Part shown: positions 1 to 64,000 of the stretch, one piece after another
Numbering within the stretch: the stretch's first letter is position 1
How the letters are laid out: each line of letters opens with the position of its first letter
Source: Candidatus Saccharimonadota bacterium
GTDB lineage: Bacteria > Patescibacteriota > Saccharimonadia > Saccharimonadales > Saccharimonadaceae
Direction: 5' to 3'
Assembly: GCA_017433855.1 (NCBI GenBank)
Contig: JAFRGM010000006.1
Location: 1-64,000 of the forward strand
Length of the DNA stretch: 64,000 nt
Translations under genes and position numbers: made by a program
Notes under the pieces: generated by a model
Told to the model about the DNA's origin: nothing
The model's database searches: none
Seen by the model: only the letters and a program-made list of their open reading frames with translations

Positions 1-42
1 ATTTTTCTTGCGAGGTTTCATCTTCGGAAGATTTGCGCGCAT

Positions 43-90
43 AAAGGACGTAGCGTAACTTTTTGGGGTCAACTACGTCCTTTTTCTTTT
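43..90 (+). terminator. Rho-independent terminator
   Basis: An 11-bp perfect stem (AAAGGACGTAG at 43-53 with CTACGTCCTTT at 73-83) is followed by a T-rich tract to position 90. The U-run lies on the plus strand, so it would end a plus-strand transcript entering from the left of the window. No gene of that transcript can be identified in the first 42 bases. Confidence 0.6.
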
Positions 91-236
91 TAGTAATAGA
101 TTGTTTCGCCGGTGTTTTCATCAATCATTTTCTCGGCATAGAGGCTAATCTTTGATTTGTCAGTGTTGATCTTTTTTAAGCATTCCACAAACCTCATCAC
201 ATTTTCAGTTGATGTGTTGTTATTCGAAACACTCAT
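90..236 (-). CDS. Small hypothetical protein, 48 aa
   Basis: A 48-codon open frame runs from ATG (236) to TAA (90). An AAAGGTAA sequence lies about 9 nt upstream of the ATG and could be a ribosome binding site. The product is polar and charged, with no cysteine pair, membrane segment or motif that I recognise. It sits at the edge of the accessory region, downstream of the MerR-like gene on the same strand. It may be a real small protein, but the support is only the start context and the open frame. Confidence 0.35.
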   Translation of the reverse strand: MSVSNNNTSTENVMRFVECLKKINTDKSKISLYAEKMIDENTGETIYY

Positions 237-350
237 AAAGTATTACCTTTACTCTGTGTAATTGCCTAAGTGTTTCTTATAACAACTACTATTAGACTTA
301 TTATTTTGGTAATCTTGGTATGACGTGTTTCGCTTTAACCAACGTGTTAT

Positions 351-1187
351 TTATAGTTTAGTCGTTTTCTTTACTGAACCTCTTACCGCTCTCCTTCCTG
401 ACATTTTTATTATTACTTCACCGTAATCGCTTGCAATGTCGGCAAGCGATTCCTCTAATTTTCTATCTATCTTTATCGGTCTATTATATTCAGTATAAGT
501 TTCGCCTTTTAATGTCCGTTTGACCATGAACGACTCACCCGATGCGGTTTGACGGAACCTATCGACAAGCATTTTTTCTTGTTCGCACCAATCTTCTCGC
601 AGGGCACCAAGGTCCTTATCGTTGCGTGCTTTATCATCAAGCCATAAATGCGGATCCAGTTGTAGTGGCACGTGGCCGCCCAGTAAGCAATCTGCCCAAT
701 AGACGAAACTTGCAAGATTTAATCGAATCTCACTTGCCGGCGGCTCGCTGCCGTCGGATCGCTCCGCCAACTCACGCGCGCTTAGAATATGTTCCGTACC
801 ATTTGGTTCTATTGTGATAGTAATTGTGTAGCCCAAATGAACAAGCAGAATTGCATCTGTAAAAAGACTATCGTCTTTTTTTAGAAATGAGTCATAAAAA
901 GTTTTTATGAAACTTGTATCGATACCATAGCGGCGCAGTTCTCGCACTATAAGCAGATATACGGCCTCGATATAGGTAAATCTTCTCCAACCCCTCCCTA
1001 CATCATTTCGAGGATCTTGTATTAAGTCAATTGATTCGTAATAGTTTATGGATCTAGAGCTTATATTTAGCCTATTAATATTAATAAGGCGCTCATGCCA
1101 TTTTTGTCGAATAACGTCGGCGCTAGGCGAGGTCAGTGAAAGCAGCTGCCCATAAATATTTGCTTCATGCGAATCCAAAGTTTCCAT
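351..1187 (-). CDS. MerR-like HTH transcriptional regulator
   Basis: The protein has 278 residues. Residues about 43-100 match the MerR-type winged helix: an S-I-x-Y-Y-E segment, a conserved R-G-W-R-R-F wing and an L-R-R-Y-G-I-D turn. The remaining ~170 residues match no family I recognise; they contain acidic stretches and end in a basic tail. MerR-family proteins bind promoter DNA as dimers, and the C-terminal part usually carries the effector or dimer function, so the signal sensed here is unknown. The start is ATG at 1187, placed 7 nt after a TATAAT box, which suggests a leaderless message. Confidence 0.6.
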   Translation of the reverse strand: METLDSHEANIYGQLLSLTSPSADVIRQKWHERLININRLNISSRSINYYESIDLIQDPRNDVGRGWRRFTYIEAVYLLIVRELRRYGIDTSFIKTFYDSFLKKDDSLFTDAILLVHLGYTITITIEPNGTEHILSARELAERSDGSEPPASEIRLNLASFVYWADCLLGGHVPLQLDPHLWLDDKARNDKDLGALREDWCEQEKMLVDRFRQTASGESFMVKRTLKGETYTEYNRPIKIDRKLEESLADIASDYGEVIIKMSGRRAVRGSVKKTTKL

Positions 1188-1194
1188 ACTTAGA

Positions 1195-1223
1195 ATTATA
1201 CACTATTGTAAGATTTTTTACAA
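1195..1223 (-). promoter_or_regulatory. Sigma-70 type promoter of the MerR-like gene
   Basis: On the minus strand TTGTAA (1218-1223) and TATAAT (1195-1200) are separated by 17 bp. The ATG at 1187 begins 7 nt after the -10 box, so the transcript would start at or next to the start codon. Confidence 0.6.
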
Positions 1224-1267
1224 GTGGGTTATGCTTTTGTTTATCATTACAGTTTTTATAACGGTCA

Positions 1268-1600
1268 TTATACATATCTCGTTAAAACTATGATATGTTC
1301 AAAATCGGGTAGTATTAAATTATCAAGTAGTTTTATCAAAGAAACTTTATTTTTTTCTATCTCTTCAAAACGTAGCATTCTTTTTGCGCTCAGACTACGA
1401 TCTAATTGTTTAACGATAGAACTATATTTTTTAATCGTATTCTCGTCGACGCAGCTCAAGCAAATATTAATGCTTTGCATATCATCTGGAGAAACTTTTG
1501 TAGTTTTACCGTTGAGTATTCTTTCGACTGCACTTAGAAAACGTATTTTATCGGCATTTTGTTTTTTGATGATATCAAGTTCGGCAAAATTGTTTCGCGT
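1268..1600 (-). pseudogene. Out-of-frame continuation of the metallopeptidase gene
   Basis: In the -1 frame relative to the metallopeptidase gene, an open frame begins right after an in-frame TAA at 1601-1603 and continues to a stop at 1268. It encodes about 110 residues of ordinary helical, charged sequence. The upstream frame ends at 1534, so both frames are open over about 65 bp. This looks like the original C-terminal part separated by a one-base indel. No standard slippery heptamer is visible, so programmed frameshifting is less likely than mutation or a sequencing error. Confidence 0.55.
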
Positions 1601-2451
1601 TTAGAGATAGCAGTATTTAACATCTCGTCATATTTCCTACATGCATACTCTGCTTCGGCATCATTAAGGTAACCGGCGGTATTGTTATCAATTTTTCTAC
1701 CTCTCGCATAACAGCCTTTGAAACCGGAGAATATTACTGCCAGATCAGTTAACCTTTCCTCATCATTTTCATCTTTACATGGTTTCTTCACAGAGTGCAG
1801 CACAATATGATTAAGTTCGTGCGCCATAATGTAGATAAACCTATCAACGTTTGCCTCACACCCGTTATAAATAGTTATGTGACAGGGTCTACTCTTGAAC
1901 TGCCGGCTTCCGTAGATACCGACATTGCTAACATTTACTTCAGCCAGCTTTATGCGTCCATCACTAGCGAGCTTCTTTTTATTGCTGCGAGTAACCGTTA
2001 TCCGTAAATCTTCAAGTGAAAGATGCTTAGCTATCATATCAATGGCGCTTTTTAATTTATTGTCTATGAAAAGACCAGTTATCTCCGGCGTGTCAGCCAA
2101 GTTCGATATACCTATATAATGAACAATATCATTTATTTCTGAGTCCAACTTAGTTTTATCTAAACTATCGTCATTCTGCTTGGTTTGTCTATCTTTTTGT
2201 GGCTGCTTGCGCTTGTCCGGTGGGAGCGCATTGGTTTTTGATGATTTAACTGACGGAGAAAGATCTTTTGATTTGCTATTTGTGGATTTGTCTTTTCTAA
2301 AAAATGCTCCTATGATTGACGATAAGATTATTATAACGATAGGAGTAAATAAAGAATAATTTACTGGAGATGGACTGCTTATTTTTGGCGTCGTAATATT
2401 CTGCGCGGACGGCTGCACGGTCGTAGCGGTCGTATAATGGCTGTTGTGCAT
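1534..2451 (-). CDS. Membrane-anchored zinc metallopeptidase (probably frame-disrupted)
   Basis: The product has 305 residues in the present frame. Residues ~33-51 form a single transmembrane helix, followed by a charged low-complexity linker (residues 52-105). The catalytic motif HELNH is at residues 211-215, followed by E-E-R-L-T-D-L-A near residue 231, which resembles the third zinc ligand region of gluzincin-like peptidases. The active site would be linked to the membrane; topology is not certain. A strong AAGGAGGT ribosome binding site lies just before ATG 2451. The last ~20 residues are probably out of frame, because a continuation is found in the -1 frame at 1268-1600. The family could not be named more closely. 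Confidence 0.6.
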   Translation of the reverse strand: MHNSHYTTATTVQPSAQNITTPKISSPSPVNYSLFTPIVIIILSSIIGAFFRKDKSTNSKSKDLSPSVKSSKTNALPPDKRKQPQKDRQTKQNDDSLDKTKLDSEINDIVHYIGISNLADTPEITGLFIDNKLKSAIDMIAKHLSLEDLRITVTRSNKKKLASDGRIKLAEVNVSNVGIYGSRQFKSRPCHITIYNGCEANVDRFIYIMAHELNHIVLHSVKKPCKDENDEERLTDLAVIFSGFKGCYARGRKIDNNTAGYLNDAEAEYACRKYDEMLNTAISKRETILPNLISSKNKMPIKYVF

Positions 2452-2625
2452 AGGATACCTCCTTAAACGATTAAGGACACCGTAGAACGGTGTCTAATAT
2501 CGCTCACTGCACTTAGTTGGTTGACTAAATGTTTTACGGTGTCCTATTCACGAGTCAACCGTATGTATTTACGTTATTCACATAAACCACTAAATGCAAA
2601 TTTGATATTAGACAATACTATTATA
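2452..2625 (-). promoter_or_regulatory. Promoter and long structured leader of the metallopeptidase gene
   Basis: A minus-strand TATAAT lies at 2620-2625, giving a leader of about 160 nt. Within it are two copies of GACACCGT and one complementary ACGGTGTCC. The complementary strand can form either a tight hairpin with the near copy (3-nt loop) or a long stem-loop with the far copy. A small TTAGT/ACTAA hairpin lies between. The two long pairings exclude each other, but neither covers the AAGGAGGT ribosome binding site. Confidence 0.5.
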
Positions 2626-2675
2626 TCACAAATCTAGGGTTTCTGCAGTTCTTTAGAAAAACTAATGCCTTTATT

Positions 2676-2951
2676 TTATGCTTCTCTGACGCATTTTAAG
2701 GCGGTCTGGACGGTTTCTACACGCGAAGCCGCAATGACACTTCTGTTTTGCTTTTCCTCGTGTTTCTCGCCGCTTAATTCGTCAATATGCTTTGAACACT
2801 TTTCTAACATCGCGTAGAGTTTATCGGACGGAACAGTACGAAAGCTACGGCGCGATAGCTCATTCCTTATATCGCGATATAGTTCTGAAAAATAGCGCAA
2901 ACGATTGTCTCTGGCGACTTGATAATCATAAAGAATGTCGTTCTTTGTCAT
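2676..2951 (-). CDS. Small hypothetical helical protein, 91 aa
   Basis: This 91-residue, highly charged and mostly helical protein has no recognised domain. Its ATG overlaps the stop of the upstream HTH gene by 4 bp (ATGA at 2948-2951), so the two are translationally coupled and likely act together. It may be the partner of the small HTH protein, for example an adaptor or an antitoxin-like subunit, but nothing in the sequence shows which. Confidence 0.5.
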   Translation of the reverse strand: MTKNDILYDYQVARDNRLRYFSELYRDIRNELSRRSFRTVPSDKLYAMLEKCSKHIDELSGEKHEEKQNRSVIAASRVETVQTALKCVREA

Positions 2952-3208
2952 AGCCTTGCGTTCCGCAATTCTTTATTCCATGCGACCAACGTGGATTTGC
3001 CACAGTGGAGAATATCGGCGATGTCTTGATAACTTGCGCCGCGAGCGCGCAACTCGATAAACTGCGCTTTTTGGTCATTCTTATACAATTCAACTGATTT
3101 GCTGCGGTTGCACATTTCTTCTATGATATCCATATTTAGACGTTCGGATGGAGTTCGTCCGGGAGTGATTGCGATATCGGTCAGATTTGTATCAATTTTG
3201 GTTTTCAT
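2948..3208 (-). CDS. Small helix-turn-helix DNA-binding protein
   Basis: The protein has 86 residues. Residues ~47-80 form a helix-turn-helix of the transposase / terminase-small-subunit style (A-R-G-A-S-Y-Q-D-I-A-D-I-L followed by G-K-S-T-L-V-A-W). It is the first gene of a two-gene unit with the 91-aa protein. A minus-strand TATAAT at 3215-3220 ends 6 nt before the ATG, so the message appears leaderless. It is divergent from the alarmone hydrolase gene. The DNA target is unknown. Confidence 0.55.
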   Translation of the reverse strand: MKTKIDTNLTDIAITPGRTPSERLNMDIIEEMCNRSKSVELYKNDQKAQFIELRARGASYQDIADILHCGKSTLVAWNKELRNARL

Positions 3209-3248
3209 ATCTATATTATAGCATAAGTACTTCTTTAATTAAGTATGG

Positions 3249-3281
3249 TATAATTATATATAGAAGGAGGACTGCGTAGAT
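3249..3281 (+). promoter_or_regulatory. Promoter and RBS of the alarmone hydrolase gene
   Basis: TATAAT is at 3249-3254 and a strong AAGGAGG ribosome binding site follows, about 11 nt before ATG 3282. This is one of the minority of genes here that has a true leader. No good -35 box is visible. Confidence 0.5.
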
Positions 3282-3836
3282 ATGGATATACTCGATAAAG
3301 CAATAATATATGCAGTAAAATCTCACAGTGGTAGCTTTAGGAAAGGTACAAGCACGCCTTACATCACACACCCTATAGAAGCAGTCTCGATAGTAGCTAC
3401 TATGACTAACGACCAAAGGGTTCTGGCTGCGACAGCTCTACATGATGTAGTGGAAGATACGGAAGTAACCATCGACGACATACGAAAAGATTTTGGCGAC
3501 ACGGTAGTTCGCTTAGTCGCAGCCGAAAGTGAAAATAAGAGAGATAGCTTGCCACCCAAAACAACTTGGAAAATTCGCAAACAAGAAACTCTCGATCATT
3601 TGAAAAATGCCACCAAAGAAGAAAAGATGATTGCGCTTGGTGATAAATTGTCAAATATGAGGGCTATTTATAGAGATTATTACACTGTTGGGGATAAACT
3701 ATGGGAACGTTTTAACCAAAAAGATAAAACCGAGCATGCTTGGTATTATAAGGCTATTGCGGAATTATTGTCTGACCTCGGTGATACTTTTGCCTATAAT
3801 GAATACGTAGAATTGGTGAACAAAATTTTTAATTAA
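3282..3836 (+). CDS. HD-domain (p)ppGpp hydrolase-like protein (small alarmone hydrolase type)
   Basis: The protein has 184 residues and corresponds to the HD hydrolase part of RelA/SpoT without synthetase or TGS domains. Metal-binding positions are visible: H30 in Y-I-T-H-P, H54-D55 in A-L-H-D-V-V-E-D, and D121 in G-D-K-L-S-N-M. Proteins of this form (MESH1-like) cleave the 3'-diphosphate of (p)ppGpp, and some act on NADPH, so the substrate is an inference. No alarmone synthetase is seen in the window. The 3' end overlaps the convergent ADP-ribosylglycohydrolase gene by 8 bp. Confidence 0.75.
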   Translation: MDILDKAIIYAVKSHSGSFRKGTSTPYITHPIEAVSIVATMTNDQRVLAATALHDVVEDTEVTIDDIRKDFGDTVVRLVAAESENKRDSLPPKTTWKIRKQETLDHLKNATKEEKMIALGDKLSNMRAIYRDYYTVGDKLWERFNQKDKTEHAWYYKAIAELLSDLGDTFAYNEYVELVNKIFN

Positions 3837-4788
3837 GCTGTCTTGTGCGGAGAATTGGACACTGACCCATGTTCAACAATTTGTCTGCAATTCGCACAAT
3901 TTCTGATTCTTTGTAGAGGTTTTTACGCCAGTCTTCCGGCAGAGCATTATAACCATAATACGCGCCGGCAAGTTGCCCGTAAACAGCGGCATTCGTATCT
4001 GTATCGCCACCCAGACTAATCACTCCAAGCATACCGTAGAACGGACGGTCGAACTGCTTCAATCCCCAGAGTGCTATAGTTAATGTATCTATACAATAAC
4101 CACCGAGATCTTTTAGCAAATCGCTTTTGGGATTATTGGCTCGATCAAATAGCGGCTTAGCTTGTTCATAGACCTTTCTATACTCAGGCAAGGTAAAATC
4201 CGCGTTTAATGCTGCAAATATATGTTCTTTGTCCTCGCCACTTAACGCAGCATAGAGGGTTGCTGCGAACATTTCCGCAACCGCTTCTGCCGTTACGGAA
4301 TAGTGTGTGTCTCGTGCGGAAATACTCGCAAGCCTCAGATTTGGTTTATTTGCTGTAGCAATAATAGCTGGCGCTAAGCGCATAATAACTCCATTTCCGG
4401 CACTATCAGTTTTTTGGTCATCGGTCAATTCTTGATTCGTTTTGTAGCTATCCAGCGCCAGTTGAGTTTGCAGCCCAGCACCATAGCCACTATTAAAATA
4501 CGACCAGTCCCCATTGTCGTACCAGCCGACATATTTATCCATAACATCATAAGAGTCATACCCACCACAATTCAGTAGACTGTCTGCTAAGCATAAAGCC
4601 ATAGAAGTGTCATCCGTCCATACGCCTTTTGGAAAACGTAAGGTATCGTGCATTTTTTGAATTTTTCTCATCTCACCAGCAATGATATCGCTGTTCAAAA
4701 ACTCTACTGGCGCCCCCAATGCGTCACCAATAGCAAGCCCAACTAGCATACCTCTCGCCCGATCTTGTAAATTAATTTTTGTGTTCAT
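3829..4788 (-). CDS. ADP-ribosylglycohydrolase family protein (DraG-like)
   Basis: The protein has 319 residues, the normal size of the family. Hallmarks are G-L-A-I-G-D-A-L-G-A near residue 17, W-T-D-D-T-S-M-A at 57-64 (first metal-binding aspartates) and G-G-D-T-D-T-N-A near 260-267 (second metal site). Such enzymes remove ADP-ribose from arginine or other groups on proteins or nucleic acids, using two Mg ions. No ADP-ribosyltransferase is seen nearby, so it may reverse modifications made by the host or by mobile elements. A TATAAT box ends 6 nt before ATG 4788, suggesting a leaderless message. Confidence 0.85.
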   Translation of the reverse strand: MNTKINLQDRARGMLVGLAIGDALGAPVEFLNSDIIAGEMRKIQKMHDTLRFPKGVWTDDTSMALCLADSLLNCGGYDSYDVMDKYVGWYDNGDWSYFNSGYGAGLQTQLALDSYKTNQELTDDQKTDSAGNGVIMRLAPAIIATANKPNLRLASISARDTHYSVTAEAVAEMFAATLYAALSGEDKEHIFAALNADFTLPEYRKVYEQAKPLFDRANNPKSDLLKDLGGYCIDTLTIALWGLKQFDRPFYGMLGVISLGGDTDTNAAVYGQLAGAYYGYNALPEDWRKNLYKESEIVRIADKLLNMGQCPILRTRQLN

Positions 4789-4843
4789 AATATAATTATA
4801 TCAAACTGTCTTCCGTAAAAAGAAAGTAACATAGAAAAGTGCC

Positions 4844-4882
4844 GGGCTAGGCGCTTGCTTTGTGGGGAGCCGCGCCCAGCCC
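4844..4882. repeat. GC-rich inverted repeat
   Basis: GGGCTAGGCGC (4844-4854) can pair with GCGCCCAGCCC (4872-4882) with one mismatch and a 17-nt loop. There is no U-run on either side, so a simple terminator is unlikely. The element is GC-rich in an AT-rich gap upstream of the ADP-ribosylglycohydrolase gene. The rest of the 4789-5345 gap holds a candidate small RNA (5022-5122) and otherwise AT-rich sequence in which I see nothing. Confidence 0.5.
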
Positions 4883-5021
4883 TTGCTTATTAGACTAACA
4901 TAGTGCTATTTGAGTTCAAGGTTGTTTATCTTGTGATTACTAGAATACATAATTCATCTCTAATATCTGTTTTCGCCTCTCTTCGACGGATTGTTCCTGC
5001 AATTTTATCATGCTCCAATTA

Positions 5022-5122
5022 TTGCTATTTAAGAACCAATCTGCTATAATATAGGTAGGTTCAAGAAGTGTCACACTTCTTCCACCAGATTTTAAGAAAC
5101 TCGGCATTTTTGCCGATTTTTT
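5022..5122 (+). ncRNA. Candidate small RNA with its own promoter and terminator
   Basis: TTGCTA (5022-5027) and TATAAT (5045-5050) are spaced by 17 bp. A transcript from about 5057 would contain a perfect hairpin (AGAAGTGT, one-base loop, ACACTTCT) and end in a terminator: TCGGCA/TGCCGA with a 4-nt loop followed by six T (5117-5122). The RNA would be about 65 nt with no ATG. It lies alone in the gap between the ADP-ribosylglycohydrolase and the unknown 503-residue gene. The role is unknown. Confidence 0.55.
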
Positions 5123-5345
5123 AGTAGTAAATTTCTGTTAAGTACCTTGCAATAACAGAGCACAAAAATTGCGCATTTTTATGGCAAAAAACTGCCAAAA
5201 ATTTGATTTTTACCCCTGTTAAATTATCTGTTAATACCCTAAACAATTTGGTTCAGGGAAACAGTACTGTTTTTTCAAAAGAAAAAAACAACGAAATAAC
5301 ACTAGGAAAACCCTACACACGAAAAAACTGGGGAATAAAGTAGCG

Positions 5346-6857
5346 TTATTGTCCTCGTCTTTCGATTAAGATTTTTAGCGCCAGCTCATTAAAACGTTGG
5401 TGCTCCAATGTTAGCTCTTCATCCTCAGTGCCTGATCCAATATAATGTTCGTCAAAACCAAGCATTTTTCCGTCACGTTCGACCGAGTCACCTGGGCCGG
5501 TTATCCTCTGTTCACCGTCGCGGTCATGATAGCCGTAATAGCTACCGTATGATTGTGGTTTTTCTTCCAGAATGCCATGATTGGCCAAAAAATTCCTAAC
5601 CGCCTTTGATGGATCGCCGTCATAGTAAATGACGTGAGCTGGCCTCAAATCTGGATGTTCGGCAAAATACTGTTCCCAATACTCTTGAGCTGTAATAGTA
5701 TCCTCGGCCTCTTTAAAATCGGCAGACATGGCGGATAAATACTCACGGACAGAATAATCCGATATTTCCTCTTGAGTCATTTTCTCAAGCTGTTCTCGAG
5801 GCAGATATACGTTACGAAGATGTTTATTTTCGATATATCCTAGTACTGTATAAATGTTCCCATAATCTACAATACTACTTATACAGCGTTCAGGTATACC
5901 TATTTCTCGTACTTTTTTTCTTAACAACGAGTAGTCTTCGTTTTCTTTCATAGCCACAATTTCGGGAGATTCATCAGAAAGACTATCAAGCCATTCTTCA
6001 AAACGACTTATCCTTTCCTCGTCTTTTTCTGGGGAGAGAATGATTCTGCCGGTTTCATCGGTTGTTTCTTGCGTTGAATATCTAGAACCGGTTCTTCTAT
6101 CAACCATCTGGGATTTAGGTAGAAAAACGAGACCCGCATCAAGAGGAATATTACCGTCTTCTGGCCAAACGAATAAATCATTCCATTTGCGCTCCGATTG
6201 GACTTGCGCCGTAGTTAACCCGTCATGCATATGTCCGCCAAACTTACACTGGGACGCTATTACATCCGTCGGGAAGACGTAAAACACTTCATTTTCTGTC
6301 TCTCCGCCATAATACTCATTAAGGACTGTATGTTGAGCGAAATGAATTGCGTGTCTATCTGCCCATGGATCTGCTGCAGCCAAACTGGCATTAATAGGTA
6401 AATTGTTTACAATTTGTTTTGGCGACATGCTGTCGTAATAATCCGAGTCAACCATCATCTTATCAATGGCTTTTGCGACATCTTCCTCGGTAAAATTGGG
6501 TGATATCCCATAATTTACCTCCGCCGGGGATCGCAAGATTTTTCCATCGCCAAGAACCGATTTAAAACCATCGTGGAGGGCGCCCATACCTCCAGAGTGG
6601 TAAATCATACTATTGTGATCCCTTACTCCTTGCCTAGTGATATGCGATACAAAGAAAGGATTTAAGCGTTTCCATAGTTCTAGATATCCATCGGTCGAGA
6701 GTTCGGCCATTTTTTCGAAAGTTAATTCTGTCTTTTTTTGTTCAGGTGAAGGGAGAACCTCGAGGGACGATTCGTGCGCATCCGCCTGTGCCATATTTTT
6801 CCACTGGTCATAATTTGTATTATAGTCATTCTTACTGTTTGGCGCTTTCTCGCTCAT
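5346..6857 (-). CDS. Unrecognised 503-aa protein
   Basis: I do not recognise this protein. It is acidic and soluble-looking, with no signal peptide or membrane helix. The first ~45 residues look disordered. The central region (about 60-245) is rich in aromatic residues and histidines, including F-Y-V-F-P-T-D-V-I and G-G-H-M-H-D. The C-terminal third has a helical segment and a Tyr/Gly-rich stretch (Q-S-Y-G-S-Y-Y-G-Y). A TATAAT box (revcomp near 6883-6888) and a strong AAGGAGGT ribosome binding site precede ATG 6857. It is the largest gene of the accessory region and is transcribed alone. Confidence 0.6.
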   Translation of the reverse strand: MSEKAPNSKNDYNTNYDQWKNMAQADAHESSLEVLPSPEQKKTELTFEKMAELSTDGYLELWKRLNPFFVSHITRQGVRDHNSMIYHSGGMGALHDGFKSVLGDGKILRSPAEVNYGISPNFTEEDVAKAIDKMMVDSDYYDSMSPKQIVNNLPINASLAAADPWADRHAIHFAQHTVLNEYYGGETENEVFYVFPTDVIASQCKFGGHMHDGLTTAQVQSERKWNDLFVWPEDGNIPLDAGLVFLPKSQMVDRRTGSRYSTQETTDETGRIILSPEKDEERISRFEEWLDSLSDESPEIVAMKENEDYSLLRKKVREIGIPERCISSIVDYGNIYTVLGYIENKHLRNVYLPREQLEKMTQEEISDYSVREYLSAMSADFKEAEDTITAQEYWEQYFAEHPDLRPAHVIYYDGDPSKAVRNFLANHGILEEKPQSYGSYYGYHDRDGEQRITGPGDSVERDGKMLGFDEHYIGSGTEDEELTLEHQRFNELALKILIERRGQ

Positions 6858-6958
6858 AATACCTCCTTATACTCTTATTATAGCACATCGCACTATTCAT
6901 CTTTTCCCAATGTCTTCTCTATACAATGTTAATGCCTGCCCAATTCGCCCCCACCACG

Positions 6959-6985
6959 AAAAAACCGGCCCAGAGCCGATTTTTT
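6959..6985. terminator. Bidirectional terminator-like hairpin
   Basis: A short CGGC/GCCG stem with a 5-nt loop is flanked by six A on the left and six T on the right, so it could work on both strands. It lies upstream of the minus-strand 503-aa gene. No plus-strand gene ends here, so it may terminate an unannotated short transcript. Confidence 0.45.
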
Positions 6986-7027
6986 GATGCTAAAACAGTT
7001 ACAAGTGATATACATATGCCGCAAAGG

Positions 7028-7060
7028 AAAAACCGCCTTTTGAATGAGGTGGCGGTTTTT
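7028..7060. terminator. Bidirectional terminator, 10-bp stem
   Basis: AAAAACCGCC (7028-7037) pairs perfectly with GGCGGTTTTT (7051-7060) around a 13-nt loop, giving U-runs on both strands. It insulates the KGG gene from the left side. It is the second terminator-like hairpin within 100 bp; no gene lies between the two. Confidence 0.65.
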
Positions 7061-7076
7061 CAGGTCATACATATTA

Positions 7077-7108
7077 CTTAAGTAGCCTCGCAGTTTAATC
7101 TACTTAAG
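7077..7108. repeat. Inverted repeat CTTAAGTAG / CTACTTAAG
   Basis: A perfect 9-bp inverted repeat with a 14-nt loop lies between the terminator and the KGG promoter. A perfect DnaA-box-like TTATCCACA follows at 7152-7160. The rest of the gap to 7235 is AT-rich with no open frame. Confidence 0.5.
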
Positions 7109-7235
7109 CTACCCATATTTTATATCTCAGCAAGCATAATGTCAATACTATTTATCCACAATTTGTGCAAAACTTATTAAAAAAGTGTTCGGTAAAAATA
7201 AACATAATTATAACATAATTCTAAGAAAAAGCATA

Positions 7236-7264
7236 TTGACAAAACTGAAGCGGTATGATATAAT
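7236..7264 (+). promoter_or_regulatory. Consensus sigma-70 promoter of the KGG gene
   Basis: TTGACA (7236-7241) and TATAAT (7259-7264) are both perfect matches to consensus with 17-bp spacing. The transcript has a leader of about 45 nt with GGAAGGA ahead of ATG 7316. This predicts high expression. Confidence 0.8.
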
Positions 7265-7315
7265 GGAGATATAACATTGGTTTAATAGATTGGGTGGGCG
7301 GAAGGAAAAGACTAC

Positions 7316-7519
7316 ATGTCTGGAACTAAAGCCGGCGGTATGAAAGCTGCCGCCACGAATAAAGCCAAATATGGCAAAGAGTTTTATGCTCGTATTGGCA
7401 AAAAAGGTGGCCAAAATGGCCATACTGGCGGTTTTGCCGCTAACCCAGCTCTAGCTCGTATCGCTGGCGCTAAGGGTGGCCGCATCTCTCGTCGTGGTCC
7501 AGCTAAAAAAGCTGCCTAA
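7316..7519 (+). CDS. KGG-motif small basic protein (stress-protein type)
   Basis: The protein has 67 residues and is very rich in Gly, Ala and Lys. It has I-G-K-K-G-G near residue 27, F-A-A-N-P-A-L-A-R near 40 and A-G-A-K-G-G near 50, the pattern of the KGG repeat family (PF10685), which includes stress-induced proteins such as Bacillus GsiB. The biochemical role of the family is not established; the basic composition would allow nucleic-acid binding. A consensus promoter and a strong terminator frame it, so it is a short, highly expressed single-gene unit. Confidence 0.75.
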   Translation: MSGTKAGGMKAAATNKAKYGKEFYARIGKKGGQNGHTGGFAANPALARIAGAKGGRISRRGPAKKAA

Positions 7520-7524
7520 CTCAT

Positions 7525-7560
7525 AAAATCAGCCTCGGCACTCGTTCGGGGCTGATTTTT
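7525..7560. terminator. Bidirectional terminator between convergent genes
   Basis: AAAATCAGCC (7525-7534) pairs with GGCTGATTTT around a 15-nt loop, with T-runs on both strands. It serves the KGG gene on the plus strand and the convergent peptidase gene on the minus strand, whose stop lies at its edge. Confidence 0.75.
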
Positions 7561-7960
7561 ATATGTCATTTTCGCACTTTGGACAATGAAATACCCCATC
7601 TCGTGTTTGGTATCTGGTTAAACCGCACTTTGGGCAGCGTGAACGCTGATCTAAATAAGACCTGTAGGTATCAAGCTCGCCCTCTACCACTTCCTCATCA
7701 TATTCTACGCCATAGTTCCGGCACAACTCCTTAGCTTTTACCCATGCCGCACGTTCCATTTTGATGCGTTCTGGTTCAGTATAAAAATTACGATGTCCGC
7801 ATAAAAAATGTCCTAGCTCGTGCAATAAAAGTAGGGAATCGTGTGGTTCTTCTGGGCCGAGCATAATTTTATTTGGCGGCCTGAACAAAAATTTTTTGCC
7901 GTAACTAAACTTTACCTCCGGAAAATCTGCCGTCAACCTATCTAATAAAACCTTATCCAT
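7559..7960 (-). CDS. ImmA/IrrE-like zinc metallopeptidase with C-terminal zinc ribbon
   Basis: The protein has 133 residues from ATG 7960; an upstream TTG at 7969 is less likely. H-E-L-G-H near residue 46 is the zinc-binding motif of an M78-type (ImmA/IrrE) peptidase. The C-terminus has C-P-K-C-G and C-P-K-C-E pairs, a zinc ribbon. ImmA-type enzymes cleave repressors of mobile elements; no partner repressor is adjacent here, so the target is unknown. A TATAAT lies upstream on the minus strand. Confidence 0.65.
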   Translation of the reverse strand: MDKVLLDRLTADFPEVKFSYGKKFLFRPPNKIMLGPEEPHDSLLLLHELGHFLCGHRNFYTEPERIKMERAAWVKAKELCRNYGVEYDEEVVEGELDTYRSYLDQRSRCPKCGLTRYQTRDGVFHCPKCENDI

Positions 7961-8005
7961 TTTGAACAAATATTTTATACACTTGATTATAGCATGATTT
8001 TTTGA

Positions 8006-8073
8006 TATAATAGAAAAAGTTTTTCGGCCTTCTTAAGCTTAAGGGGTCGAAAAGGAAGGAAAATAATTTAATC
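8006..8073 (+). promoter_or_regulatory. rpsA promoter and leader hairpin
   Basis: TATAAT is at 8006-8011. The leader contains a hairpin pairing TTTTCGGCC (8021-8029) with GGGTCGAAAA (8044-8053) and a CTTAAGCTTAAG palindrome at its tip. An AAGGAAGG ribosome binding site follows, about 14 nt before ATG 8074. In other bacteria S1 controls its own mRNA through leader structures; whether this hairpin does so is inference. Confidence 0.5.
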
Positions 8074-9138
8074 ATGGCAAATGCCAAAAAATATACAATG
8101 GATGAGTTACTTTCAGACGAAAGTGCATCCAAGAAAGCCATTGCAGGGGACACCGTTACTGGTAAAGTCATCGCTGTTAAAAAGCACGAAATCTTAATCG
8201 ATCTCGGTGCGCAAGGTGTGGGGCTTGTGCCTCGCCGCGAAGCATCCTTTGCTCGCAATCTTAATGTTGGGGACGAGGTTTCTGCATCAGTTATTGATGC
8301 TGAAATGGACGACGGGTATGTCCTCCTCTCCCTCAGAAAAGCTGTCAAGGATAAAGGCTGGGACGAGATTCAGGCCAAGCTCGACAATGCCGAGACGGTC
8401 GAAATCACCCCATTTGACGCCAACCGTGGCGGTCTATTGGTGGAATATGAAGGTATCCGCGGCTTCTTGCCGGTATCGCAACTTTCCGCAGAGCATTATC
8501 CACGTGTTGGTAGTGCCGATAAAGACGAAATCTTGCAGCGTTTGAATTCGCTCGTTGGCAAGCAAATCAAAGTTCGCATCCTAGATGCCATTAAGAAAGA
8601 GAACAAACTTATCTTCTCTGAAAAAGAGGCTATCAAAGATGGTCTCGCTGAGCGCTTTGCCGAACTCAAAGTCGGCGACATCGTCAAAGGTGTAGTAACC
8701 GGTGTAGTAGATTTCGGCGTTTTTGTGAATGTCGACGGCATCGAAGGTCTAGTCCACATTTCCGAGATTTCTTGGGAGCGTGTCAACAATCCTTCTGATT
8801 ACGTTAAGGTCGGCGATGAAATCGAAGCTAAGATTATTGCCATTGACAAAGAGCGCCTTTCGCTCTCTATGAAACAGCTCGTGGAAGATCCATGGCTCAG
8901 CGAAGTCGAGAACCTCAAAAAAGGCGACAAGGTAGAAGGTACGGTTACCCGTATAACTCCATTTGGCGCATTCGTGCAGATTAGCCCAGCCGTAGAGGCC
9001 CTTGTGCACGTCTCTGAGCTTGGCGAAGGCTCTGATGTAGATCCAGAGAAGGTATTTACTCTCAATGAGCGCAAGTCCTTCAAGGTCTTAGACATCGATA
9101 AGGACGGTCGTAAAATTTCGCTATCTATTGCGAAATAA
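8074..9138 (+). CDS. rpsA: 30S ribosomal protein S1, four-domain form
   Basis: The protein has 354 residues with four S1 (OB-fold) repeats, at about 22-90, 105-180, 197-267 and 283-353. The last two carry the typical pattern D-F-G-V-F-V-x-V-D-G-I-E-G-L-V-H-I-S-E and its variant F-G-A-F-V-Q-I. S1 binds mRNA at the 30S subunit and helps initiation. E. coli S1 has six repeats and 557 residues, so this is a reduced form, like those of Firmicutes and other Patescibacteria. It is a single-gene unit with its own promoter and terminator. Confidence 0.9.
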   Translation: MANAKKYTMDELLSDESASKKAIAGDTVTGKVIAVKKHEILIDLGAQGVGLVPRREASFARNLNVGDEVSASVIDAEMDDGYVLLSLRKAVKDKGWDEIQAKLDNAETVEITPFDANRGGLLVEYEGIRGFLPVSQLSAEHYPRVGSADKDEILQRLNSLVGKQIKVRILDAIKKENKLIFSEKEAIKDGLAERFAELKVGDIVKGVVTGVVDFGVFVNVDGIEGLVHISEISWERVNNPSDYVKVGDEIEAKIIAIDKERLSLSMKQLVEDPWLSEVENLKKGDKVEGTVTRITPFGAFVQISPAVEALVHVSELGEGSDVDPEKVFTLNERKSFKVLDIDKDGRKISLSIAK

Positions 9139-9172
9139 CTCCGCCTCTTAGATATTAGCCCACAAGGCTAGC

Positions 9173-9202
9173 AAAAAGACGGGTATAATGCTCGTCTTTT
9201 TT
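9173..9202 (+). terminator. Terminator of rpsA
   Basis: AAAAAGAC pairs with GTCTTTTT around a 12-14 nt loop that itself contains TATAAT. The T-run on the plus strand ends the rpsA transcript. Confidence 0.7.
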
Positions 9203-9237
9203 GCAGATTCTTTTTCGACTATGATATAATTATCATT

Positions 9238-10959
9238 ATGAAAACTGCAAAAAAAGACCTTGCAAAACGACCCTGGTCTAAATACTATCAAGAAGAAAAT
9301 ATTCCGCAAAGCATTGAATATCCAGATTGTTCCATGGTAGACATGGTCATACAATCTGCCGAAAAATGGCCTGACAATGTCGCCTATTCCTATTATGGAC
9401 ACAAAGTTACCTATAAAAACTTCGTCAAAAAGATTGAGAAAACCGCCCGCGCTCTCAAAAATTACGGGGTTAAAGAAGGTGATCGAGTCACAATTTGTAT
9501 GCCCAACACTCCAGAGGGAATTACCATGGTGTATGCTGTTAACATGGTTGGTGCAATTTGTAACATGGTTCACCCTCTCTCCTCAGAGAAGGAGCTCGAA
9601 TACTATATTAAAGTCGCCGACTCCAAATATGTCTTAGTCATCGATGCGGTTTTTGATAAGATTTACCGTTTGCGCGACACGGCTGGCTTAGAGCGCATTA
9701 TCGTTGTGCGCCCGTCAGATGGCCTAGGCTTTCTTAAGAAAAAGCTTTACAATACTCTTCACATCAAGAAGGTGCGCCTCCCGGTCAATGATAGCCGAGT
9801 AGTATTATGGGAAGATTTTATTGCGAATTCGTATTTTTATCAGGGGAATTACCATGAAGAACGCAGTGGGTCCGACCCTGCTGTCATTATGTACTCTGGC
9901 GGTACAACTGGCGCTCCTAAGGCCACTCTGCTATCCAATCTCAACATTAACGCTGAATCAATCTGTGACGGCACCATGATTCGCCAAATTGTCCCTGGTG
10001 CTACAGTCTTATCTATTTTGCCTATTTTTCATTGTTTTGGACTTGGCATTTGTATTCATACGCCACTCTGTAAGGGCATGGGCTGTATTCTGATCCCGGC
10101 TTTCTCGCATAAGCAATTTGCGGACATCATTAAGAAAAACAGCCCAAGTTTCATCGTTGGCGTGCCTACGCTTTTTGAAGCGCTCATCAACACCAAATTA
10201 AAATCTAACGATCTGGAATCCGTTACCGCTGTCATATGCGGCGGCGACGCGCTTACCGAAACATTGCGTGACAAAGTTAATGAATTTTTGAAAGAACATG
10301 GCTCAAGCGCTAAAATTCGTGTGGGCTACGGTCTCACCGAGGGGTCGGGGGCAGTCTGTCTATCGCCTGAACACACATTTTCCGATGGTATTATCGGCGT
10401 GCCATTCCCAGATACCGATTTCAAAATCATCAAAAACAACACCCTCACCGAGCTCCCTATAGGCAAAGAAGGCGAAATATGCATCTCTAGTCCTCTTGTT
10501 ATGATGGGGTACCTTGGTGACGATGTCGAAACTGCTCAAACCCTTCGTTTGCATGATGATGGCAAAGTCTGGCTTCATACTGGCGACATTGGCTATCTAG
10601 GCGAAGATGGTCTTATCTATTTTGCCCAACGTCTAAAACGCATTATTATTTCTTCTGGCTACAATATTTACCCTACCCACCTAGAGTCTATCATCAATTC
10701 TCATGAAGCGGTCTTAACCTCTACTGTCATTGGTATTGACCATCCGTACAAGGGTCAAGTTCCTAAGGCCTTTATCGTCTTAAAACCCGGCTACAAAGCC
10801 AGTAAGCGCTTAGAGCGCGAGATTAGAGAGCTACTAGAGCGCAATATCCCTATTTACGCCCTACCTACTGCTTACGAGTTCCGTGACAAACTCCCCACTA
10901 CTTTGGTTGGCAAGGTTGCTTTCAAGAAACTTGAAGCCGAAGAAAAGGCCAAAAAATAA
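9238..10959 (+). CDS. AMP-forming acyl-CoA synthetase / ligase (FadD-like)
   Basis: The protein has 573 residues. It carries the ANL-superfamily motifs: Y-S-G-G-T-T-G-A-P-K near 219-228 (P-loop), G-Y-G-L-T-E-G near 362, and H-T-G-D-I-G-Y near 446 followed by R-L-K-R-I-I-I-S-S-G-Y-N. It would adenylate a carboxylic acid and transfer it to CoA or another thiol. Long-chain fatty acid is the most likely substrate from overall similarity. No fatty-acid synthesis genes are seen, so it may activate scavenged fatty acids. TATAAT lies 7 nt before ATG 9238 with TTGCAG 18 bp upstream, suggesting a leaderless message. The next gene starts 2 bp after the stop. Confidence 0.85.
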   Translation: MKTAKKDLAKRPWSKYYQEENIPQSIEYPDCSMVDMVIQSAEKWPDNVAYSYYGHKVTYKNFVKKIEKTARALKNYGVKEGDRVTICMPNTPEGITMVYAVNMVGAICNMVHPLSSEKELEYYIKVADSKYVLVIDAVFDKIYRLRDTAGLERIIVVRPSDGLGFLKKKLYNTLHIKKVRLPVNDSRVVLWEDFIANSYFYQGNYHEERSGSDPAVIMYSGGTTGAPKATLLSNLNINAESICDGTMIRQIVPGATVLSILPIFHCFGLGICIHTPLCKGMGCILIPAFSHKQFADIIKKNSPSFIVGVPTLFEALINTKLKSNDLESVTAVICGGDALTETLRDKVNEFLKEHGSSAKIRVGYGLTEGSGAVCLSPEHTFSDGIIGVPFPDTDFKIIKNNTLTELPIGKEGEICISSPLVMMGYLGDDVETAQTLRLHDDGKVWLHTGDIGYLGEDGLIYFAQRLKRIIISSGYNIYPTHLESIINSHEAVLTSTVIGIDHPYKGQVPKAFIVLKPGYKASKRLEREIRELLERNIPIYALPTAYEFRDKLPTTLVGKVAFKKLEAEEKAKK

Positions 10960-10961
10960 TT

Positions 10962-11450
10962 ATGCTCTGGAAAATCTTACTTATCTTACTCATTTCGATG
11001 GTTCCGCTCATCGAATTGCGCGGCGCTATTCCTATTGCTGTTGGCATGGACTTGGGGCTGCCAGAATGGCTAGTTTTGACCGTAGCTTCACTAGGCAATA
11101 TCTTGCCTGTGCCCATTATCTATCTATTTGCGCGCAAGTTTCTAGAATGGGGCAGCAACCGCAAATGGCCGCCCATTAAGAATTTTTGCCAATTCTGCCT
11201 CAAAAAAGGCAATCGGGCTGGCGACAAACTCTTAAGTGAAGCCAAATCTGGTGTCTATTTTGCACTTTTTCTCTTTGTTGCTGTGCCCATCCCCGGCACT
11301 GGTGCCTGGACTGGCACCCTAGCCGCCAGTATCTTAAACTTAGACTTCAAAAAAACCGTTATCGCCATTACTGCCGGTATTTTGGTGGCAGGACTGATCA
11401 TGCTGCTTGTATCGTTGGGCGTATTTAAAATCATATTTGGTGTGCTATAA
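10962..11450 (+). CDS. Small multidrug export-like membrane protein (COG2426)
   Basis: The protein has 162 residues with about four hydrophobic segments (near 3-25, 30-55, 90-115, 127-160). The motif V-P-I-P-G-T-G-A-W-T-G near residue 105 and the N-terminal E-L-R-G-A-I-P segment are typical of the PF06695 family. Transport activity of the family is poorly proven. It follows the acyl-CoA ligase by 2 bp, so the two are co-transcribed. Its stop codon (11448-11450) lies inside the -10 box of the ABC ATPase gene. Confidence 0.75.
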   Translation: MLWKILLILLISMVPLIELRGAIPIAVGMDLGLPEWLVLTVASLGNILPVPIIYLFARKFLEWGSNRKWPPIKNFCQFCLKKGNRAGDKLLSEAKSGVYFALFLFVAVPIPGTGAWTGTLAASILNLDFKKTVIAITAGILVAGLIMLLVSLGVFKIIFGVL

Positions 11451-11457
11451 TCGTAAT
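11446..11457 (+). promoter_or_regulatory. Leaderless -10 box overlapping a stop codon
   Basis: TATAAT at 11446-11451 contains the TAA stop of the upstream gene and lies 6 nt before ATG 11458. The ABC ATPase gene can therefore be read both from the upstream operon and from its own leaderless promoter. Confidence 0.5.
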
Positions 11458-12183
11458 ATGGAGAATGTAGTTACTGTCCAAAACTTTCGCATGGATTTTG
11501 GCCCCAAAACGGTCATTAAAGACCTCTCATTTGATGTGAAAAAAGGCGAGATTTTTGGTTTGCTCGGCAGTAATGGCTCTGGTAAAACTACCACCATCCG
11601 GGCGCTACTCGGCTTTTACACCCCCACCAGTGGCAAACTTCTCATTGATGGCAAGCCATACAACCCAGAAGGCAGCAATATAACCGTAGGTTACTTGCCA
11701 GAAGAGCGGGGGCTCTATCGTAAAGAAACCGTTTTAGATAACCTTATCTATTTTGGTGAGCTTAAGTGCTTGCCAAATCCACGAGAGTGGGCCTTAAAGT
11801 ACCTTCAACGTGTCAAGCTCCTAGACAAAGCCAACGAAAAGCTAGAGCGGCTATCTGGTGGTCAGCAGCAAAAAGTACAATTGGGTATTACTATAATGAA
11901 TCATCCAAAATTACTTATCCTAGATGAGCCGACTAAGGGTTTTGACCCCATGAACCGTCAGCTCCTCATGGGTATTATAGATGAGCTTCATCGGGAGGGC
12001 ACTGCAGTCATCTTAATTACGCATTACATGGATGAGGTTGAGAAACTTTGTGACCGTGCCATACTTCTAAAAGATGGTGTCGCACACGCCTATGGTACCA
12101 TTTCCGAAATCAGAAAGCAGTTCAATGGTAAATCGCTCGAACAAATTTTTGTTAAGGTCTATGGAGAAGATGATTATGCATAA
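11458..12183 (+). CDS. ABC transporter ATP-binding protein (ABC-2 / NatA type)
   Basis: The protein has 241 residues. It has Walker A G-S-N-G-S-G-K-T-T near 36-44, signature L-S-G-G-Q-Q-Q near 131, and Walker B L-L-I-L-D-E-P-T near 150, followed by the H-loop I-T-H-Y. The start is ATG 11458, because the frame upstream lies inside the preceding gene and a TATAAT box sits 6 nt before it. It overlaps the permease gene by 8 bp, so the two make one exporter. Substrate class is unknown; NatA-type systems export Na+, drugs or peptides. Confidence 0.85.
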   Translation: MENVVTVQNFRMDFGPKTVIKDLSFDVKKGEIFGLLGSNGSGKTTTIRALLGFYTPTSGKLLIDGKPYNPEGSNITVGYLPEERGLYRKETVLDNLIYFGELKCLPNPREWALKYLQRVKLLDKANEKLERLSGGQQQKVQLGITIMNHPKLLILDEPTKGFDPMNRQLLMGIIDELHREGTAVILITHYMDEVEKLCDRAILLKDGVAHAYGTISEIRKQFNGKSLEQIFVKVYGEDDYA

Positions 12184-13402
12184 AAAAACTGATGCAAACC
12201 GCAATAGAAGTCGAACTTTTATAGTTGCCAAATTCGAGTTCCTGCGTCAAATTAAAAAGCCGGCCTTCTGGGCAGCTACACTTCTGATTCCGATTTTTCT
12301 AGTCGGCATGTTCTTAATTGGCTTTTTCTCAGAGCGCGGTGATTTATCTGGTGACGTCACGCCTGATACGGATACTAGTATTGCGATTACCGATGAGGCC
12401 GGCATTTTGCCAGCCGATGCGCAGTTTGTTATAGACGGCGATCGCGAACAGGGGATAGAAATGGTTAAGAACCACGAAATAGATCTGTATTTCTACATTC
12501 CTGCCGATTTTGCTAGCACTAACCGCATTGAATCATATCATATCGTAGAAGGGCTCGACATTTTTAACACCGATAAAAATATCATTAAGGGCATTTTAAC
12601 GCAATATGCCATCCAAAAAATTGACCCCGTCGACGTCACCATCCTTACAGGCAGTTTTGAGGTTGCCGATAACCAGCTCACCGCCAATGGGGAATTATCA
12701 AATGCCCTCGGCGAGGCCATCATCCCATTGATTTTTCTAGTCACGTTTTTCGTGCTAATTTGTCTATTTGGTAACCGGTTCCTGCTTTCAGTCGTTGAGG
12801 AAAAAGAGAACCGTATCAGCGAGATGGTTTTAACTTCTGTGTCCGCCAAGCATTTAATTGTCGGCAAAATCATAGCAATGCTATCTTTAGGCTTAGTGCA
12901 GATTCTAACCCTAGTCCTACCAATCGTTATTATTTTGTTTATTTACCGCGACAACGAAATTGTTACGTCAATTTTCTCTATGATAGAGATAGACCCAGCA
13001 AGTATCATTCTCAGTTTCGTTTTCTTCATCTTTTCGGTACTAATTTTTGCCGGCTTGTGCATGTTTATCGGCGCTATTACCCCCACAGCTCGCGACGCCT
13101 CGCAGTACGTCGCGCCAGTCATTATCGGTATTTTTTGTCCACTCTATTTTGTTCAAAGCTTTCTTGCCGCCGAACCAAGCTTCTTGACCGAATTTTTCAC
13201 CTTTTTCCCACTTTCTGCGCCGTTTTCGCTCATGCTCCGCAGCGCTCTTGGCACGCTTAGCCTTCCAGAGGCCATCATCGGGCTAGTGGAGCTGGGCACG
13301 CTCGCCATTTCTTCAATTTGGCTCACCGTTCGCACCTTTGAACGTAATGCCATTAACTTTGAAATCGTCAAACCAAAGTTTCTATGGAAAAAGATTTTCT
13401 AG
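12176..13402 (+). CDS. ABC-2 type transporter permease (NatB-like)
   Basis: The protein has 408 residues from ATG 12176 (GGAG about 9 nt upstream; in-frame ATGs at 12161 and 12170 are alternatives). A first membrane helix near residues 30-52 is followed by a large extracytoplasmic domain of ~140 residues and then a block of five or six helices. This is the layout of ABC-2 export permeases of the NatB/YhaP type. It partners the ATPase just upstream. Its last 19 bp overlap the MazF-like gene. Confidence 0.75.
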   Translation: MHKKTDANRNRSRTFIVAKFEFLRQIKKPAFWAATLLIPIFLVGMFLIGFFSERGDLSGDVTPDTDTSIAITDEAGILPADAQFVIDGDREQGIEMVKNHEIDLYFYIPADFASTNRIESYHIVEGLDIFNTDKNIIKGILTQYAIQKIDPVDVTILTGSFEVADNQLTANGELSNALGEAIIPLIFLVTFFVLICLFGNRFLLSVVEEKENRISEMVLTSVSAKHLIVGKIIAMLSLGLVQILTLVLPIVIILFIYRDNEIVTSIFSMIEIDPASIILSFVFFIFSVLIFAGLCMFIGAITPTARDASQYVAPVIIGIFCPLYFVQSFLAAEPSFLTEFFTFFPLSAPFSLMLRSALGTLSLPEAIIGLVELGTLAISSIWLTVRTFERNAINFEIVKPKFLWKKIF

Positions 13403-13770
13403 ATTGGACAGCGGTAAAAAATAAACTACACAATAATGGCGCAGTTGTGGAGTTTTCAGAAGGTCAAGTTTGGTGGGCGGCCATCGGTAGAAATATCGGC
13501 GTGGAAATTAACGGAAAGAACGAAGATTATTCTAGGCCAGTAATTATTTTCAAGAAACTATGCGACCTCTGTTTTCTAGCCATTCCACTCACATCTCAAC
13601 CACATAGCGGTACTTGGTATGTTCATTTTAATTTTCAAGGCAGAGACCAATATGCCGTTTTATCTCAAATACGGTTAATGAGTGTTTTTCGCCTCTATAA
13701 TCGTATGGGCAAGCTCTCTGCCGGAGATTACGATAAAATCCAGGCGGGTTTTAAAAAACTAATTCAATAA
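13384..13770 (+). CDS. PemK/MazF-like protein, no adjacent antitoxin
   Basis: The protein has 128 residues. The segment G-Q-V-W-W-A-A-I-G-R-N-I-G-V-E near residues 28-42, then R-P-V-I-I-F-K-K and L-A-I-P-L-T-S, follows the fold pattern of MazF/PemK endoribonucleases, and an S-Q-I-R-L-M-S segment matches the conserved Q-x-R region. MazF enzymes cleave mRNA at short motifs. A MazE-like antitoxin gene is missing on both sides. The gene is tied to the exporter by a 19-bp overlap, so it may be a domesticated RNA-binding or regulatory relative rather than an active toxin. Confidence 0.65.
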   Translation: MEKDFLDWTAVKNKLHNNGAVVEFSEGQVWWAAIGRNIGVEINGKNEDYSRPVIIFKKLCDLCFLAIPLTSQPHSGTWYVHFNFQGRDQYAVLSQIRLMSVFRLYNRMGKLSAGDYDKIQAGFKKLIQ

Positions 13771-13854
13771 AAAATACCCCCCAACCTTTCGATTGGGAGA
13801 ACGACTAATTGTCGAATATACTTATATTATATCAAACTTGTGGCAAAAAATCAA
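13769..13854 (-). ncRNA. Candidate small RNA with promoter and terminator (minus strand)
   Basis: On the minus strand TTGATT (13849-13854) and TATAAT (13826-13831) are separated by 17 bp. A transcript from about 13819 would contain a CGAC/GTCG hairpin and then a C-C-C-A-A-T-C / G-G-T-T-G-G-G stem with a GAAA loop, ending in six U (revcomp of 13769-13774). The RNA would be about 50 nt and has no open frame. It lies between the MazF-like gene and tRNA-Asn. It could also be read-through processing from the tRNA. Confidence 0.5.
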
Positions 13855-13893
13855 GAGTTTTATGCGAGTCTGCTGTCTCTTTGCATAAAAAAA

Positions 13894-13968
13894 TGGCTCC
13901 CCCGGCCAGACTCGAACTGGCAACCTCGAAGTTAACAGCTTCTTGCTCCACCATTGAGCTACAGGGGA
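13894..13968 (-). tRNA. tRNA-Asn(GTT)
   Basis: The minus strand folds as a complete tRNA. The acceptor stem TCCCCTG pairs with CGGGGGA, discriminator G and an encoded CCA follow, the anticodon loop reads CTGTTAACT with anticodon GTT, and the T-loop is GTTCGAGTC. The 3' CCA is followed directly by seven U. A hairpin ACGCAC/GTGCGT lies in the leader region at about 13980-14002. Confidence 0.93.
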
Positions 13969-14081
13969 ATACCAAATTTACGCACCCTCTCCCAAGTGCG
14001 TATATCTATAATAGCATATTTTTTCAAAATGTGGTAAAATAAATACAGATTTTATTAATTAACTTAGGAAGAAGGAGCAGG

Positions 14082-15848
14082 ATGGAAGAAAAAACAATTC
14101 AAATTGCTGGGTCAATTACGGTTGACGAATTAGCATCCGCTCTTGGCCTCTCTGTCACCGAGCTAATCGGCACTCTATTCAAAAACGGTATCGTCGCCAC
14201 CATTAATCAGCGCCTAGATTTTGAGACGGCCAGTATTATTATTGATGAGTTAGGGCTTAAAAATGTTAAGCTTGAAAAGAAAAACACCGCCACCCGTACA
14301 AGCAACTTTCATCGAGAGCTATCCGACAAAGCTGTTAGTCGCCCACCAGTAGTGGCTATTATGGGGCACGTAGATCACGGTAAAACTACACTCCTAGACA
14401 CCTTACTGCACAAAAAGACCGTCGAGGGCGAGGCTGGTGGCATCACTCAACATATTTCTGCCTACCAACTCAAGCACAATGACCGCACCGTCACTTTTCT
14501 TGACACTCCTGGCCACGAAGCATTTGCGGCCATCCGTCAGCACGGAGCCATGCTTACTGATATTGTTGTTATCATGGTGGCTGCCGACGATGGCGTTAAG
14601 CCACAGACGGTTGAGGCCATCAACTTTGCCAAATCTGCCAATGCTAAGATCATCGTAGCTATCAACAAAATCGACCGCGAGGGCGCCGACATTGATCGTA
14701 CTAAGGCCGATCTATCTAACCATGGTTTACAGCCAGAGGAATGGGGCGGCGACGTCACTATGGTGCCGATTTCCGCAAAACAAGGCACCAACCTCGAAGA
14801 GCTCCTAGATATGATTTTGCTTACAGCTGATATCGAGGAACTCAAGGCCGACATTGACATCCCGGCTGAGGGGCTAGTCATTGAGTCACACATGGAAACC
14901 GGCAAAGGCTCCGTTGTCAATCTCTTAGTCACCGGTGGTGAGCTCAAAACTGGCGATTTCATTGTGGCTGGGTCCACCTATGGTAAAATTCGCACTATGC
15001 TAGATTGGCAGGGCAAACCTAAGGGGAAGGCTACGCCATCCACCCCAGTCACGGTTACTGGCTTCAAAGAACTTCCTAATTTCGGCGACCGTTTTGTTGA
15101 AGTTTCAGACGAAAAAACCGCTCGCAAGATGGCACTTCTCAATGCAGAGCAAATCATGAACGAATCCGCCTCGGCCAACGTCACTAGTACCGATCTTTTA
15201 CGCATGATGAACGTGGCTGATAATTCCAAAGTCCTAAATGTTATCGTCAAGGGCGACGTGCTCGGCTCTGTCACCTCTGTCGTAGATTCGCTCAAACTCA
15301 TCGATACTCATGGCGAGATTACCTTAAATATCGTTTCTACCGGTGTCGGCGACATCAATGAAAACGACGTGTATATGGCGGCGGGTGGCAACACCATTAT
15401 CTATGGCTTCAACGTATCGGTGCCAATTAATATTTCTAAAATGGCAGCGCGTGACAATATCCCAGTACGCACTTACAAGATTATCTATGAACTATTAGAT
15501 GACGCCAAGCATGAAATGGAGAACCTTCTTGATGCTGAGATTATCGAAACTGATCAGGGTGAAATGAAAGTTCTTGGCGTATTCCGTACCGAAAAAACCA
15601 GCATCATCGCTGGCGGAGAAGTTCTAAAGGGGAACGCCAAACCTGGCTTCTTGGCTCGTGTAGTTCGCAACAAGGAATATCTTGGCGAAGTTGAGGTTGT
15701 CTCTGTCCAAAAGGAAAAAATGGACGTCAAGGAACTCGTAGCTGGCGAAACTGGTGGCCTGGCCCTTAAGACCACCCAAAAAATCGCTCTCGAAATTGGC
15801 GATCGTCTTAAATTCTTCACTCGTGAAACCAAAAAGCGCACCTTATAG
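14082..15848 (+). CDS. infB: Translation initiation factor IF-2
   Basis: The protein has 588 residues, much shorter than E. coli IF-2 (890), because the long N-terminal extension is reduced to one IF2_N-like domain (~5-55). The G domain has G-H-V-D-H-G-K-T near 96-103, D-T-P-G-H near 141, and N-K-I-D near 195. Domain II, III and the fMet-tRNA-binding C-terminal barrel follow. It positions initiator tRNA on the 30S subunit in a GTP-dependent way. An AGAAGGAG ribosome binding site precedes ATG 14082. fmt and def, which act in the same start-Met pathway, lie just downstream on the other strand. Confidence 0.95.
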   Translation: MEEKTIQIAGSITVDELASALGLSVTELIGTLFKNGIVATINQRLDFETASIIIDELGLKNVKLEKKNTATRTSNFHRELSDKAVSRPPVVAIMGHVDHGKTTLLDTLLHKKTVEGEAGGITQHISAYQLKHNDRTVTFLDTPGHEAFAAIRQHGAMLTDIVVIMVAADDGVKPQTVEAINFAKSANAKIIVAINKIDREGADIDRTKADLSNHGLQPEEWGGDVTMVPISAKQGTNLEELLDMILLTADIEELKADIDIPAEGLVIESHMETGKGSVVNLLVTGGELKTGDFIVAGSTYGKIRTMLDWQGKPKGKATPSTPVTVTGFKELPNFGDRFVEVSDEKTARKMALLNAEQIMNESASANVTSTDLLRMMNVADNSKVLNVIVKGDVLGSVTSVVDSLKLIDTHGEITLNIVSTGVGDINENDVYMAAGGNTIIYGFNVSVPINISKMAARDNIPVRTYKIIYELLDDAKHEMENLLDAEIIETDQGEMKVLGVFRTEKTSIIAGGEVLKGNAKPGFLARVVRNKEYLGEVEVVSVQKEKMDVKELVAGETGGLALKTTQKIALEIGDRLKFFTRETKKRTL

Positions 15849-15898
15849 CTTGAAATAATACTCCCGGTTTGTTATTATAAACATAAGGAGTATCAGAA

Positions 15899-16186
15899 AT
15901 GGAATTTGACGAAAAGTTTTTGCAAGAAATGGGGCTCTCTGCTATGCCAGAGCACGAAAAGCAGGCTTTTTTGAAATATATTGAAGTAGAAGTAGAGATT
16001 CGTATTGGCGAGCGCATCTCTAAGGGGCTCACAGCGACTCAGCTTAACGAATTCGACATGATTACCGACCCCGCCGAAGCTGCTAAATGGCTACAGAAAA
16101 ATCGCCCAGATTTTCGTGAAATTGTTGCTCGTACTATTGAAGAAATGAAATCGGAGATTCGTGCCAATCGCCATCGCTTGGTCTAG
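15899..16186 (+). CDS. Small helical protein, DUF5663-like
   Basis: The protein has 95 residues, is all-helical and acidic, with M-P-E-H-E-K near 20, a glutamate-rich helix, and W-L-Q-K-N-R-P-D-F near 65. This pattern resembles DUF5663, a small family common in Patescibacteria; the match is from memory of the family pattern. Function is unknown. AAGGAG lies upstream of ATG 15899, about 50 bp after infB. It is convergent with fmt. Confidence 0.55.
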   Translation: MEFDEKFLQEMGLSAMPEHEKQAFLKYIEVEVEIRIGERISKGLTATQLNEFDMITDPAEAAKWLQKNRPDFREIVARTIEEMKSEIRANRHRLV

Positions 16187-16228
16187 TCAGCTTAGTTTAG
16201 CCCCGCTACGCGCTTAACCCGCTCTAGA

Positions 16229-17014
16229 TTAGATTCTTTTGTATCCGTTCAAAAACGCCTTCGCATCCATCGGCTTGCGGCCTTCAGGCTGCAATTTGTC
16301 AATCACTAGAGCCCCGCTAAGGCACGGTAAAACCAAATCCCCCATCTCACCCGGGTTTTGTATATGCGCCGCTAAAATGATGCAATTTTGGCCGTAGAAC
16401 GCATATTTTGGCTTTGGATAGCCTTGATATGCTACAATTTTGCGTAGTGTCATCTCGGCCGTATCTGTTTTTGGTGTCAAATAGGACATCTCTTTTGTTA
16501 ATTTGGCTGTAAAAGTAGCCTTTTTGTCGTTCTGTGGGGTTGGTTCTGGTAGGCTTAGTAGGTTGGCCACCAGCCACTCAGCTCCTGCCGATGCCAGCGC
16601 CGCATAAATTGCCGATTTTTCAAGCGGCAATCCCTGTAAAACCTCTTGATGATAAATTGGCCCCGCATCCATTGCTGGCGCCAACTTCATAATTGATACC
16701 CCAAAATCGCTGTCTCCATTAAGAATTGCACTCTCAATTGGCGATGCACCTCTGTAAAGCGGTAAGAGGGAAGGATGAATATTCAAAATGCCTTCTGGTT
16801 CAAATAATTCTAGCAAATCTTGCCTAATTATCACCCCAAAAGACGCCAAAATGCCATGTAAATTTGGATTTTCTCGTTTCAGCCTCGCTACGTTTACTAG
16901 GTCCTCTTTAGTTTTTGCGTGAAATACAATTTCAAAATGCTGTTTTAATACCTCAAGTGCAGCATCTGCCAACATGCCGTTACCAAAGAAGATAATTTTT
17001 GCCTTTTCGTCCAT
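16229..17014 (-). CDS. fmt: Methionyl-tRNA formyltransferase
   Basis: The protein has 261 residues from ATG 17014 (GGAGGG just upstream; an in-frame TTG at 17035 is less likely). It contains the formyltransferase core with N-I-H-P-S-L-L-P-x-Y-R-G-A-S-P and a D-A-G-P-I-Y-H segment, which carry the catalytic Asn, His and Asp. It formylates Met-tRNAi using 10-formyl-tetrahydrofolate. E. coli Fmt has 315 residues; the C-terminal tRNA-binding domain is shortened here. It sits next to def, the usual pairing. Confidence 0.9.
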   Translation of the reverse strand: MDEKAKIIFFGNGMLADAALEVLKQHFEIVFHAKTKEDLVNVARLKRENPNLHGILASFGVIIRQDLLELFEPEGILNIHPSLLPLYRGASPIESAILNGDSDFGVSIMKLAPAMDAGPIYHQEVLQGLPLEKSAIYAALASAGAEWLVANLLSLPEPTPQNDKKATFTAKLTKEMSYLTPKTDTAEMTLRKIVAYQGYPKPKYAFYGQNCIILAAHIQNPGEMGDLVLPCLSGALVIDKLQPEGRKPMDAKAFLNGYKRI

Positions 17015-17064
17015 ATTCCCTCCACTGAATAACAAAATTGTTCAATCTGCGCCTCTGTTACGGG

Positions 17065-17637
17065 CTAATCTTCGCCCCATAAAGCGCGGTTATTTTTAAT
17101 ATATTTTTCGTAATCTAAAGGCTTTAGTTCGCCCTTATCGTCCATCTCATAAAAGGCTTTCGGGTCATTCTTAATATGATCGATAAACAGCACGCCGTCT
17201 AAGTGGTCAATTTCGTGCAATAATGTGCGCGCTAATTCATCGGTAGCTTTAATTCTCACCTCAGTACCGTCTTCAAGCTTCGCCTTGATGCGCACTTTAG
17301 AGGGGCGGGGCACCATACCATAAATCTTTGGTACCGAAAGACACCCTTCGTAATCACGTTTAATTTTGCCTTCAGCTCTAATTACTACCGGGTTAATAAG
17401 TGCCGTAAAAGTAGCCTTCTGCTTATCTTCCATGTCGTCACGCACAATTATAATCCGTTTATTTACTCCCATCTGTGGGGCTGCCATTGCTGCCGACAGC
17501 TCAAAGGGGTGCTCTTTCTCCCAGTCCAGAGAGAGCTTTCGCATTTTGGCAATCACATCTAGCACTTCCTCATCGATAGTGCTAACTTTCTCTGATTGCT
17601 CCCTTAACCGCGCGTCTGGCGTAGTAATAATTTTCAT
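17065..17637 (-). CDS. def: Peptide deformylase
   Basis: The protein has 190 residues. Motif 1 reads A-M-A-A-P-Q-M-G (usual G-x-G-x-A-A-x-Q), motif 2 E-G-C-L-S-V-P contains the metal-binding Cys, and motif 3 H-E-I-D-H-L-D-G provides the two His and catalytic Glu. It removes the formyl group from nascent proteins. The start is ATG 17637, with TATAAT 6 nt upstream directly after the priA stop, so it appears leaderless. Confidence 0.93.
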   Translation of the reverse strand: MKIITTPDARLREQSEKVSTIDEEVLDVIAKMRKLSLDWEKEHPFELSAAMAAPQMGVNKRIIIVRDDMEDKQKATFTALINPVVIRAEGKIKRDYEGCLSVPKIYGMVPRPSKVRIKAKLEDGTEVRIKATDELARTLLHEIDHLDGVLFIDHIKNDPKAFYEMDDKGELKPLDYEKYIKNNRALWGED

Positions 17638-17649
17638 AAGCCTATTATA

Positions 17650-19620
17650 TCACAAAATGCTAGGTACGTCTAGCGCTACCCGGAAGTTCTTATCTAATCC
17701 CCGGCAAGCATCAATTAGCGCTTTGCGCGAAGCTGCCCGCACCATGAGCTCCCAGGTATAACCATGATTGGTATGTTCGTGGAATGCCGGCATCGGCGGC
17801 GAAACCATCAACCTGCGATCTTGCGCTAGCTCTGCCGCCACTTTGCGAATTTTACCGATAGCCAGACGCTCCGTCTTTAGCGTAATCTCTATTCTCGCTA
17901 CATATTTATAGGGCGGAAAACCACCTTTTTTGCGCATGTCTAGCAAATAATCTGCGAAATCTAGATAGTTCTCATCTAAAGCATACTTTATCACCGGGTG
18001 GTCTGGCCGATAAGATTGCACCAGTACTTCGGCCACGTCAAGGTGTCCGCGCCCCACCCGCCCCATTACCTGAGTTATTAGCTGAAAAACTCGTTCCTCT
18101 GCCGCATAATCTGGCAACGCAAGTCCAGCATCCGCAGCCACTATCCCGACTGTGGCTAGCCTAGGTAGATCCAGCCCTTTAGCTATGGTCTGTGTCCCCA
18201 CCAAAATATCAACTTCTCCCCCATGGATAGCGTCGTAGACATCTTCTAGCGCCTCACCCTTCTTGCTGTCGGCATCAAATCTCATGATCGTCGCTTGAGG
18301 GAATAGCTTTCTAAGCTCATTTTCCAATAATTTTGTGCCAAAACCTTTATGAAGCAAATCTGGATGTCCACATTTGGGGCAGCATTTTGGTACAGTGCTT
18401 TTGTACCCACAGGTATGACACTGTAACGTATATTCATCGGCGTGCAGGGTGAGTGGCAAAAAACAATTTGGACAAAGTAGCTCCTCTCCGCAATTTTCGC
18501 AGATAGTTAGGGGCGAAGAACCGCGCCTATTATGAAACAGTAACGTTTGCCACCCCTGTTTTAAGTTCCTCTCCATTGCGTCAAACAGGGCATTGGAAAT
18601 GTAGCGACTCCTTAAAAACGCACTCTTGTCCTTAAAATCTATAATTTTTAGTTCTGGCTTCACGGCTGTAGTCTTGGCTTTCTCAGATAGGGTAATTAAA
18701 GAGTTATGCTTATTAGCGATATAATAGTCAGAAATATCTGGCGTGGCAGAGCCCAAAATGCAAGAAATTTTAAGCGTAGAAGCCATAAAACTCGCCACCC
18801 TAATCGCTGAATATTTTGGCGTATTTTCTTGGTAGTAGGTAGACTCATGCTCCTCGTCAATTATGATTAGCCCTAAGTTGTGTAGTGGAGCAAACAGGGC
18901 AGAACGCGGCCCGATTATTACTCTAGGAGCGTCACTCATAAGCAATTCTTCGAATATTAAATGCCGTTCCGCTTCGGTTTGTTTCGAATGAATTACTACC
19001 ACCTTTTCATTAAAAACTTCACGAAAAACCCGAACAAGTTGGCCGGTTAAGGCAATTTCTGGCACTAAAATAATCGCAGATTTTTGCCGTTGTACAGCAT
19101 TTAAAGCCTCGCTAAGGTATATGTTAGTTTTACCGCTACCGGTAACGCCAAAAAGCAGTTTCGTGGCTCCTGGAGCCTCCTGGAGGCCTACAATGGCATT
19201 TTTTTGGGCCTGATTAAGCCTAATTTCTGGTTGCTGGAGAGTTTGTTCGGTTTTTGGCGCCACATCCACATCTACATCCACATCTGCATCTACATTGTCA
19301 GCTCTTAGGGTTCTGCGTCTTTTCTTTTGCACTCCAGTTGGCAGTACCATGCTTACCGTGCTACCCATAGGCGCCAAATAATAATCATGTATGAAAAATA
19401 AGCTCTTCACCAAATGCTGCGGCAGCGGCACTGAATACAATATTTTACTGATTTGTTTCGTTTCAAAATCCGGTTGACTAACTTTTTTAACGACTACGCC
19501 TGGTACCAACCTTCGCATCAGTGGCACTAACACTATCTGCCCCGGCACCAGCTCTTTATTATCGCTGCCATAAGTTAATGGAGCCTCTACTCTACCCTCC
19601 GGCACTACCTCATAAAACAT
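17650..19620 (-). CDS. priA: Primosomal protein N' (replication restart helicase PriA)
   Basis: The protein has 656 residues. It has an N-terminal 3'-DNA-binding domain, Walker A G-V-T-G-S-G-K-T near 157-164, D-E-E-H near 256, and a zinc region with four C-x-x-C pairs near 373-425 (C-E-N-C-G, C-P-N-C, C-H-T-C-G, C-P-K-C-G). It reloads the replisome at stalled forks. Around residue 117-125 lies a repeated D-V-D-V-D-V-D stretch encoded by tandem GAT-GTG-like codons. TATAAT is 6 nt before ATG 19620, so the message appears leaderless. Confidence 0.93.
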   Translation of the reverse strand: MFYEVVPEGRVEAPLTYGSDNKELVPGQIVLVPLMRRLVPGVVVKKVSQPDFETKQISKILYSVPLPQHLVKSLFFIHDYYLAPMGSTVSMVLPTGVQKKRRRTLRADNVDADVDVDVDVAPKTEQTLQQPEIRLNQAQKNAIVGLQEAPGATKLLFGVTGSGKTNIYLSEALNAVQRQKSAIILVPEIALTGQLVRVFREVFNEKVVVIHSKQTEAERHLIFEELLMSDAPRVIIGPRSALFAPLHNLGLIIIDEEHESTYYQENTPKYSAIRVASFMASTLKISCILGSATPDISDYYIANKHNSLITLSEKAKTTAVKPELKIIDFKDKSAFLRSRYISNALFDAMERNLKQGWQTLLFHNRRGSSPLTICENCGEELLCPNCFLPLTLHADEYTLQCHTCGYKSTVPKCCPKCGHPDLLHKGFGTKLLENELRKLFPQATIMRFDADSKKGEALEDVYDAIHGGEVDILVGTQTIAKGLDLPRLATVGIVAADAGLALPDYAAEERVFQLITQVMGRVGRGHLDVAEVLVQSYRPDHPVIKYALDENYLDFADYLLDMRKKGGFPPYKYVARIEITLKTERLAIGKIRKVAAELAQDRRLMVSPPMPAFHEHTNHGYTWELMVRAASRKALIDACRGLDKNFRVALDVPSIL

Positions 19621-19707
19621 AGCTCAATTATACCACAGGAGGGCCAGTAGATTTGCTGTAAAAAATACTAATCTATGCTATAATATAATATAGTTAAGTG
19701 AGGTATT

Positions 19708-20001
19708 ATGTTAGATTTATTCGTTTCGTCTAGGGTGCGCCGTAAAATTATCGTGGTATTTGCCAAATATCCAGATTTTAAGACACATGCCAGAGGTCTC
19801 GCTAAACTTATTAAAGAGGACCCAGGCAATATTCAGCGCGAGTTAGAGCGCATGGCCGAGGGCAATTTCCTCATCGTCACCAAGAAGGGTAAAACCAAAA
19901 TCTACCAAACCAACAAACAATACCCTATCCTAAAAGAGCTCCAAAGCATAGTTATTAAAAGTCAAAAAGGAACCACTAAGCCATCCAAGACCATTGGCTA
20001 A
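19708..20001 (+). CDS. Small winged-helix DNA-binding protein (ArsR-like)
   Basis: The protein has 97 residues. A V-R-R-K-I-I-V-V-F start, L-A-K-L-I-K-E-D-P-G-N-I-Q-R-E-L recognition region and L-I-V-T-K-K-G-K-T-K-I-Y-Q wing match winged-helix regulators of the ArsR/MarR class. There is no metal-binding cysteine. TATAAT and a GAGG ribosome binding site precede ATG 19708. recJ follows 14 bp later on the same strand. The regulated gene is unknown. Confidence 0.65.
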   Translation: MLDLFVSSRVRRKIIVVFAKYPDFKTHARGLAKLIKEDPGNIQRELERMAEGNFLIVTKKGKTKIYQTNKQYPILKELQSIVIKSQKGTTKPSKTIG

Positions 20002-20015
20002 TCCTCTTGTGTATC

Positions 20016-21641
20016 ATGAACAAATTATTTAATCAACTCCTAGAACTGCGACACCTAAGCGATACATTTCTGCATCCGCAGTATCAGGACTTAATAGACC
20101 CGTTCTTACTACCAGATATGGAGCCGGCCGTAGAGCGCATCAAAGCCGCTATTAACACTAAAGAGAATATCTTGATTTATGGCGACTATGATGTGGATGG
20201 TGTTACTGCCTCTACAGTTATGGAGCACGCTCTTAGGCTCGCTGGCGCCAATCAGATTATGGTTATGCTACCAGATCGCTTTATTGATGGCTACGGAATG
20301 AGTCAGCGCCTAGTTGAGCAAGCCCAGTCCACCCATACCACTCTTGTAATTACGGTAGATTGCGGCTCCCGCAATCACGAAATCGTTGCTCGCCTTAGTA
20401 ACCTAGGCATAGACACCATCATTACAGACCATCACGAATGTGAAAAAAAGTTACCCAGTGCTATCGCCGTCATCAACCCAAAGCGACAGGATTTTGCTGG
20501 CCCCAGTACCCTGTGTAACCTTGCCGGTGTTGGAGTAGCTTTCAAAGTCGCCGAAGCCCTTGTGGACAAAAAACTTATTCCGGCCGGACAAGAAAAGTGG
20601 CTCCTAGATTTAGTTTTGCTTGGCACCATCTGCGACAATATGACGCTCTCGCAAGAAAATCGTATCCTTAGCTTTTATGGCGCTAAGGTGCTAGACAAAA
20701 CACGTCGTCCAGGCCTCCAGGAGCTTATGCATAGCGCCGGAGTAAAGACTATTACCTCAGAATCTATCGGTTTTCAGATTGGTCCTAGGCTTAACGCGGC
20801 CGGTCGTCTCGAGACCGCCGAATTGTCATTAAACTTGCTACGAACTAGCTCTCGTGCCGAAGCAGCGCAATTGGCGGCAACCCTAGAGTCACTCAACAAG
20901 AAACGCCGCGATGAACAGCGCGCTGCCACCGATGAAATTGCCAAGCGTCACCAAGAGCATCCATGTAGTGACCCAGTTATTGTAGAAACCGGCGATTGGC
21001 ATGAGGGTATCCTGGGAATCGTGGCCGGTCGTCTAGTGGATAAATATCATAAACCAGCACTTGTCTTGTCTAAAGTCGACGATGATAAATACAAAGGTTC
21101 TGGCCGGAGTTTTGGTGACTTTAATCTCGCTGCCGCCCTCAACTATGCCAAGGAGACTATTATTGGCGGTGGTGGTCATGCCGCCGCCGCGGGCGTTCAA
21201 GTGTCCACCGAAAAACTCGCAAGTTTTCGCGACAAAATCAACGAATATTATTGCAGTCTACACTTACAAAACCAAGAAAAATATCTGCACACATCCGCCG
21301 ATCTCACCATTGATTCGCTAGCAGACTTCAATTTAGAACTTATAGAAAATCTTTGTCTCTTAGAACCATTTGGCCCGGGCAACGAGGAGCCGGTTTTTTG
21401 TATCTCCAGTGCAAGCATCGCCAGCCTCAAACGTATGGGCGATAGGGGTCAACATCTCAGATTAGACATCATAGATAAAAACGGCAAGCCTCTAAAATGT
21501 ATTGCCTTTTTTGCCCCAGAATCTTGGCTCAATTTGCCGCTAGAATCAACCTACGACTTTCTTGTAAAACCCACCCTTAACGAATTTCGCGGCGTCCGCT
21601 CCGTTGAGGGGCAACTAATAGATATTATCGAGTGCTACTAG
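20016..21641 (+). CDS. recJ: Single-stranded-DNA-specific exonuclease RecJ
   Basis: The protein has 541 residues from ATG 20016. DHH-family motifs are D-Y-D-V-D-G near 57, D-C-G-S near 114, D-H-H near 138 and G-G-G-G-H near 385 (DHHA1 domain), followed by an OB-like C-terminal domain. It degrades ssDNA 5' to 3' in recombination and mismatch repair. No ribosome binding site is visible, and it likely depends on the winged-helix gene upstream. Its 3' end overlaps the convergent mscL by 4 bp. Confidence 0.93.
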   Translation: MNKLFNQLLELRHLSDTFLHPQYQDLIDPFLLPDMEPAVERIKAAINTKENILIYGDYDVDGVTASTVMEHALRLAGANQIMVMLPDRFIDGYGMSQRLVEQAQSTHTTLVITVDCGSRNHEIVARLSNLGIDTIITDHHECEKKLPSAIAVINPKRQDFAGPSTLCNLAGVGVAFKVAEALVDKKLIPAGQEKWLLDLVLLGTICDNMTLSQENRILSFYGAKVLDKTRRPGLQELMHSAGVKTITSESIGFQIGPRLNAAGRLETAELSLNLLRTSSRAEAAQLAATLESLNKKRRDEQRAATDEIAKRHQEHPCSDPVIVETGDWHEGILGIVAGRLVDKYHKPALVLSKVDDDKYKGSGRSFGDFNLAAALNYAKETIIGGGGHAAAAGVQVSTEKLASFRDKINEYYCSLHLQNQEKYLHTSADLTIDSLADFNLELIENLCLLEPFGPGNEEPVFCISSASIASLKRMGDRGQHLRLDIIDKNGKPLKCIAFFAPESWLNLPLESTYDFLVKPTLNEFRGVRSVEGQLIDIIECY

Positions 21642-22045
21642 GCTTTTTTGTCTAAATTTGCCACCTTTTTAGCATCTCTTTTGCGATTGAGTGCATTCAT
21701 TCCTTTGATAATCATAAAAATCACCCATGCAATTATCAAAAATTGCACGACATTTTGGATAAAATTGCCGTATGCGATTACTGCGGCATCGCCCGTCCCA
21801 AAGAAATTTGGAATTGTCCAAGCGAGATTCGTAAAATCTACCCCGCCTGCCACCAATCCTACTATTGGCATCACAATGTCGTTCACAAGGGAATTAACAA
21901 TTGCAGTAAAAGCACCACCTACGGCAACACCTACTGCCAAATCTACTACCGACCCGCGGTTGATGAATTCAATAAACTCTTTCCGAAACCCAGATTGTTT
22001 CTCTCGTGCAATTTTCAGTTTCTCTTTTGCTTTAGTCTTGTCCAT
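21638..22045 (-). CDS. mscL: Large-conductance mechanosensitive channel
   Basis: The protein has 135 residues, the normal size. The N-terminal F-R-K-E-F-I-E-F-I-N-R-G-S-V-V-D-L-A-V-G-type first helix carries the pore-lining G-x-x-x-G pattern, and a second helix lies near residues 85-110, with a charged C-terminal tail. It opens under membrane tension to release solutes. AAGGAG precedes ATG 22045. It is downstream of the single-pass membrane protein in the same operon. Confidence 0.92.
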   Translation of the reverse strand: MDKTKAKEKLKIAREKQSGFRKEFIEFINRGSVVDLAVGVAVGGAFTAIVNSLVNDIVMPIVGLVAGGVDFTNLAWTIPNFFGTGDAAVIAYGNFIQNVVQFLIIAWVIFMIIKGMNALNRKRDAKKVANLDKKA

Positions 22046-22058
22046 ATCGGCTCCTTAG

Positions 22059-22676
22059 TTATTTTGCTTCTGAATAATCACTAAATTGCGTATAAAGATT
22101 ATTCAGACTATTTAATGAAGTATTGATTAAGGTGCGCAGGCTCTCATCTTTGGTGGTCTTATAAAGATCTTTTTCTTGCTCCAAAATTAATGTAATTTCG
22201 TAGGCCATCTTATGAGCATAGATCCTATCTAAAATGCCGTTAATTTTAGCATCCGCCAATGCGGACTCTAGCCCATCCTTATGTAAATCCGCATCGGTAA
22301 CTAACTTCTTATCAACCGTATTGCTTTTGTAGCTATATTTTTCGGTCATATAATCAGTTAGCTCGCGACTCGTATTCGACAGAATTAAACCAAGTGACGC
22401 ACTGCTAGACCTCAAAGTAGAAGATTTCAAGTTTGGCTGGTAGGTGTTTATAACTTCAGATGTGTTATCAATATGCAAAAGCAATTCCGTAGCTTCTTCT
22501 TTCGGGTTACCATTGAGGGCACTAATTACAAGATTTGCAATGCCGATCAGAGCCAAAACCACAACTGCAATCAAAGAAATCTTTAATATTGGCGAGTGTA
22601 GGATATTTCCCATCTTAGACTTTTTCGTTGGCCGCACCTCCGCCGATATTTGATTAAGATATTCTTGATTTTCCAT
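22059..22676 (-). CDS. Hypothetical single-pass membrane protein
   Basis: The protein has 205 residues. A membrane helix lies at about 29-52, preceded by ~28 cytoplasmic residues with a basic K-K-S-K stretch. The remaining ~150 residues would lie outside and are helical and charged, with no recognised family. It is transcribed leaderless from the palindromic -10 box shared with dnaG and is followed by mscL after 13 bp. Confidence 0.6.
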   Translation of the reverse strand: MENQEYLNQISAEVRPTKKSKMGNILHSPILKISLIAVVVLALIGIANLVISALNGNPKEEATELLLHIDNTSEVINTYQPNLKSSTLRSSSASLGLILSNTSRELTDYMTEKYSYKSNTVDKKLVTDADLHKDGLESALADAKINGILDRIYAHKMAYEITLILEQEKDLYKTTKDESLRTLINTSLNSLNNLYTQFSDYSEAK

Positions 22677-22693
22677 GCTATAATTATAGCATG
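22674..22693. promoter_or_regulatory. Palindromic shared -10 box for two divergent leaderless genes
   Basis: The 20 bp from CAT (22674-22676) to ATG (22691-22693) form a perfect palindrome, CATGCTATAATTATAGCATG. It contains a TATAAT for each strand, overlapping by 2 bp, each ending 6 nt before its ATG. Both start codons are inside the palindrome. Polymerase can serve only one direction at a time. Confidence 0.7.
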
Positions 22694-24322
22694 AATGACG
22701 CGAAGGAGGAAATCAAATCTCGGCTCGCGATTGAGGACGTGGTAGGGCAGTATGTCGAGCTTAAGAGAGCTGGGCGTACCTTAAAAGGGCACTCTCCTTG
22801 GGGCGTAGACAAAACGCCATCTTTTATGGTTTCCCCAGAAAAAGGCATCTGGCATGATTTTTCCGCCAACAAAGGCGGCGACATTTTTACTTTTGTGATG
22901 GAAGTGGAAGGTATTAGTTTTCGTGAGGCCATGGAAAAACTTGCCGCCATGGCAGGAGTTGACCTTACCAAGTATTCCGGCGGAGATAAAACCCTCACCA
23001 AGCGTAAACTTCGTGCCAAAGAGGCTTTGGAGCTGGCTACCAAATATTATCAGGCCTGTTTGGTACGCGATCGCAAAGTTTGTGAGTATGTTTTTTATCA
23101 GCGCAACATGAATCGCGGTACAGTGCAAGAGTTCCGGATTGGTTACAGCCCCGCTTCTGGCAAGGCTCTTCTTACCGTCCTCAAAAAGCGCGGCTTTACC
23201 GAAAGAGAACTAGAAGATGCGGGGCTGCTTAATCGTTTTGGTTCCGACATGTTTCGCGACCGTGTCATGATACCTTTTATCGACACTACTGGCAATGTGA
23301 TTGGCTACACGGCCCGCATCATCGGCAAGGGTGAACCAAAGTATCTCAACACTCCAGAAACCATACTGTTCAATAAATCTCGTTTCATCTTTGGCCTAGC
23401 TGAAGCCAAAGAATCTATCAGGCGCAATGGCTATGTGGTGATTGTGGAAGGCAACATGGATGTTATTTCTTCGCACCAAGCCGGTGTAAAAGAAGCAGTC
23501 GCTACGTCTGGTACCGCTATGACAGATCAACATATTAAGGCGCTTTCTAATCTTACTTCCGACATACGCCTCGCTTACGACGGCGATGCCGCCGGCGTTA
23601 AAGCTACCGAACGTGCCATTATGCTCGCTGGCGACCTAGGCATTACACTCTCTGTAATTTCCGACTATCATGGTGCCAAAGACCCAGATGAGCTTATCCA
23701 GAAGGACCCCAAGCTCTGGCAACAGGCTGTAGAGTCGAAGACTCCCGCCGTAGACTGGCTGCTCATGAAATATGAAGCTAACCTAGATTTGCGTGAAGCT
23801 CCAGCCAAAAAGCAATACTCCGACGTGGCTCTCAAGCTGCTTAGCTACATTAAAGACGAAGTTGAGCGTGCTGCCTACGAGACCAAAGTTGCCAAAAAAC
23901 TCGGCGTGGACGTCCAAGTCTTGCGCGATAAGGGGGAACGCCTGAACAAAAAATTAGAACAGGCCGCCGCTAAACGCTTTTTGAAACAACCCAAGACCGT
24001 CGCCGTTCCAGACCACATTAAAAAAATCGAAAATAGCCTACTTGCCATCAAAATCTATGGCCAAACCAGTGTAATTATCCCATTTGACGCCCCCACTGAT
24101 GCAACCCGCCTCTCTGAACTAGAGTTAGTTTTTAATGCTGATCACGAGGGAATTGGGTCGCCCAATTACGACCAAGAGGCTACGGAACTTTTAAAGCGCT
24201 ACAACGCAGCGGTCAAAAAAGAAAAAATCAAAGCTCTTAGCGAAAAATTGGAAAATCTTGACGAGAATAATGACGAATATGAAACACTCATACGCGAAAT
24301 TAGCGACTTGCAAAAATCATAG
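22691..24322 (+). CDS. dnaG: DNA primase, zinc-finger ligands missing
   Basis: The protein has 543 residues. The N-terminal domain aligns with the CHC2 zinc-binding domain (D-K-T-P-S-F at about 41-46 and K-G-G-D-I-F near 62-67), but the usual Cys, His, Cys, Cys ligands are replaced: the C-P-F-H position reads S-P-W-G and the F-x-C-F-G-C position reads H-D-F-S-A-N. The TOPRIM core is intact (V-I-V-E-G-N-M-D near 253, D-G-D-A-A-G near 297). It makes RNA primers for replication. It is followed 22 bp later by rpoD, the classic dnaG-rpoD pairing. Confidence 0.92.
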   Translation: MNDAKEEIKSRLAIEDVVGQYVELKRAGRTLKGHSPWGVDKTPSFMVSPEKGIWHDFSANKGGDIFTFVMEVEGISFREAMEKLAAMAGVDLTKYSGGDKTLTKRKLRAKEALELATKYYQACLVRDRKVCEYVFYQRNMNRGTVQEFRIGYSPASGKALLTVLKKRGFTERELEDAGLLNRFGSDMFRDRVMIPFIDTTGNVIGYTARIIGKGEPKYLNTPETILFNKSRFIFGLAEAKESIRRNGYVVIVEGNMDVISSHQAGVKEAVATSGTAMTDQHIKALSNLTSDIRLAYDGDAAGVKATERAIMLAGDLGITLSVISDYHGAKDPDELIQKDPKLWQQAVESKTPAVDWLLMKYEANLDLREAPAKKQYSDVALKLLSYIKDEVERAAYETKVAKKLGVDVQVLRDKGERLNKKLEQAAAKRFLKQPKTVAVPDHIKKIENSLLAIKIYGQTSVIIPFDAPTDATRLSELELVFNADHEGIGSPNYDQEATELLKRYNAAVKKEKIKALSEKLENLDENNDEYETLIREISDLQKS

Positions 24323-24344
24323 TTTTAGACTATACTTATAAGCA

Positions 24345-25319
24345 ATGAGCACAAATGATGATGATATTTTGAACGTAAACGATTTAGCGCTTGATTTTGA
24401 TGAGCCAGGCAGCGGCGACCTAGAAAACGAAGAAGAGTTTAGCGACGAGGATTTAGCCATCACCGCTGAAAACGTGGACGCTTTTGCCGACGATTCCGTT
24501 CGCCTATATCTTCGCGAAATTGGCAAGATTCCACTTTTAACTCCAGAAGAAGAAGCCGATCTTGCCGCTCGTATCGTCAAGGGCGACAAAAAAGCCAAAG
24601 ACAAAATGGTAGAATCCAATATGCGTCTTGTTGTGTCTATCGCCAAACGCTATGGTGGTCGTGGTCTTGATTTTCTTGACCTCATCCAAGAGGGCAATAC
24701 TGGGCTTTTGCGCGCTGTTGAGAAGTTTGACCCAGACAAAGGTTTCAAATTCTCCACTTATGCTACTTGGTGGGTGCGCCAGGCCATCACTCGTGCCATT
24801 GCAGACCAGGCTCGCACCATTCGTATCCCAGTTCACATGGTAGAAACCATTAACAAAGTGTTGCGTACTACCCGCAAGCTCACCTCTGAGCTTAATCGTG
24901 AACCAACCAATGAGGAAATCGCCAAAGAACTCGACATGGAACCAGAAAAAGTCGACTACGTCATGCGTATCAAGCAAGATATTGCTTCTCTCGATGCCTC
25001 AGTTGGCCGTGATGGCGACGATGAAGATTCAGTTCTTGGTGATTTTGTCGAAGATGAAGAACGCGACTCGCCAGAGGATTCTGCCGCAAACCAAATCCTA
25101 AAAGAGCAACTTTCTGAAATTATTGCCACTCTTACCGATCGCGAGCAAAAAATCATTCGTCTGCGGTTTGGCATTGGCGGTGGTCGCCCGCACACGCTTG
25201 AAGAAGTCGGCAATGAATTCGATGTCACCAGGGAACGCATCCGCCAAATTGAAGCCAAGGCACTCTCTAAACTTCGCAAGAATAAAGATACTAAAAAATT
25301 ACACGAATACCTAAGATAG
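24345..25319 (+). CDS. rpoD: Primary sigma factor (sigma-70)
   Basis: The protein has 324 residues. After an acidic ~45-residue N-terminus (a remnant of region 1.1), region 1.2 begins with [11 protein letters not shown]. Region 2 has [12 protein letters not shown] and [13 protein letters not shown], region 3 follows, and region 4.2 contains [10 protein letters not shown]. It directs RNA polymerase to the TTGACA/TATAAT promoters seen across the window. A TATACT box lies 8 nt before the ATG, so it may be leaderless. Confidence 0.95.
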
Positions 25320-25327
25320 GAGAATAC

Positions 25328-25774
25328 ATGAAAAAACTCATCACTAGCATCGTTGCAATCGTTTTAGGCTTGTTTGTGATGTCATCACCGGCCGTTCTTA
25401 CGCGTCCAGTTTATGCTATTGACGAGCAACCATGTACTTGCACCATCAAAAACTCCGACGGCAGTACCACCGTTAAGCAAGGTCATAAAGTTAATGCGGC
25501 CATCCTTACGGATGCCTGTGAATGTGGTGGTGGCGAATCAATCATTCATATCATCGCCCTAGTCGTCAACATCCTTACTGTGGGTATTGGCGTTGTGGGC
25601 ACTATTGGCATTGTAATATCTGGGTTGCAGTATCTAACTGCTGGTGGCAACGAGGAGCAAACTCGCAAAGCTAAGCGTCGCATCTTTGAAATTGTTATTG
25701 GATTTGCCGCCTACGCCGTCATTTATTTGGCATTATACTTCTTGCTGCCAAACTTCTCTGGTACCGGTGCCTAA
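25328..25774 (+). CDS. VirB2/TrbC-like pilin subunit of a type IV secretion system
   Basis: The protein has 148 residues with a signal peptide (about 1-32, ending in V-Y-A), a short cysteine-containing extracellular segment (C-T-C, C-E-C), and two membrane helices near 78-103 and 118-142. The G-L-Q-Y-L-T-A-G-G-N-E-E-Q-x-x-K-A-K-R-type loop between them is typical of TrbC/VirB2-family pilins of Gram-positive and Patescibacteria systems. It starts 8 bp after rpoD. The secretion ATPase encoded at 47.6-50.6 kb could belong to the same apparatus. Confidence 0.75.
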   Translation: MKKLITSIVAIVLGLFVMSSPAVLTRPVYAIDEQPCTCTIKNSDGSTTVKQGHKVNAAILTDACECGGGESIIHIIALVVNILTVGIGVVGTIGIVISGLQYLTAGGNEEQTRKAKRRIFEIVIGFAAYAVIYLALYFLLPNFSGTGA

Positions 25775-25786
25775 AACGGAGTCAAA

Positions 25787-26719
25787 ATGCAAAGACTTAT
25801 CGTTGTCTACAACCCAAACTCATCACAATATGTTCATGTCAAGGCCAATTTTTTAACGGAGCTTCCCAAGCTAAATGGCTACACTATCGGTAAATATGCC
25901 ATCAAAAAAGCTCCATTTAGCGACAACGTTGTCAATCTTCAAAAAATACTCAAAAAAGGCGATATTGTTATTGCGGCTGGCGGCGATGCTACCGCCTCAA
26001 TTGCCATGAATGCCATTTTGCTCTCCAAAAAAGACATCACCTTTGGAGTCCTTCCGTATGGCAACTTTAACGACCTCGCTCGCACTCTCGGCACCATGAA
26101 TACCACCCGCATGCTTGGCTACTTAAAGGGACAAGAATCATCACCTCTTGCAGTAAAGAGGCTTTACCCTCTCGATGTTATCGTGGACGGCAAACACTGG
26201 CGCTACGCCTCTGGCTATGTCACTATCGGCATGACCGCCGAAGCTGTCGAGCTTTTCGATGAACCAAAGTTCCGCAAAAAAATGCAAAAAGGCCACAAGA
26301 GTTCCTGGCGCTCGTATTTGGCCCTCGCCAAATGGTACTTCAAAAACCGTCACAAAAAAGTCTTTATTCCAGAGTTTACATTAAATGGTCAGCCCACCAA
26401 GTCTAAAATCAGTGATTACTGTGCTTTGTCCGGCCGTTCCATGTGCCGCGTTATGAAAGGTGGCAATGATTATCTTAGGCCGGAAGTTTTTCGTAGTGAA
26501 AATTGTCGTCTCACTAGTTTTCCGCGCCTATTTAACTTAATGGCAAAAAGTATTCTTTTTCGGGTGCCCGGCCAAGAAACCACCAGCGACACTATCCGGT
26601 TCAAGAATCCCGCCACCGTAGAAATCCAAGCCGAAGGCGAATATAACATCTTTAAAGATATTACAACTATCACCATAGTTAAACCAGCCAATGTTTCTAT
26701 TAAAGTAATACATCAATAA
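25787..26719 (+). CDS. Diacylglycerol kinase / lipid kinase family protein
   Basis: The protein has 310 residues. The nucleotide-binding motif appears as A-A-G-G-D-A-T near 64-70 (usual G-G-D-G-T) and the second as L-P-Y-G-N-F-N-D-L-A-R near 88-98. It would phosphorylate a lipid such as diacylglycerol or a related substrate at the inner membrane face. It starts 12 bp after the pilin gene and is followed 11 bp later by the P-loop kinase gene, so these form an operon with rpoD. Confidence 0.8.
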   Translation: MQRLIVVYNPNSSQYVHVKANFLTELPKLNGYTIGKYAIKKAPFSDNVVNLQKILKKGDIVIAAGGDATASIAMNAILLSKKDITFGVLPYGNFNDLARTLGTMNTTRMLGYLKGQESSPLAVKRLYPLDVIVDGKHWRYASGYVTIGMTAEAVELFDEPKFRKKMQKGHKSSWRSYLALAKWYFKNRHKKVFIPEFTLNGQPTKSKISDYCALSGRSMCRVMKGGNDYLRPEVFRSENCRLTSFPRLFNLMAKSILFRVPGQETTSDTIRFKNPATVEIQAEGEYNIFKDITTITIVKPANVSIKVIHQ

Positions 26720-26730
26720 GAAAGGGAACT

Positions 26731-27522
26731 ATGGAAGCCGCACTTCAAAAAACCATTCAATACATGAAATCCCACTGGCCAAGTCCAGTCAAGCCAGAGT
26801 GGCAAGTTGCAATTCATGAGTATCCCGCCATTGTTCGGGACGTTGTGGCGGATTTTGCCAAAGACGCCACTAAAAATCATCAACTCATTCGTATTGCAGG
26901 GCTCTCCGGTTCCGGCAAAACATCGCAAATTTTACCAGCCGTAGAAGCCTACTGCGACAAGAATCATTTTCGCCCAGTTCTTATTGCTGCACGCCGCTTC
27001 GTAGAATATCATCCTCACTATCAAGAAATTAAAGATTTTTATGGCGCCGATAATCTTCGTAAAAACACCGATGAGTTTAGCACCATTATGATGTTTATGA
27101 CACTTAAAGCTCTTACTGAAGCTGGGTACGATATCATTTTGGATGTTACACTGCTCGACCCAGAAATTGAGGCCATTCTAGTTGGGATGTTGGCTAAAAG
27201 TCACTATCAAACACTCCTTCTCATGATTGCTACTTCGCCTACCGTTACGGAGCACTTTCTTGGTTCACGTTCTTGGCGCCATACCAAAGCCACCGAGCAA
27301 GAGTTTATTCGTGCCACTGGCGAGGCGCTTAATTTCTACGCCACAAACTGTGGCGATATGCGCATTATCCTTTGGAGCGTCTATGACAAAGAGCCAATTT
27401 ATGACGGGCAAGTCAAAAACGCAGTCGCCATCTTCCAAGACTATTCTTCGCGCACTACTTTACCGCAAAAAGATGACGACGCTCGTCGCGCCGCCAAAAT
27501 CCAATATTTACAAAATCTATAA
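26731..27522 (+). CDS. P-loop kinase of zeta-toxin type
   Basis: The protein has 263 residues. Walker A G-L-S-G-S-G-K-T is near residues 57-64. The layout after it (a basic R-R-F-V-E-Y-H segment, D-I-I-L-D-V-T-L-L Walker B-like strand near 133) resembles zeta-toxin / Tet-ATP kinases that phosphorylate UDP-N-acetylglucosamine. An epsilon antitoxin gene is absent. In a cell with wall synthesis genes a metabolic or regulatory kinase is equally possible. The 3' end overlaps the convergent phosphotransferase by 6 bp. Confidence 0.5.
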   Translation: MEAALQKTIQYMKSHWPSPVKPEWQVAIHEYPAIVRDVVADFAKDATKNHQLIRIAGLSGSGKTSQILPAVEAYCDKNHFRPVLIAARRFVEYHPHYQEIKDFYGADNLRKNTDEFSTIMMFMTLKALTEAGYDIILDVTLLDPEIEAILVGMLAKSHYQTLLLMIATSPTVTEHFLGSRSWRHTKATEQEFIRATGEALNFYATNCGDMRIILWSVYDKEPIYDGQVKNAVAIFQDYSSRTTLPQKDDDARRAAKIQYLQNL

Positions 27523-28329
27523 TTGGTTTAAGTTAATCTCCGGAAAATACCGCCTAATATGCTCAGCATACCCCGCATCGACATGTTTCCAGGCTACCTT
27601 CATTCTTTCCACCTCATCTAAATTATCAAAATTTGCCAAGAAGGTACTTTCAAATTCAATTGGAGTCGGCCGCGACACCATCCGCGCCACATCCATATTG
27701 GGATTGCCAGTTCCGGCGAAACAAAAATCTATTACACCAATCATTTTGTCATTTTTGTCCAACAAAATATTTCCCAAATTCAAATCTCCATGGACAAGTT
27801 TCGTATCATTTACTGCTTCGATATATGCGTGGTCGGCATCAATATGCTCAGCATAATGCTCATAATCTAATTCGTGCAAGAACTGCGATAGCGGGTATTT
27901 TACTTCTTCGGGAGCCTCGCATAGATCTATACCTGAAAGTTCTTTAATGAACTTTGCCGCATCGTTAGCCACTCCGGTTAGCGCCGTGTGAGACAAATGG
28001 TAAATCCTATCTCCCAGCGTATAGCCTTCAATTTTCTTGTGTACTGAAAAAGGTCTCCCGGCTTCATCGTAGCAAAGTTTCATCTGTGGGGTATAAAAAC
28101 TTGTCTTACCGCCTACAAAGTTGCACACCGCGGCATCTTTCACAATCATCCGCGACCAAAATGGGTTACGCGGGAACCGGAAAAAATACGCTCCTTGATC
28201 GGTAGTTGCTTCAATTACGATATTAGTCCATCCAGTCAAAATGTGATCTAGCGATAATACTTTTTTATCGGTTAGCGTAGCCTCAATAATCTTATCCAGC
28301 GAATCATCAGTAGTAAAGAATATACTCAT
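27517..28329 (-). CDS. Aminoglycoside/choline kinase-like phosphotransferase (APH family)
   Basis: The protein has 270 residues from ATG 28329. The catalytic loop reads L-V-H-G-D-L-N-L-G-N-I-L near residue 185 and the metal-binding segment V-I-D-F-C-F-A-G-T-G near 202. The fold phosphorylates small hydroxylated compounds such as choline, homoserine or antibiotics; the substrate cannot be told. TATAAT ends 6 nt before the chosen ATG; an ATG at 28335 would lie directly against the -10 box. It is divergent from the CoaE-like gene. Confidence 0.75.
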   Translation of the reverse strand: MSIFFTTDDSLDKIIEATLTDKKVLSLDHILTGWTNIVIEATTDQGAYFFRFPRNPFWSRMIVKDAAVCNFVGGKTSFYTPQMKLCYDEAGRPFSVHKKIEGYTLGDRIYHLSHTALTGVANDAAKFIKELSGIDLCEAPEEVKYPLSQFLHELDYEHYAEHIDADHAYIEAVNDTKLVHGDLNLGNILLDKNDKMIGVIDFCFAGTGNPNMDVARMVSRPTPIEFESTFLANFDNLDEVERMKVAWKHVDAGYAEHIRRYFPEINLNQL

Positions 28330-28361
28330 ATACATATTATATCATGTGTTATACTATTGTT
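28330..28361. promoter_or_regulatory. Divergent leaderless promoters
   Basis: Within 32 bp there is a minus-strand TATAAT 6 nt before ATG 28329 and a plus-strand TATACT (28350-28355) 6 nt before ATG 28362. Both genes would give leaderless messages. Confidence 0.55.
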
Positions 28362-28928
28362 ATGGACAACGTAAAAATCTTAGCAATTGTGGGCATGAGT
28401 GGCAGTGGCAAATCTGTCGCAGTAGACTATCTAACCGACCGCGGTTACCCTAAAATTTATTTTGGCGGTATGATTTATAAAGAAATGGAAAAACGCGGTA
28501 TTGAACGCACCGATGACGGCGAGTCCGAAAAAAGGTTTCGCGAAGAAATTCGCACCACCGAAGGCAAAGATTGGGTCGTACGGCAGGTAATTGCTGAGGC
28601 CAAAGATTTGATTGCGGCAGGGCAGAAACGCATTATTCTAGACGGCGTTTATTCATGGACGGAGTACCAAACTCTCAAAAAAGAGTTTCCTACTTGCCTA
28701 ACCTTTATTGCCGTAGTTGTAGATAAACGTTTGCGTTATGAGCGTGTTGCGGTTCGCCCCAACCGACCTTTTGACGCCACCGCCATTCGTGAGCGAGATC
28801 GCAGTGAAATCGAAAACCTTGAAAAGGGTGGCCCCATCGCCGCCGCTGATTATTACATTCTAAACAACGGCGGCAAAGACTTAGTCTATACTCGCCTCGA
28901 CGAAATCCTTAAGAAAGAAGGTTTTTAA
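28362..28928 (+). CDS. P-loop nucleoside/dephospho-CoA kinase-like protein
   Basis: The protein has 188 residues from ATG 28362 (an upstream ATG at 28344 lies before the -10 box). Walker A is G-M-S-G-S-G-K-S near residues 11-18. The following G-Y-P-K-I-Y-F-G-G segment, R-x-R-x-R-P-type lid and late N-N-G sequence resemble the dephospho-CoA kinase / UPF0200 (AAA_18) group. The substrate is not certain. polA starts 1 bp after its stop. Confidence 0.6.
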   Translation: MDNVKILAIVGMSGSGKSVAVDYLTDRGYPKIYFGGMIYKEMEKRGIERTDDGESEKRFREEIRTTEGKDWVVRQVIAEAKDLIAAGQKRIILDGVYSWTEYQTLKKEFPTCLTFIAVVVDKRLRYERVAVRPNRPFDATAIRERDRSEIENLEKGGPIAAADYYILNNGGKDLVYTRLDEILKKEGF

Positions 28929-28929
28929 T

Positions 28930-31407
28930 ATGGCAGGCGACGTCGCTCGGGGCGCCTCCGCTCCAAGCCATCAAGAAGTGAGGGGAGATGCGACGGTAGG
29001 ATCTAAGAGATTGGTCTTAATTGACGGCAAATCTGTCTTTTACCGTGGCTACTACGCCATGGGCGCGCTCAGCCTACCCGACGGCACTCCCACTGGCGGC
29101 ATTTATGGCTTTGCGGCCATCGCCATGGAGATCGTGAATAAACTCAGCCCCACTAAAGTCGTAGTTGCGTGGGATTCAAAAACTTCCAGCTCAAAACGTC
29201 GCGCCCTTTTTGCCGACTATAAAGCCGGCCGCGTTAAGCCGGGCGAAGATTTTTATGCACAAATACCGCTTTTAAAAACACTCATTCAAGACCTTGGCTG
29301 GAACTTTGTTGAATTAGACGATTATGAAGCCGACGATATCATTGGTACACTTAGTCGCGAAGCAGATGAAGCTGGCGATTATGAAACTTTTATCATCTCA
29401 TCTGATTTGGATATGTTGCAAATTGTCGACGAAAACACGCATATGTGGCGCATCCTTAAGGGTTTCACCAACATCGAGCAGATAGATATTCCAGAAATTG
29501 AAGCCAAATATCACATCAAAAAATCGCAGTTTCTAGATCTTAAAGCGCTCAAAGGCGACGCTTCCGACAACATTCCTGGCGTGCCAGGTATCGGCGAAAA
29601 GACTGCTGCCAAGCTCTTAAACGATTACGGCACTCTAGATGGCATTTATGCACATCTAGACGGAGTCTCTAATGTAACAAGGGCAAAACTTGAGGCGGGC
29701 AAAGATAGCGCCTATTTATCGCAGCGCCTTGCGCGCATTATGTTTGATGCACCTGTAGACCTACAAAAATTGCCAGATTTTCATTTCGACAAAGCCAAAA
29801 CCATCGCGGGCCTTCAAAAGCTCGCCTTTAACTCACTTATCCGCAAAATCGAAAAAGCAACAGAATCGGGTGTTTCCACTAAGTCACAATCTACCAAAGA
29901 GCCGAGCATTGTTCTAGAGTCCCAACCCACCTCGACTACCCAGGAAACACCTTCCGTCCCGGCGCTCACCATAGCACCTCATAAAGCACCAGATATTATT
30001 GCTTACGACATTAAATCTCTTATGCATAGCGACAAAAAAGTTGCCGCAGCCATCCTCAGTGGCGCCAAGACTTTTTGGGATTTAGGTCAGGCTGCCTTCC
30101 TGCTTGATCCTTTGCGCCGCGACACTCCGACCCTTTTTAATCCTGTAGATGCCTACAATGCTCAATTAGCTAGCCTACTTAAGACCCCTCGGCTTTACGA
30201 AATCTACACCAAGCTAGATTTGCCACTCATTCCAGTCCTCTACAAAATGGAGCAGAAAGGCATGTTAATTGATCGTGGCTATTTTGAGAATCTTCGTACA
30301 GAGTATGCCTCCGAAGTTGCCAGGCTAGAACGCGAAATCAGCACGCTTGCCGGTGTGGATTTTAACCCCAACTCGCCCATCCAGCTTTCCGAGGTTCTCT
30401 TTGACCGATTGGCTCTCCCAGTAAAAGGCATTAAAAAAACTTCGCGCGGCTACTCTACCGGTGCTAAAGAGCTTGATAAACTTAAAAACTACCATCCTAT
30501 TATCCCAAAGATTATCGAATACCGCGAAGCAGCCAAGCTCCTCTCTACTTATATTATTCCTATGCCAGACCTCGCCGATCAAAATAACCGCATCCATACT
30601 ACTTTTACTCAGGATATTACTGCTACTGGCCGGCTCAGCTCCAAGGATCCAAACCTTCAAAACATCCCAGTTCGCACCGAAGAAGGCAAACGCATCCGCA
30701 CTGGTTTCATTGCTCCAGCTGGCAAAGTCTTAGTTTCCGCCGACTACTCACAATTTGAGCTTCGCCTTGCAGCTATTTTAAGTGGCGACACGCCTCTCAT
30801 CCAAGATTTCAATAACGATGTTGACATTCACACCAAGACCGCTTCCGAGGCTTTTGGCGTGCCAATTAACGAAGTTACCAAAACTCAACGTCGTGCCGCC
30901 AAAGTCGTGAATTTTGGCATACTCTATGGTATGAGTACCAAAGGCCTTGCTGACGCTACTGGTATGTCTGTGGTGGAAGCCAAACGTTTCATTGATAATT
31001 ATTTTGCTCTGCGTGCCCCCATCAAACGCCACCTCGACACCATCCTAAGGCAGGCTAGGGAACAAGGTTTTGTCGAGACCTATTATGGCCGCCGCCGCCC
31101 TACGCCGGATGTTAAATCTCCTAATTTCCTCATCCGCCAAGCCGCCGAACGTGCCGCTGCAAATATGCCAATTCAAGGTACCGAGGCAGACCTCATGAAG
31201 CGCGCCATGATTAACATAGATAAAGCCCTACCTCAAAACGCTTCACTCATCATGCAGGTTCACGACTCCCTCATTGTAGAATGCGACGAAGAGAGCGCCG
31301 AAGAAATTGCCGAAATTTTACGTCGCGAGATGGAATCTGTTGCTCCAGAACTCAATATAAAACTTGCCGTAGACGTCACAATCGGCCAAAATTGGGGCGT
31401 GCTATAG
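28930..31407 (+). CDS. polA: DNA polymerase I
   Basis: The protein has 825 residues. Residues ~27-300 are the 5' nuclease (D-G-K-S near 34, D-Y-E-A-D-D-I-I-G near 136-144, G-D-A-S-D-N-I-P-G-V-P-G-I-G-E-K-T). Residues ~310-435 replace the proofreading domain and lack its D-x-E motif, as in Taq polymerase (832 aa). The polymerase domain has D-Y-S-Q-F-E-L-R near 603, R-R-A-A-K-V-V-N-F-G near 655 and V-H-D-S near 776. Codons 2-24 come from a palindromic repeat (28933-29002) that extends the usual N-terminus. It repairs and matures lagging-strand DNA. Confidence 0.95.
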   Translation: MAGDVARGASAPSHQEVRGDATVGSKRLVLIDGKSVFYRGYYAMGALSLPDGTPTGGIYGFAAIAMEIVNKLSPTKVVVAWDSKTSSSKRRALFADYKAGRVKPGEDFYAQIPLLKTLIQDLGWNFVELDDYEADDIIGTLSREADEAGDYETFIISSDLDMLQIVDENTHMWRILKGFTNIEQIDIPEIEAKYHIKKSQFLDLKALKGDASDNIPGVPGIGEKTAAKLLNDYGTLDGIYAHLDGVSNVTRAKLEAGKDSAYLSQRLARIMFDAPVDLQKLPDFHFDKAKTIAGLQKLAFNSLIRKIEKATESGVSTKSQSTKEPSIVLESQPTSTTQETPSVPALTIAPHKAPDIIAYDIKSLMHSDKKVAAAILSGAKTFWDLGQAAFLLDPLRRDTPTLFNPVDAYNAQLASLLKTPRLYEIYTKLDLPLIPVLYKMEQKGMLIDRGYFENLRTEYASEVARLEREISTLAGVDFNPNSPIQLSEVLFDRLALPVKGIKKTSRGYSTGAKELDKLKNYHPIIPKIIEYREAAKLLSTYIIPMPDLADQNNRIHTTFTQDITATGRLSSKDPNLQNIPVRTEEGKRIRTGFIAPAGKVLVSADYSQFELRLAAILSGDTPLIQDFNNDVDIHTKTASEAFGVPINEVTKTQRRAAKVVNFGILYGMSTKGLADATGMSVVEAKRFIDNYFALRAPIKRHLDTILRQAREQGFVETYYGRRRPTPDVKSPNFLIRQAAERAAANMPIQGTEADLMKRAMINIDKALPQNASLIMQVHDSLIVECDEESAEEIAEILRREMESVAPELNIKLAVDVTIGQNWGVL
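28933..29002 (+). repeat. Palindromic coding-insert element, diverged copy at the polA start
   Basis: About 70 bp right after the polA ATG match the elements at 55073-55146 and 61205-61276: left arm GACGTCGCTCGGGGCG...TCCG against GACGCCGCTTGGGGGA...CCCG, right arm GTGAGGGGAGATGCG.CGG.AGGA against GTGGGGGAAGATGCG.CGG.AGGA. The arms are partly self-complementary (CGTCGC/GCGACG). It adds about 23 residues to the N-terminus of PolA. Confidence 0.65.
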
Positions 31408-31537
31408 TTTTCCACAATTTTCCAATTTTTTCCACATTTAGTGTCAAAAAGTGCTTGACGCCACCACATTTAGCGTTATAATAGATTATAGGTAATGCTT
31501 ATAACAAACAAAACGCCCGGTGGGCAGAAGGACAACC
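31408..31537 (+). promoter_or_regulatory. Promoter region with two DnaA-box-like sites
   Basis: TTGACG (31455-31460) and TATAAT (31477-31482) with 16-bp spacing form a strong promoter for the next gene. Just upstream, TTTTCCACA occurs twice (31408-31416 and 31428-31436), each fitting the DnaA-box consensus TTWTNCACA, 20 bp apart. An AGAAGGA ribosome binding site lies before ATG 31538. Confidence 0.55.
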
Positions 31538-31975
31538 ATGAAGAAAATTATCTACAAGAATCCTAACGACGCTGTAAATTTCGACATTAAGCGCTTCGTT
31601 AAATCACTTAGCAAATACGCTAAAGTTTCCGAAAAAGACGTTGAAGTAGCGCTTGAAGAGTTTGACCAATACGAAACCATGCACGTCTCTTGTCTTGTAG
31701 AAGTTGGTTTTCGCTTGATTTCCGAAAAAGCCGGCGAATCTGCCGCCAAAGAATATTTTGAGGCACATTCTGAATATTTTGACGAAGGGAAGTTTGAGCG
31801 CCTTCGCCGCATTACTGGCTACTTAGTAGGTACTCTAGACCGCTGGAACGACGCCAAAAAGGCCGAAGAACACGCGCGCGTTAAACACTCAGTCAATTCT
31901 GCCATCAACGATGCTGAGCGCATGGTAGCCCTAGAGACGCAGGCTATGGAACAAAACATTGCTTACGCAAGATAG
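31538..31975 (+). CDS. Hypothetical helical protein, 145 aa
   Basis: The protein has 145 residues from ATG 31538 (AGAAGGA upstream; an in-frame GTG at 31520 lies before this site). It is charged and mostly helical, with no recognised domain. The first ~75 residues contain F-D-I-K-R-F-V-K-S-L-S-K-Y and later helices are rich in Glu, Lys and Arg. The strong promoter and good ribosome binding site suggest an abundant protein. Its promoter holds two DnaA-box-like sites, so a link to replication state is possible but unproven. Confidence 0.6.
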   Translation: MKKIIYKNPNDAVNFDIKRFVKSLSKYAKVSEKDVEVALEEFDQYETMHVSCLVEVGFRLISEKAGESAAKEYFEAHSEYFDEGKFERLRRITGYLVGTLDRWNDAKKAEEHARVKHSVNSAINDAERMVALETQAMEQNIAYAR

Positions 31976-32018
31976 CTTAATATCTCAACCTCTCGTAATA
32001 TGATATAATAGTATTATT

Positions 32019-32885
32019 ATGCCAGAGTTACCAGAGGTAGAGACAATTCGACGTGGTCTTAGTCAGTTTATCGTCACCAAAAAACTGACCAAGACCACTA
32101 TTTTGTGTGAAAAATCATTTCAAGGCACTCCACTCACCGGCACCGTTACGGCGGTTCGCCGCTTCGGCAAGGCTCTCATCATAGATTTAGCTACAGGATG
32201 GTCTCTTATGATTCATCTACGCATGACCGGGCAGCTCATCTACGACGGCCATGGCAAAGAGCGTTACGCTGCCGGCCACCCCAGCGATAATTTTATTGCT
32301 GTTTTACCCAATAAACAGACGCGCGTCATTTTAGAATTTGACTCTGGCACGCTCTATTTTAATGATCAACGCAAATTCGGCTTCATCAAAACGCTCCCAA
32401 CAGTCGCAGTCGCCGACGATAGTTTTATCAAAAAACTTGCCCCAGAACCTTGGGTTATGTCGCCGGCAGATTTTTATGATCGCCTCCAAAGACATCACAA
32501 TTCCTGCATCAAAGCCACCATTCTAGACCAGTCTATCATCTGTGGATTAGGCAACATTTATGCCGACGAGTCACTTTTTATGAGCCATATTCACCCAGAG
32601 CGCCGAGCAGGCTCCCTTACAAGGGAAGAAGCCACCAGCCTGCTTCTAGCTGCCCGTGCAGTTATGGAGCAGTCTATCGCCTCTGGTGGTTCTACCATGG
32701 CCACTTATGTCAAGGCCGATGGTACCAAGGGCGACTATCTCGAAAAATTCGCCCAAGTCTTTCGTCGCGAGGGCAAGCCCTGTCGCCTTTGCGGCACCAC
32801 CATCGTTAAAACTAGAGTAGCTGGCCGCGGTACTCACATTTGCCCACATTGTCAGCCTAAGCCAGAAGAGGTACAGAATGCTTAG
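32019..32885 (+). CDS. mutM: Formamidopyrimidine-DNA glycosylase
   Basis: The protein has 288 residues. After the initiator Met the N-terminal P-E-L-P-E-V-E provides the catalytic proline and glutamate. A helix-two-turn-helix lies near 165-185 (G-L-G-N-I-Y-A-D-E), and the C-terminus has the zinc finger C-R-L-C-G...C-P-H-C. It removes 8-oxoguanine and formamidopyrimidines from DNA. TATAAT lies 9 nt before the ATG. It overlaps holA by 8 bp. Confidence 0.95.
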   Translation: MPELPEVETIRRGLSQFIVTKKLTKTTILCEKSFQGTPLTGTVTAVRRFGKALIIDLATGWSLMIHLRMTGQLIYDGHGKERYAAGHPSDNFIAVLPNKQTRVILEFDSGTLYFNDQRKFGFIKTLPTVAVADDSFIKKLAPEPWVMSPADFYDRLQRHHNSCIKATILDQSIICGLGNIYADESLFMSHIHPERRAGSLTREEATSLLLAARAVMEQSIASGGSTMATYVKADGTKGDYLEKFAQVFRREGKPCRLCGTTIVKTRVAGRGTHICPHCQPKPEEVQNA

Positions 32886-33474
32886 TATTTTTACTGGCGA
32901 CGACCGCATCAAGGCTACTGAGACCATCAACAGGCTTCTTGGCCCCGACCATGAAACCATCGATGCCGCCGACCTCACTCCGGCAGACCTCCCCAATATT
33001 TTTCAGGGCGCCTCACTTTTTGCCGAAACTCGCCATATCCTCATTCGTGATTTCACCGCCAACAAGGCCATCTACGCCGAGCTTCCTAAATATCTACCCA
33101 CTCAGCACGACATTATCTTCCTTGAATCCAAGCTAGATAAACGCTCCAGTATCTACAAAGAAATCAAAGACCAAGTTAAAATCACCGAATTTAAGCTCCC
33201 AGAGCCTAATTTCACTATCGTTTTTGATATTTATCGCACCGCCAAGCGTGATGGGAAAAAAGCCGTTGCGATGCTGGCGCAAATCAAACCCACCGAGGAC
33301 CCCATTAAATTCACCGGGCTTCTTGTCTCGCAGGCAATCAAAGATTTTGCCGCCAACCCGAAGGGCATTAAAGAACGCCGCATCTTAAAGATGCTTGCCA
33401 CTCTAGACCTACAACAAAAAACCACGAGCCTAGACCCGTGGCTACTCATCGAGAGCTTTTTGCTTAGAATTTAA
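32878..33474 (+). CDS. holA: DNA polymerase III delta subunit-like protein, shortened
   Basis: The protein has 198 residues, about 60% of typical HolA (~330). The sequence begins with the usual F-T-G-D-D-R-I-K-A-x-E, followed by a small N-terminal domain. The later A-V-A-M-L-A-Q-I, K-F-T-G-L-L-V-S-Q and A-T-L-D-L-Q-Q-K-T segments match the C-terminal collar helices of delta. It would open the beta clamp in the clamp loader. The 3' end overlaps the convergent rpsT by 11 bp. Confidence 0.7.
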   Translation: MLSIFTGDDRIKATETINRLLGPDHETIDAADLTPADLPNIFQGASLFAETRHILIRDFTANKAIYAELPKYLPTQHDIIFLESKLDKRSSIYKEIKDQVKITEFKLPEPNFTIVFDIYRTAKRDGKKAVAMLAQIKPTEDPIKFTGLLVSQAIKDFAANPKGIKERRILKMLATLDLQQKTTSLDPWLLIESFLLRI

Positions 33475-33715
33475 CACCAGCTTTTTTGGCAAAAGCATGC
33501 AAAGCTGCCTTGCGACGCGAAGCGGTATTCTTTTTGAGCAAATCCTTCTTTACTGCCTTGTCGTATTCGGCTTGAGCTTTAGCGAGAGTCTCCTTGGACG
33601 GAGCATCACGAAATGCCTTCAGGGCAGTTTTAATATCTTTCTTGATTGCTACATTGTGTTCTGTACGCTTCGCAGCTTGGCGAGCGGCTTTCTTAGCAGA
33701 TTTAATTATTGGCAT
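33464..33715 (-). CDS. rpsT: 30S ribosomal protein S20
   Basis: The protein has 83 residues, strongly basic and helical, with the typical start M-P-I-I-K-S-A-K-K-A-x-R-x-x-x-x-R and an S-R-R-K-A-A-L segment near the end. It binds 16S rRNA in the body of the 30S subunit. A TATAAT box with a ~45-nt leader and an AGGA site precedes ATG 33715. Confidence 0.93.
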   Translation of the reverse strand: MPIIKSAKKAARQAAKRTEHNVAIKKDIKTALKAFRDAPSKETLAKAQAEYDKAVKKDLLKKNTASRRKAALHAFAKKAGVKF

Positions 33716-33844
33716 TTTATTCCTGTATACATTAAAAATTAATTACTTGCCCACCATTATACCGCATTTCTCTGAAAAAGTAAAGAGTTTATAGCTTGCA
33801 CTTTTCTAAAGCTTATGCTAATATGATATTTAAGAAAGGTCATC

Positions 33845-35344
33845 ATGCCAAATCAAGATCAAACAAACACTCCGCCCATCACAGATACCAACCCAGTGCT
33901 TTCGGCACCGGCTGCGGATGCTGCCAGCGAGGTCAAAGATACTACCGTAAGCGAGGAGCCTGCTAATACCGAGCCGCTCACTGTCAAAAATTCCGAGATG
34001 GTATCCGATATCGCTAGTCGCATTGCTGATGCGCATAATATTCTCATCGCTCTGTCTTCCGACCCATCTGTGGACGAGTTGGCTGCTGCTATTGGCATGT
34101 CGCTTTGCCTGGATCGCGTCGGCAAGCGCGCAACCGCCATCTTTTCCGGCAACATCCCTAATGCACTTGAGTTTTTGAAACCAGAAGATACTTTTGAAAC
34201 TACCGCCGACACTTTGCAAGATTTTGTTGTAGCAATCAACAAAGACAAGGCAGACCATTTGCGCTACAAGCTAGATGGTGATTACGTTAGGATTTTTATC
34301 ACTCCATACAAGACTCGTATCGCCGAAGAAGATTTAGAGTTTTCCTACGGCGATTTCAACATTGATTTGGTCATCGCTTTGGATGTTGCTAATGGCGTAG
34401 ATTTAGACTCCGCCCTGCGCGAGCATGGTCGCATCATGCACGACGCCACCATTATCAACATTACCACCGGTAACCCTGGTAAACTCGGCGAGATAGAATG
34501 GAGCGATAAAAACTCTAGCTCCGTCAGCGAAATGATTGCACGCTTGCTTTATTCAATGAGCCGCAAAATTACCATCGGGCCAGACGATGCCACTGCCTTT
34601 TTAACCGGCATCGTAGCTGCCACCAATCATTTCTCCAATGGCGAAACTACCCCAGGCGCGCTAGAAGTAGCCTCGGCTCTGCTTAAGTCTGGAGCTAATC
34701 AGCTTTTAATTTCCGAAAACATTTCCAATGATTTTGATAATAACTTCGTCTCTAGCCCCAAGTTGTCTAATTTTAGTCTCGCTGAAGACAAACAACCATC
34801 TTCCGACCTCGCATCTCTAGATATTGATCACGGCACCGAAGATGCAGAAACCACTACTCCAATAGAACCTACTGAGCCAGCTACTATTCCAGCCGCCCCA
34901 GCCATGCCGGAGGAGCTTCAAGCCGTAGCAGATAGCCTAGCATCGTCCTATATCGGCCCCTCTGCCCCAGTTGAGCAGCCAGCCACTCCTACCGTCATCA
35001 CGTCAGAACAGGCTCCCGCTGCCGCTCAGTTTAATATCCCAGTTGCCGGTGAAGCAGAAAAGCCAGAAAAAGTCGTCGCCCCTTCCGCAGATTTTCTCAC
35101 AGAACCCGCCGAACAGGGCAATAAATACGGTCAAATGCTAGAGGACGCTTTGTCAGAGTTTGTCCCGCCAGCCCCAGCCGCGCCAGAAGCAAACAATATA
35201 CCAGATCTAGATTTTTCTATGCCAGCGCCAGACGCCGCTTCGTCCGATACCGATAATATCTTGCCACCAGCCCCTACGCCTAATTTTGGTAGCGATGCCG
35301 GCATGATGCCGCCAATGCCTCCAGCCACACCAAAAATACCTTGA
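33845..35344 (+). CDS. NrnA/DHH-like protein with degenerate active site and Pro/Ala-rich tail
   Basis: The protein has 499 residues. Residues ~50-300 resemble the NrnA-type DHH phosphoesterase fold (I-L-I-A-L-S-S-D-P-S-V-D-E-L-A-A-A-I-G near 66, then L-V-I-A-L-D-V-A-N-G-V near 176). The D-H-x-x-D and D-H-H metal motifs are replaced, so catalysis is doubtful. Residues ~330-499 are low-complexity and rich in Pro, Ala and acidic residues, probably disordered. It may be a structural or nucleotide-binding relative. Promoter boxes TTGCAC and TAATAT and an AAGAAAGGT site lie upstream. Confidence 0.6.
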   Translation: MPNQDQTNTPPITDTNPVLSAPAADAASEVKDTTVSEEPANTEPLTVKNSEMVSDIASRIADAHNILIALSSDPSVDELAAAIGMSLCLDRVGKRATAIFSGNIPNALEFLKPEDTFETTADTLQDFVVAINKDKADHLRYKLDGDYVRIFITPYKTRIAEEDLEFSYGDFNIDLVIALDVANGVDLDSALREHGRIMHDATIINITTGNPGKLGEIEWSDKNSSSVSEMIARLLYSMSRKITIGPDDATAFLTGIVAATNHFSNGETTPGALEVASALLKSGANQLLISENISNDFDNNFVSSPKLSNFSLAEDKQPSSDLASLDIDHGTEDAETTTPIEPTEPATIPAAPAMPEELQAVADSLASSYIGPSAPVEQPATPTVITSEQAPAAAQFNIPVAGEAEKPEKVVAPSADFLTEPAEQGNKYGQMLEDALSEFVPPAPAAPEANNIPDLDFSMPAPDAASSDTDNILPPAPTPNFGSDAGMMPPMPPATPKIP

Positions 35345-35369
35345 TTTTATTTTCAAAGTGCGTTATAAT
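35341..35369 (+). promoter_or_regulatory. Promoter of tRNA-Asp
   Basis: TTGATT (35341-35346) and TATAAT (35364-35369) are separated by 17 bp. The -35 box overlaps the stop codon of the preceding gene. Confidence 0.65.
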
Positions 35370-35380
35370 AGGGAAGTAGT

Positions 35381-35457
35381 GGATTCGTAGCTCAGTTGGT
35401 TAGAGCGCTGCCCTGTCACGGCAGAGGTCGCGAGTTCGAGTCTCGTCGGATCCGCCA
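35381..35457 (+). tRNA. tRNA-Asp(GTC)
   Basis: The sequence folds as a complete 77-nt tRNA: acceptor GGATTCG with CGGATCC, discriminator G, encoded CCA, anticodon loop CCTGTCACG with anticodon GTC, and T-loop GTTCGAGTC. Confidence 0.95.
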
Positions 35458-35518
35458 CACCGCATTTGCTGACGCAAAAGCGAGGCGTCTCCGGAACTTC
35501 GTAAACGGATCCGCCACA
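35447..35518 (+). repeat. 13-bp direct repeat of the tRNA-Asp 3' end
   Basis: CGGATCCGCCACA, the 3' end of tRNA-Asp with CCA and two more bases (35447-35459), is repeated exactly at 35506-35518. The 46 bp between contain a small hairpin (TTTGC/GCAAA). Such duplications mark past integration at a tRNA 3' end, but nothing mobile remains. Confidence 0.5.
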
Positions 35519-35534
35519 TAAGAGATGATTTTAA

Positions 35535-35560
35535 TTAGACTTTCAGAAGTCTAATTTTTT
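35535..35560 (+). terminator. Terminator after tRNA-Asp
   Basis: TTAGACTT pairs with AAGTCTAA around a 4-nt loop and is followed by six T. It separates the tRNA unit from the promoter of the structured leader that follows. Confidence 0.75.
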
Positions 35561-35561
35561 G

Positions 35562-35795
35562 TTGCAAAATTTTTACGCATACTGTATAATGGTAATTGCA
35601 GAATCATTTTAATATTACAGTTCATAACGCAAAAAACCACTTTCAAAGGTGGAAAAGGCATCATTAGGCTTTGTGTCTTTGAAAAGTTTTTTGCGTGACA
35701 CATGATTCTGCGCCTAGTGGTGCCTTTTTTGTGCATGACCCTATTATAAAAGGGCACCACGGGCGCTATATCAGGGTAATGGGTCACGAGGCAAC
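35562..35795 (+). promoter_or_regulatory. Promoter and switch-like structured leader, copy 1
   Basis: TTGCAA (35562-35567), 17 bp, TATAAT (35585-35590). The transcript would begin at about 35598 with helix P1 (35598-35607 with 35702-35711), then P2 (35627-35637 with 35686-35696) and P3 (35641-35648 with 35677-35684). Loop strand A (GGCATCATTAGGC, 35657-35669) can pair with B (GCCTAGTGGTGCC, 35712-35724), followed by six T. C (GGCACCAC, 35753-35760) competes for B. TGACCC (35736-35741) pairs with GGGTCA (35781-35786) just before GAGG and ATG 35796. Confidence 0.7.
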
Positions 35796-37436
35796 ATGGT
35801 CACACATATCGCGAAATTATTAATAACAACACTTAGCCTAGTAGGCTTTACTGGTATCACTGCATTGCTGTGTCTTCCTGCCTCTGCGGCCGATAATGCC
35901 TCGGTTAACACTACCATTCTAGTCAACACCGCCTGTGGTATGACTGCCACTACCAATGCTGCCCACTCGGCAGTTCTGACTAACGGTAGTGAAAAGACTG
36001 GTATAGGTACTACTACCATTGCAGTTACCTGTAATGATGCAGCTGGTTTTGCTGTATATGCAGTAGGCTATGCCAACACTACGCTAGGTAATAATAATCT
36101 AGTAGGCACTCACAGTAACATCCCCACTGGTACTGGCACAGCATCATCAAACTGGGGTATGAAACTGACTTCTGTAAATAGTGAACGTCCTATCACTATA
36201 GAAAGCGACTATAGTGACTACGGTATAGTCCCAAATGAGTTCACCATGGTAGCTCACCGTGATGCTGCTACAGACCCAAATGGTGCTGCTTCTAGTATCA
36301 CTACTACTTACCGTGCTTACGTTTCTCCCACCCAAGCCGCAGATGTCTACCATGGAGTAGTACGTTATGTCTTAGTTCACCCATCTACTGTTAGCCCAGT
36401 GTTTAGCTTTGATGATGCTTTTCTAGCTGCTGGTAAAGAAAAAGTTACAGCAAATGATGGTAACAAGTACTATGCTATGCAAGATATGACTACAGATATT
36501 TGTAGTAGAATCTTAGCCTTTGACGATGAAGCTAAATTAGTAGACACCAGAGATGGTAAAACCTACTTCGTAACTAAGGCTCGTGATGGCAAATGCTGGA
36601 TGACACAGAACCTAAACCTAGATATTACTATTCCATCCTACGCCGAAGATAACGACCCATCTACCACTTATATTGCGCTTAATTCCAACAATACTGACCT
36701 TAACATCTACGAAGAAGCTGGTCTATATTCCGCAACGAGTGGCTATAGCTATGAGAACGATGTAATTAAATGGACGCCCAGCATGGCAACCTATAAGAAT
36801 GATGCCACGCACGAGAATGGCGAAGCTACGGGCAGTATCACTAGTGGCAATGATTATAACAAACCTCGCTCCTGGAGCCTCACCGTAAACAACAAGGATG
36901 TTTATCAGAAGGGCACTACTTTCACCTCTGCTGGTTGTAACTACTTTACAGACGCCAACTGCGTAGGCGCAAATAAGACCTTTAATACTGAACCCTTCGC
37001 AGAAAACGGTATGCACGGGCATCTTGGTAATTACTATAACTGGACGGCAGCGATTGCCACTAATGATTCGTCTAGCCTAACCGAGAATACTCATACCAAC
37101 ACTGCCATGAATCCAAATAATTCTATCTGCCCTAAGGGATGGAGATTGACTAGAAGTGCTAGTGACGCATCCTATAATGACTTTGCTTACTTGAGAGTAC
37201 AGTATAGTAATAGTAATAGTAATACCTACATGCTATACAGCCCTCTATGGTTTGTGCGCGCAGGCCGCGTCTTCAGTGGCTCGCTTAACAACAGCGGCGA
37301 CATCGGCTACTATTGGTCGTCTACGGTCTATGATGCTAACCTTGCGTACGACCTGGACATCAGTAGTAGCGGTTTCGGTCCGTCCAGCACCAACTATCGC
37401 TTCGTCGGGTTCTCGGTGCGTTGCATGGCGCGGTAA
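35796..37436 (+). CDS. FISUMP-domain secreted surface protein with variable-region-like tail
   Basis: The protein has 546 residues with a signal peptide (about 1-31, ending in A-S-A). The N-terminal ~200 residues are Thr/Ser/Asn-rich and probably a beta-sandwich. A FISUMP domain (Fibrobacter succinogenes major paralogous domain, TIGR02145) follows, with A-M-Q-D-M-T near 227, G-K-C-W-M-T-Q-N-L near 265, I-C-P-K-G-W-R-L near 443, and a C-terminal W-S-S-T plus G-F-S-V-R-C. The last 60 codons are GC-richer and look like a retroelement variable region. It is probably a surface binding protein; the anchor is not visible. GAGG lies 4 nt before the ATG. Confidence 0.8.
   Translation: MVTHIAKLLITTLSLVGFTGITALLCLPASAADNASVNTTILVNTACGMTATTNAAHSAVLTNGSEKTGIGTTTIAVTCNDAAGFAVYAVGYANTTLGNNNLVGTHSNIPTGTGTASSNWGMKLTSVNSERPITIESDYSDYGIVPNEFTMVAHRDAATDPNGAASSITTTYRAYVSPTQAADVYHGVVRYVLVHPSTVSPVFSFDDAFLAAGKEKVTANDGNKYYAMQDMTTDICSRILAFDDEAKLVDTRDGKTYFVTKARDGKCWMTQNLNLDITIPSYAEDNDPSTTYIALNSNNTDLNIYEEAGLYSATSGYSYENDVIKWTPSMATYKNDATHENGEATGSITSGNDYNKPRSWSLTVNNKDVYQKGTTFTSAGCNYFTDANCVGANKTFNTEPFAENGMHGHLGNYYNWTAAIATNDSSSLTENTHTNTAMNPNNSICPKGWRLTRSASDASYNDFAYLRVQYSNSNSNTYMLYSPLWFVRAGRVFSGSLNNSGDIGYYWSSTVYDANLAYDLDISSSGFGPSSTNYRFVGFSVRCMAR
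37254..37433 (+). repeat. Variable-region-like tail, copy 1
   Basis: These 180 bp align without gaps to 53596-53775. Invariant blocks (TATTGGTCGTCTACGGTC and GGGTTCTCGGTGCGTTGC) flank codons that differ at positions 1 and 2 while most third positions (C or T) are unchanged. This is the pattern expected when AAY codons in a template are mutated at adenines. Confidence 0.6.
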
Positions 37437-37517
37437 TGCTACTCCCACCCCTAGGTCGCAAAACTTCTGGCGCACATAGATTCTGCACTGCACCTTTACT
37501 ATGTCCATCAAACCTTG

Positions 37518-37523
37518 TATAAT
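37518..37523 (+). promoter_or_regulatory. Leaderless -10 box of the CYTH gene
   Basis: TATAAT ends 6 nt before ATG 37530, which decides this start over an upstream in-frame ATG at 37515 that lies before the box. Confidence 0.6.
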
Positions 37524-37529
37524 ATAACT

Positions 37530-38075
37530 ATGAAAAAGATTATCTTAAAATGTAAGCTTACTAACCGCTCTCGTTTTGAAGACAAATTATCCAATATAGA
37601 CCTAGATTTCGGCCCTATCCACTGGCAGCACGACCGTGTTTATGTGCCACGCGGCTACAAGCCAAGTAGTAACTATCCGCGCCTCATCATGCGCACCACC
37701 TTAGAGGCGATAGACCAGCCGGCTACGCACAGTCTGATTCTGCGCCGCCACATTGAAGATTCTGGTATAGATATCGTAGAGGAAACCCCAGTGCAAGATT
37801 ATGTCACCACTGTCAATATCATTTTGCAACTAGGTTTTAAACCGGCTGGCGAGGTATCGCGTCGTCGCGAATCTCTCACTATGGGCGAGGGAACTACTAT
37901 CTACCTAGACGAAATAGATGGCATTGATGCCTCCTATGCCAAAATTGAATCCAACCTCACTCCTACCGACTCCGCCACCGAGGTTCGTAATGATCTGCTT
38001 AAGACCCTAGAAACCCTCGGCGAACAAGATATTATTAGTAAGCCATACATTGAATTGCAAGGTAATAATAGCTGA
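37530..38075 (+). CDS. CYTH-domain protein (adenylate cyclase class IV / triphosphatase-like)
   Basis: The protein has 181 residues from ATG 37530. The pattern of basic and acidic residues alternating on strands (L-I-L-R-R-H-I near 70, L-G-F-K-P-A-G-E-V-S-R-R-R near 105-117, I-Y-L-D-E-I-D-G near 127, A-K-I-E-S near 140) fits the CYTH triphosphate tunnel fold. The usual N-terminal E-x-E-x-K is not evident, so activity is uncertain. Its stop codon lies at the edge of a palindromic element. Confidence 0.55.
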   Translation: MKKIILKCKLTNRSRFEDKLSNIDLDFGPIHWQHDRVYVPRGYKPSSNYPRLIMRTTLEAIDQPATHSLILRRHIEDSGIDIVEETPVQDYVTTVNIILQLGFKPAGEVSRRRESLTMGEGTTIYLDEIDGIDASYAKIESNLTPTDSATEVRNDLLKTLETLGEQDIISKPYIELQGNNS

Positions 38076-38170
38076 CCTCTCAGCGCAGGGTGTCCGGAGC
38101 CTGGCAAGGCGAGGATTAGCGCCGGTCGCCCGTGGCGACGGGCCGACCGGACGCGCCCCAAGCGAGAGGT
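38075..38170. repeat. Large GC-rich palindromic element between convergent genes
   Basis: Nested inverted repeats are ACCTCTC (38075-38081) with GAGAGGT (38164-38170), GTCCGG with CCGGAC (38147-38152), CCGGTCG (38122-38128) with CGACCGG (38144-38150), and CCCGT with ACGGG around GGCG. On the minus strand the arm TCGCTTGGGGCGCGTCCGG resembles the polA insert (TCGCTCGGGGCGCCTCCGC). It may be a distant member of the same family. Confidence 0.6.
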
Positions 38171-38176
38171 GGGCTA

Positions 38177-39166
38177 TTATCCTCTTGGTGGTTCGCCGTC
38201 TGGCTCGCCTAACAATTTCTTGGATTTAATCTCGTAGCGCTTGCCATTTACTGGCGACACATAATAATCTTCATTGATTAAGTTTACAAACATCGTCAAA
38301 TCTTTGTCGTCCATAATGATAATAGAGCCATCATCATCCGTCATCAGCTCTAGCTGCATCTCGTCTGCATATTCTAGCAATTTGTCTTGTGGCATTTCTT
38401 CTGCAATATCTAGCGACTGTACTTTTTTGAGTAAAGGTTTTTTATCGGCGAGTAATGAATTTAATGTTAACCCCTCAGCAAACGACAACTTGTATTTCTC
38501 GGTCAACTCTTTGGCTTTTGCATCCGCAATTACTTGCGACTTGTAATCATACTGGAACAAGTTTTCAAATTTGGCCTGATTAAATACTACAATCGTGCCA
38601 TCCACAATGGCCACCTGGTTATCATCTGGCATCTTTAATGCAATCTCTGCCGAAAACGGCTCGAAGCTCTCGCCGTTAATCTCCCAAGAAGTTGCGCCCT
38701 TAAGAGCCGAACTCGCTGGCAACAACTTTGCAATATAAAAAGTCTTAACGCCTTCATCGCCACCGGGGTAGGTAAACTTTGCAATAATACCTTTTACCTT
38801 CTTAAAATCATATTCGTTCTCAGTAAAATAATCAATATCCTTATATTCGTTTTCGATCAGATGAACTAGCGTCTCGGCTCGCCCCACATTAGATAGGGAA
38901 GTACGATAAATTACTTTCTCTTCACCATCGGCTTTCTCATATTCGCGGCACTCCAATCCCTTGTCCGCTTCCTCAATTATAAAATGAATCACCTCTTGCA
39001 TAAACATGGACTTTACCGCCCCAGCCAGCTTATCAGAATAGCGTATCTTATACGGAGTATAGTTTTTGTTAAACAAAAATAACTCTGCGCTTACATTATT
39101 CTTGACCTCGTCTATTTCATTCGCCCAGAGAAACACGTCAAAAGGTTCGCCGGTATTTTCTTGCAT
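38177..39166 (-). CDS. DUF4868 protein, KwaB-like
   Basis: The protein has 329 residues from ATG 39166 (GGAG 8 nt upstream; a GTG at 39178 is less likely). The central part, with V-A-I-V-D-G-T-I-V-V-F-N-Q-A-K-F-E-N-L-F-Q-Y and later L-L-A-D-K-K-P-L-L-K-K-V, follows the DUF4868 pattern found in KwaB of the Kiwa anti-phage system. The C-terminus has Y-Y-V-S-P-V-N-G-K-R-Y-E-I. The membrane partner KwaA is not encoded nearby, so this may be a solitary defence protein or a DUF4868 protein with another role. Confidence 0.6.
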   Translation of the reverse strand: MQENTGEPFDVFLWANEIDEVKNNVSAELFLFNKNYTPYKIRYSDKLAGAVKSMFMQEVIHFIIEEADKGLECREYEKADGEEKVIYRTSLSNVGRAETLVHLIENEYKDIDYFTENEYDFKKVKGIIAKFTYPGGDEGVKTFYIAKLLPASSALKGATSWEINGESFEPFSAEIALKMPDDNQVAIVDGTIVVFNQAKFENLFQYDYKSQVIADAKAKELTEKYKLSFAEGLTLNSLLADKKPLLKKVQSLDIAEEMPQDKLLEYADEMQLELMTDDDGSIIIMDDKDLTMFVNLINEDYYVSPVNGKRYEIKSKKLLGEPDGEPPRG

Positions 39167-39178
39167 AATTATCTCCAC

Positions 39179-39807
39179 TTATTTATTACATTATAGCACA
39201 TATTAGACTCTAGCGTCCAGTCTTACCGTGGCTTAACACTTCAAATCATCATGGGCGAAAGTATCAAAAGGGCATCAGCACAACAGCGGTTGTTCGGTTA
39301 TTACAACATATTCCACTAATCTTTGCAAGGGAACTATGTTCGGTATTTTGTTCGGGTTTTTACAGGGAAGTTTTCCACACGGTGCGAAAAACCCGCCAAA
39401 ATCATTAAAAAAAGTCCAAAAAAGCACTTGCAATTTAAAAAAATCCGTATTATACTTAAGTCAGTGGAAATAATTACAAAAACCCACAAACAAAAATCAC
39501 GATCAGCACATTAAAAAGTTTGAGGCTAGTCAACTAGGAGTTTCAACGCGCATTAAAATTAGCGAGATGCGAAATCAAAATCGTGCGCACCTTCCTTAAC
39601 ACACCTCCCAATAAAAAACTCTAATTATGGCTCTAACCACTGGTTAAGCCAATGCACAATAAGTCTCTCAACGGCTACGATTATATGACTCACTTCGCGT
39701 GAATCGAATCGTGGTAGATTAATTGTGACTAGTTAAACACAAATCAAACAGAAACAAACCCGTTGAAATTTCTAGTTGACTGGCCTCAAACATTGTATAA
39801 TAAAGGT
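39179..39807 (+). other. 630-bp gap with a promoter and several hairpins, candidate ncRNA
   Basis: No good open frame is present. A plus-strand promoter TTGCAA, 17 bp, TATACT lies at about 39430-39460. Downstream hairpins are CTAGT/ACTAG (near 39523), GGCT-TAACC/GGTTA-AGCC (near 39631), and ACGATT/AATCGT enclosing TCAC/GTGA (near 39678-39718). A TTTTCCACA DnaA-box-like site is at 39371-39379 and GTTCGG repeats occur near 39291 and 39337-39350. None matches tmRNA, RNase P or SRP RNA as I know them. rsmH has its own TATAAT (39796-39801) 6 nt before its ATG. Confidence 0.4.
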
Positions 39808-40680
39808 ATGAAGAACTTACATACCCCAGTATTACTATCTGAAGTGGTAGCGAACCTCGCACCAAAACCTGGCGCAACATATTTAGATTTAACCGCAGGT
39901 TATGGAGGGCACGCTAAAGAAATTTTGGATGTGACACGACAGTATAAAAATTCCGTCTTGGTGGACAGGGATGAGTTTGCCGCCGATTACTTAAGGCAAA
40001 AATTCCCACCAGAAATCAAGATTATCAATCAGGATTTTTACAGTGTGGTGCTACAGCTTTTACAGTGTGGAAACACTTTTGATATGATACTAGCGGATTT
40101 TGGAGTATCTTCATTGCAACTGGATCGGCCAGACCGCGGTTTTTCATTTCGCGAAGATGGCCCTCTAGATATGCGGATGGACCGGCGCCAATCTGTAACG
40201 GCAAGCGATATAGTGAACCATTATAGCGAACGGGATCTAGCAGAGCTTTTTGTCAAATACGGCGAAGAAAAATCAGGTCGTGCCAAAATGCTCGCTAGGG
40301 AAATAGTCACTCATCGTCCCATTACTACTACGAAGGAGCTTGCTAGCATCATTGCATCGAAGTCTAAATATAGCCACACCCACCCAGCCACTAGAGTATT
40401 CCAGGCCATTCGGATAGAGGTCAACAACGAGCTTAGCGAGATAGAGCAAACTCTACCACTCCTACCCAAGCTCCTAAATCCCGGTGGCCGAGTCGCCATT
40501 ATTACTTTCCATAGTTTAGAGGATCGTCTCGTCAAAGATTTTTTCAAAGAATCTACGAGTCATGGTGAGGAGTCGGAGCTTTCAGTTATTACTAAAAAAC
40601 CGCTCGTTGCAACGCCTGATGAGTTAGTTATCAACCCGCGCGCCCGGAGTGCTAAACTGCGAGTGGCAGTGCGGAATTGA
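39808..40680 (+). CDS. rsmH: 16S rRNA (cytosine-1402-N4)-methyltransferase
   Basis: The protein has 290 residues from ATG 39808 (an earlier in-frame ATG at 39763 lies before the promoter). It starts H-T-P-V-L-L-S-E-V, has the SAM-binding D-L-T-A-G-Y-G-G-H, and D-R-G-F-S-F-R-E-D-G-P-L-D-M-R-M-D, all typical of MraW/RsmH. It methylates C1402 in the ribosomal P site. It opens the division and wall cluster, as is usual, but mraZ is missing upstream. Confidence 0.95.
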   Translation: MKNLHTPVLLSEVVANLAPKPGATYLDLTAGYGGHAKEILDVTRQYKNSVLVDRDEFAADYLRQKFPPEIKIINQDFYSVVLQLLQCGNTFDMILADFGVSSLQLDRPDRGFSFREDGPLDMRMDRRQSVTASDIVNHYSERDLAELFVKYGEEKSGRAKMLAREIVTHRPITTTKELASIIASKSKYSHTHPATRVFQAIRIEVNNELSEIEQTLPLLPKLLNPGGRVAIITFHSLEDRLVKDFFKESTSHGEESELSVITKKPLVATPDELVINPRARSAKLRVAVRN

Positions 40681-40715
40681 TAAAATAAAAACAACAAAAA
40701 TAAAAAGGAGGCAAT

Positions 40716-40781
40716 ATGCCAAAGCAAATATTAGTAGCGAACAAATCCCGCAAGCAAACCATTAAGGTAAACTTTCGCTAA
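40716..40781 (+). CDS. 21-residue leader-type ORF
   Basis: A 22-codon frame (start M-P-K-Q-I-L-V-A-N-K, end K-V-N-F-R) has a perfect AAGGAGG site 6 nt before the ATG. It is rich in Lys, Arg and Gln. It ends 8 bp before the first hairpin of the structured region at 40790-40979, the position of a regulatory leader peptide. It could also be a real micro-protein. Confidence 0.55.
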   Translation: MPKQILVANKSRKQTIKVNFR

Positions 40782-40789
40782 AAAATACT

Positions 40790-40979
40790 CAGCGGGGTCC
40801 CCACAGTGACCCCGCTGGCAAACCCAAAACTCTAACTGCGATATGGACCTAAAGGTCCACCAAATAGAGTTTTCACAAGGAGAGTGTGAAGTGTATGACC
40901 TTCCCGGGGCAACTTTTCTTAGTTACTTATAGCTCTGCTAAGAAATGTCCCTGGACTATGGGGTTGCCATGTGAAAACT
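40790..40979 (+). promoter_or_regulatory. Switch-like structured leader upstream of the ftsL-like gene
   Basis: CAGCGGGGTC (40790-40799) pairs perfectly with GACCCCGCTG (40808-40817) without a U-run. AAAACTCTA (40826-40834) pairs with TAGAGTTTT (40865-40873), enclosing GGACC/GGTCC. AGTTTTCAC (40868-40876) pairs with GTGAAAACT (40971-40979), enclosing GGCAAC/GTTGCC and CTTAG/CTAAG. The second and third outer helices share 40868-40873, so they exclude each other. The gene starts 45 nt downstream with a GAGG site. Confidence 0.6.
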
Positions 40980-41023
40980 AAAATCAAAACAAAGATAAAG
41001 ATAACCAAGCGAGGAATAGTAAA

Positions 41024-41374
41024 ATGTTAACGCAAACTTATGTGTCTAGAAGGGAAACCGCATTTACCGGTAGTTTTGCACGCGGCCGTAATACCATTAG
41101 GCACGAAAAGCGTAGTTTAGGCTCCATCTCCCAGATTGTCATTATTAGCCTTATTACTCTCGTTTTTGGCTTAATCTATGTTGCTGAAGGCACCAAAGCC
41201 ACCTCGTTTGATTATGAAATCTCCGCCGTAGAATCTGAAATCTCCGAAATGACCGCCCGACGCGATGACCTTGCCGTAGAAAAAGCGCGTCTTAGTTCTG
41301 TTTCCGCTGCCAAAAACAGCACCGTGGCTGCCAACATGGAAAATGCCACAGTCACCGGCTACGTTACCGACTAA
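41024..41374 (+). CDS. ftsL: FtsL-like division protein
   Basis: The protein has 116 residues. It has a basic cytoplasmic N-terminus, one membrane helix near 34-53, and a coiled-coil region of ~45 residues (S-A-V-E-S-E-I-S-E-M-T-A-R-R-D-D-L). This is the layout of FtsL/DivIC proteins, which have little sequence conservation. Its position between rsmH and the penicillin-binding protein is the usual ftsL place. It would join FtsQ/DivIB to activate septal wall synthesis. Confidence 0.7.
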   Translation: MLTQTYVSRRETAFTGSFARGRNTIRHEKRSLGSISQIVIISLITLVFGLIYVAEGTKATSFDYEISAVESEISEMTARRDDLAVEKARLSSVSAAKNSTVAANMENATVTGYVTD

Positions 41375-41390
41375 GTGATATAATATAAAT

Positions 41391-43118
41391 ATGTCGCGCA
41401 TCAAAATCTTACGATATTTGACTTTAGCTGCTTTAGGAATTATCTTGACGCGGCTATTTTTTATCCAAATTATTGAACATGACGCTTGGGTGGCTAAGGC
41501 CAACGAGCAACATACTCTGCTTGAAACCATTACGGCCAAACGTGGCGAAATCTATATGCTAGACGGTAATGACCCAGTGGCAGTAGTCTTAAACCAAACT
41601 GTTTACCAAGTTATTATAGACCCAGCTATTACTCCACAAGACGAACTGCAAACCCTACTTGACGAAACCGTTGAAAAACACGCCAACCTAGACGAAGTAT
41701 ACAATATCGAGGGACTTAGATATTACATTGTGGCTCGTAATGTGCCTTATTCTAGCGCCGTCAAAATTGCCGAAAAAGGCCTCGGCGGTGTTTGGCTTAA
41801 AGAGAGCAACGCCCGTGTATATCCAGAAGGGGAGATGGCTTCCACTGTGCTTGGTTTTGTTAATGCTGATGGTATTGGGCAATACGGTGTAGAAGGTTCA
41901 CTCAATCACCTTTTGTCCGGCAAAGACGGCCTACTTAAGACTATTTCCGATGTTAATAATGTCGCTCTATCTATTGGAGACAACAACATTAAAATACCCG
42001 CCGAAGACGGCAAGAACGTTGTGCTAACTATAGATCGTACTCTAGAAAAAAATGTCGAAGAGATGACCGAGCAAGCCTTAGCTAGTAGCGTTGCTACCAA
42101 TGCGGCGGTGCTTATTATGGACCCTAACAACGGTGAGGTTCTTGCCATGACCACCATCCCTGGTTACAACCCAGCTGACTATGGTAATGTCAAAGATGCC
42201 TCCAGCTATATCAACCAGGTTACAGAAGTACCATACGAACCAGCCTCCATTTGCAAAACTTTCACATATTCTGCCGCCATCAACGAGGGTAAGATGACGG
42301 CCGACACAACATACTTTAACCAAGGCTATGTCATGGTAGATGGTTGGAAAATTCAAAACGCTGAACAGCGCGCCTCAATTTATGGCACTATCGACATGCG
42401 TACGGCGCTTTATTGGTCGCTTAACTCCGGCTCAATTCAAGCCCTTAAACTTCTCGGTGATGACCCAGATAGCATCAACCAAAAAGGCAGGGAATTACTG
42501 TACGATTATTATTACAATAAGTTCCGCCTAGGCCGCCCCACCGATATCGAACTCATAGAAGCGGTCGGCTACATCGAAGATCCCAACGAAGGCTGGGGAC
42601 GCAACTCTACCTACGCCAATATGACTTTCGGCCAAAACCTTGGTATTACTATGATTCAAACCGCTACGGCCTTTTCAGCTGTGGTAAATGGTGGCATTTG
42701 GCGCACCCCTACCATCGTGGCTGGCACTCTAGAAAACGGTCGCCTTACTCCACTAGAGTCTAACGCTATAGAGGAGCAGATTCTTAAGGCTGACACTTCT
42801 GCTGCTATGCGTAGTATGCTCGTCAATAACCGCAGCTACAAAGTACGCGCCGGTATTGATAAACCCGGTTACGATGTGGGTGGTAAATCTGGTACCGCGC
42901 AGGTAATACGGGATGGCGTCTATGATGACACTTATGCCGAGCTAGTTGGCTCGTACATAGGTTTCGTGGCGCCTAGTGGGGAAATGCCAAGCTATGTTAT
43001 TATGATTAAAATGTGGGGCGAAGGCCAAAGCGTAGGCAGTGGTGAGCCGATGGCACTCTTCGATACTCTATCTAATTATATTATCAATTATTTAAAAATT
43101 AGGCCAGGTGGAGTATAA
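41391..43118 (+). CDS. ftsI: Penicillin-binding protein, FtsI/PBP2 class
   Basis: The protein has 575 residues with a signal-anchor helix (8-25), a dimerisation domain and a transpeptidase domain. The active-site serine is in E-P-A-S-I-C-K-T-F near residue 283, S-L-N near 345 and K-S-G-T near 500. The S-x-x-K motif contains a cysteine (S-I-C-K), less usual than S-T-F/M-K. It cross-links septal peptidoglycan. TATAAT lies 6 nt before ATG 41391. The ftsL-like gene ends 16 bp upstream. Confidence 0.88.
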   Translation: MSRIKILRYLTLAALGIILTRLFFIQIIEHDAWVAKANEQHTLLETITAKRGEIYMLDGNDPVAVVLNQTVYQVIIDPAITPQDELQTLLDETVEKHANLDEVYNIEGLRYYIVARNVPYSSAVKIAEKGLGGVWLKESNARVYPEGEMASTVLGFVNADGIGQYGVEGSLNHLLSGKDGLLKTISDVNNVALSIGDNNIKIPAEDGKNVVLTIDRTLEKNVEEMTEQALASSVATNAAVLIMDPNNGEVLAMTTIPGYNPADYGNVKDASSYINQVTEVPYEPASICKTFTYSAAINEGKMTADTTYFNQGYVMVDGWKIQNAEQRASIYGTIDMRTALYWSLNSGSIQALKLLGDDPDSINQKGRELLYDYYYNKFRLGRPTDIELIEAVGYIEDPNEGWGRNSTYANMTFGQNLGITMIQTATAFSAVVNGGIWRTPTIVAGTLENGRLTPLESNAIEEQILKADTSAAMRSMLVNNRSYKVRAGIDKPGYDVGGKSGTAQVIRDGVYDDTYAELVGSYIGFVAPSGEMPSYVIMIKMWGEGQSVGSGEPMALFDTLSNYIINYLKIRPGGV

Positions 43119-43125
43119 TTATAGC

Positions 43126-44148
43126 ATGAGTATAAACGAAGAAATGTTTTACGGGCTTTTGCTTTCTCTTGCTAGTTTTCTTTTGTCGATGGTGCTTACT
43201 CCAGTTTACACCCATTTTGCATACAAATATCACTTTTGGAAAAAGCAAAAACAAACCACGGTAGATGGCAAGGCTTTACCCATCATGGCGAGTCTGCATA
43301 AGCATAAGTTTAAACGCGCCTTTCCAACCATGGCTGGGCTTATTGGTATTATCGCTGTTACTGTAGTTACCTGGGTTTTTAACCTAGATCGCGGCCAAAC
43401 CTGGCTCCCGCTTGTAGGCTTTTTGGGCGGCTCTTTTGTAGGAGTTATAGATGATTCTATCAATATCTTTGGTTCTGGGCGTGGTGCAGCCGGGCTGCGC
43501 GGGCCAGTCAAATTCTTGCTAATTACAGCCGTAGGTATTGTCTTAGGGTGGTTCTTCGCAGTTAAACTCGGCTGGACTTCTATTCTCGTTCCGTTTGTTG
43601 GCAATATCGAAATCGGCGTAGTCGCCATGATTGCTATTTTTGCTTTTGCCGTCGTTGCTACCAGTAATGCCGTCAATATTACAGACGGTTTGGATGGCCT
43701 ATCTGGGGGCCTTTCTATGCTGGCCTACGGTGCTTTTGGTGTTATCGCCCTCTTTCAAGGCAACGTACTACTCTTTGGCTTCTGTATGACAGTAGTAGGG
43801 TGGCTTTTATCCTACATTTGGTTCAATGTTCCACCAGCACGGTTTATGATGGGCGATACTGGCTCATTTGCGCTGGGCGCTGGCCTTGGTGTGGTTGCTA
43901 TGATGACTAACTCATTCTTACTTTTGCCAGTCATCGGCCTTATGTTTGTTATAGAAACCGGCTCTAGCCTTATCCAACTTGCTGCCAAGCGTTTCTTGCA
44001 TCGTAAAATTTTTATTTCTGCGCCATTACATCATCATCTCGAGGCTAAGGGCTGGGGCGAAGCCAAAATCGTGATGCGCTTTTGGATTATGGCCGGCGTC
44101 TGTGCGCTTCTAGGTGTCTTTCTAGCCGCTGTCGGGGGCGCCATCTAA
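43126..44148 (+). CDS. mraY: Phospho-N-acetylmuramoyl-pentapeptide transferase
   Basis: The protein has 340 residues from ATG 43126, with about ten membrane helices. Family motifs are G-V-I-D-D near 106, N-A-V-N-I-T-D-G-L-D-G-L near 179, and the late F-I-S-A-P-L-H-H-H-L-E histidine loop. It transfers MurNAc-pentapeptide to undecaprenyl phosphate to make lipid I. TATAAT ends 6 nt before this ATG, inside the 3' end of the previous gene. The stop TAA overlaps the ftsW ATG (TAATG). Confidence 0.95.
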   Translation: MSINEEMFYGLLLSLASFLLSMVLTPVYTHFAYKYHFWKKQKQTTVDGKALPIMASLHKHKFKRAFPTMAGLIGIIAVTVVTWVFNLDRGQTWLPLVGFLGGSFVGVIDDSINIFGSGRGAAGLRGPVKFLLITAVGIVLGWFFAVKLGWTSILVPFVGNIEIGVVAMIAIFAFAVVATSNAVNITDGLDGLSGGLSMLAYGAFGVIALFQGNVLLFGFCMTVVGWLLSYIWFNVPPARFMMGDTGSFALGAGLGVVAMMTNSFLLLPVIGLMFVIETGSSLIQLAAKRFLHRKIFISAPLHHHLEAKGWGEAKIVMRFWIMAGVCALLGVFLAAVGGAI

Positions 44149-45371
44149 TGCGCAAGCACAAGTCCGACCTCATCGTTCTTTTTACCACGCTCGGCCTTAT
44201 GGCGCTCGGTCTAATTGTTATTTACGCCATTGGTCCTATGCGTGCCAATGTCCTCAATTCCACTTACGGAACTAACTATGGCAGTCACGATTTCTTTATC
44301 GGGCAACTCCGCTCTGTGGCTATCTCATTAGTGGCTTTTTTCTTGGCCTTTAAGGTCATTCCATATCAAACTTTACGCAAATTTGCCAAGCCCATTATGA
44401 TTTTGGGTATTCTCTTATCGGCATTGCTTTGGGTGTTAGCTATGTCGGGGTCTAGCTTGGCTAAATGCGAGCTTGGCGAATGTCGTTGGTATAACCTCGG
44501 CCCGGTGAGCTTTCAGCCGGCTGAATTTCTCAAATTATCCCTCACTATCTACTTAGCAGATTTTCTTGCTCGCAAAAAAGAAGAGGGAACCATTGGCAAG
44601 CTAAAAGAGTTTTGGCTCCCACTTGGGTTAATCTGCGGCATTTCTCTAGGTCTAGTAGTGATAGCGCAAGGTGACCTTGGCACTGGCGTTACACTGGTTG
44701 CAATCATCTTTGGCATGCTCTTAGTTTCGGGTGTTTCCATCAAGCAATATCTCCTCGTATTTGCACTTGTGGTTATAGTTGCGGTCGGCGCCGTTGCTAC
44801 ATCAGCACATCGTATGCAGCGTGTAGATGCCTGGATTGCCACTCTTACCGGTAGTGCTAGTTCCGACTCTACCTATCATATCGATAATGCCATGCTGGCT
44901 ATTGGCACTGGCGGGTTCACTGGCGTCGGTATTGGCAATTCCGTTCAGGCTACTGGCTATCTTCCAGAATCTATCAACGACTCAGTTTTTGCCATTATGG
45001 GCGAGACTTTCGGCTTTGTGGGGCTTTTTCTCATTGTTGGTGTATTTGCCACCATGCTACTACGCTTGCTAAATGTTGCTAGTCACACCGCCGCCCCCGA
45101 CGAGCGCCTGCTCGTTGTTGGAGTCTTTTCATGGGTGCTTGCCGGCGTGTCTGTAAATATTATGGCCATGACTGGTCTCGTGCCGGTCACTGGGATTACA
45201 CTCCCGCTACTATCTTATGGCGGTACCAGTATGCTTTTTGTTGCTTTTGCTTTAGGTCTTAGTTTGCAAATTTCGTGTTATACTAGTAGAGAGGAAGTAA
45301 AAAATGAAGATATTAGTAGTCGGGGGCGGATCCGGGGGGCACATTACGCCAGCCGTCGCCGTAGTGCGTGA
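44148..45371 (+). CDS. ftsW: Lipid II polymerase FtsW (SEDS family)
   Basis: The protein has 407 residues from ATG 44148, with about ten membrane helices. SEDS hallmarks are W-Y-N-L-G-P-V-S-F-Q-P-A-E-F-L-K near 118 and G-I-T-L-P-L-L-S-Y-G-G-T-S near 350. It polymerises lipid II at the septum together with the penicillin-binding protein. The last 22 codons overlap the start of murG in another frame (68 bp), an unusually long overlap. Confidence 0.93.
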   Translation: MRKHKSDLIVLFTTLGLMALGLIVIYAIGPMRANVLNSTYGTNYGSHDFFIGQLRSVAISLVAFFLAFKVIPYQTLRKFAKPIMILGILLSALLWVLAMSGSSLAKCELGECRWYNLGPVSFQPAEFLKLSLTIYLADFLARKKEEGTIGKLKEFWLPLGLICGISLGLVVIAQGDLGTGVTLVAIIFGMLLVSGVSIKQYLLVFALVVIVAVGAVATSAHRMQRVDAWIATLTGSASSDSTYHIDNAMLAIGTGGFTGVGIGNSVQATGYLPESINDSVFAIMGETFGFVGLFLIVGVFATMLLRLLNVASHTAAPDERLLVVGVFSWVLAGVSVNIMAMTGLVPVTGITLPLLSYGGTSMLFVAFALGLSLQISCYTSREEVKNEDISSRGRIRGAHYASRRRSA

Positions 45372-46536
45372 GATATTAGAATTAAAACCTCGCACCAAGG
45401 TTGAGTTTTGGACTGATTTCAAATATTTTAGCAACGTCACCAAACTTACCACCGAGCTAGGTGTTTCATGGGCCGATGGCCACGAGGATAAAAAAGGTAC
45501 TTTTGTGCGAGTTCGCCGTTTGCCAGCCGGTAAGTTCCATCGCTATGCCGGGTGGCGGTTCAAAGATTATTTTATTCATTTCGAAATTACACTTAAAGAT
45601 TTAATCATTGGTAACATTTGCGGCTTTTTTGGCTTTATTGCAGGTTTCATCACTAGTTTTATTCGTCTTTTCCGCAAGTCTACTCGCCCTAATATTATTT
45701 TTCTCAAAGGCGGCTATGTAGGCCTGCCGGTTGGCCTTGTTGCCAAAATGTTCAAAATCCCTTACGTCATTCACGAGTCAGACACCGTAGCCGGCCTTGC
45801 CAATCGCCTGCTCATGAAGCGCGCGCGCAAGGTGGCGTTTGGTATGCCTATCCCAGAGGAATGGGAAGAGGCACACCCAAATTACATCTGGACCGGCATA
45901 CCTGTTGGACCAGAATACCGCGCAGTCTCCATTATTCGTAAAAATTCCCTCAAAAAAGCATTTTCATTCAATCCAGAAAAGCCCCTAGTGGTCATTACTG
46001 GCGGTTCGCAGGGGTCAGAGAATCTCAACGAGGCCACCCGCATCATTTTGCCAGAGCTTCTTAAATTTACATCCGTTGCCCTCGTTGCGGGTCGCAAACA
46101 TTATGAGGACATGGTAGACCTCAAGCGCTACGAGAATTGGGACCACGCTGCTCTTGAGTCTAATTTCCGCATGTGGGAGTTTAATACTGCTATGAACGAA
46201 CTCATGGGTGCTGCCGACGTGGTAGTGTCGCGTGCCGGCGCCACCACTATCGCCGAACTGGCTAGCCTCAAGAAAGCCACCATTCTTGTACCATTCGAGA
46301 AACTTCCCGGCGGCCATCAAGTTAAAAACGCCGAGCGGCTCAAGGAGCTTGGCGCTGTAGAGGTCATTAACGATTCCACTATGATGAAAAACCCCGCCAA
46401 CTTATTGGATATTATTCGCCATCTTGTACGTTCTCCGCGACTTGCGGCCGAAATGGCCGATAGACTTCACGATGAAGCCAAGTCTGATGCCGCCCGACGT
46501 TTGGCCGAAATTATCATTGAGGAAGCCGCCCAATGA
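45304..46536 (+). CDS. murG: UDP-GlcNAc:lipid I GlcNAc transferase
   Basis: The protein has 410 residues, longer than E. coli MurG (355). The N-terminal glycine loop G-G-G-S-G-G-H-I-T-P is at 7-16, the second-domain G-G-S-Q-G near 234 and S-R-A-G-A-T-T-I-A-E near 306. An extra hydrophobic segment (about 95-120) may strengthen membrane contact. It makes lipid II. GAGGAAG precedes ATG 45304. It overlaps ftsW by 68 bp and the ftsQ-like gene by 4 bp. Confidence 0.93.
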   Translation: MKILVVGGGSGGHITPAVAVVREILELKPRTKVEFWTDFKYFSNVTKLTTELGVSWADGHEDKKGTFVRVRRLPAGKFHRYAGWRFKDYFIHFEITLKDLIIGNICGFFGFIAGFITSFIRLFRKSTRPNIIFLKGGYVGLPVGLVAKMFKIPYVIHESDTVAGLANRLLMKRARKVAFGMPIPEEWEEAHPNYIWTGIPVGPEYRAVSIIRKNSLKKAFSFNPEKPLVVITGGSQGSENLNEATRIILPELLKFTSVALVAGRKHYEDMVDLKRYENWDHAALESNFRMWEFNTAMNELMGAADVVVSRAGATTIAELASLKKATILVPFEKLPGGHQVKNAERLKELGAVEVINDSTMMKNPANLLDIIRHLVRSPRLAAEMADRLHDEAKSDAARRLAEIIIEEAAQ

Positions 46537-47129
46537 CAGAAGAGCCGCCAAAAATTGCCCGTCGCCACATGAACCGTGCCTCCACTATGAAATCCGGCCG
46601 TGTTATTGGCGAGAAAAGGGAAAAACTCGAAACCGCTTCCGAACGCGCCACTGCTCACCGCAAAATTAAAAAGCAGCGTATTTCGCGAATTGCCATCACT
46701 ATTTTGGGCTTTACTTTGGTTGGTGTAGGATTGTTCTATATTGGCACGTTCTTCTTTGGCGACAGGGAAGCATCGCCCGCCTCTACTACTGTCTATCTTC
46801 CGCTCTCCCCTACCATACCAGTAGAGGATCAAGATACCGGCAAAGATTCCACCATCACTAGCCGTATGAAAGAATATATCGGTCAGGTCGAAGCAGACCT
46901 TCGCGAATACGGCTACACTCCGGTCAAGGCAGTTATCCCTACGAGTGCTATCCGCGAAGTAGATTTTTATCTCGACGGTTACTCGGGCTTTATTAAGACT
47001 ACTATTGATCGTGGTGCCGGTGTTACCGCCGAAGACACTGATCGCATGCTGCGCTACCTCGCCGGTCAAGGAATTGCCGACTTTGCCTATATTGATGTTC
47101 GCCTAGACGGCCAAGCCTACTGGAAGTAG
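46533..47129 (+). CDS. ftsQ: FtsQ/DivIB-like division protein
   Basis: The protein has 198 residues. A ~50-residue basic cytoplasmic tail is followed by one membrane helix near 53-75 and an extracytoplasmic domain ending in I-D-V-R-L-D-G-Q-A-Y-W. The overall layout and the place directly after murG (ATGA overlap) indicate an FtsQ-type protein; a POTRA domain is not clear, so the name rests mainly on position and the terminal strand pattern. Confidence 0.6.
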   Translation: MTEEPPKIARRHMNRASTMKSGRVIGEKREKLETASERATAHRKIKKQRISRIAITILGFTLVGVGLFYIGTFFFGDREASPASTTVYLPLSPTIPVEDQDTGKDSTITSRMKEYIGQVEADLREYGYTPVKAVIPTSAIREVDFYLDGYSGFIKTTIDRGAGVTAEDTDRMLRYLAGQGIADFAYIDVRLDGQAYWK

Positions 47130-47142
47130 TGTTGCCATGGAA

Positions 47143-47198
47143 TTGTTCGGTTTTTGTTCGGTTCTAGCATAATGCTCTTTTGTTCGGTTTTTGTTCGG
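47143..47198 (+). repeat. Paired GTTCGG direct repeats
   Basis: The 19-mer TTGTTCGGTTTTTGTTCGG occurs twice, separated by 18 bp that contain the palindrome AGCATAATGCT. Each copy holds two TTGTTCGG units at 11-bp spacing. A 17-bp part recurs inside the secretion ATPase gene (48057-48073), and shorter matches occur in priA (19243-19257) and at 39337-39350. Confidence 0.65.
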
Positions 47199-47470
47199 CA
47201 AAAGTAGAAAAAATATCATCCAAGCGCCGGATAAATTGCCGACCACCAGATAAAACCTCAAAAATAACGAAAAACCACGAGGGAAACATCAAAAATCCAA
47301 AAAAGCCCCAAATCTAGGCAGCCCGGGCCGCCGCCCGGTCCATAGAGTTAAGCCCCCATTCCACACCCCTGTAATGTCCTAAAATCTATATTGTGCGACA
47401 TTGGATATTTCACCAAAAGACGAGTAAACACCCGTCTTTGTGGCACTCTTCTCGTTTGTCGTCACGCAAA

Positions 47471-47500
47471 ATACAAGCCATAATATAATATGGCTTGTAT
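47471..47500. promoter_or_regulatory. Perfect palindrome centred on TATAAT
   Basis: ATACAAGCCAT (47471-47481) and ATGGCTTGTAT (47490-47500) flank AATATAAT. The centre carries a TATAAT on the plus strand. This is the form of an operator overlapping a -10 box, or a hairpin. Only an 11-codon frame (ATG 47499) follows, with an AGCCG/CGGCT hairpin, so any transcript would be short. Confidence 0.45.
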
Positions 47501-47576
47501 GTTTAATGCTCAGCCGCTATGCTCGGCTATTTGATGCGGATGTTCGGTGGCGCACCCAAACCAGCATAGGTAGTTA

Positions 47577-50500
47577 CTAATGCTGGATGCTTAGAAATCC
47601 GTCCATCGAATTATCGCGTTCTGCAAAACGACTCGGGTCTGCCACCGGCTTGCTTAAATCGGTCGGCGCCGAATGGGGATTAATAGCTACAGTAGACTTT
47701 TCTTCGTAGACAATCTCTGGCGTCACTGCCGCTGGTGTATCTGCAGGGGAATTAACAGGGGAAGCATCAGGGGTAGATTGCCGTGGCTTATCGGTCTGCA
47801 TACCAGCTGCCGTATTTCCCTTTTTGTTGGCGTGACCCTTATTGCGAGAGTTCTTAGACTTTTCCACAGGTTTTATGGCTTGAGGCTTATTAGTGGACGG
47901 CTTTTGATTCCCTTGTGCCTGAGGAGCTTGTTTCTTGGCCGTTTCGGCGGCTAGACGTGCCAAATCTTTTAGCCCCGGCCTATCTTTACCCTCGGCAGTA
48001 TTTGGACTCATGCCAGTTTTACGCAAATCTGCCTGTGGAGTAGGGGCAAATTTTAAGTTCGGTTTTTGTTCGGTATTTCGCACATTGGCCACGCTCACAG
48101 GAGCGGCGGTATGTTTATTGATTGGTGTAAACACCATAGCTTGATCTGGCTGGCGTCCAGAATCGGAAAGCTCTTGCTTATATTTTTCGCTTTGCTCAAT
48201 CGTTTCACGGATTTCGTCCTCAACTTCTGCTCGTGGTCGCGCATAATGCGTACGTGACCAAGAAATGATTTGGTCAAAATTATCTTCTGGCGCATCCGGT
48301 ATCGTCAATGTGGTGGCAGAAAACGCCGGAACTTTCTCGCCGTTAATAATCATAGATATGATAAAATGGCGGTTATTGAGCTGCAAAAGATCAGAAGCTT
48401 CAAATGTCGGCTCAAACTGCTTAACCAGTATTGGCGCGTCGTCAGCAGAAACTCGGAACGAAATTGTAGTGCCCACGTTACCAAAAACCGCATCACGCAC
48501 CGACTCAGTCATCTGTGCTACATACTGGTTAGCTACGGTAAGATTAAGTCCGTATTTGCGCGCCTCGGATAGAATTACCGAGAATGAATCCGTGGCAAAG
48601 TTCTGGAACTCGTCTACATATAGATAAAACGGCCTGCGATCTTCCACGTTGGGGATATCAGAACGCGACATCGCGGCGAGCTGCACCTTTGTAACCAAGA
48701 AAGAACCTAAAATCGCAGCATTATCTTCGCCGATTAGACCTTTCGAGAGGTTAACTACCAAAATCTTCCCTTCGTCCATAATCTTACGCACGTCAAATGA
48801 GGATTTTGGCTGCCCAATAATGTTACGAATGATTGGGTTGGCAGTAAAAGCCCCAACCTTGTTTAGCACTGGCGCGATAGACTCATTGACTTGTTTCTCA
48901 TTCCACTGCCCAAACTCGTGCTTCCAGAACTGCAACACCGTCACATCGTGACAATACTCAAGTGTTTCCTTGCGAAACTCTTTGTCTGTCAGCATCCGTG
49001 AGATATCTAGCAAAGTAGTTTCTGGTCTGTCCAGCAAGGCAAGAAGCGTATAACGCAAAATATGTTCAAGTCTAGGACCCCAAGAATCTCCGAACATACG
49101 CTTAAGCACCCCAATTACCTCCGAACAGATATTTGGCTTGCGTGACGGATCACTCACCTCTAGCGGATTGAATGCAACCGGATATGCCGTATCGGCCGGG
49201 TTAAAGTAGATTACATCCCGAATCCTAGAAGCCGGTATAAACCTGAGATTATCTATCGCAAAATCACCGTGCGGGTCAATAATGCAATACCCCTGGTTAT
49301 AGAAAATATCAGACATTGCTAGTAGCTCTAGCAAGCCACTTTTACCAGCGCCAGTTTGTCCAATGATATAAACATGCCTGCTACGGTCGCGCCTGGTTAG
49401 CCCAAACTGATGATTGATACCGCGGAAATTAGTTAACCCAAACGCTGAAATGTTTTCATCAAGATGTGGGTTACCAGTTAATACTGGTAGCTTTGCTGGC
49501 GGTTCTGCCGTCTTAGAAGAGGCCCACACAATATTTGGCGTCTCTACGGACGTATGCGGCAAATGGTAAACGCTCGCTAGCTCTGAGATATTCAAAATAA
49601 ATCCTCGATCCGCAAACTGCCGCATCTTGTAAGCATCTAGCTCCTTGGCATTAAAACTCCCACCTATTTGCTTGAAACCATTAAGATTAGTGGAGTTAAA
49701 CTGTTTGAATGTCCCCACCAGCGCCTGCATATTGAGTTTTGCATTGGTTTCATTGTCACCAAGATACGCCAAGCGGATTTTAACTTCGTAGCCAAGTTTA
49801 GTGGCTTTTTCTTCGGCCTTAGCGATTTGAGTCTTGGCGCGCTCAGATAGCTCCACTTTAATGTCAGAACTAGTGCCGCCCGCAGGTGGCCGAAACAGTG
49901 CACCCAATACCTCTACCAACCACGTCCAATCTATACCGGTGGCTGCCAGGAGCGGTTTATGGCCAGTTTTAATTTTACGCACCCACTTGTCGGTGGTGTT
50001 TTTGTGCCAATCGTCTGCAATTGGCCGGGCTAGAATCTGTATCCACATCTCCTCGGAAAGATCCGGGTCTATCTTGGCTAAAGTGCCAGTGATGCCGGCT
50101 AACGGATCTACTTCAAAGCTATCAAAGGTTTTGATAGGTAGAGCCTCATTTTCAATCAGGCCCAATTCTGCCGAATAAGCCACAGGGTACTTATTGCGAT
50201 TATCTACATAGTCCTCATCTATCTTGTGAATTTGCACAGTGGGGTATTGTGAATAAATCTGCCCTTCCACAAAACTCTGTAAGATTTTGGGCACCCACAC
50301 ATAGAACTTAATCTGCCCAGCAGTAGATACAATTTCAAACGACAGGTGCTCCTGTACGCCGCCACTGTTTTTAAGCTCTGACTTGTCGCGCAAAATACCA
50401 TGCAAGCTCGCAAACATTTGTTCTGCCGCCAGCTCTTTCTTGTCGTTGGTGCGAGGTATTTCTAGCATCAAAAGCACCGAGTCTACGTTTAGCACCTTTA

Positions 50501-50603
50501 ATTGGTTGAGCTTCTTGTAGTTACGATAAGTTAAAAAAGCAAGCACCAAAACTACTGGAATCCAGAAGATGGGCATAAGAATAAAATGTATGACTTCGTT
50601 CAT
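47577..50603 (-). CDS. VirD4/TraD/VirB4-like type IV secretion ATPase
   Basis: The protein has 1008 residues. One N-terminal membrane helix (about 5-24) is followed by a ~370-residue conserved domain seen in Patescibacteria secretion ATPases, then the motor: Walker A I-G-Q-T-G-A-G-K-S near 415 and Walker B F-Y-L-Y-V-D-E-F-Q near 640-648. The last ~190 residues are disordered, rich in Pro, Thr, Asn and Lys. It would power DNA or protein transfer, possibly with the VirB2-like pilin (25.3 kb). Two GTTCGG repeats fall in the tail-coding part. TATAAT lies 7 nt before ATG 50603. Confidence 0.85.
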   Translation of the reverse strand: MNEVIHFILMPIFWIPVVLVLAFLTYRNYKKLNQLKVLNVDSVLLMLEIPRTNDKKELAAEQMFASLHGILRDKSELKNSGGVQEHLSFEIVSTAGQIKFYVWVPKILQSFVEGQIYSQYPTVQIHKIDEDYVDNRNKYPVAYSAELGLIENEALPIKTFDSFEVDPLAGITGTLAKIDPDLSEEMWIQILARPIADDWHKNTTDKWVRKIKTGHKPLLAATGIDWTWLVEVLGALFRPPAGGTSSDIKVELSERAKTQIAKAEEKATKLGYEVKIRLAYLGDNETNAKLNMQALVGTFKQFNSTNLNGFKQIGGSFNAKELDAYKMRQFADRGFILNISELASVYHLPHTSVETPNIVWASSKTAEPPAKLPVLTGNPHLDENISAFGLTNFRGINHQFGLTRRDRSRHVYIIGQTGAGKSGLLELLAMSDIFYNQGYCIIDPHGDFAIDNLRFIPASRIRDVIYFNPADTAYPVAFNPLEVSDPSRKPNICSEVIGVLKRMFGDSWGPRLEHILRYTLLALLDRPETTLLDISRMLTDKEFRKETLEYCHDVTVLQFWKHEFGQWNEKQVNESIAPVLNKVGAFTANPIIRNIIGQPKSSFDVRKIMDEGKILVVNLSKGLIGEDNAAILGSFLVTKVQLAAMSRSDIPNVEDRRPFYLYVDEFQNFATDSFSVILSEARKYGLNLTVANQYVAQMTESVRDAVFGNVGTTISFRVSADDAPILVKQFEPTFEASDLLQLNNRHFIISMIINGEKVPAFSATTLTIPDAPEDNFDQIISWSRTHYARPRAEVEDEIRETIEQSEKYKQELSDSGRQPDQAMVFTPINKHTAAPVSVANVRNTEQKPNLKFAPTPQADLRKTGMSPNTAEGKDRPGLKDLARLAAETAKKQAPQAQGNQKPSTNKPQAIKPVEKSKNSRNKGHANKKGNTAAGMQTDKPRQSTPDASPVNSPADTPAAVTPEIVYEEKSTVAINPHSAPTDLSKPVADPSRFAERDNSMDGFLSIQH

Positions 50604-50644
50604 ACATTTTATTATAGCATATATCTGCTTAAACGTCGACCGTA

Positions 50645-51673
50645 CTAAGCCAGCGTGTACAGATTGCGGTCAATTTTCTTAAACAATTTTTTGTTTTGCA
50701 AATTTAGTAAAATCGTAGTTTCTTTTACCTTGCGAGTGCGCAAAACCTGTTTTACAATCTCTTCGCGCGAGAGTGGCTTACCAGCATTTTCAAGAATGTT
50801 AGTGATGATTTCCGATATAGTTCCCTTTTTGTATCCCCAGGACGAAAGCGCATAGATACCACGCCCAATCAACACAAAACGCGGGTCCTTGATTAGTTCA
50901 TTATGAATTGCCTGCACCGTTACATTCTTTCTCTTAAAATTAGACTCTTTAATCTCTGCGGCGATTTCAGAAAAATGCATTGGTTGCTTGTGCGATTCAA
51001 GGATTACAAAGATTTTATCGCGAATATTTCGCGGGTTTACAGATGGCCACTTGGCTAGCCCCCACACACCATTTAGCGTCGCTAATAATTTTGAAATTGA
51101 CGCCACGGCCTTAATATGGTCAGGATGCTCATAGTCTAGCACATTGTCAAGTTGGTCAAGTGTCATTGGCTCTTTGTTTTTCTGAATCACCTCTACGATT
51201 TTGTCGACACGTTCACGAAGCTCCAAAGAATCGCCGTAATCGGCAATCCCCACCGCCGCATTGTAGCGGTCGTTTTCTTCTACTACGGTTAAGTTTTTGG
51301 CAAAAGTAGCGATAAAATAAATCCCTGCACGCTGCACGGCAGAGGTGTCCCTGTTGTAAACTTTATCAGCTAAATCAGATAACTTAGCTACGCGCCCCAT
51401 CTCAGTTAAATTACGGACTAGCAACTTCTCTGCGGCGGCAAGCTCTGGAATTTGATTCTCTTCTGCGGAAACTTGAAGATGAATCAAAATAGCCTTTTCT
51501 AGCTGTCTAACACGCTCACGCGTAATTGATAACATTTCACCAATCTCTTCAAGCGTCTGTTTGTTGGATTTGAGACCAAAGCGACGCGAAATAATCTCGC
51601 GTTCACGGTCTTGTTCTATAATCTTGAGGCTTCCAGAAATTGCTTTTTTCAGGATTTCCGCATTTTGATCCAT
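50645..51673 (-). CDS. Sigma region 4-like protein fused to winged-helix (HARE-HTH-type) domains
   Basis: The protein has 342 residues. Residues ~20-65 match sigma-70 region 4 (R-E-R-E-I-I-S-R-R-F-G-L, then T-L-E-E-I-G and I-T-R-E-R-V-R-Q-L-E). Residues ~150-210 and ~225-290 look like winged helices; the second (P-M-H-F-S-E-I-A-A-E-I, R-G-I-Y-A-L-S-S-W-G-Y) fits the HARE-HTH / RpoE-delta type. A third helical HTH ends the protein. There is no region 2, so it cannot act as an ordinary sigma factor; an accessory polymerase-binding or promoter-binding role is likely. Confidence 0.65.
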   Translation of the reverse strand: MDQNAEILKKAISGSLKIIEQDREREIISRRFGLKSNKQTLEEIGEMLSITRERVRQLEKAILIHLQVSAEENQIPELAAAEKLLVRNLTEMGRVAKLSDLADKVYNRDTSAVQRAGIYFIATFAKNLTVVEENDRYNAAVGIADYGDSLELRERVDKIVEVIQKNKEPMTLDQLDNVLDYEHPDHIKAVASISKLLATLNGVWGLAKWPSVNPRNIRDKIFVILESHKQPMHFSEIAAEIKESNFKRKNVTVQAIHNELIKDPRFVLIGRGIYALSSWGYKKGTISEIITNILENAGKPLSREEIVKQVLRTRKVKETTILLNLQNKKLFKKIDRNLYTLA

Positions 51674-51719
51674 TCTTTTTTCCTTGATTCGTTATCTGTT
51701 AATATTAGTACTTCTTATT

Positions 51720-51748
51720 ATTATATCATAGTTTACATACAGTGTCAA
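51720..51748 (-). promoter_or_regulatory. Consensus promoter of the sigma-4/winged-helix gene
   Basis: On the minus strand TTGACA (51743-51748) and TATAAT (51720-51725) are perfect and spaced 17 bp, with a ~40-nt leader and a GGA site before ATG 51673. A strong promoter for a regulator suggests an abundant, global protein. Confidence 0.75.
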
Positions 51749-51865
51749 CTATAAATAATAATAATTTCTAACACTATTGTAGCACAATTTTTACAATTGT
51801 GAAAAAAAATTGTAAAAGCATAAACGTAATTACTATTACACCATTAAACTCATAAAAAACAAGAC

Positions 51866-52104
51866 TTTTCAAACCCTATGAAATGCGTTAAAATTAAAGT
51901 GCAACAGTTTGGAATTTACAAAAGACAAGAACAATTTTTGTTCGTATTGTGCTTAGAAAAGGCATCATTAGGTTGTTGGAGCACAATCGGCATCTTGTCG
52001 TAAATTCCAGCTGTTGCGCCTAGTGGTGCCTTTTTTGTGCATGACCCTATTATAAAAATGGCACCGCTAGTTCAGAGTAGTCAATAAGCGGGTCACGAGG
52101 CAAC
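51866..52104 (+). promoter_or_regulatory. Promoter and switch-like structured leader, copy 2
   Basis: TTTTCA (51866-51871), 17 bp, TAAAAT (51889-51894); the RNA would start at 51901. P1 pairs GCAACAG (51901-51907) and TGGAATTTAC (51910-51919) with 52000-52009 and 52011-52017; P2 is GACAAGA/TCTTGTC; P3 is ATTGTGCT/AGCACAAT. Loop strand A (51961-51972) pairs with B (52019-52030), followed by six T. C (GGCACCGCTAG, 52060-52070) pairs with B over 11 positions. TGACCC (52042-52047) pairs with GGGTCA (52090-52095) before the GAGG site. The stretch 51749-51865 is AT-rich, with only a CACAATT/AATTGTG hairpin near 51783. Confidence 0.7.
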
Positions 52105-53778
52105 ATGGTCACACATATTAAAGCGAGATTATTAATAGCTACACTCAGTTTAGCCGTAGGCATAAGTGTTGGTGCTTCCCTGTGTTCTTCTGCATTCGCA
52201 GCGGTTGTCACTTCTTCCACTGCTACAGTCAACGTCTCTACTTCATGTAGTATGACGGCAACTATAAATACACAACATACTGCCAATCTAGTAAACGGTC
52301 AGGAGAGTACGGCGGTAAGCTCGTATTCTAGTGGTATAGGTAAAACTACCATTGCTACTACTTGTAACGATACTAATGGCTTTTCTATCTATGCTGCCGG
52401 TTACACTGGCGATAAAGTAGGTGCTGCCAATAGTACTAAGCTAGTGGGTGTAAATACTGGTGTTACTATTCCCACCGGCTCTGGCACCTCTGCCTCCAAC
52501 TGGTCCATGAAGATCACTGCTGCTTCAGGTGCTACTAATATGGTCCCCGCCACTATTGACAATGGCTTTGATGAGTACAGTCTAGTACCAAGTAACTATA
52601 CTAAAGTAGCTCATGTCACTACTGCCACCTACCAAGGTGCCCCTACCCAAATTACCACCACCTACCGTGCATATGTATCCCCCACCCAAGCTGCAGATTC
52701 CTATTCTGGCAAAGTTCGCTATGTCCTCATTCATCCATCTTCTGCTGTAGCCCAAGCTACCTTTGATTCTGCCTTCGCTAACGCTGGCAAATCCAAAGTC
52801 ACAGCAAATGATGGTAATGAGTATTATGCTATGCAAGATATGACTGCAGATATCTGCAATGGTGTAGTAGATTACGGTACAGAAACACAATTAGTGGATA
52901 CCCGTGACAAAAAGCTCTACTGGGTCCTTAAAGCTCAAGATGGTAAGTGCTGGATGACACAGAATCTAGACCTAGATCTAAAGACCGATGTGGCGCTAAC
53001 ATCTCTCAATACTGACCTCAACGTCCATGATGATGACATCTACAATGAGAACTTAGGCTATACCTACAATGAATCTACTGGCCTCATCACCTGGACCCCT
53101 AGCTCACCAACAAATACATCTAATGCAACGCACGCGAATGGTACTGCTACCGGCACTTCTATAAGCTGGTCAAACACGAATACTACCCCACGCTCCGTAA
53201 AACTTACCGTCAACGGTAGTGAAATCTACCAAAAGGATGGCTCTACCTTCTCCTCAGCCACTTGCAACTACTTCACTACCCCATCCTGTCTCAACTCCAC
53301 CGGAGACAACACCAATACCACTGCTAACTTCTCCACAGTACCATACGAAGCTAACGGTGAACATGGTAAGGTTGGTAACTACTACAACTGGTCTGCTGCG
53401 GTAGCATCTAATAACACATCCTCTAGAACAGCCAGTACCTATAATGCTATTGCCGAAAGTCCAAAGAACTCTATCTGCCCTAAAGGTTGGCGCTTAACCA
53501 GAAGCTCTTCTACTCCAGCTTATAATGATTTCCAGAACCTTTATTCAGCATATTCTAGTTCTATTGGTAAAGCTAATGGCTACCCTCTATGGTTAGTGCG
53601 CGCAGGCGGCGTCGACAACGGCACGCTCGGCGGTAGCGGCGACTACGGCCTCTATTGGTCGTCTACGGTCAATAGCGCTAGCAACGCGTACTACCTGAAC
53701 ATCCGTAGCGACTATTTCTATCCGTCCCTCAACCGCAATCGCGGCCGCGGGTTCTCGGTGCGTTGCGTGGCGCGCTAA
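52105..53778 (+). CDS. FISUMP-domain secreted surface protein 2, variable-region-like tail
   Basis: The protein has 557 residues and is a full-length paralogue of the protein at 35796. It has a signal peptide (about 1-32, ending in A-F-A), a Thr/Ser-rich N-terminal domain sharing T-T-T-Y-R-A-Y-V-S-P-T-Q-A-A-D, a FISUMP domain (A-M-Q-D-M-T, G-K-C-W-M-T-Q-N-L, I-C-P-K-G-W-R-L), and the tail W-S-S-T ... G-F-S-V-R-C. The final 60 codons are GC-rich and differ from copy 1 mainly at exposed-looking positions. The first ~20 bp of coding sequence are nearly identical to copy 1, continuing the leader homology. Confidence 0.8.
   Translation: MVTHIKARLLIATLSLAVGISVGASLCSSAFAAVVTSSTATVNVSTSCSMTATINTQHTANLVNGQESTAVSSYSSGIGKTTIATTCNDTNGFSIYAAGYTGDKVGAANSTKLVGVNTGVTIPTGSGTSASNWSMKITAASGATNMVPATIDNGFDEYSLVPSNYTKVAHVTTATYQGAPTQITTTYRAYVSPTQAADSYSGKVRYVLIHPSSAVAQATFDSAFANAGKSKVTANDGNEYYAMQDMTADICNGVVDYGTETQLVDTRDKKLYWVLKAQDGKCWMTQNLDLDLKTDVALTSLNTDLNVHDDDIYNENLGYTYNESTGLITWTPSSPTNTSNATHANGTATGTSISWSNTNTTPRSVKLTVNGSEIYQKDGSTFSSATCNYFTTPSCLNSTGDNTNTTANFSTVPYEANGEHGKVGNYYNWSAAVASNNTSSRTASTYNAIAESPKNSICPKGWRLTRSSSTPAYNDFQNLYSAYSSSIGKANGYPLWLVRAGGVDNGTLGGSGDYGLYWSSTVNSASNAYYLNIRSDYFYPSLNRNRGRGFSVRCVAR
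53596..53775 (+). repeat. Variable-region-like tail, copy 2
   Basis: These 180 bp are collinear with 37254-37433. About two dozen of 60 codons differ, nearly all at positions 1 and/or 2, with only a few third-position changes. Flanking blocks are identical. Serine, Asn, Tyr, Asp, Gly and Arg codons ending in C or T dominate the variable positions. Confidence 0.6.
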
Positions 53779-53799
53779 CCACCACAAGCAAGCCACCAC

Positions 53800-53835
53800 A
53801 AGTAAATAGTCGGTGCCAGCACCGGCTATTTACTT
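53800..53835. terminator. Strong hairpin between convergent FISUMP 2 and topA
   Basis: AAGTAAATAG-t-CGGTGC pairs with GCACCG-g-CTATTTACTT around a 2-nt loop, a 16-bp stem. The topA stop (53830-53832) lies inside the right arm. It probably ends both converging transcripts, although the U-runs are weak. Confidence 0.55.
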
Positions 53836-56295
53836 GGCAGCTTTAGCTTTGCTAGTGGTCTTTTTCGTGGCCTTCTTGGCCGTAGTCCCCTTCGCGCTAG
53901 CCGTTTTCTTGCGACCACCCCGTACACCGCGTCGGGTTTTAGCAGCTGTTTTTGGCTTATTATCCAGCATTTCGCGCGCCTGTTCCAATGTAATCGTCTT
54001 AGGGTCGGTCTCTTTCGGCACTTTTACATTATTGCGCCGCCCTGGCCCCTTTACATATGGCCCATAAGCACCATTTATAATCTGTATTTCGCCCCAGTCT
54101 GCTATCATAGAATCTACTTTTTTCTGATATAGCGGCAAGGCCTCTTCTAGCGTTACCGTGTACGGGTCAAAATCTTTCATCGGGATATTATACTTGCCAC
54201 CCTTCAAATATGGCCCAAACGGCCCATTTGCGGCAATTAGTTCGGCGCCGTCTGGTGCTGTACCTAGCATCCTAGGCAGAGCTGGCAAGGCTAGCTGCTT
54301 TAAGGCCTGATCTAGATTCACAGTTTTCACGGACTTGCGCTTCGGCAAAGGCGCAAAGCGCGGCTTCTCGCCTGTCTCTTTTTCGTTGTCGCCCAGTTGG
54401 ATGAAACCGCCATTTTTGCCTACTTTCGCGTAAATTGGCTTGCCAGTCTCTGGGTCGTGACCAAGTAACCTTGCATTGTTATACCGCTCCACCCCCTGCG
54501 CAATCAGCACTGTATCATGAAATGGCCCATAAAAGTCTTTTAGCATCTTGACGCGCTCTAGCTTAGCGTCCGCCACCAGGTCCAAATCTTTTTCAATGTT
54601 CGCGGTAAACTTATAGTCCACAATATTCTTAAAATTGTCCGTCAAAAACCCAGCCACCAGCTCCCCGATCGGGGTGGGCACAAGTTTGCCTTTATTGGCG
54701 CCAGTTTTTTCGGTAGTGACAGAGCGTGTCACTGTGGCATCGTCAGAACCTACCGAGAGTATCACCACTTCGCGTTCTTCACCTTCGCTCTCGCCTTTTA
54801 CCACATAGCCACGCGCCTGTATTGCTGTCATAATTGACGCGTATGTAGACGGCCGCCCAATTCCCAGCTCTTCGAGCTTCTGTACTAGCGAACCCTCCGT
54901 GTATCTTGCTGGCGGTTTCGCAAAAGTCTGTTTAGCGGTTAGCTCTAGGTAATTTAACCTGTCCCCCGCCTTTAGGTGGGGCAATTCCAGGTCTTTACTC
55001 TTGCCATAAACCCTTAAAAACCCATCAAAAATCACCACTTCGCCTTTGGCCGTAAATGTATCGGATTCATCAGCGGGTGACGCCGCTTGGGGGACCCCCG
55101 ACGGAGCTTTTGCGACGGTGGGGGAAGATGCGGCGGCAGGACCCGCTGCGGCGACTCCATCCACTCCAATCCGAATCGTAGTCTTCGCCACCTTGGCATT
55201 TGCCATTTGTGTAGCTACGGTCCGTGCCCAAATCAACTGATAAAGGCGCTTTTCGTAATCGTTTTTGCCAGCCGTCATCCGCCGCACATCGGTAGGGCGA
55301 ATCGCCTCGTGCGCCTCTTGTGCTGAAGCATCTTTGGTCTTAAAATGCCGCACTTTAAGATATTCTGGCCCGAACTCACTCTTAATAAACTCAGAAATCG
55401 CCGCTACCGCTTGAGAGCTCAGATTCAGTGAGTCTGTTCTATGATAAGTAATTAACCCGGCCTGATATAACCCCTGCGCTGCACTCATCGTCGTACGCGA
55501 CGAAAAGCCTAGCTTAGCATTGGCTTCAATTTGTAACGCCGCCGTTGTAAAAGGTACTGGGTTGGCCTTTGTTCCCTCAGCTTCTTCTACGTCCAGCACG
55601 CTAAACTTTGCCTCAGCCAGCCGCTCTAATAGTCTGCGCGCGGCGGCCTCGTCATCTGGCGTCTTGCCGTCATAAGTAGCATCAAACGAAGCGTCCGACG
55701 CTTTGGCTAGCTCCGCCGCCTGGAACTTACCACTTACCTTAAACGATACTTTCCCCTCAAACTTTTCAATTTCTTTTTCGCGTTCCACTATTAGCCGAAG
55801 CGCTGGACTCTGCACGCGCCCAGCACTAATCGCCCCAGGCACTTTTTTGCGCACCATATCAGAAAGGTCATACCCCACTAGCATATCTAGAGTCTGCCGC
55901 GCTTGCTGGCTTGCCACCATGTCCATGTCTACCGTACGCGGGTTTTTAATCGCCTGTTCTAGCGCGGGTTTTGTAATCTCGTGAAAAGTAATCCTCGCCG
56001 TGTTTTTAGGCAACTTCAACACTTCGCACAGATGCCACGAAATTGATTCACCCTCGCGGTCTTCATCCGTTGCTAGCCAAACTTTATCGGCCGCCTTGGC
56101 TTCTTTCTTTAGCTCCGTAATGATAGATTTGTGCCCCGGGTCAATCTCGTAGGTTACGTCAAAAGTAGATTTATCAACCTTAGTGTCCTTTCTAATGTGC
56201 CCTACGCTCGCCAATACCTTAAAATCCCCTCCTAGGTATTTTTCAATGGTGTGGGCTTTCGCCGGGCTCTCTACTATCACTAAGTTTTTAGACAT
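53830..56295 (-). CDS. topA: DNA topoisomerase I with in-frame palindromic insert
   Basis: The protein has 821 residues. The TOPRIM domain starts at residue 4 (L-V-I-V-E-S-P-A-K), S-A-G-R-V-Q-S-P-A is near 160, and the active-site tyrosine is in I-T-Y-H-R-T-D-S near 291. Residues ~384-408 are encoded by a palindromic repeat in a loop between two strands. The C-terminal part has F-G-P-Y-L-K-G-G-type repeats without zinc cysteines and a Lys/Ala/Thr-rich tail. It relaxes negative supercoils. A TATTAT box lies 6 nt before ATG 56295. Confidence 0.95.
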   Translation of the reverse strand: MSKNLVIVESPAKAHTIEKYLGGDFKVLASVGHIRKDTKVDKSTFDVTYEIDPGHKSIITELKKEAKAADKVWLATDEDREGESISWHLCEVLKLPKNTARITFHEITKPALEQAIKNPRTVDMDMVASQQARQTLDMLVGYDLSDMVRKKVPGAISAGRVQSPALRLIVEREKEIEKFEGKVSFKVSGKFQAAELAKASDASFDATYDGKTPDDEAAARRLLERLAEAKFSVLDVEEAEGTKANPVPFTTAALQIEANAKLGFSSRTTMSAAQGLYQAGLITYHRTDSLNLSSQAVAAISEFIKSEFGPEYLKVRHFKTKDASAQEAHEAIRPTDVRRMTAGKNDYEKRLYQLIWARTVATQMANAKVAKTTIRIGVDGVAAAGPAAASSPTVAKAPSGVPQAASPADESDTFTAKGEVVIFDGFLRVYGKSKDLELPHLKAGDRLNYLELTAKQTFAKPPARYTEGSLVQKLEELGIGRPSTYASIMTAIQARGYVVKGESEGEEREVVILSVGSDDATVTRSVTTEKTGANKGKLVPTPIGELVAGFLTDNFKNIVDYKFTANIEKDLDLVADAKLERVKMLKDFYGPFHDTVLIAQGVERYNNARLLGHDPETGKPIYAKVGKNGGFIQLGDNEKETGEKPRFAPLPKRKSVKTVNLDQALKQLALPALPRMLGTAPDGAELIAANGPFGPYLKGGKYNIPMKDFDPYTVTLEEALPLYQKKVDSMIADWGEIQIINGAYGPYVKGPGRRNNVKVPKETDPKTITLEQAREMLDNKPKTAAKTRRGVRGGRKKTASAKGTTAKKATKKTTSKAKAAK
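55073..55146. repeat. Palindromic coding-insert element in topA
   Basis: The 74-bp element has outer arms GCGGGT/ACCCGC, inner GCCGC/GCGGC, and GGGGGACCCCC-type centre. Its first 28 bp and last 29 bp are identical to the element at 61205-61276. Read on the minus strand it encodes an A-G-P-A-A-A-S-S-P ... G-V-P-Q-A-A-S-P-A segment inside TopA. The frame is kept. Confidence 0.75.
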
Positions 56296-56676
56296 ATAAT
56301 TATAATATCATAAAAATGTCAAAAATGCGAAAAAGCCCCACTAGTTAAGTAAGGGTGGGCATCACTCAACTACTGGGGCTTTTTCGCCCTCTAACGCTTC
56401 ACTTCTATACCGGGTGAACCCCGGAAGCGCGACCCACCTCACACAAATTGGGGCCCGCCGGTTAGAGGGATTGCTATACCTTCGAAATGCTCCCTTTCTA
56501 AAGTGGAGGTAATACTTATAACTTTAAACCATGAAGAAATTTAAAGCCCGAAAAGGTTTCAAAGGCACGCAATTTCTGCTATACTAAAATCAGTATAGCG
56601 AAATTATAACTTATTGAGATGCGGTGTAGGGATTTTTGTTCCCTAACTGTCATCATTATATCACACAGGAGAAAAT
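56296..56676. other. 381-bp gap with a large structured region, candidate ncRNA
   Basis: A bidirectional terminator (AAAAAGCCCC with GGGGCTTTTT, about 56330-56387) is next to a 9-bp perfect helix CCCTCTAAC/GTTAGAGGG that encloses GCTTC/GGAAGC and CCGGG/CCCGG hairpins (about 56389-56480). Further on lies a perfect GCTATACT/AGTATAGC repeat (56578-56599) with a -10-like box for each strand, and TAGGGA/TCCCTA near 56625. On the minus strand this reads as a ~200-nt structured RNA ending in the terminator. I could not match it to a known RNA. Confidence 0.45.
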
Positions 56677-57705
56677 ATGTCAACACTTTTTTCACACTTT
56701 TTTCAAAAAATCAACCAAATTTCACCCCTAGAAGCCAATTTTACAGAGGTGTTAGACACTATTGCGCTTAAGCCTAAAACATTGTATTTTTATGGAAAAA
56801 TGCCACAAAATGTGGTAAAAAATGGCAAATCTACGCGCCCCAAGACCGTAGCGATTGTAGGTTCTCGGCACAATACTCGCTATGGTGAGGAAGTAGCCTA
56901 CAAACTAGCCTACGAGCTAGGCAGACGTGGCGTAGTGGTGGTGTCTGGGCTGGCCTACGGGATAGATTCTATTGGGCATCGGGGTTGCCTAGATGCCGGC
57001 GGCACCACTGTTGCTGTGCTTGGCACCCCCATCGACAAAATCTACCCTAAAAACCACACCAAACTTGCCGCAGAAATCATAGAAAAAGGTGGCGCCGTGA
57101 TGAGCGAATACCCACCCAGCGCCGGAATCGGTGCCAAAGCCAGCGCTAGAATCGGCATGCAAAATCAATCTAGTACTCAAGAACTACCCCTGGCCCCGGG
57201 CGAATATTACGATAAAACAACCGCCCTTCGCACCTTTGCGCCACAGGCTACTTTTTTGCATCGCAATCGTTTAATCTCTGGCCTCGCAGATATTGTAGTG
57301 GTGGTAGAGGCCGCCGAACGCTCTGGTTCGCTAAACACCGCCACTCATGCTCTCGCTCAGGGCAAGGAAGTCTACGCAGTACCAGGCAATATTACTAACC
57401 CCTACTCACAGGGTTGCAATAAACTCATCCGCGCGGGTGCCTTTCCTTATACAGAGCCAGCGGATTTGCTCCGCGAACTGTTCCCAGAGGAGTTCATCAC
57501 CAAACGTCGCAAAATGCCACATCTCTTTGGCGATAATGACATAGAAACCAAAATCTTGCAGGCCATCGCGAGCGGCCTTCGCTCTGGTGATGATATTATG
57601 GCGGCCACCACCCTGCCGCCAGAGGTTTTTAACCAAGCCATCACGATGCTAGAAATTAAAACGCGTGTGCGTGCGCTTGGTATGAATAATTGGGGGCTAA
57701 ATTAG
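56677..57705 (+). CDS. dprA: DNA-processing protein DprA (Smf)
   Basis: The protein has 342 residues with the Rossmann-type core: V-A-I-V-G-S-R near 58, V-V-S-G-L-A-Y-G-I-D near 87, V-L-G-T-P-I-D-K-I-Y-P-K-N-H near 112, H-R-N-R-L-I-S-G-L near 195 and Y-A-V-P-G-N near 232. Between S-E-Y-P-P and F-L-H-R-N-R an extra ~40 residues are present. A short winged helix ends the protein. It loads RecA on incoming ssDNA during natural transformation. CAGGAGA precedes ATG 56677. Confidence 0.92.
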   Translation: MSTLFSHFFQKINQISPLEANFTEVLDTIALKPKTLYFYGKMPQNVVKNGKSTRPKTVAIVGSRHNTRYGEEVAYKLAYELGRRGVVVVSGLAYGIDSIGHRGCLDAGGTTVAVLGTPIDKIYPKNHTKLAAEIIEKGGAVMSEYPPSAGIGAKASARIGMQNQSSTQELPLAPGEYYDKTTALRTFAPQATFLHRNRLISGLADIVVVVEAAERSGSLNTATHALAQGKEVYAVPGNITNPYSQGCNKLIRAGAFPYTEPADLLRELFPEEFITKRRKMPHLFGDNDIETKILQAIASGLRSGDDIMAATTLPPEVFNQAITMLEIKTRVRALGMNNWGLN

Positions 57706-58394
57706 GCCTTCTTCGCGGTCTTTTTCGTGGTTTTCTTGGCATTCGCCTTTGTTTTTGCGGATTTTTTAGCCTTGCCGGTACTCTTAGCGGCGGTTTTGGC
57801 GGCAACTTTTCTACTGTGAGCAGCTTCGCTCCTGGCGATGGAATCTTCAATCTTCTGCGAACGGTTATGGATACCATAAATCATGCTAGTAATACCTACC
57901 GTTAGCATATAGGCCCCAAAGAAACGCAGGAATGTCAGAAGTTCAAACGAGCCGCTGTTGATAATCACAAGCCCCATTACACAGCCAATCATGCCAACTA
58001 ACACCCGGATAAAACGGTCGGTAGGGTCCACCGTGGACAAGAAACCATGCACGAGATCAATCACGCCAGATACAAACACATATAATGCCACTATAGATAA
58101 GCACAAAACATAGTCGTTGCGTGCCGAGAACAGCAAGGCTAGCGCTGCCGCCACGTCTACCAAGGCATCAATCACCGAGTTAAACCACCCACGTTTCTTG
58201 GCAGAGTCATACAAGGCGGACAAGGAGTCAATAATTCCCATCCCAAGCAAGAACATACTCATGACTGCAATAATTAGTTCAAAATCCCCCATACCGCTAA
58301 ACAGCAAAACTGCGCCAAATACCGTCGCCAGCCCACCGCGTAGCACAAAGACAAACCAGTGCTTGTCTATAAATCTTCTATTGATATGTGCCAT
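57702..58394 (-). CDS. DUF308/HdeD-like membrane protein with Lys/Ala-rich tail
   Basis: The protein has 230 residues. Six predicted membrane helices fill residues ~15-175, with the pairwise repeat pattern of HdeD/DUF308 proteins. The last ~45 residues are an alternating Lys/Ala/Thr tail ending K-K-T-A-K-K-A, similar to the tail of TopA in this window and to histone-H1-like tails. The tail would be cytoplasmic and could bind nucleic acid. TATAAT and an AAAGGA site precede ATG 58394. The 3' end overlaps dprA by 4 bp. Confidence 0.7.
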   Translation of the reverse strand: MAHINRRFIDKHWFVFVLRGGLATVFGAVLLFSGMGDFELIIAVMSMFLLGMGIIDSLSALYDSAKKRGWFNSVIDALVDVAAALALLFSARNDYVLCLSIVALYVFVSGVIDLVHGFLSTVDPTDRFIRVLVGMIGCVMGLVIINSGSFELLTFLRFFGAYMLTVGITSMIYGIHNRSQKIEDSIARSEAAHSRKVAAKTAAKSTGKAKKSAKTKANAKKTTKKTAKKA

Positions 58395-58424
58395 AAAAAT
58401 CCTTTATTACTTATGCTTATTATA

Positions 58425-59438
58425 TCATACATGGCGAATTTTTTTGCGCAAAGTCTCCACCAGCCAGTCCAAACGGTATTTGATTGGCTTTAGCACCAAG
58501 TCGTGTGCTGGCGTATATTTTAATTCTTCGCAACCAAACGACCGCTTAAACTCGCTAACACCATAAAACCGGTGCTTGGTCTCTTCTGGTCCCACAATCC
58601 CCCATAAATTATAACGTATGCAACCGCGTTTTCTAGCCTCATCCATCGCCGCAAGGTGCAAAAGTGGCGCCGCGGAGTATTTTGTGCCAAGCTCAGACGA
58701 CACACCATAATGATAACTCGCCTCTGCCCCATAGAAAATCATAAAGTTTTGCGCCAAAATCTCACCATCTTTACGCGCAGTATAGATTAAAACCTCACCG
58801 CCACGATTGAAGGCCTCAAATTGCTTGGTCAAAAAATCACTAGAGAAAGCCACATATTTTTGCCGCTCTGCGTGGAGTTTTTCTAGCCTGCAAAAATCTT
58901 CAATTGCCTTAGTAGTGCTAGATGCTTCAATTGCTATGTTGTTTTTCTCTGCCTTGCGCAATTTGCGACGAAACCCCTGTGAAGCTCCCGCTAAAATCTC
59001 TTCCTGGCTTCGTGTCAAATCCAAAACCCCGGCATATTCTACAGATAGATACATTGGCGCCTTTTTGAAGCCAAAACTTTCCAGCGCGCTAAGGCTTTCG
59101 CGCGAAACCGGCCACTGCGGGCGTACTCGCACAAACACGCACTCGTTTTTAATACCCTCAGCACGAATATCGGCAAAAACTTCGGCGCCCAGATCTTTGT
59201 TTTTTAGGTCATAAAGCGGCCCACCGGCAATCGCAAGATACCGGCCGCGCCGCGCTGTTTCTACTACCCCAGCGTAAGCCCCCACTATCTTGCCTTCTCT
59301 GTAAAACAGCTTTCTGACGACTTTTTTGCCCCGCATTTTATGAAACTCGTAAAAATCCCAGGATTGCAAAAAATTCGCCTCTTTCCTTGCCGCTACAAAA
59401 CCATCCCATGCCTCGCGCGATTTGGCGTCCTCTATCAT
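58425..59438 (-). CDS. FemX/FemAB-like peptidoglycan bridge aminoacyltransferase 1
   Basis: The protein has 337 residues. The pattern N-F-L-Q-S-W-D-F-Y-E-F near 23, G-G-P-L-Y near 72, and the late Y-N-L-W-G-I and F-K-R-S-F-G segments are typical of the FemABX family (two GNAT domains). These enzymes add amino acids from aminoacyl-tRNA to the lipid II stem peptide. AAGGAGG precedes ATG 59438, which overlaps the stop of the paralogue by 4 bp. It is the last gene of the reverse-strand wall operon. Confidence 0.85.
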   Translation of the reverse strand: MIEDAKSREAWDGFVAARKEANFLQSWDFYEFHKMRGKKVVRKLFYREGKIVGAYAGVVETARRGRYLAIAGGPLYDLKNKDLGAEVFADIRAEGIKNECVFVRVRPQWPVSRESLSALESFGFKKAPMYLSVEYAGVLDLTRSQEEILAGASQGFRRKLRKAEKNNIAIEASSTTKAIEDFCRLEKLHAERQKYVAFSSDFLTKQFEAFNRGGEVLIYTARKDGEILAQNFMIFYGAEASYHYGVSSELGTKYSAAPLLHLAAMDEARKRGCIRYNLWGIVGPEETKHRFYGVSEFKRSFGCEELKYTPAHDLVLKPIKYRLDWLVETLRKKIRHV

Positions 59439-60415
59439 AAATGCCTCCTTTTCTTCCTAGCCATCTCAACCACATAATCTTTTAGGTACCCCACATGCGA
59501 GAAAATTAAATCATGCGCTGGCACAAACTCTACCACCTTGCCGCCAAACCCAGTCTTAAAAGTGGTAACACCGGCATAGCGATGCTGTGGTTGGCCCGCC
59601 GGGGCGATTCCCCAAAGATTAAACCTTTGGTAACCCTGCGCTTTCAAATCTTGTGTGACCTGCCAGAGCAGCGCGTATGCGCCAGGGAGCTTGCGGTTCA
59701 AATCCGTAGAGGCGGCTTCGTAGTAATCGCCCTCTAGCCCCATCCTAATCACTAGGCCATATGCAATCGGCTCATTTTCGGCGGTTAGTGCCTTATAAAT
59801 TGTAATCATATCGTCAAAAGCCGCCCGTTCTGCCAAGAGAGTCTTAAGAGATGGCGGCACGAAACCCTGTCGCTTGGCGGTTTCGGCCTGAACTCTCTGA
59901 AACTCCCTAAAGTCTGCTTCAGTGTTGCTACTCACAACGTGGATGCCAAGTTTTTCTGCTCGCCGTACCTCATAGCGTGTCTGTCGTCGCATATCAGCCA
60001 ACAGCTCCTCGAGAGAATGTGTTAAATCTAGTATCACCGTATGTTCTGCCGCGAGGTGCATTGGGGCTGGCTTATATTTGAGCCGGTCTAACATCTCTAG
60101 GTTCTGAGCGGTAGCCTCTATCTGTGGTCTAATCCGCGCAAACACACATTTTTCGCGTTTACCTAGCTCCTCAATCCGTCGTGTTGCGTTGGTCACTATG
60201 TCTGGGTTACTCCAATCTAGAAGCGGACCACACGGTATTTCAAGATACCGTCCACGTTTGGCATCCCGCACAATCATTAGTGCCCACCCTGCCCCCTCAA
60301 AATCATCATAAATTACCTTGGCGCCAAGCTGTTTATTCATTTCACCATATTCCGGAGATTGCAAAAAATTCGCTTCTGGGTGTTTTTCTAAAACTTCTCG
60401 CCACTTATCTTGCAT
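59435..60415 (-). CDS. FemX/FemAB-like peptidoglycan bridge aminoacyltransferase 2
   Basis: The protein has 326 residues from ATG 60415 (GGAGG 5 nt upstream; an in-frame ATG at 60427 overlaps this site). It is paralogous to the next gene: N-F-L-Q-S-P-E-Y-G-E near 17, I-P-C-G-P-L-L near 65, F-N-L-W-G-I-A near 268 and F-K-T-G-F-G near 290. Two tandem enzymes suggest a bridge of at least two residues, or two specificities. The start overlaps the end of the aminotransferase gene by 11 bp. Confidence 0.85.
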   Translation of the reverse strand: MQDKWREVLEKHPEANFLQSPEYGEMNKQLGAKVIYDDFEGAGWALMIVRDAKRGRYLEIPCGPLLDWSNPDIVTNATRRIEELGKREKCVFARIRPQIEATAQNLEMLDRLKYKPAPMHLAAEHTVILDLTHSLEELLADMRRQTRYEVRRAEKLGIHVVSSNTEADFREFQRVQAETAKRQGFVPPSLKTLLAERAAFDDMITIYKALTAENEPIAYGLVIRMGLEGDYYEAASTDLNRKLPGAYALLWQVTQDLKAQGYQRFNLWGIAPAGQPQHRYAGVTTFKTGFGGKVVEFVPAHDLIFSHVGYLKDYVVEMARKKRRHL

Positions 60416-61604
60416 TCTTGCCTCCATAGGTTAAATGTTTTTGCACAATTTTGCGCGCCTCGGCCAAATCTGACCGAGTGTAATAGGTTGGAAAATTGAT
60501 AATTTGTCGCGCTACCTCTGCTGCTACTGGGCATTTGGACTCATCAAAATCTGCTTTCTTGTAATACCGCTCTGGCGCGATCGGTGTTTCGTACCAAAAT
60601 CCCGCAAAATGGTACCCAGCGCGTTTCAGCTTATCTAATACTAGGGCGCGGTCGTCAACCAAGTAGAACTCCCTTAGTGGCGCCTCACCACTCGTATTTA
60701 GTGCCTTGAGTTGTCTTAAAGCCAGCTTAGCTTCGGCCGGTGTAAGGGTTTTGTCTAACTCTAACTTATTATCCGCAGACTTTTCTACCAGATGTAGTTT
60801 TAGAGCCACCCGCATACATAACCCGCCTAGGTGCACATAAGATAGCCCTCGCACTGCCCCAGCTATCAATGGGTAGATTCTACCCCTTATTCTATCAGAC
60901 ATTTTCGGCAATTTCTTCGGCGCCCGAATCGTAGTTTTACAGGGGTAGCGTAATACCACGGCTCCACCACTAATCGTGTCTATAGACTTATCCTTCCCAA
61001 AAGATAATACGCTGGCCGCCCCTATAGTGCCGGCTTCGCGCCCATCGGCATATTTTATACCGGCGCAATGCGCTAAATCTTCAATAATCATCAACCCATG
61101 CTTTCCGGCAAACCGCTCCACCGCCTTAATATCCACCGGATTGCCAAGCGTATTTTGGATAATAATACCAGAGATAATAGGGGTTGCCTGGGTAGCGTCT
61201 GCATGGGCGGGTGACGCCGCTTGGGGGACCCCCGCGCCAGCTGGCGTGGGGGAAGATGCGGCGGCAGGACCCGCCCAGAGCTTATTTAACGTTTCGGCAT
61301 CATAATTCAGCGTTTCTCGGTTGATATCCGCATAAATCGGCACTAGCCCCGCCGCCCGCACCGCCTCTATCACCGCATAGCAAGTAAAACCGTTTACAAT
61401 AATACCGTCACCCCTTGTAAAATAGGCTTTTAGCGCCATAGCAAGCGCACTACGGCCATTCTTAGTTAAAACCGCCTTACCACCGTATTTTTGGCCCAAA
61501 TAGCTAGAAAGGGCCTCTAAGTCGCTCTGGCGGCCTCTTGCTAAGAGGTGCCGCCACCCGTGACGTAATTTGGCGTTTAATCCTAAATAATAGTGTTTCT
61601 TCAT
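60405..61604 (-). CDS. DegT/DnrJ-type PLP aminotransferase-like protein with in-frame insert
   Basis: The protein has 399 residues. It has T-K-N-G-R-S-A-L near 46, the D-L-A-H-C-A-G cofactor-ring aspartate near 175, and S-F-G-K-D-K-S near 203 with the likely PLP lysine, followed by G-G-A-V-V. The family makes or modifies amino sugars, or uses other amino donors. Residues ~110-134 are encoded by a palindromic repeat between a beta strand and the core. It lies in the wall operon between a hydrolase and the FemX-like genes, so a role in an envelope sugar is likely. Confidence 0.75.
   Translation of the reverse strand: MKKHYYLGLNAKLRHGWRHLLARGRQSDLEALSSYLGQKYGGKAVLTKNGRSALAMALKAYFTRGDGIIVNGFTCYAVIEAVRAAGLVPIYADINRETLNYDAETLNKLWAGPAAASSPTPAGAGVPQAASPAHADATQATPIISGIIIQNTLGNPVDIKAVERFAGKHGLMIIEDLAHCAGIKYADGREAGTIGAASVLSFGKDKSIDTISGGAVVLRYPCKTTIRAPKKLPKMSDRIRGRIYPLIAGAVRGLSYVHLGGLCMRVALKLHLVEKSADNKLELDKTLTPAEAKLALRQLKALNTSGEAPLREFYLVDDRALVLDKLKRAGYHFAGFWYETPIAPERYYKKADFDESKCPVAAEVARQIINFPTYYTRSDLAEARKIVQKHLTYGGKNAR
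61205..61276. repeat. Palindromic coding-insert element in the aminotransferase gene
   Basis: The 72-bp element has 8-bp terminal inverted repeats GGGCGGGT (61205-61212) and ACCCGCCC (61269-61276), GCCGC/GCGGC inside, and a perfect CGCCAGCTGGCG centre. Its arms are identical to those in topA; only the central ~16 bp differ. It keeps the reading frame and gives A-G-P-A-A-A-S-S-P ... G-V-P-Q-A-A-S-P-A in the protein. Confidence 0.75.
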
Positions 61605-61620
61605 GTCTGTAGCACCTCTG

Positions 61621-62301
61621 TTACTTTAAGTGCGACATTAGCTTCACAAGTGCCCTTGCTAGCCCCTCGGGGTCCGCAATATATGGCGCGTGTGTCCAAT
61701 TCGCGTAAAATTTCAGTTCTGCATTGGGTAATTTTTCATACATTGCCGTCCCCTGGCGCGGCGGTGTAATGGTATCCTTTTTTCCCCACAAGATAAAGGT
61801 CTTGGTCTCTACTTTGCTAAAGTCTAGGTTTTTGTCGGACTCAAGCATATTAGATAGGGTAACCTTCATATTCTCTGGCGCTTTGGAATAATCTGTTGTG
61901 CCAGTTAATCTGTGGAACACCTTGTCTATGAGTGGTATTTTCTTGAGTGGTTTCCCTAGTTTTGCAAGCGCCCCCACTAGTTTTTTGCGAGAAGAGGCCT
62001 CGTAAATACCAGCGCTATCTAGTAGTATTAAATATTTGAGCTTGTCGGGCCGCTTGGCACAGAGGTTTAAGAGTATTCTGCCGCCGTTAGAATGTCCCAA
62101 AGCAATCGCACCGTCTGGAATCTGCGTGTCCGCCCACTGTACATAATCATCAATCGTCCATACCTTATCGCTTGGTTCAGTCAGCCCAGGCACTTTGAGC
62201 ATTTTTACCCTAATGCCATGTCGCTTGAGTAGTTCTAGAGTTTTACTCCATGGCTCCACCGTGTATGTCCAACCGTGAATAATGTATAAATCTACGCTCA
62301 T
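61621..62301 (-). CDS. Alpha/beta hydrolase
   Basis: The protein has 226 residues from ATG 62301. The nucleophile elbow is G-H-S-N-G-G near 71 (Ser), the acid D in L-W-G-K-K-D-T near 178 and the His in W-T-H-A-P-Y near 205. The N-terminal Y-I-I-H-G-W forms the oxyanion loop. The substrate is unknown. Its ATG overlaps the stop of the Mur ligase gene (ATGA), and the aminotransferase gene follows after 16 bp. Confidence 0.85.
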   Translation of the reverse strand: MSVDLYIIHGWTYTVEPWSKTLELLKRHGIRVKMLKVPGLTEPSDKVWTIDDYVQWADTQIPDGAIALGHSNGGRILLNLCAKRPDKLKYLILLDSAGIYEASSRKKLVGALAKLGKPLKKIPLIDKVFHRLTGTTDYSKAPENMKVTLSNMLESDKNLDFSKVETKTFILWGKKDTITPPRQGTAMYEKLPNAELKFYANWTHAPYIADPEGLARALVKLMSHLK

Positions 62302-63572
62302 GAATCTAGTCCCCATTTCTTGCGACGCGCCCTAGCGGCCTTATCGCGACGGCATAGCCGTTTGGCATCTTTTGGATTGGCAAGTAACTTCTCAATAATC
62401 CATTCAAGATACTGGCTTCCCTTGAAAAATACCGTTTCATTACCGCGGATGCGTTTTTCAATATAGGCTAAAGCCTTGCGGGGGTCCGTAGTGGCCACCG
62501 CCGATACCCCCAGCTCCTTGAGGCGCGGTGCCGTATATTCTTTGGTGCGACGCCCCACTAACACCACTCGGTCCGGTTTTGTGTCGGCAATTAGCTCGGC
62601 GAGCCGTTTGTGCTCTTCGCCCTCCATCTCGCCTTGGTCTACGATATCACCAATCACCAGCCACTTTTTCTCGGCGTGCATCCGTTTCATCATATCAAGA
62701 GCAGATTTCATAGAAATCATGTGTGCGTTATAACTACTGTCTATAATTGCAATGCCCTTTTTGCCTTCAAAATAAGCACAACGCCCAGGCGCAATCTCCA
62801 TACCAGTAAAATCTGGATTAAACGGCAGCCGCAAATATTTCATTAAATCTTGCAACACAAAGAGGTTAAATGCCACGTCCTTTGGTTCGGGGTGATCAAA
62901 ATGAAAAGTCGTGTCGCCATAGGTAAAATCTGTAGAATCTGGGTAGACCACGTATTTTTTTATCAGTGATTTCTTAATTGGTATCACTTTGGCTTTAATG
63001 CCGGCTGTAGCTTCTGTCATTAGCTTAGAATCGGCATCAATATAAACGCGCTTCGAGGTGTTTTTGGGCAGATTGGCAAACTCCGCTGTAATTGCCTCTG
63101 ACAAATCCTTAAACTTGCCTTCATTTACTACTTTTTCAAACTGTGCCGCGTGGCTCAGTCCAATCGACACCCAAATTGTCACCTCTGGCTTTAGCCACTG
63201 TGCTAAAAACTCTGCCTCGTGCGGGCGCTCGCCGTCAATTTCCACTACATAAAATGGCTGGCGCCGCACCCTTAGTAGCCCCAGTATTGGCGCCGCAACC
63301 AGCAGCCATATCCAACGCAACTTCGAGCCACGTACCCCCTTAAGCCCTAGGATGTCAAACGACACCCCAAAAGCCGAATTAGCATCATGCGAATAATGGG
63401 CTCTTTTCCCTATCTCATGCTCTAGCATAGTTAGCATCGTGGTCTTACCAGCCGAACCAGTCACTGCAATCACTCTTGGATGCCAACGCTTTAGGACCAT
63501 CTTAGCAAAAAACCGGAAATAATCTGCCGCTACGAAATAAAACTTCTTTTTCAGAGTAGCAATCTTGCTCAT
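62298..63572 (-). CDS. Mur ligase family protein, MurF-like
   Basis: The protein has 424 residues from ATG 63572. The ATP loop is V-T-G-S-A-G-K-T-T near 39-47, an E-I-D-G-E-R-P-H-E segment near 112, and D-S-S-Y-N-A-H near 280 corresponds to the D-x-Y-N-A/S-N-P region of MurF-type ligases. A hydrophobic segment (L-R-W-I-W-L-L-V-A-A-P-I-L-G-L-L) near 87 is not typical and may contact the membrane. It probably adds a dipeptide or amino acid to a UDP-muramyl peptide. TATAAT ends 6 nt before this ATG with TTGCGC 17 bp upstream. Confidence 0.75.
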   Translation of the reverse strand: MSKIATLKKKFYFVAADYFRFFAKMVLKRWHPRVIAVTGSAGKTTMLTMLEHEIGKRAHYSHDANSAFGVSFDILGLKGVRGSKLRWIWLLVAAPILGLLRVRRQPFYVVEIDGERPHEAEFLAQWLKPEVTIWVSIGLSHAAQFEKVVNEGKFKDLSEAITAEFANLPKNTSKRVYIDADSKLMTEATAGIKAKVIPIKKSLIKKYVVYPDSTDFTYGDTTFHFDHPEPKDVAFNLFVLQDLMKYLRLPFNPDFTGMEIAPGRCAYFEGKKGIAIIDSSYNAHMISMKSALDMMKRMHAEKKWLVIGDIVDQGEMEGEEHKRLAELIADTKPDRVVLVGRRTKEYTAPRLKELGVSAVATTDPRKALAYIEKRIRGNETVFFKGSQYLEWIIEKLLANPKDAKRLCRRDKAARARRKKWGLDS

Positions 63573-63659
63573 ACATCTATTATAACGCATATTGACATTT
63601 AGCGCAAAACATCAGATAACTATAATATATTATACCATAATTATAGATTTTTTCAAGTC

Positions 63660-63897
63660 TTGCCATTGTATCAATAGTTGGCTATAATAAAAATGTCATA
63701 GTCTAATATAAGAGCACTAGTTGTTCTGGTTATTTAATCGAATATAAAAACGGCACCACGAGTGTTCCGTATTCGATTAGTCAGCAATGGCTAGTGCGAT
63801 ATTGGACTATGACAAAACTCGCGGTGCCGTTTTTGTGCATGACCCTAATACAAGAACGGTGCCGCTCGGATTGTCACATAAAGGGTCGTGAGGCTAC
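63660..63897 (+). promoter_or_regulatory. Promoter and switch-like structured leader, copy 3
   Basis: TTGCCA (63660-63665), 17 bp, TATAAT (63683-63688); RNA start near 63695. P1 pairs 63695-63709 with 63799-63813 (15 bp, one G-U); P2 is GCACTAG/CTAGTGC (63714-63720 with 63791-63797); P3 is TAATCGAATA/TATTCGATTA (63735-63744 with 63770-63779). Loop strand A (CGGCACCACGAGT, 63751-63763) pairs with B (ACTCGCGGTGCCG, 63817-63829), followed by five T. C (CGGTGCCG, 63857-63864) competes. GACCC (63841-63845) pairs with GGGTC (63883-63887) before GAGG and ATG 63898. The stretch 63573-63659 is AT-rich with an inverted CTATAAT/ATTATAG. Confidence 0.7.
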
Positions 63898-64000
63898 ATG
63901 GTCAAACATATTAAAATAGCATTATTTATCTGCACTTTTACTTTTGTGCTACTTGGCGTAGGTAACGCATGGGGAGATTCTCGCAGCATTACGGCAAGTA
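63898..64000 (+). CDS. Third FISUMP-family surface protein, start only
   Basis: The window ends after 34 codons. The visible part is a signal peptide (M-V-K-H-I-K-I-A-L-F-I, then a hydrophobic core and G-N-A-W-G). The first residues M-V-K-H-I parallel M-V-T-H-I of the two complete FISUMP proteins, and the leader has the same architecture. The family assignment is therefore by leader and N-terminus only. Confidence 0.55.
   Translation, partial: MVKHIKIALFICTFTFVLLGVGNAWGDSRSITAS

Follow-up and report, generated by a model that had tools for sequence, protein, structure and literature searches.

The C-terminal tails of two FISUMP-family proteins encoded in the window (the whole stretch of 64,000 nucleotides that was analysed), together with eight further FISUMP-family tails dispersed over a Saccharibacteria-like genome of about 0.6 Mb, are very probably variable regions (VRs) of a diversity-generating retroelement (DGR), with a probability of about 0.93. 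This reading is adopted because the template region (TR) of a near relative predicts which columns vary among the ten tails and because complete DGRs occur in the genus. One lineage of templates probably wrote all ten copies in trans.

FISUMP genes and their variable tails

The following features are encoded in the window, all of them on the forward strand:

35796..37436, + strand: FISUMP 1, probable DGR target gene (546 aa), an open reading frame with the FISUMP domain TIGR02145
37245..37436, + strand: VR of FISUMP 1 with its flanks, delimited by blastn to the nine other copies in the genome; GC content 0.57, against 0.43 in the gene body
37266..37406, + strand: hypervariable core of this VR, with NNY codons where the templates of relatives have AAY
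37311..37328, + strand: conserved anchor TATTGGTCGTCTACGGTC (YWSSTV) inside this VR, near-identical in all ten copies
37407..37436, + strand: conserved GC-rich 3' end of this VR, up to the stop codon, kept in the ten copies while the downstream DNA differs; by its position, a putative initiation-of-mutagenic-homing site
52105..53778, + strand: FISUMP 2, second probable DGR target gene (557 aa), an open reading frame with TIGR02145
53587..53778, + strand: VR of FISUMP 2 (core 53608-53748), delimited by blastn, by codon columns and by the template adenines of relatives

The two proteins score 45.6 and 58.7 bits with TIGR02145, for which the curated cut-off is 41.65 (NCBIfam), and FISUMP 1 scores under the cut-off of Pfam PF09603. 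The N-terminus of FISUMP 1 is signal-peptide-like (judged by eye) and, combined with the hypervariable C-terminus, suggests a secreted recognition protein. The C-terminal domain would form an extracellularly exposed binding surface of C-type-lectin-like fold. An AlphaFold2 model, built from only the two window sequences, has a mean pLDDT of 31.7.

An earlier note on this DNA, made from the letters alone, had described the final 60 codons of FISUMP 1 and FISUMP 2 as aligning without gaps, with about two dozen differing codons, mostly changed at positions 1 and 2. The gap-free alignment is confirmed, as is the preference for the first two positions (22, 17 and 7 differences at positions 1, 2 and 3 over the 60 codons), and the four codon pairs that it quoted (TTC/GAC, GGT/TAT, AGC/CTC, AAC/CGC) are all present; many codons differ indeed, the exact count being 28 of 60. 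Its observation that the tail is GC-richer than the rest of the gene holds for FISUMP 1, and its starting point at 37254 has to be moved, since the similar stretch begins about 9 bases earlier, at 37245. An even spread of the variation over codon positions, which it had named as a refuting outcome, is not seen. Over the whole VR alignment the differences amount to 22, 17 and 8 at codon positions 1, 2 and 3, whereas the rest of the gene has 154, 131 and 243, position 3 being the most divergent one outside the tail (Fisher p = 9e-5 for the contrast between VR and rest).

The assembly that holds the window comprises 596,208 bases in 11 contigs and is 85.76% complete. A blastn search with the tail recovered ten full copies in this genome, namely three on the window contig (at 37k, 53k and 65k), three on contig C8, three on C2 and one on C4. 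All ten are the 3' ends of FISUMP-family genes, and the DNA 3' of their stop codons differs from copy to copy. Column-wise comparison of the copies shows that the variable codons are of the form NNY, with a third base that is mostly a fixed C or T and only in few cases A or G, and that near-invariant codons (GTC, GGC, TAT TGG TCG TCT ACG) stand between them. For the nine copies whose gene body is available, divergence at codon positions 1, 2 and 3 is 0.28, 0.24 and 0.52 in the body and 0.31, 0.25 and 0.15 in the VR, and the synonymous difference at identical residues falls from 0.44 in the body to 0.13 in the VR of these nine genes. In the close pair formed by FISUMP 1 and the C4 copy, 13% of the residues differ in the body and 40% in the VR. 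A FISUMP paralogue on contig C11 of the same genome (L010 689-1972) is without a variable tail.

Adenine targeting predicted by templates of related genomes

The position of the variation was compared with templates from other genomes of the genus, so that the test is not circular. With the template of the relative G318, 50 of the 56 columns that carry a template adenine are polymorphic among the ten VRs, versus 42 of the 133 other columns (p = 7e-14), and the mean pairwise difference between the ten VRs is 0.53 at the adenine columns versus 0.11 at the others. The templates of G181, G328 and G248 agree with this result (p range 1e-11 to 7e-14), the tests with G181 and G318 not being independent, as these two templates are nearly identical. 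At codons that are AAY in the G318 template, 186 of the 200 cells have C or T as the third base, and the residues encoded there are mainly Tyr, Asn, Ser, Gly and Asp. The adenine-directed mutagenesis of AAY codons that had been proposed from the two window genes is thus strongly supported, since template adenines of relatives predict the variable columns here.

In the mechanism summarised for DGRs in PMC8144416 (mutagenic retrohoming), the DGR reverse transcriptase (RT) would copy a template RNA whose variable codons are AAC or AAT, and would misread the template adenines by promiscuous incorporation. The mutated cDNA would then take the place of the 3' end of each target gene, so that some 20-25 codons become NNY and the remaining bases are those of the template.

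DGR cassettes in the genus

TR- or VR-like DNA is present in 117 of 174 genomes of the genus, and an RT of a single family, detected with a genus RT profile, in 97 of the 174. The RTs of relatives carry the motifs IGNxTSQ and YVDDF; indeed, IGN..SQ and YGRYVDDF are invariant in 21 aligned RTs of the genus. The best PDB match of the genus RT is 8ub7, a 328-residue RT with IGSLTSQ, which is presumably the RT of Bordetella phage BPP-1. In those cassettes that were examined, the order is a target gene with its VR, an accessory ORF, the RT gene and the template. The accessory ORF that precedes the RT encodes about 290 aa; one copy weakly resembles Avd, with E = 0.007, which falls well short of the cut-off, and a PDB profile search with the accessory protein returned chance-level matches only.

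An RT, a TR and a VR with adenine-only TR-VR differences occur together in G318, G328 and G181, of which G318 and G328 are the nearest relatives in the genus according to topA (about 75% nucleotide identity). Beside the RT, the VR differs from its template at 20 of 59 adenines and 0 of 151 other bases in G318, at 23 of 59 adenines and 0 of 151 other bases in G181, and at 23 of 60 adenines and 0 of 142 other bases in G328. VRs at a greater distance in these three genomes show adenine changes together with rising numbers of other changes; in the two least aged remote VRs of G318, 8 of 116 and 15 of 144 non-adenine positions are mismatched.

Among the 33 distinct RT loci for which a template was found, the template follows the RT in every case, on the opposite strand in 31 (33 of 35 when two loci that were counted twice are included) and on the same strand in the remaining two; opposite-strand templates are seen, for example, at L089, L195, L196, L197 and L198. 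In the opposite-strand arrangement, transcription of the template has to start at a promoter that points towards the RT gene.

A faded VR signature is still seen in several FISUMP tails (L237-L264) of the RT-less relatives G281, G311, G322 and G334, which are 95-98% complete, as though these genomes had lost the machinery. In the tail of another RT-less genome, G295 (L235 1486-1646), the first half is changed while the second half is still AAY-rich, as if it had been mutagenised only in part.

Search for the RT and the template in this genome

The earlier note saw neither an RT nor a template in the window, assumed action in trans, and recommended a genome-wide search. No RT was detected in the 85.8%-complete assembly, either with PF00078 or with the genus RT profile at E<=10, and no template was detected there by blastn with the VR and the inferred TR, which returned only the ten VRs and trivial matches. 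Absence of both from the complete genome, which the note had named as a further refuting outcome, is not fully applicable as a test to an assembly of this completeness. In G318, G328 and G181, the cassette is found next to ksgA and serS, and its template is separated from serS by one additional gene. In the genome studied here, ksgA is followed directly by serS (C11, L230 8319-9141; ksgA 8319-9119) and no cassette is present between them: this is an empty or emptied site. Absence from the genome is not thereby proven, because cassette sites vary in the genus and about 14% of the genome is missing.

The VRs themselves are aged. Each of them departs from the consensus at 4-9 of the 113-115 columns without a template adenine, and no pair is identical at these columns (3 to 17 of about 115 differ), so the ten VRs were not all recently rewritten from one template. 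None of the ten looks freshly written. The third VR of the window contig, just beyond the window (C5:65335-65529), contains a TAA at VR codon 16; this stop is read as decay, because an AAY codon cannot become a stop by adenine changes and a non-adenine change is needed. Action in trans is likely for the past, as ten dispersed genes carry the signature, but present action is not established, given the aged VRs and the stop codon.

Two accounts of the missing machinery were weighed, both within the DGR reading and both graded by judgement, not by computation; loss from the genome is somewhat more likely than location in the unassembled part. In the first account, to which slightly better than even odds are given, the cassette has been lost, and the ten VRs are decaying leftovers that may have been retained as an unchanging set of binding proteins. 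This would agree with the failure to find an RT or a TR in the assembly, with the empty ksgA-serS site, with the non-adenine departures in every VR and the stop codon in one, with the lack of an RT in 34 of the 117 genus genomes that have VR-like DNA, and with the four nearly complete RT-less relatives described above, which keep FISUMP tails with a residual signature. However, the assembly is incomplete and split into 11 contigs; one empty site proves little, because the location of the cassette differs elsewhere in the genus; and the case from ageing is weakened by the aged remote VRs of G318, a genome that still bears a cassette.

In the second account, a serious contender that falls short of even odds, the RT and the template, along with a pristine target, are hidden in the roughly 14% of the genome that is not assembled and go on diversifying the ten targets in trans. 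Across the genus, genomes with an RT tend also to have VRs (odds ratio 7.5), more than half of all genomes (97/174) carry an RT, and the FISUMP gene at the start of C8 is truncated by the contig edge, the break falling just before its VR. Remote targets served in trans have moreover been described for Thiohalocapsa PB-PSB1 (PMC10907252). Against this, the assembly covers most of the genome without yielding an RT or a template, and no freshly written VR is among the ten known.

Explanations without a retroelement are far less probable. Exchange of tails among paralogues by gene conversion, which would account for their likeness and leave their diversity to shuffling, is improbable as the sole cause. 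FISUMP 1 and the C8:0.1k copy do share several non-adenine states and are the closest pair at adenine columns (21 differences), but in every other pair the two VRs disagree at 24-45 of about 77 adenine columns, a variety for which shuffling alone is insufficient, and gene conversion has no adenine targeting. It may act in addition to the DGR. Ordinary divergence of paralogues under positive selection on a binding face is the least probable explanation and was rejected because of the pattern at third codon positions. The genes are indeed paralogous, and the prevailing variable residues would suit such a face, but selection at the protein level cannot freeze the third positions of codons that change at positions 1 and 2, cannot lower the synonymous difference within the same genes as observed, and leaves the predictive power of the relatives' template adenines unexplained.

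Comparison with known systems and significance

DGRs of Patescibacteria/CPR, FISUMP targets and remote targets are each already known. The DGRs of Patescibacteria/CPR form a known clade (clade 2, Roux et al. 2021, PMC8144416), which the system described here resembles in its small Patescibacteria cells, in its adenine-specific diversification and in the IGNxTSQ motif of the relatives' RTs, the likeness being drawn from these features. Clade 2 targets are usually without a recognisable conserved domain (PMC8144416), whereas the targets here have a FISUMP domain, and the RT and template are missing from the assembly, unlike in clade 2 DGRs. The domain counts of a 2014 study of human-microbiome DGRs include 9 Fib_succ_major and 47 DUF1566 targets (PMC4159848), that is, the same target domain family; these counts mention no dispersed family of ten targets like the one in this genome. 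In Trichodesmium erythraeum, 18 loci have TR/VR homology (PMC8867640), and in this organism, as in Thiohalocapsa PB-PSB1 (PMC10907252), several VRs lie away from the RT and are explained by trans action; the RT and TR are known and the VRs matched to them in these two organisms, while ten VRs in 0.6 Mb are found here with no RT or TR in hand. No paper was found that combines 'diversity-generating retroelement' and 'FISUMP' in the literature that was searched, the main DGR surveys being partly outside it.

The DGR of Bordetella phage BPP-1 shares with the relatives' systems an RT with the IGxxxSQ motif, in line with the PDB match given above. BPP-1 has its TR, RT and VR in the same orientation, the TR preceding the RT; unlike in that system, the TR follows the RT on the opposite strand at most loci of the genus. 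Editing by a reconstituted DGR works best on targets that run in the direction of replication (PMC12875486).

The features that set this family apart are the ten dispersed targets in 0.6 Mb, the convergent TR in most relatives and the aged VRs kept by RT-less relatives. A speculative and rather doubtful extension is that the cassette comes and goes in the genus while the diversified families stay, so that RT-less genomes keep a fixed FISUMP repertoire that a returning compatible cassette could rewrite in trans. Recognition of and attachment to hosts by very small, probably host-attached bacteria is largely an open question, and ten secreted-looking proteins with tails that appear to be machine-randomised are direct candidates for the recognition of hosts or phages. 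Many DGR targets will escape surveys restricted to the neighbourhood of the RT.

The exact anchor pattern was also searched in wider collections. In genome contigs it matched FISUMP-like tails of two MAGs that bear the label Candidatus Saccharibacteria; together with the genome size, these tails suggest that the genome studied here also belongs to Saccharibacteria. The remaining matches in genome contigs are mostly scattered, without a TR or an RT, and viral contigs gave no match.

What the first reader, a model, noticed from the sequence alone, without database searches (positions are those of the whole stretch)
40716..40979. Leader ORF plus mutually exclusive helices before the division operon
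A 21-codon ORF with a perfect AAGGAGG is followed by a 10-bp hairpin and two outer helices that share 40868-40873 and so cannot form together. The second one encloses a multi-branched fold (GGCAAC/GTTGCC, CTTAG/CTAAG). The arrangement suggests attenuation or a riboswitch that controls ftsL, ftsI and mraY. I find no match to riboswitch classes I know.
Basis: partly seen in the sequence, partly recalled or inferred. Interest (0 to 1): 0.7.

Follow-up and report, generated by a model that had tools for sequence, protein, structure and literature searches.

The report
Structured RNA before Saccharibacteria division genes
Between the genes rsmH and ftsL of a tiny gut Saccharibacterium lie a conserved 21-amino-acid microprotein gene and a folded RNA not seen in the RNA-family library, which together probably tune production of the cell-division proteins.

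Summary
The rsmH-ftsL gap (40681-41023) holds two conserved things.

(1) A 21-codon gene (40716-40781) under selection at the protein level (pN/pS 0.23). It belongs to a 19-26-residue microprotein found after rsmH in 35 of 36 other loci of the order and 3 of 3 further class-level loci, but in 0 of 22 loci outside the class.

(2) A structured RNA (about 40836-40964) with strong covariation: 14 of 15 pairs change on both sides; score 0.631 against 0.221 shuffled. It is nearly universal in this genus (84 of 88 genomes), occurs in one sister genus, and was found in no other genus sampled. It sits between rsmH and ftsL in nearly every locus. Rfam has no match.

Transcription attenuation is unlikely: Rho was not found, no + strand terminator, and the ftsL Shine-Dalgarno is no more hidden than in shuffles.

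Best reading: a cis-acting post-transcriptional control element for ftsL-ftsI-mraY, linked to translation of the microprotein. Partner unknown.

The parts
39811..40680 (+). rsmH (mraW), upstream gene
   Evidence: Pfam PF01795, E 9.7e-93
40705..40711 (+). Shine-Dalgarno AAGGAGG of the small ORF
   Evidence: the same heptamer in 112 of 131 distinct leaders
40716..40781 (+). 21-codon microprotein ORF MPKQILVANKSRKQTIKVNFR + TAA
   Evidence: ORF in 131 of 132 distinct leaders, the other cut at a contig end; pN/pS 0.231, third codon positions most variable; class-wide homologues
40790..40817 (+). GC-rich hairpin after the ORF, no T-tract on the + strand
   Evidence: 10 bp perfect; a hairpin at this place is usual in relatives; in some leaders it is extended by a helix (P0) that includes the stop codon, but not here
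40836..40964 (+). conserved structured RNA element (extent of model R1)
   Evidence: 122.6 bits, E 1.7e-26 (this sequence was in the training set); covariation on 100 leaders
40844..40859 (+). helix P2 (TGGACC/GGTCCA), flanked by AYATGG and CCRCCAA
   Evidence: 4 of 5 modelled pairs change on both sides; 99.4% of cells paired
40865..40869 (+). conserved TAGAG
   Evidence: alignments A1-A3
40872..40890 (+). local hairpin TTCACA/TGTGAA of the main group; its 5' strand can also form the long-range helix
   Evidence: sequence; variants such as L003 TTCGCA/TGCGAA and L185 TTCCA/TGGAA, read by eye
40881..40888 (+). conserved AGAGTGTG; a second copy lies upstream of the core in 27 of 129 leaders, mostly seen in the P2 loop
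40894..40903 (+). conserved unpaired TATGACCTTC
   Evidence: GACCTTC exact in 118 of 129 leaders; partly selected by the motif search that fetched L031-L091
40904..40954 (+). helices P3 (40904-40908/40950-40954) and P4 (40912-40922/40938-40948)
   Evidence: all five P3 pairs and all five modelled P4 pairs change on both sides
40923..40937 (+). 15-nt terminal loop TTACTTATAGCTCTG
   Evidence: type A loop in 100 of 129 leaders, another kind in 11, a sister-genus kind in 9, 9 unclassified; partly selected
40955..40961 (+). 3' flank ACTATGG (consensus ACTAAGA)
41011..41015 (+). Shine-Dalgarno GAGGA of ftsL
   Evidence: not sequestered beyond shuffles
41024..41374 (+). ftsL-like gene
   Evidence: position, size and weak DivIC match, E 0.19
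41391..43118 (+). ftsI (PBP transpeptidase)
   Evidence: PF00905, E 1.9e-45
43108..44148 (+). mraY-like transferase
   Evidence: PF00953, E 1.9e-26

Best explanation
The gap encodes a 21-residue microprotein of a class-wide family, followed by a genus-level structured RNA inside the same mRNA. The RNA most likely acts in cis, after transcription has passed it, on translation or stability of the ftsL-ftsI-mraY part of the message. SHOWN: the ORF is under protein-level selection; the RNA folds (P2, P3, P4) with compensatory change; it keeps unpaired motifs (TAGAG, AGAGTGTG, TATGACCTTC, a 15-nt loop); it occurs once in nearly every genome that has it, almost always between rsmH and ftsL. INFERRED: the unpaired motifs bind a trans factor (a protein, or less likely a small molecule), and translation of the ORF feeds into the fold, since in some leaders its last codon and stop codon form a covarying helix directly upstream of P2, and in the window's subset the TTTCACA strand can pair either locally or around the whole 3' domain. 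UNKNOWN: the factor, and the sign of the effect.
For: Covariation: 97.2% of cells paired against 77.0% shuffled; 313 against 64 double changes; slid structures score 0.13 or less. G-U pairs are frequent, which fixes the + strand. Taxon spread: 94 of 392 genomes, 84 of 88 own-genus; of the 4 misses, 3 have no rsmH in the assembly and the fourth (G360) keeps a degenerate copy, read by eye. Synteny: rsmH 129 of 131, ftsL/ftsI 128 of 129. Motif re-use: 14 extra TGACC in 11 sister-genus leaders against 1.55 expected; 27 of 129 leaders with more than one AGAGTGTG. Helix through the stop codon: at least 7 bp in 22 of 106 leaders against a mean of 10.3 and a maximum of 17 in 200 partner swaps. No Rho.
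Against: No expression data. The ftsL Shine-Dalgarno is not sequestered beyond chance (unpaired 0.475, shuffled 0.413). The stop-codon helix is absent from the window and from most leaders. Other genera of the same class keep the microprotein without this RNA, so the RNA is not essential to it. In the main genus extra TGACC copies are not enriched (17 against 14.8).
Confidence: 0.5

Rival explanations
1. A small-molecule riboswitch of a new class: the conserved junctions and the 15-nt loop form an aptamer, perhaps for a cell-wall precursor.
For: Riboswitch-like mix of covarying stems and fixed unpaired bases; genes downstream are wall and division genes; no Rfam class.
Against: The terminal loop is replaced in some leaders and lost in a few (L145, L146, L156) while the rest stays, unusual for a ligand pocket; short motifs are repeated in extra hairpins, more like protein sites; no expression platform found.
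Confidence: 0.2
2. Ribosome-controlled attenuation: stalling or termination on the 21-codon ORF decides which of two alternative folds forms.
For: Strong Shine-Dalgarno and conserved peptide; last codon and stop codon lie in a covarying helix in part of the genus; alternative pairings of one strand in the window's subset.
Against: Neither outer helix is general; no terminator or Rho; codon columns show no run of one regulatory amino acid; the ORF exists class-wide without the RNA.
Confidence: 0.17
3. A trans-acting RNA: a 3'-processed or independent small RNA made from the dcw message, as UpsM is in Rhodobacter.
For: Compact stable fold and an accessible conserved loop; a precedent of an sRNA in a dcw leader (PMC5089854, passages).
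Against: No sigma-70-like promoter in 40600-41100; no near-perfect second copy or complement of the two 15-mers in the 86%-complete genome.
Confidence: 0.08
4. A passive structure that separates rsmH from ftsL, for example a barrier to exonucleases or an RNase site, with no sensing.
For: Other families have just a GC hairpin at this place; no expression platform seen.
Against: A passive barrier needs no fixed unpaired sequence, yet GACCTTC, GTGT and the loop are near-invariant.
Confidence: 0.05

Closest known systems
UpsM / extended 5' leader of the Rhodobacter dcw cluster (PMC5089854)
   Same: A structured leader RNA with a small ORF in the division and cell-wall cluster, suggested by its authors as a riboswitch candidate (passages).
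   Different: UpsM lies before mraZ, ends at an intrinsic terminator and yields a free sRNA; its sORF overlaps the terminator and is limited to R. sphaeroides. Here the RNA lies between rsmH and ftsL, has no + strand terminator, and the peptide is class-wide.
Leader-peptide attenuators and uORF-controlled leaders
   Same: Short ORF with a strong Shine-Dalgarno before a leader that can adopt alternative pairings.
   Different: Peptide conserved across a class with changing downstream RNA; no run of a single regulatory codon; no terminator; alternative helices not general.
Orphan cis-regulatory RNA motifs found by comparative genomics (riboswitch candidates)
   Same: Covarying stems with fixed unpaired motifs, one copy in nearly every genome, fixed gene context.
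   Different: Not in Rfam 15; confined to two genera of Saccharibacteria; carries a conserved microprotein gene in front.
Ribosomal-protein autoregulatory leaders
   Same: Structured leader inside a polycistronic message, probably read by a trans factor.
   Different: Downstream genes are division and wall genes; neither 15-mer has a near-perfect second copy in the own genome, so no rRNA-mimic evidence.

Membership tests
Known Rfam RNA families (riboswitches, leaders, sRNAs) | Covariance-model match at the curated score | tested here: not met
   Window at gathering: only 2 tRNAs. 40400-41300 up to E 5: one sub-threshold hit to C. elegans ceN115. 18 relatives up to E 1: three sub-threshold hits, none in a consistent place
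Structured RNA (any) | Compensatory base changes beyond shuffles and slid controls | tested here: met
Transcription attenuator | Intrinsic terminator or Rho | tested here: not met
   No + strand terminator-like site in 40600-41100; two on the - strand. Rho_RNA_bind over cut-off in 0 of 30 relatives, found in 9 of 14 control genomes
Translational riboswitch with sequestered Shine-Dalgarno | ftsL ribosome site hidden by the leader more than by chance | tested here: not met
   Unpaired probability 0.475 against 0.413 in shuffles, 76 leaders with GAGGA; folding only, no probing
Riboswitch | Direct ligand binding that changes expression | not testable with these tools
   needs in-line probing and reporters
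Leader-peptide attenuator | Mutually exclusive helices conserved across relatives | tested here: inconclusive
   Outer helix 1: 6 of 67; outer helix 2: 13 of 67 above 95% of swaps; medians 0.52 and 0.48. Stop-codon helix 22 of 106
Leader-peptide attenuator | Translated ORF with selection on the peptide | tested here: met
   pN/pS 0.231 on 103 distinct 21-codon ORFs; translation itself not shown
Known protein family for the microprotein | Profile match in Pfam, NCBIfam or PDB sequences | tested here: not met
   No match for 16 of 27 members (11 too short to scan) in Pfam and NCBIfam; none with the profile in PDB. Very short queries have little power
UpsM-like dcw leader sRNA | Intrinsic terminator ending a free sRNA before mraZ | tested here: not met
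   the definition is from PMC5089854

The most novel reading that the evidence does not exclude
A new class of regulatory RNA that works as one unit with a class-wide microprotein: translation of the microprotein, or the microprotein itself, is read by the RNA fold to set the level of septal wall synthesis (FtsL, FtsI, MraY) in bacteria that lack Rho and use no terminator here. The repeated UUUUGACC and AGAGUGUG elements would be binding sites for a dedicated RNA-binding factor.
Probability: 0.25. Interest if true: 0.82.

Novelty: new variant of a known kind. Interest (0 to 1): 0.62.

Why it matters
Saccharibacteria divide on or near host bacteria, and little is known of how they time division. 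A covarying RNA placed in front of ftsL-ftsI-mraY, with a conserved microprotein ahead of it, gives a concrete handle on that control. The microprotein would also be among the shortest class-wide conserved genes in a division cluster. With no Rho found and no terminator, the mechanism must be one other than ordinary transcription attenuation.

Tried and rejected
Rejected: (a) ORF starting at ATGACC inside the RNA: open for 28 codons in the window, but in L008 the frame stops after 12 codons and stem lengths differ by amounts that are not multiples of three (read by eye). (b) Promoter reading of TTCACA-N16-TATGAC: spacing varies and the sister genus lacks it (by eye); the scanner finds no promoter. 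(c) rRNA mimic or trans target by long complement: not seen. (d) Kissing of AGAG with the loop CTCT: fits type A loops but does not covary, and fails where the loop is of the other kind (by eye). (e) Phage origin: 0 exact matches of the motif in viral contigs. (f) Hidden ftsL ribosome site. (g) Helix P1 as a general feature: not significant by swaps in the main group or in three other groups, though those groups vary little there.

Led nowhere: first leader-extraction scripts had faulty patterns and were replaced; their counts are not used. The automatic search for the RNA core in leaders failed for 5 of 131; 3 were then placed by a simpler pattern and 2 (L174, L217) dropped, hence 129. could be parsed for 103 leaders, 67 in the main group; for 106. 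The 11 sister-genus leaders were left out. One search used 76 leaders with GAGGA and suitable length. L043 was dropped (contig starts inside).

Literature: searches found no report of this RNA or microprotein in their listings; (Saccharibacteria with ftsL) returned 0 papers. Only open-licence PMC papers are held.

Full report
WHERE IT IS. The window lies in a Saccharibacteria genome assembly of 596,208 bases in 11 contigs, 85.8% complete. The order of genes is rsmH (39811-40680), a 343-base gap, an ftsL-like gene (41024), ftsI (41391) and a mraY-like gene (43108). The 61 named relatives found by an exact motif search of a bacterial and archaeal species collection are 60 records titled Saccharibacteria and one titled uncultured bacterium, many of them from ruminant gut sites.

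CHECK OF THE OBSERVATION.

THE ORF. After removing duplicates I had 131 distinct leaders (120 of the window's genus, 11 of a sister genus), each with the ORF; one more locus (L043) starts inside the element. The heptamer AAGGAGG precedes it in 112 of 131, GGAG in 130. In 103 distinct 21-codon ORFs the mean column entropy is 0.475, 0.307 and 1.174 at codon positions 1, 2 and 3, and pN/pS is 0.231 by a simple pairwise count. Related sequences are not independent, so the ratio is descriptive. In other genera and families, 35 of 36 usable rsmH loci carry an ORF of 19-26 codons at the same place, of the type MPIQVKNLSRAYKVKVRV (one further locus had too little sequence; the exception, L113, has a 31-codon ORF that fits loosely by eye). 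One further locus of the order and two of other orders in the class also have it (L246-L248), whereas none of 22 loci from outside the class does (one search gave out loci for only the best-matching of 113 genomes with rsmH, and 25 of these loci were examined). Searches find no relative in Pfam, NCBIfam or PDB sequences, but such short queries have little power. The pattern of two alternating hydrophobic strands around a polar centre suggests a small beta hairpin; this is inference.

THE RNA. A covariance model from 30 leaders finds the element in 94 of 392 genomes of the order, in 2 of 156 genera: 84 of the 88 own-genus genomes seen in that listing, and 10 of a sister genus. Of the four own-genus misses, three have no rsmH in the assembly and the fourth (G360) has a degenerate copy by eye. 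In 36 own-genus genomes searched by plain DNA comparison, all but G008 and G021 had some match, several of them short. In the distinct leaders, rsmH lies just upstream in 129 of 131 and ftsL or ftsI downstream in 128 of 129. Two genomes show two copies (G326, G397); one pair looks identical (L039, L050) and may be an assembly effect.

STRUCTURE. On 100 aligned leaders the modelled pairs form in 97.2% of cells (shuffled 77.0), 14 of 15 pairs show change on both sides, and the covariation score is 0.631 (shuffled 0.221; slid by one column 0.13 at most). The alignment was fitted to the model, which leans towards its structure; the slid controls and the size of the effect make that a minor concern. 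Standard G-U pairs are common, which would be mismatches on the other strand, so the + strand is the RNA. The core, 5' to 3': AYATGG - P2 - CCRCCAA, TAGAG, a local hairpin in the main group, AGAGTGTG, TATGACCTTC, P3, P4 with a 15-nt loop TTACTTATAGCTCTG, and ACTAAGA. Of 129 leaders with a placed core, 100 have that loop type, 9 a sister-genus type, 11 another type and 9 were not classified. L031-L091 were fetched by the motif itself, so motif counts are inflated by selection; the stems were free in that pattern.

I asked whether a leader's own strand pairs better with its own partner than with partners from other leaders. The second outer helix exceeds 95% of swaps in 13 of 67 main-group leaders (window included) but has a median percentile of 0.48; the first does so in 6 of 67, median 0.52. 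So they belong to some lineages. The GGCAAC/GTTGCC helix was found only in the window. In L003 one strand (TTCGCA) is complementary both to the local partner and to the distal one, with matching changes in both, so a local switch is plausible there (by eye).

A HELIX THROUGH THE STOP CODON. In part of the genus the last codon and stop codon of the ORF pair with the strand just before P2: at least 7 contiguous bp in 22 of 106 leaders, against a mean of 10.3 and a maximum of 17 in 200 random reassignments; partners follow the codons (CGC with GTG or GCG, CGT with ATG or GCG; TAG with CTA or TTA, TAA with TTA). In fold predictions the stop codon is paired in 39 of 65 leaders. A ribosome ending translation there would have to open this helix. 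The window itself lacks it.

WHAT SPEAKS AGAINST SIMPLE MECHANISMS. There is no terminator-like site on the + strand; the two found are on the - strand. The Rho RNA-binding domain is over its cut-off in 0 of 30 relatives while 9 of 14 control genomes have it. The ftsL ribosome site is slightly more open than in shuffles (0.475 against 0.413, p 0.046 two-sided, 76 leaders). Neither 15-mer motif has a near-perfect second copy or complement in the genome: the next best have 2 and 3 mismatches.

MOTIF RE-USE. Sister-genus leaders carry 14 additional TGACC copies where 1.55 are expected, often as TTTTGACC in extra hairpin loops; in the main genus there is no such excess (17 against 14.8). 27 of 129 leaders have more than one AGAGTGTG-like copy, commonly in the P2 loop, where shuffles give 0.6 copies in total. 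These counts are not corrected for common descent. They suggest recognition sites for a trans factor.

COMPARISON. Rfam 15 has no family for it. The closest published arrangement I saw is the dcw leader with the sRNA UpsM in Rhodobacter (PMC5089854, passages), which differs in place, terminator and ORF conservation. PMC11665869 (passages) mentions riboswitches in Patescibacteria only as tools to build, and PMC8040213 (term search) mentions no Saccharibacteria. Searches showed no report of this element.

VERDICT. A genuine, previously uncatalogued structured RNA plus a class-wide microprotein. That they exist and are conserved is firm; that they regulate ftsL-ftsI-mraY after transcription is the likeliest reading, at about even odds; the sensor and the direction of control are open.

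Noticed in passing
L092-L112 and L158-L171, between rsmH and ftsL: A 19-26-residue microprotein gene (type MPIQVKNLSRAYKVKVRV) is conserved across the order and class, usually followed by a GC hairpin, often with ACCAAA after it, even where the RNA is absent.
   Followed up: partly
L151, L152, L153, L155 (leaders of the sister genus): Repeated TTTTGACC motifs, some in AT-rich hairpins of the form ATTTATTTTGACCGATAAA, upstream of the RNA core; up to four extra copies in L155.
   Followed up: partly
30 relatives searched: Transcription terminator Rho was not found over the family cut-off in any of these Saccharibacteria genomes.
   Followed up: partly
window 40790-40817, - strand: The hairpin after the ORF looks like an intrinsic terminator on the minus strand (followed by AGTATTTTTT), although no minus-strand gene was identified there.
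   Followed up: no
L023, L026, L208, L210, L214, L215: In these leaders the 15-nt loop is replaced by an unrelated conserved loop of the kind GATGCGGTGGTGCGG, while the rest of the RNA is kept.
   Followed up: no
G326 (L180, L204) and G397 (L039/L050, L218): Two genomes show two copies of the element; in G397 they look identical, in G326 different, which may reflect assembly mixing.
   Followed up: no

Follow-up and report, generated by a model that had tools for sequence, protein, structure and literature searches.

A candidate class of structured mRNA leader with a loop–flank pseudoknot upstream of surface-protein genes in Saccharimonadales

The leader and its genomic setting

The window analysed here, the first 64 000 nucleotides of contig JAFRGM010000006.1 from a Candidatus Saccharimonadota bacterium, ends inside the 5' part of a gene for a FISUMP-like surface protein. 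The stretch immediately before this gene (63694–63897) is the third copy of a leader that occurs twice more in the window, and it is preceded by a near-consensus promoter. Its features, named as paired strands (P1–P3) or as single strands A to E, are as follows.

35585–35796, + strand: leader copy 1
51889–52105, + strand: leader copy 2
63660–63688, + strand: sigma-70-type promoter of copy 3, TTGCCA-17-TATAAT (11 of 12 consensus matches)
63694–63709, + strand: P1, 5' strand, starting at about +1 (partner 63799–63814; like most copies, with a U.G wobble some 10 bp from the base)
63714–63729, + strand: P2, 5' strand, 12 + 4 pairs (MFE fold)
63730–63733, + strand: U-rich 5' bulge separating P2 and P3 (MFE fold; enrichment of TTTTA in 5' arms)
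63734–63743, + strand: P3, 5' strand (MFE fold)
63746–63763, + strand: strand A with its A-tract, in the apical loop (17 of 18 positions paired with B and the U-tract; covariation)
63751–63763, + strand: strand A proper, CGGCACCACGAGT (partner of B)
63771–63780, + strand: P3, 3' strand (MFE fold)
63781–63797, + strand: P2, 3' strand (MFE fold)
63799–63814, + strand: P1, 3' strand (partner 63694–63709)
63817–63829, + strand: strand B, ACTCGCGGTGCCG (partner of A)
63830–63834, + strand: U-tract abutting the A:B helix (T at 96–100% at five positions in 45 leaders)
63840–63845, + strand: strand D (TGACCC), in the loop of the B:C hairpin (partner of E)
63850–63865, + strand: strand C in its longer form, ACAAGAACGGTGCCGC, which pairs with B in the alternative hairpin
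63857–63864, + strand: strand C, CGGTGCCG (partner of B)
63883–63887, + strand: strand E (GGGTC), complement of D, immediately 5' of the ribosome-binding site (sequence; alignment of leaders)
63890–63893, + strand: Shine–Dalgarno motif GAGG (sequence; AGG conserved)
63898–64000, + strand: FISUMP-like surface protein gene, 5' part, extending beyond the window to contig position 65379

Copy 3 is one of nine leaders in the assembly (596 208 bases, 11 contigs), all of which share a layout in which P1 lies close after the -10 box, P1–P3 form a rod with A in its apical loop, B follows P1, and C comes after a loop of similar length. A strong promoter followed at once by P1 was seen in every copy, and the equal promoter-to-P1 spacing that a first-pass annotation had reported for copies 1, 2 and 3 was recovered, at 5–6 nt. 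A 16-mer running through D, TTTTTGTGCATGACCC, is identical in all nine; exact matches to this 16-mer in genome contigs were scattered over many unrelated bacterial phyla and were taken as chance. Two other candidate features were set aside: an upstream open reading frame beginning at the ATG in GTGCATGACC, which on reading varied in length and sequence among copies, and a self-dimerizing palindrome, GGCGCC, in strand A, which is present in only a minority. Elsewhere in the window (56327–56387) lies an ordinary two-way terminator-like hairpin with A5/T5 flanks, GAAAAAGCCCC...GGGGCTTTTTC, so T5 tails do occur on such hairpins in this genome.

Pairing and covariation

Strands A and B had been described as altered together in copy 3 while still pairing with one mismatch, and this is what we found: the mismatch is C.A, and in the nine own-genome leaders a change in B between copies is met by a matching change in A. 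Once the A-tract and U-tract beside the two strands are counted, copy 3 has 17 of 18 positions paired, a value reached in 2 of 5000 approximate dinucleotide shuffles. The pairing of C with B through two G-U pairs was likewise present, within a helix longer than first described, CGGTGCCGTTTTTGT with ACAAGAACGGTGCCG, which comprises 15 pairs including G-U (4 of 5000 shuffles of the same kind); across the own-genome copies the B:C hairpin spans 15–20 bp. The two pairings of B are predicted to be of similar stability in the leader copies (A:B mean -27.0, B:C mean -24.6 kcal/mol). The predicted fold of the copy 3 leader is far more stable than that of its shuffles (z = -7.3), as is that of the rod alone (z = -7.9).

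The suggestion of compensatory change between loop and flank gained strong support when more members were counted. Among 22 leaders, 96.3% of A:B cells were paired and eight of 16 pairs had changed on both sides, an outcome matched by none of 500 shuffles; in 28 more diverse leaders the paired fraction was 93.5%, with 11 of 16 pairs changed on both sides (48 cells), again with 0/500 shuffles. When the alignments of A against B were slid, the paired fraction fell to 38–57%. In a set of 45 (the own nine, one each from other genomes and a few from a relative with many copies, G181), 43 leaders have at most one unpaired position among the 13 between A and B. Loss of this pairing in other copies would have refuted the original proposal; it is kept.

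The rod itself provides the evidence that the element acts as RNA. P1, the base helix of the rod, differs in sequence in almost every copy (the identity of its inner 5' strand between copies is only 35%), while P1 strands pair at 95.5% with their own partners versus 44% with the partners of other copies. Wobbles in P1 are strongly strand-specific, with 55 T.G and three G.T (58 in total) against six A.C or C.A; the U is nearly always on the 5' strand, and a U.G about 10 bp from the base is preferred. This excess points to a sense RNA rather than a DNA cruciform. In 78 of 79 rods the 5' side holds most of the unpaired bases (mean 22 nt, versus 3 on the other side), and 55 of 80 leaders have the word TTTTA in their 5' arm, where 18 are expected; the U-rich 5' bulge and loop A are the only conspicuously conserved features inside the rod. 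We consider it close to certain that the RNA structure is real. A fold-back of the rod with matched P1 and inner-rod lengths was unsupported, as these lengths correlate negatively (-0.59).

Core and local additions

Judged from the aligned leaders, the universal core is the promoter, the rod, A, B and the U-tract, with C, D and E as later or local additions. Of the proposal that A, B and C co-vary, the A:B part stands across the 28 diverse leaders, whereas C and the B:C pairing do not hold as part of a universal core. The own genome and G181 conserve them, but about half of 30 other-genome leaders of the genus lack them or show them only weakly, and in a sizeable share of the other genomes B:C is no better than chance. 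The alternative partner of B is not constant, being C in the own genome and G181 and a local hairpin in most leaders, and neither is universal. Pairing of D with E is restricted to some lineages, and complementarity of the two beside or over the ribosome-binding site was found in the own copies and in class II of G181. One copy in another genome, G089, has neither rod nor A and keeps B, C and the gene, with the promoter adjoining B. Two G181 leaders carry a consensus-like AGGAGGT in the loop after the U-tract.

The U-tract marks a boundary. T occurs at 96–100% at each of its five positions in the 45 leaders (this was partly selected for, the search models and patterns having contained the U-tract), and it is more conserved than the A-tract that faces it. 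Conservation falls to background just after TTTTTGT, 2 nt past the U-tract and at +13 from the GG of B. An element that resembles the leader but has a broken U-tract (TTTGCG) stands 5' of an apparent ribosomal protein S12 gene.

Distribution and downstream genes

A covariance model built from the nine own-genome copies led to the relative G181, which has the same architecture in about 39 copies (a pattern search gave 37 exact and two near copies of B; 39 loci were read). Of 174 genomes sampled in the genus, at least 72 had matches to a model of the A...B unit (threshold E 0.001), several of them with close to 25 copies or at least 25. We examined 30 leaders from 30 other genomes: A:B was present in all 30 and a clear P1 in nearly all. 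Among 392 genomes of the order, 79 gave matches with a model to which distant members had been added (threshold E 0.01). These genomes spread over 25 of the 156 genera and several families, and the weaker matches were inspected only partly. Of roughly 30 loci beyond the main set that were examined by eye, most have the full architecture, with a few poor P1 helices and one weak match that was rejected as a plain terminator. No reliable member was found outside the order in a phylum-wide sample, and three pattern scans for viral carriers yielded a single contig, a lookalike without a rod. In five genomes many leaders lie at a distance of 50–350 bp from the end of a contig. The likely cause is that paralogues share an almost identical block, running from B to the signal peptide, which breaks the assembly; copy numbers are then underestimated.

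A check for a FISUMP gene past 63898 had been proposed, an unrelated gene being named among the grounds for refutation, and the gene proved FISUMP-like. It matches TIGR02145 (E = 1.5e-9) at 38.8 bits, just below the cut-off of 41.65, and Pfam only at E = 0.045; FISUMP genes follow copies 1–3, with that of copy 3 slightly under the curated cut-off. An in-frame stop (L012:1878-1880; contig ~65377–65379) precedes the last ~48 codons of this gene, beyond which typical FISUMP sequence continues, so that a pseudogene, an assembly error or a real truncation may be at hand. In G181 nearly all copies with enough sequence precede FISUMP genes (recognized by the C-terminal motif), as do seven of 10 other leaders from the genus. 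In relatives without leader matches the 5' regions of FISUMP genes are mostly short. FISUMP domains are massively expanded in the genus: 16 of the 17 genomes counted (0.6–0.9 Mb) have between 4 and 55 matches, with or without the leader. Three FISUMP proteins match NF058581 (Pam pilus pilin C-terminal domain, CPR bacteria) weakly, a hint of a pilus-related surface role.

The picture of a leader for FISUMP genes applies within the genus and fails in most other genera, where the element is not FISUMP-specific. There the genes behind it include ones for membrane proteins, a Tsp45I-type restriction enzyme, an N6/N4 DNA methylase and an MmeI-like methyltransferase. Counted from promoter to ribosome-binding site, the homologous module that these genomes share is mostly 150–180 bp long, and the genes that follow it are unrelated. 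In two different genera, a leader together with a small membrane protein gene is 95% identical over 1.9 kb, reflecting either recent transfer or a binning error. At another pair of loci the leader and a nearby upstream gene are shared (95–96%) and the gene behind the leader differs, possibly a hotspot for gene replacement.

Possible mechanism and alternatives

The rod, the A:B pairing with its covariation, the boundary at the U-tract and the association with genes are established by the comparisons above; termination, the direction of regulation and any ligand or signal are inferred, in the absence of expression data. We propose that copy 3 belongs to an undescribed RNA class, acting in cis as a structured mRNA leader, and that it works as an attenuator whose terminator-like helix is a loop–flank pseudoknot, a reading to which we give an even chance. 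Transcription would start at the base of P1, and the RNA would fold into a rod of ~37 bp (P1, P2, P3) with bulges nearly all on the 5' side, displaying A in a large apical loop. B, emerging directly after P1, could then pair with A to form a pseudoknot of 13 bp plus the A:U tract, and this helix, abutting five U, would act as a terminator-like attenuator, with a putative signal at the rod or loop (none has been identified) setting read-through by RNA polymerase into the gene. In the own genome and G181 a second layer can be envisaged in which the read-through RNA re-pairs B with C, altering the D/E pairing beside the ribosome-binding site. Because the conserved unit ends at the U-tract right after a helix, transcription attenuation is the simplest account, and the A:B helix has one hallmark of an intrinsic-terminator attenuator, a G+C-rich helix directly before a U-tract 5' of a gene. 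Against this, five U make a short tract, and A and B lie at opposite ends of the rod, so that the pseudoknot requires the rod to bend or partly open. The invariance of the 16-mer through D in the nine own copies, too, points to a role beyond termination.

The main rival, possible though we think it unlikely, reverses the role of A:B, making it the antiterminator (a docked aptamer) while a local hairpin of the P1 3' end and B, using the same B nucleotides, is the terminator. Such a hairpin competes with A for B, is seen in other genera as GACACC-TTGC-GGTGTC-GTTTTT and is canonical in distant members; at 5 bp or more it occurs in 30 of 39 G181 leaders, 24 of 30 from other genus members and 11 of 14 more distant ones, versus 31% of shuffles. 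The similarity is, however, partly explained by P1 needing these ends for itself, and the hairpin is lacking (three pairs at most) in copy 3 and three other leaders, whereas A:B is near-universal. Somewhat less probable again is a purely translational switch, in which the ribosome-binding site is hidden by A:B and D:E and set free by B:C, or with these roles exchanged, and no termination is involved. The long own-copy B:C hairpin, the position of D:E in the own copies and class II of G181, and the G089 copy, reduced to B, C and the gene with its promoter moved beside B, all fit this; yet many leaders lack C and D:E and have the rod, A:B and the U-tract, and conservation does not extend past the U-tract. 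A translational layer through B:C and D:E remains possible in the own genome and G181.

That the rod and A:B serve mainly as a 5' stability element or a stand-alone small RNA, the gene downstream being incidental, seems improbable to us. The RNA 5' end would be buried in P1, and the unit is discrete, conserved and followed by unrelated genes, but a ribosome-binding site and start codon lie within ~25–110 nt in most members and one gene family follows dozens of copies. We give very little credence to a DNA-level recombination or inversion site (cruciform, integron-like), despite near-perfect inverted repeats, nearly identical leaders with different genes behind them and contig breaks at leaders: wobbles are retained strand-specifically, the promoter always lies outside the repeat, and no common sequence was found at the far gene ends in the stretches compared.

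Relation to known systems

An Rfam scan of the window at the gathering score returned two tRNAs only and no match for the leader, and literature searches found no description of the element. With intrinsic-terminator attenuators and transcriptional riboswitches it shares a structured leader close to the promoter, possible alternative pairings of one strand, a U-tract, a variable spacer and a ribosome-binding site. It differs in that the helix at its U-tract is a pseudoknot between a strand of the rod's apical loop and a post-rod strand, in lacking an identified ligand and in reaching ~39 copies per genome. Pseudoknots also characterize the preQ1 riboswitch family (PMC11625349). As there, a loop strand pairs with the downstream flank and the pseudoknot is coupled to control of expression, which for the leader is inferred. 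PreQ1 aptamers are, however, far smaller than the leader, with its ~37-bp rod and 13-bp pseudoknot, and the leader has another gene context and no Rfam match. The T-box riboswitch also has a long 5' rod, and UGGNACCG, frequent in strand A, matches the T-box consensus. We rejected this assignment: A varies together with B (CGGCACC, CAGCATC, TGACACC) and not with a tRNA end, the U of its UGG is C in 28% of 81 copies, there is no Rfam T-box match in the window, and the genes behind the leader are not amino-acid genes.

Implications

Regulatory RNAs of such uncultured, host-dependent bacteria seem hardly studied; the one paper found that mentions both Patescibacteria and riboswitches treats the latter only as tools (PMC11665869). 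We put forward, with about equal weight for and against, an order-wide RNA class in these ultrasmall bacteria, in which a long bent rod carries the 5' arm of a terminator in its apical loop and this arm forms a pseudoknot with a post-rod strand, the whole serving as a portable promoter–attenuator module for accessory genes (surface proteins, restriction-modification) that has multiplied to tens of copies together with one surface-protein family. A rod plus pseudoknot beside a U-tract would broaden the range of forms that intrinsic terminators take. One RNA class that precedes dozens of surface-protein genes in a genome, and in relatives restriction-modification genes as well, would amount to an RNA-based regulon, one that would cover host- and phage-facing genes.
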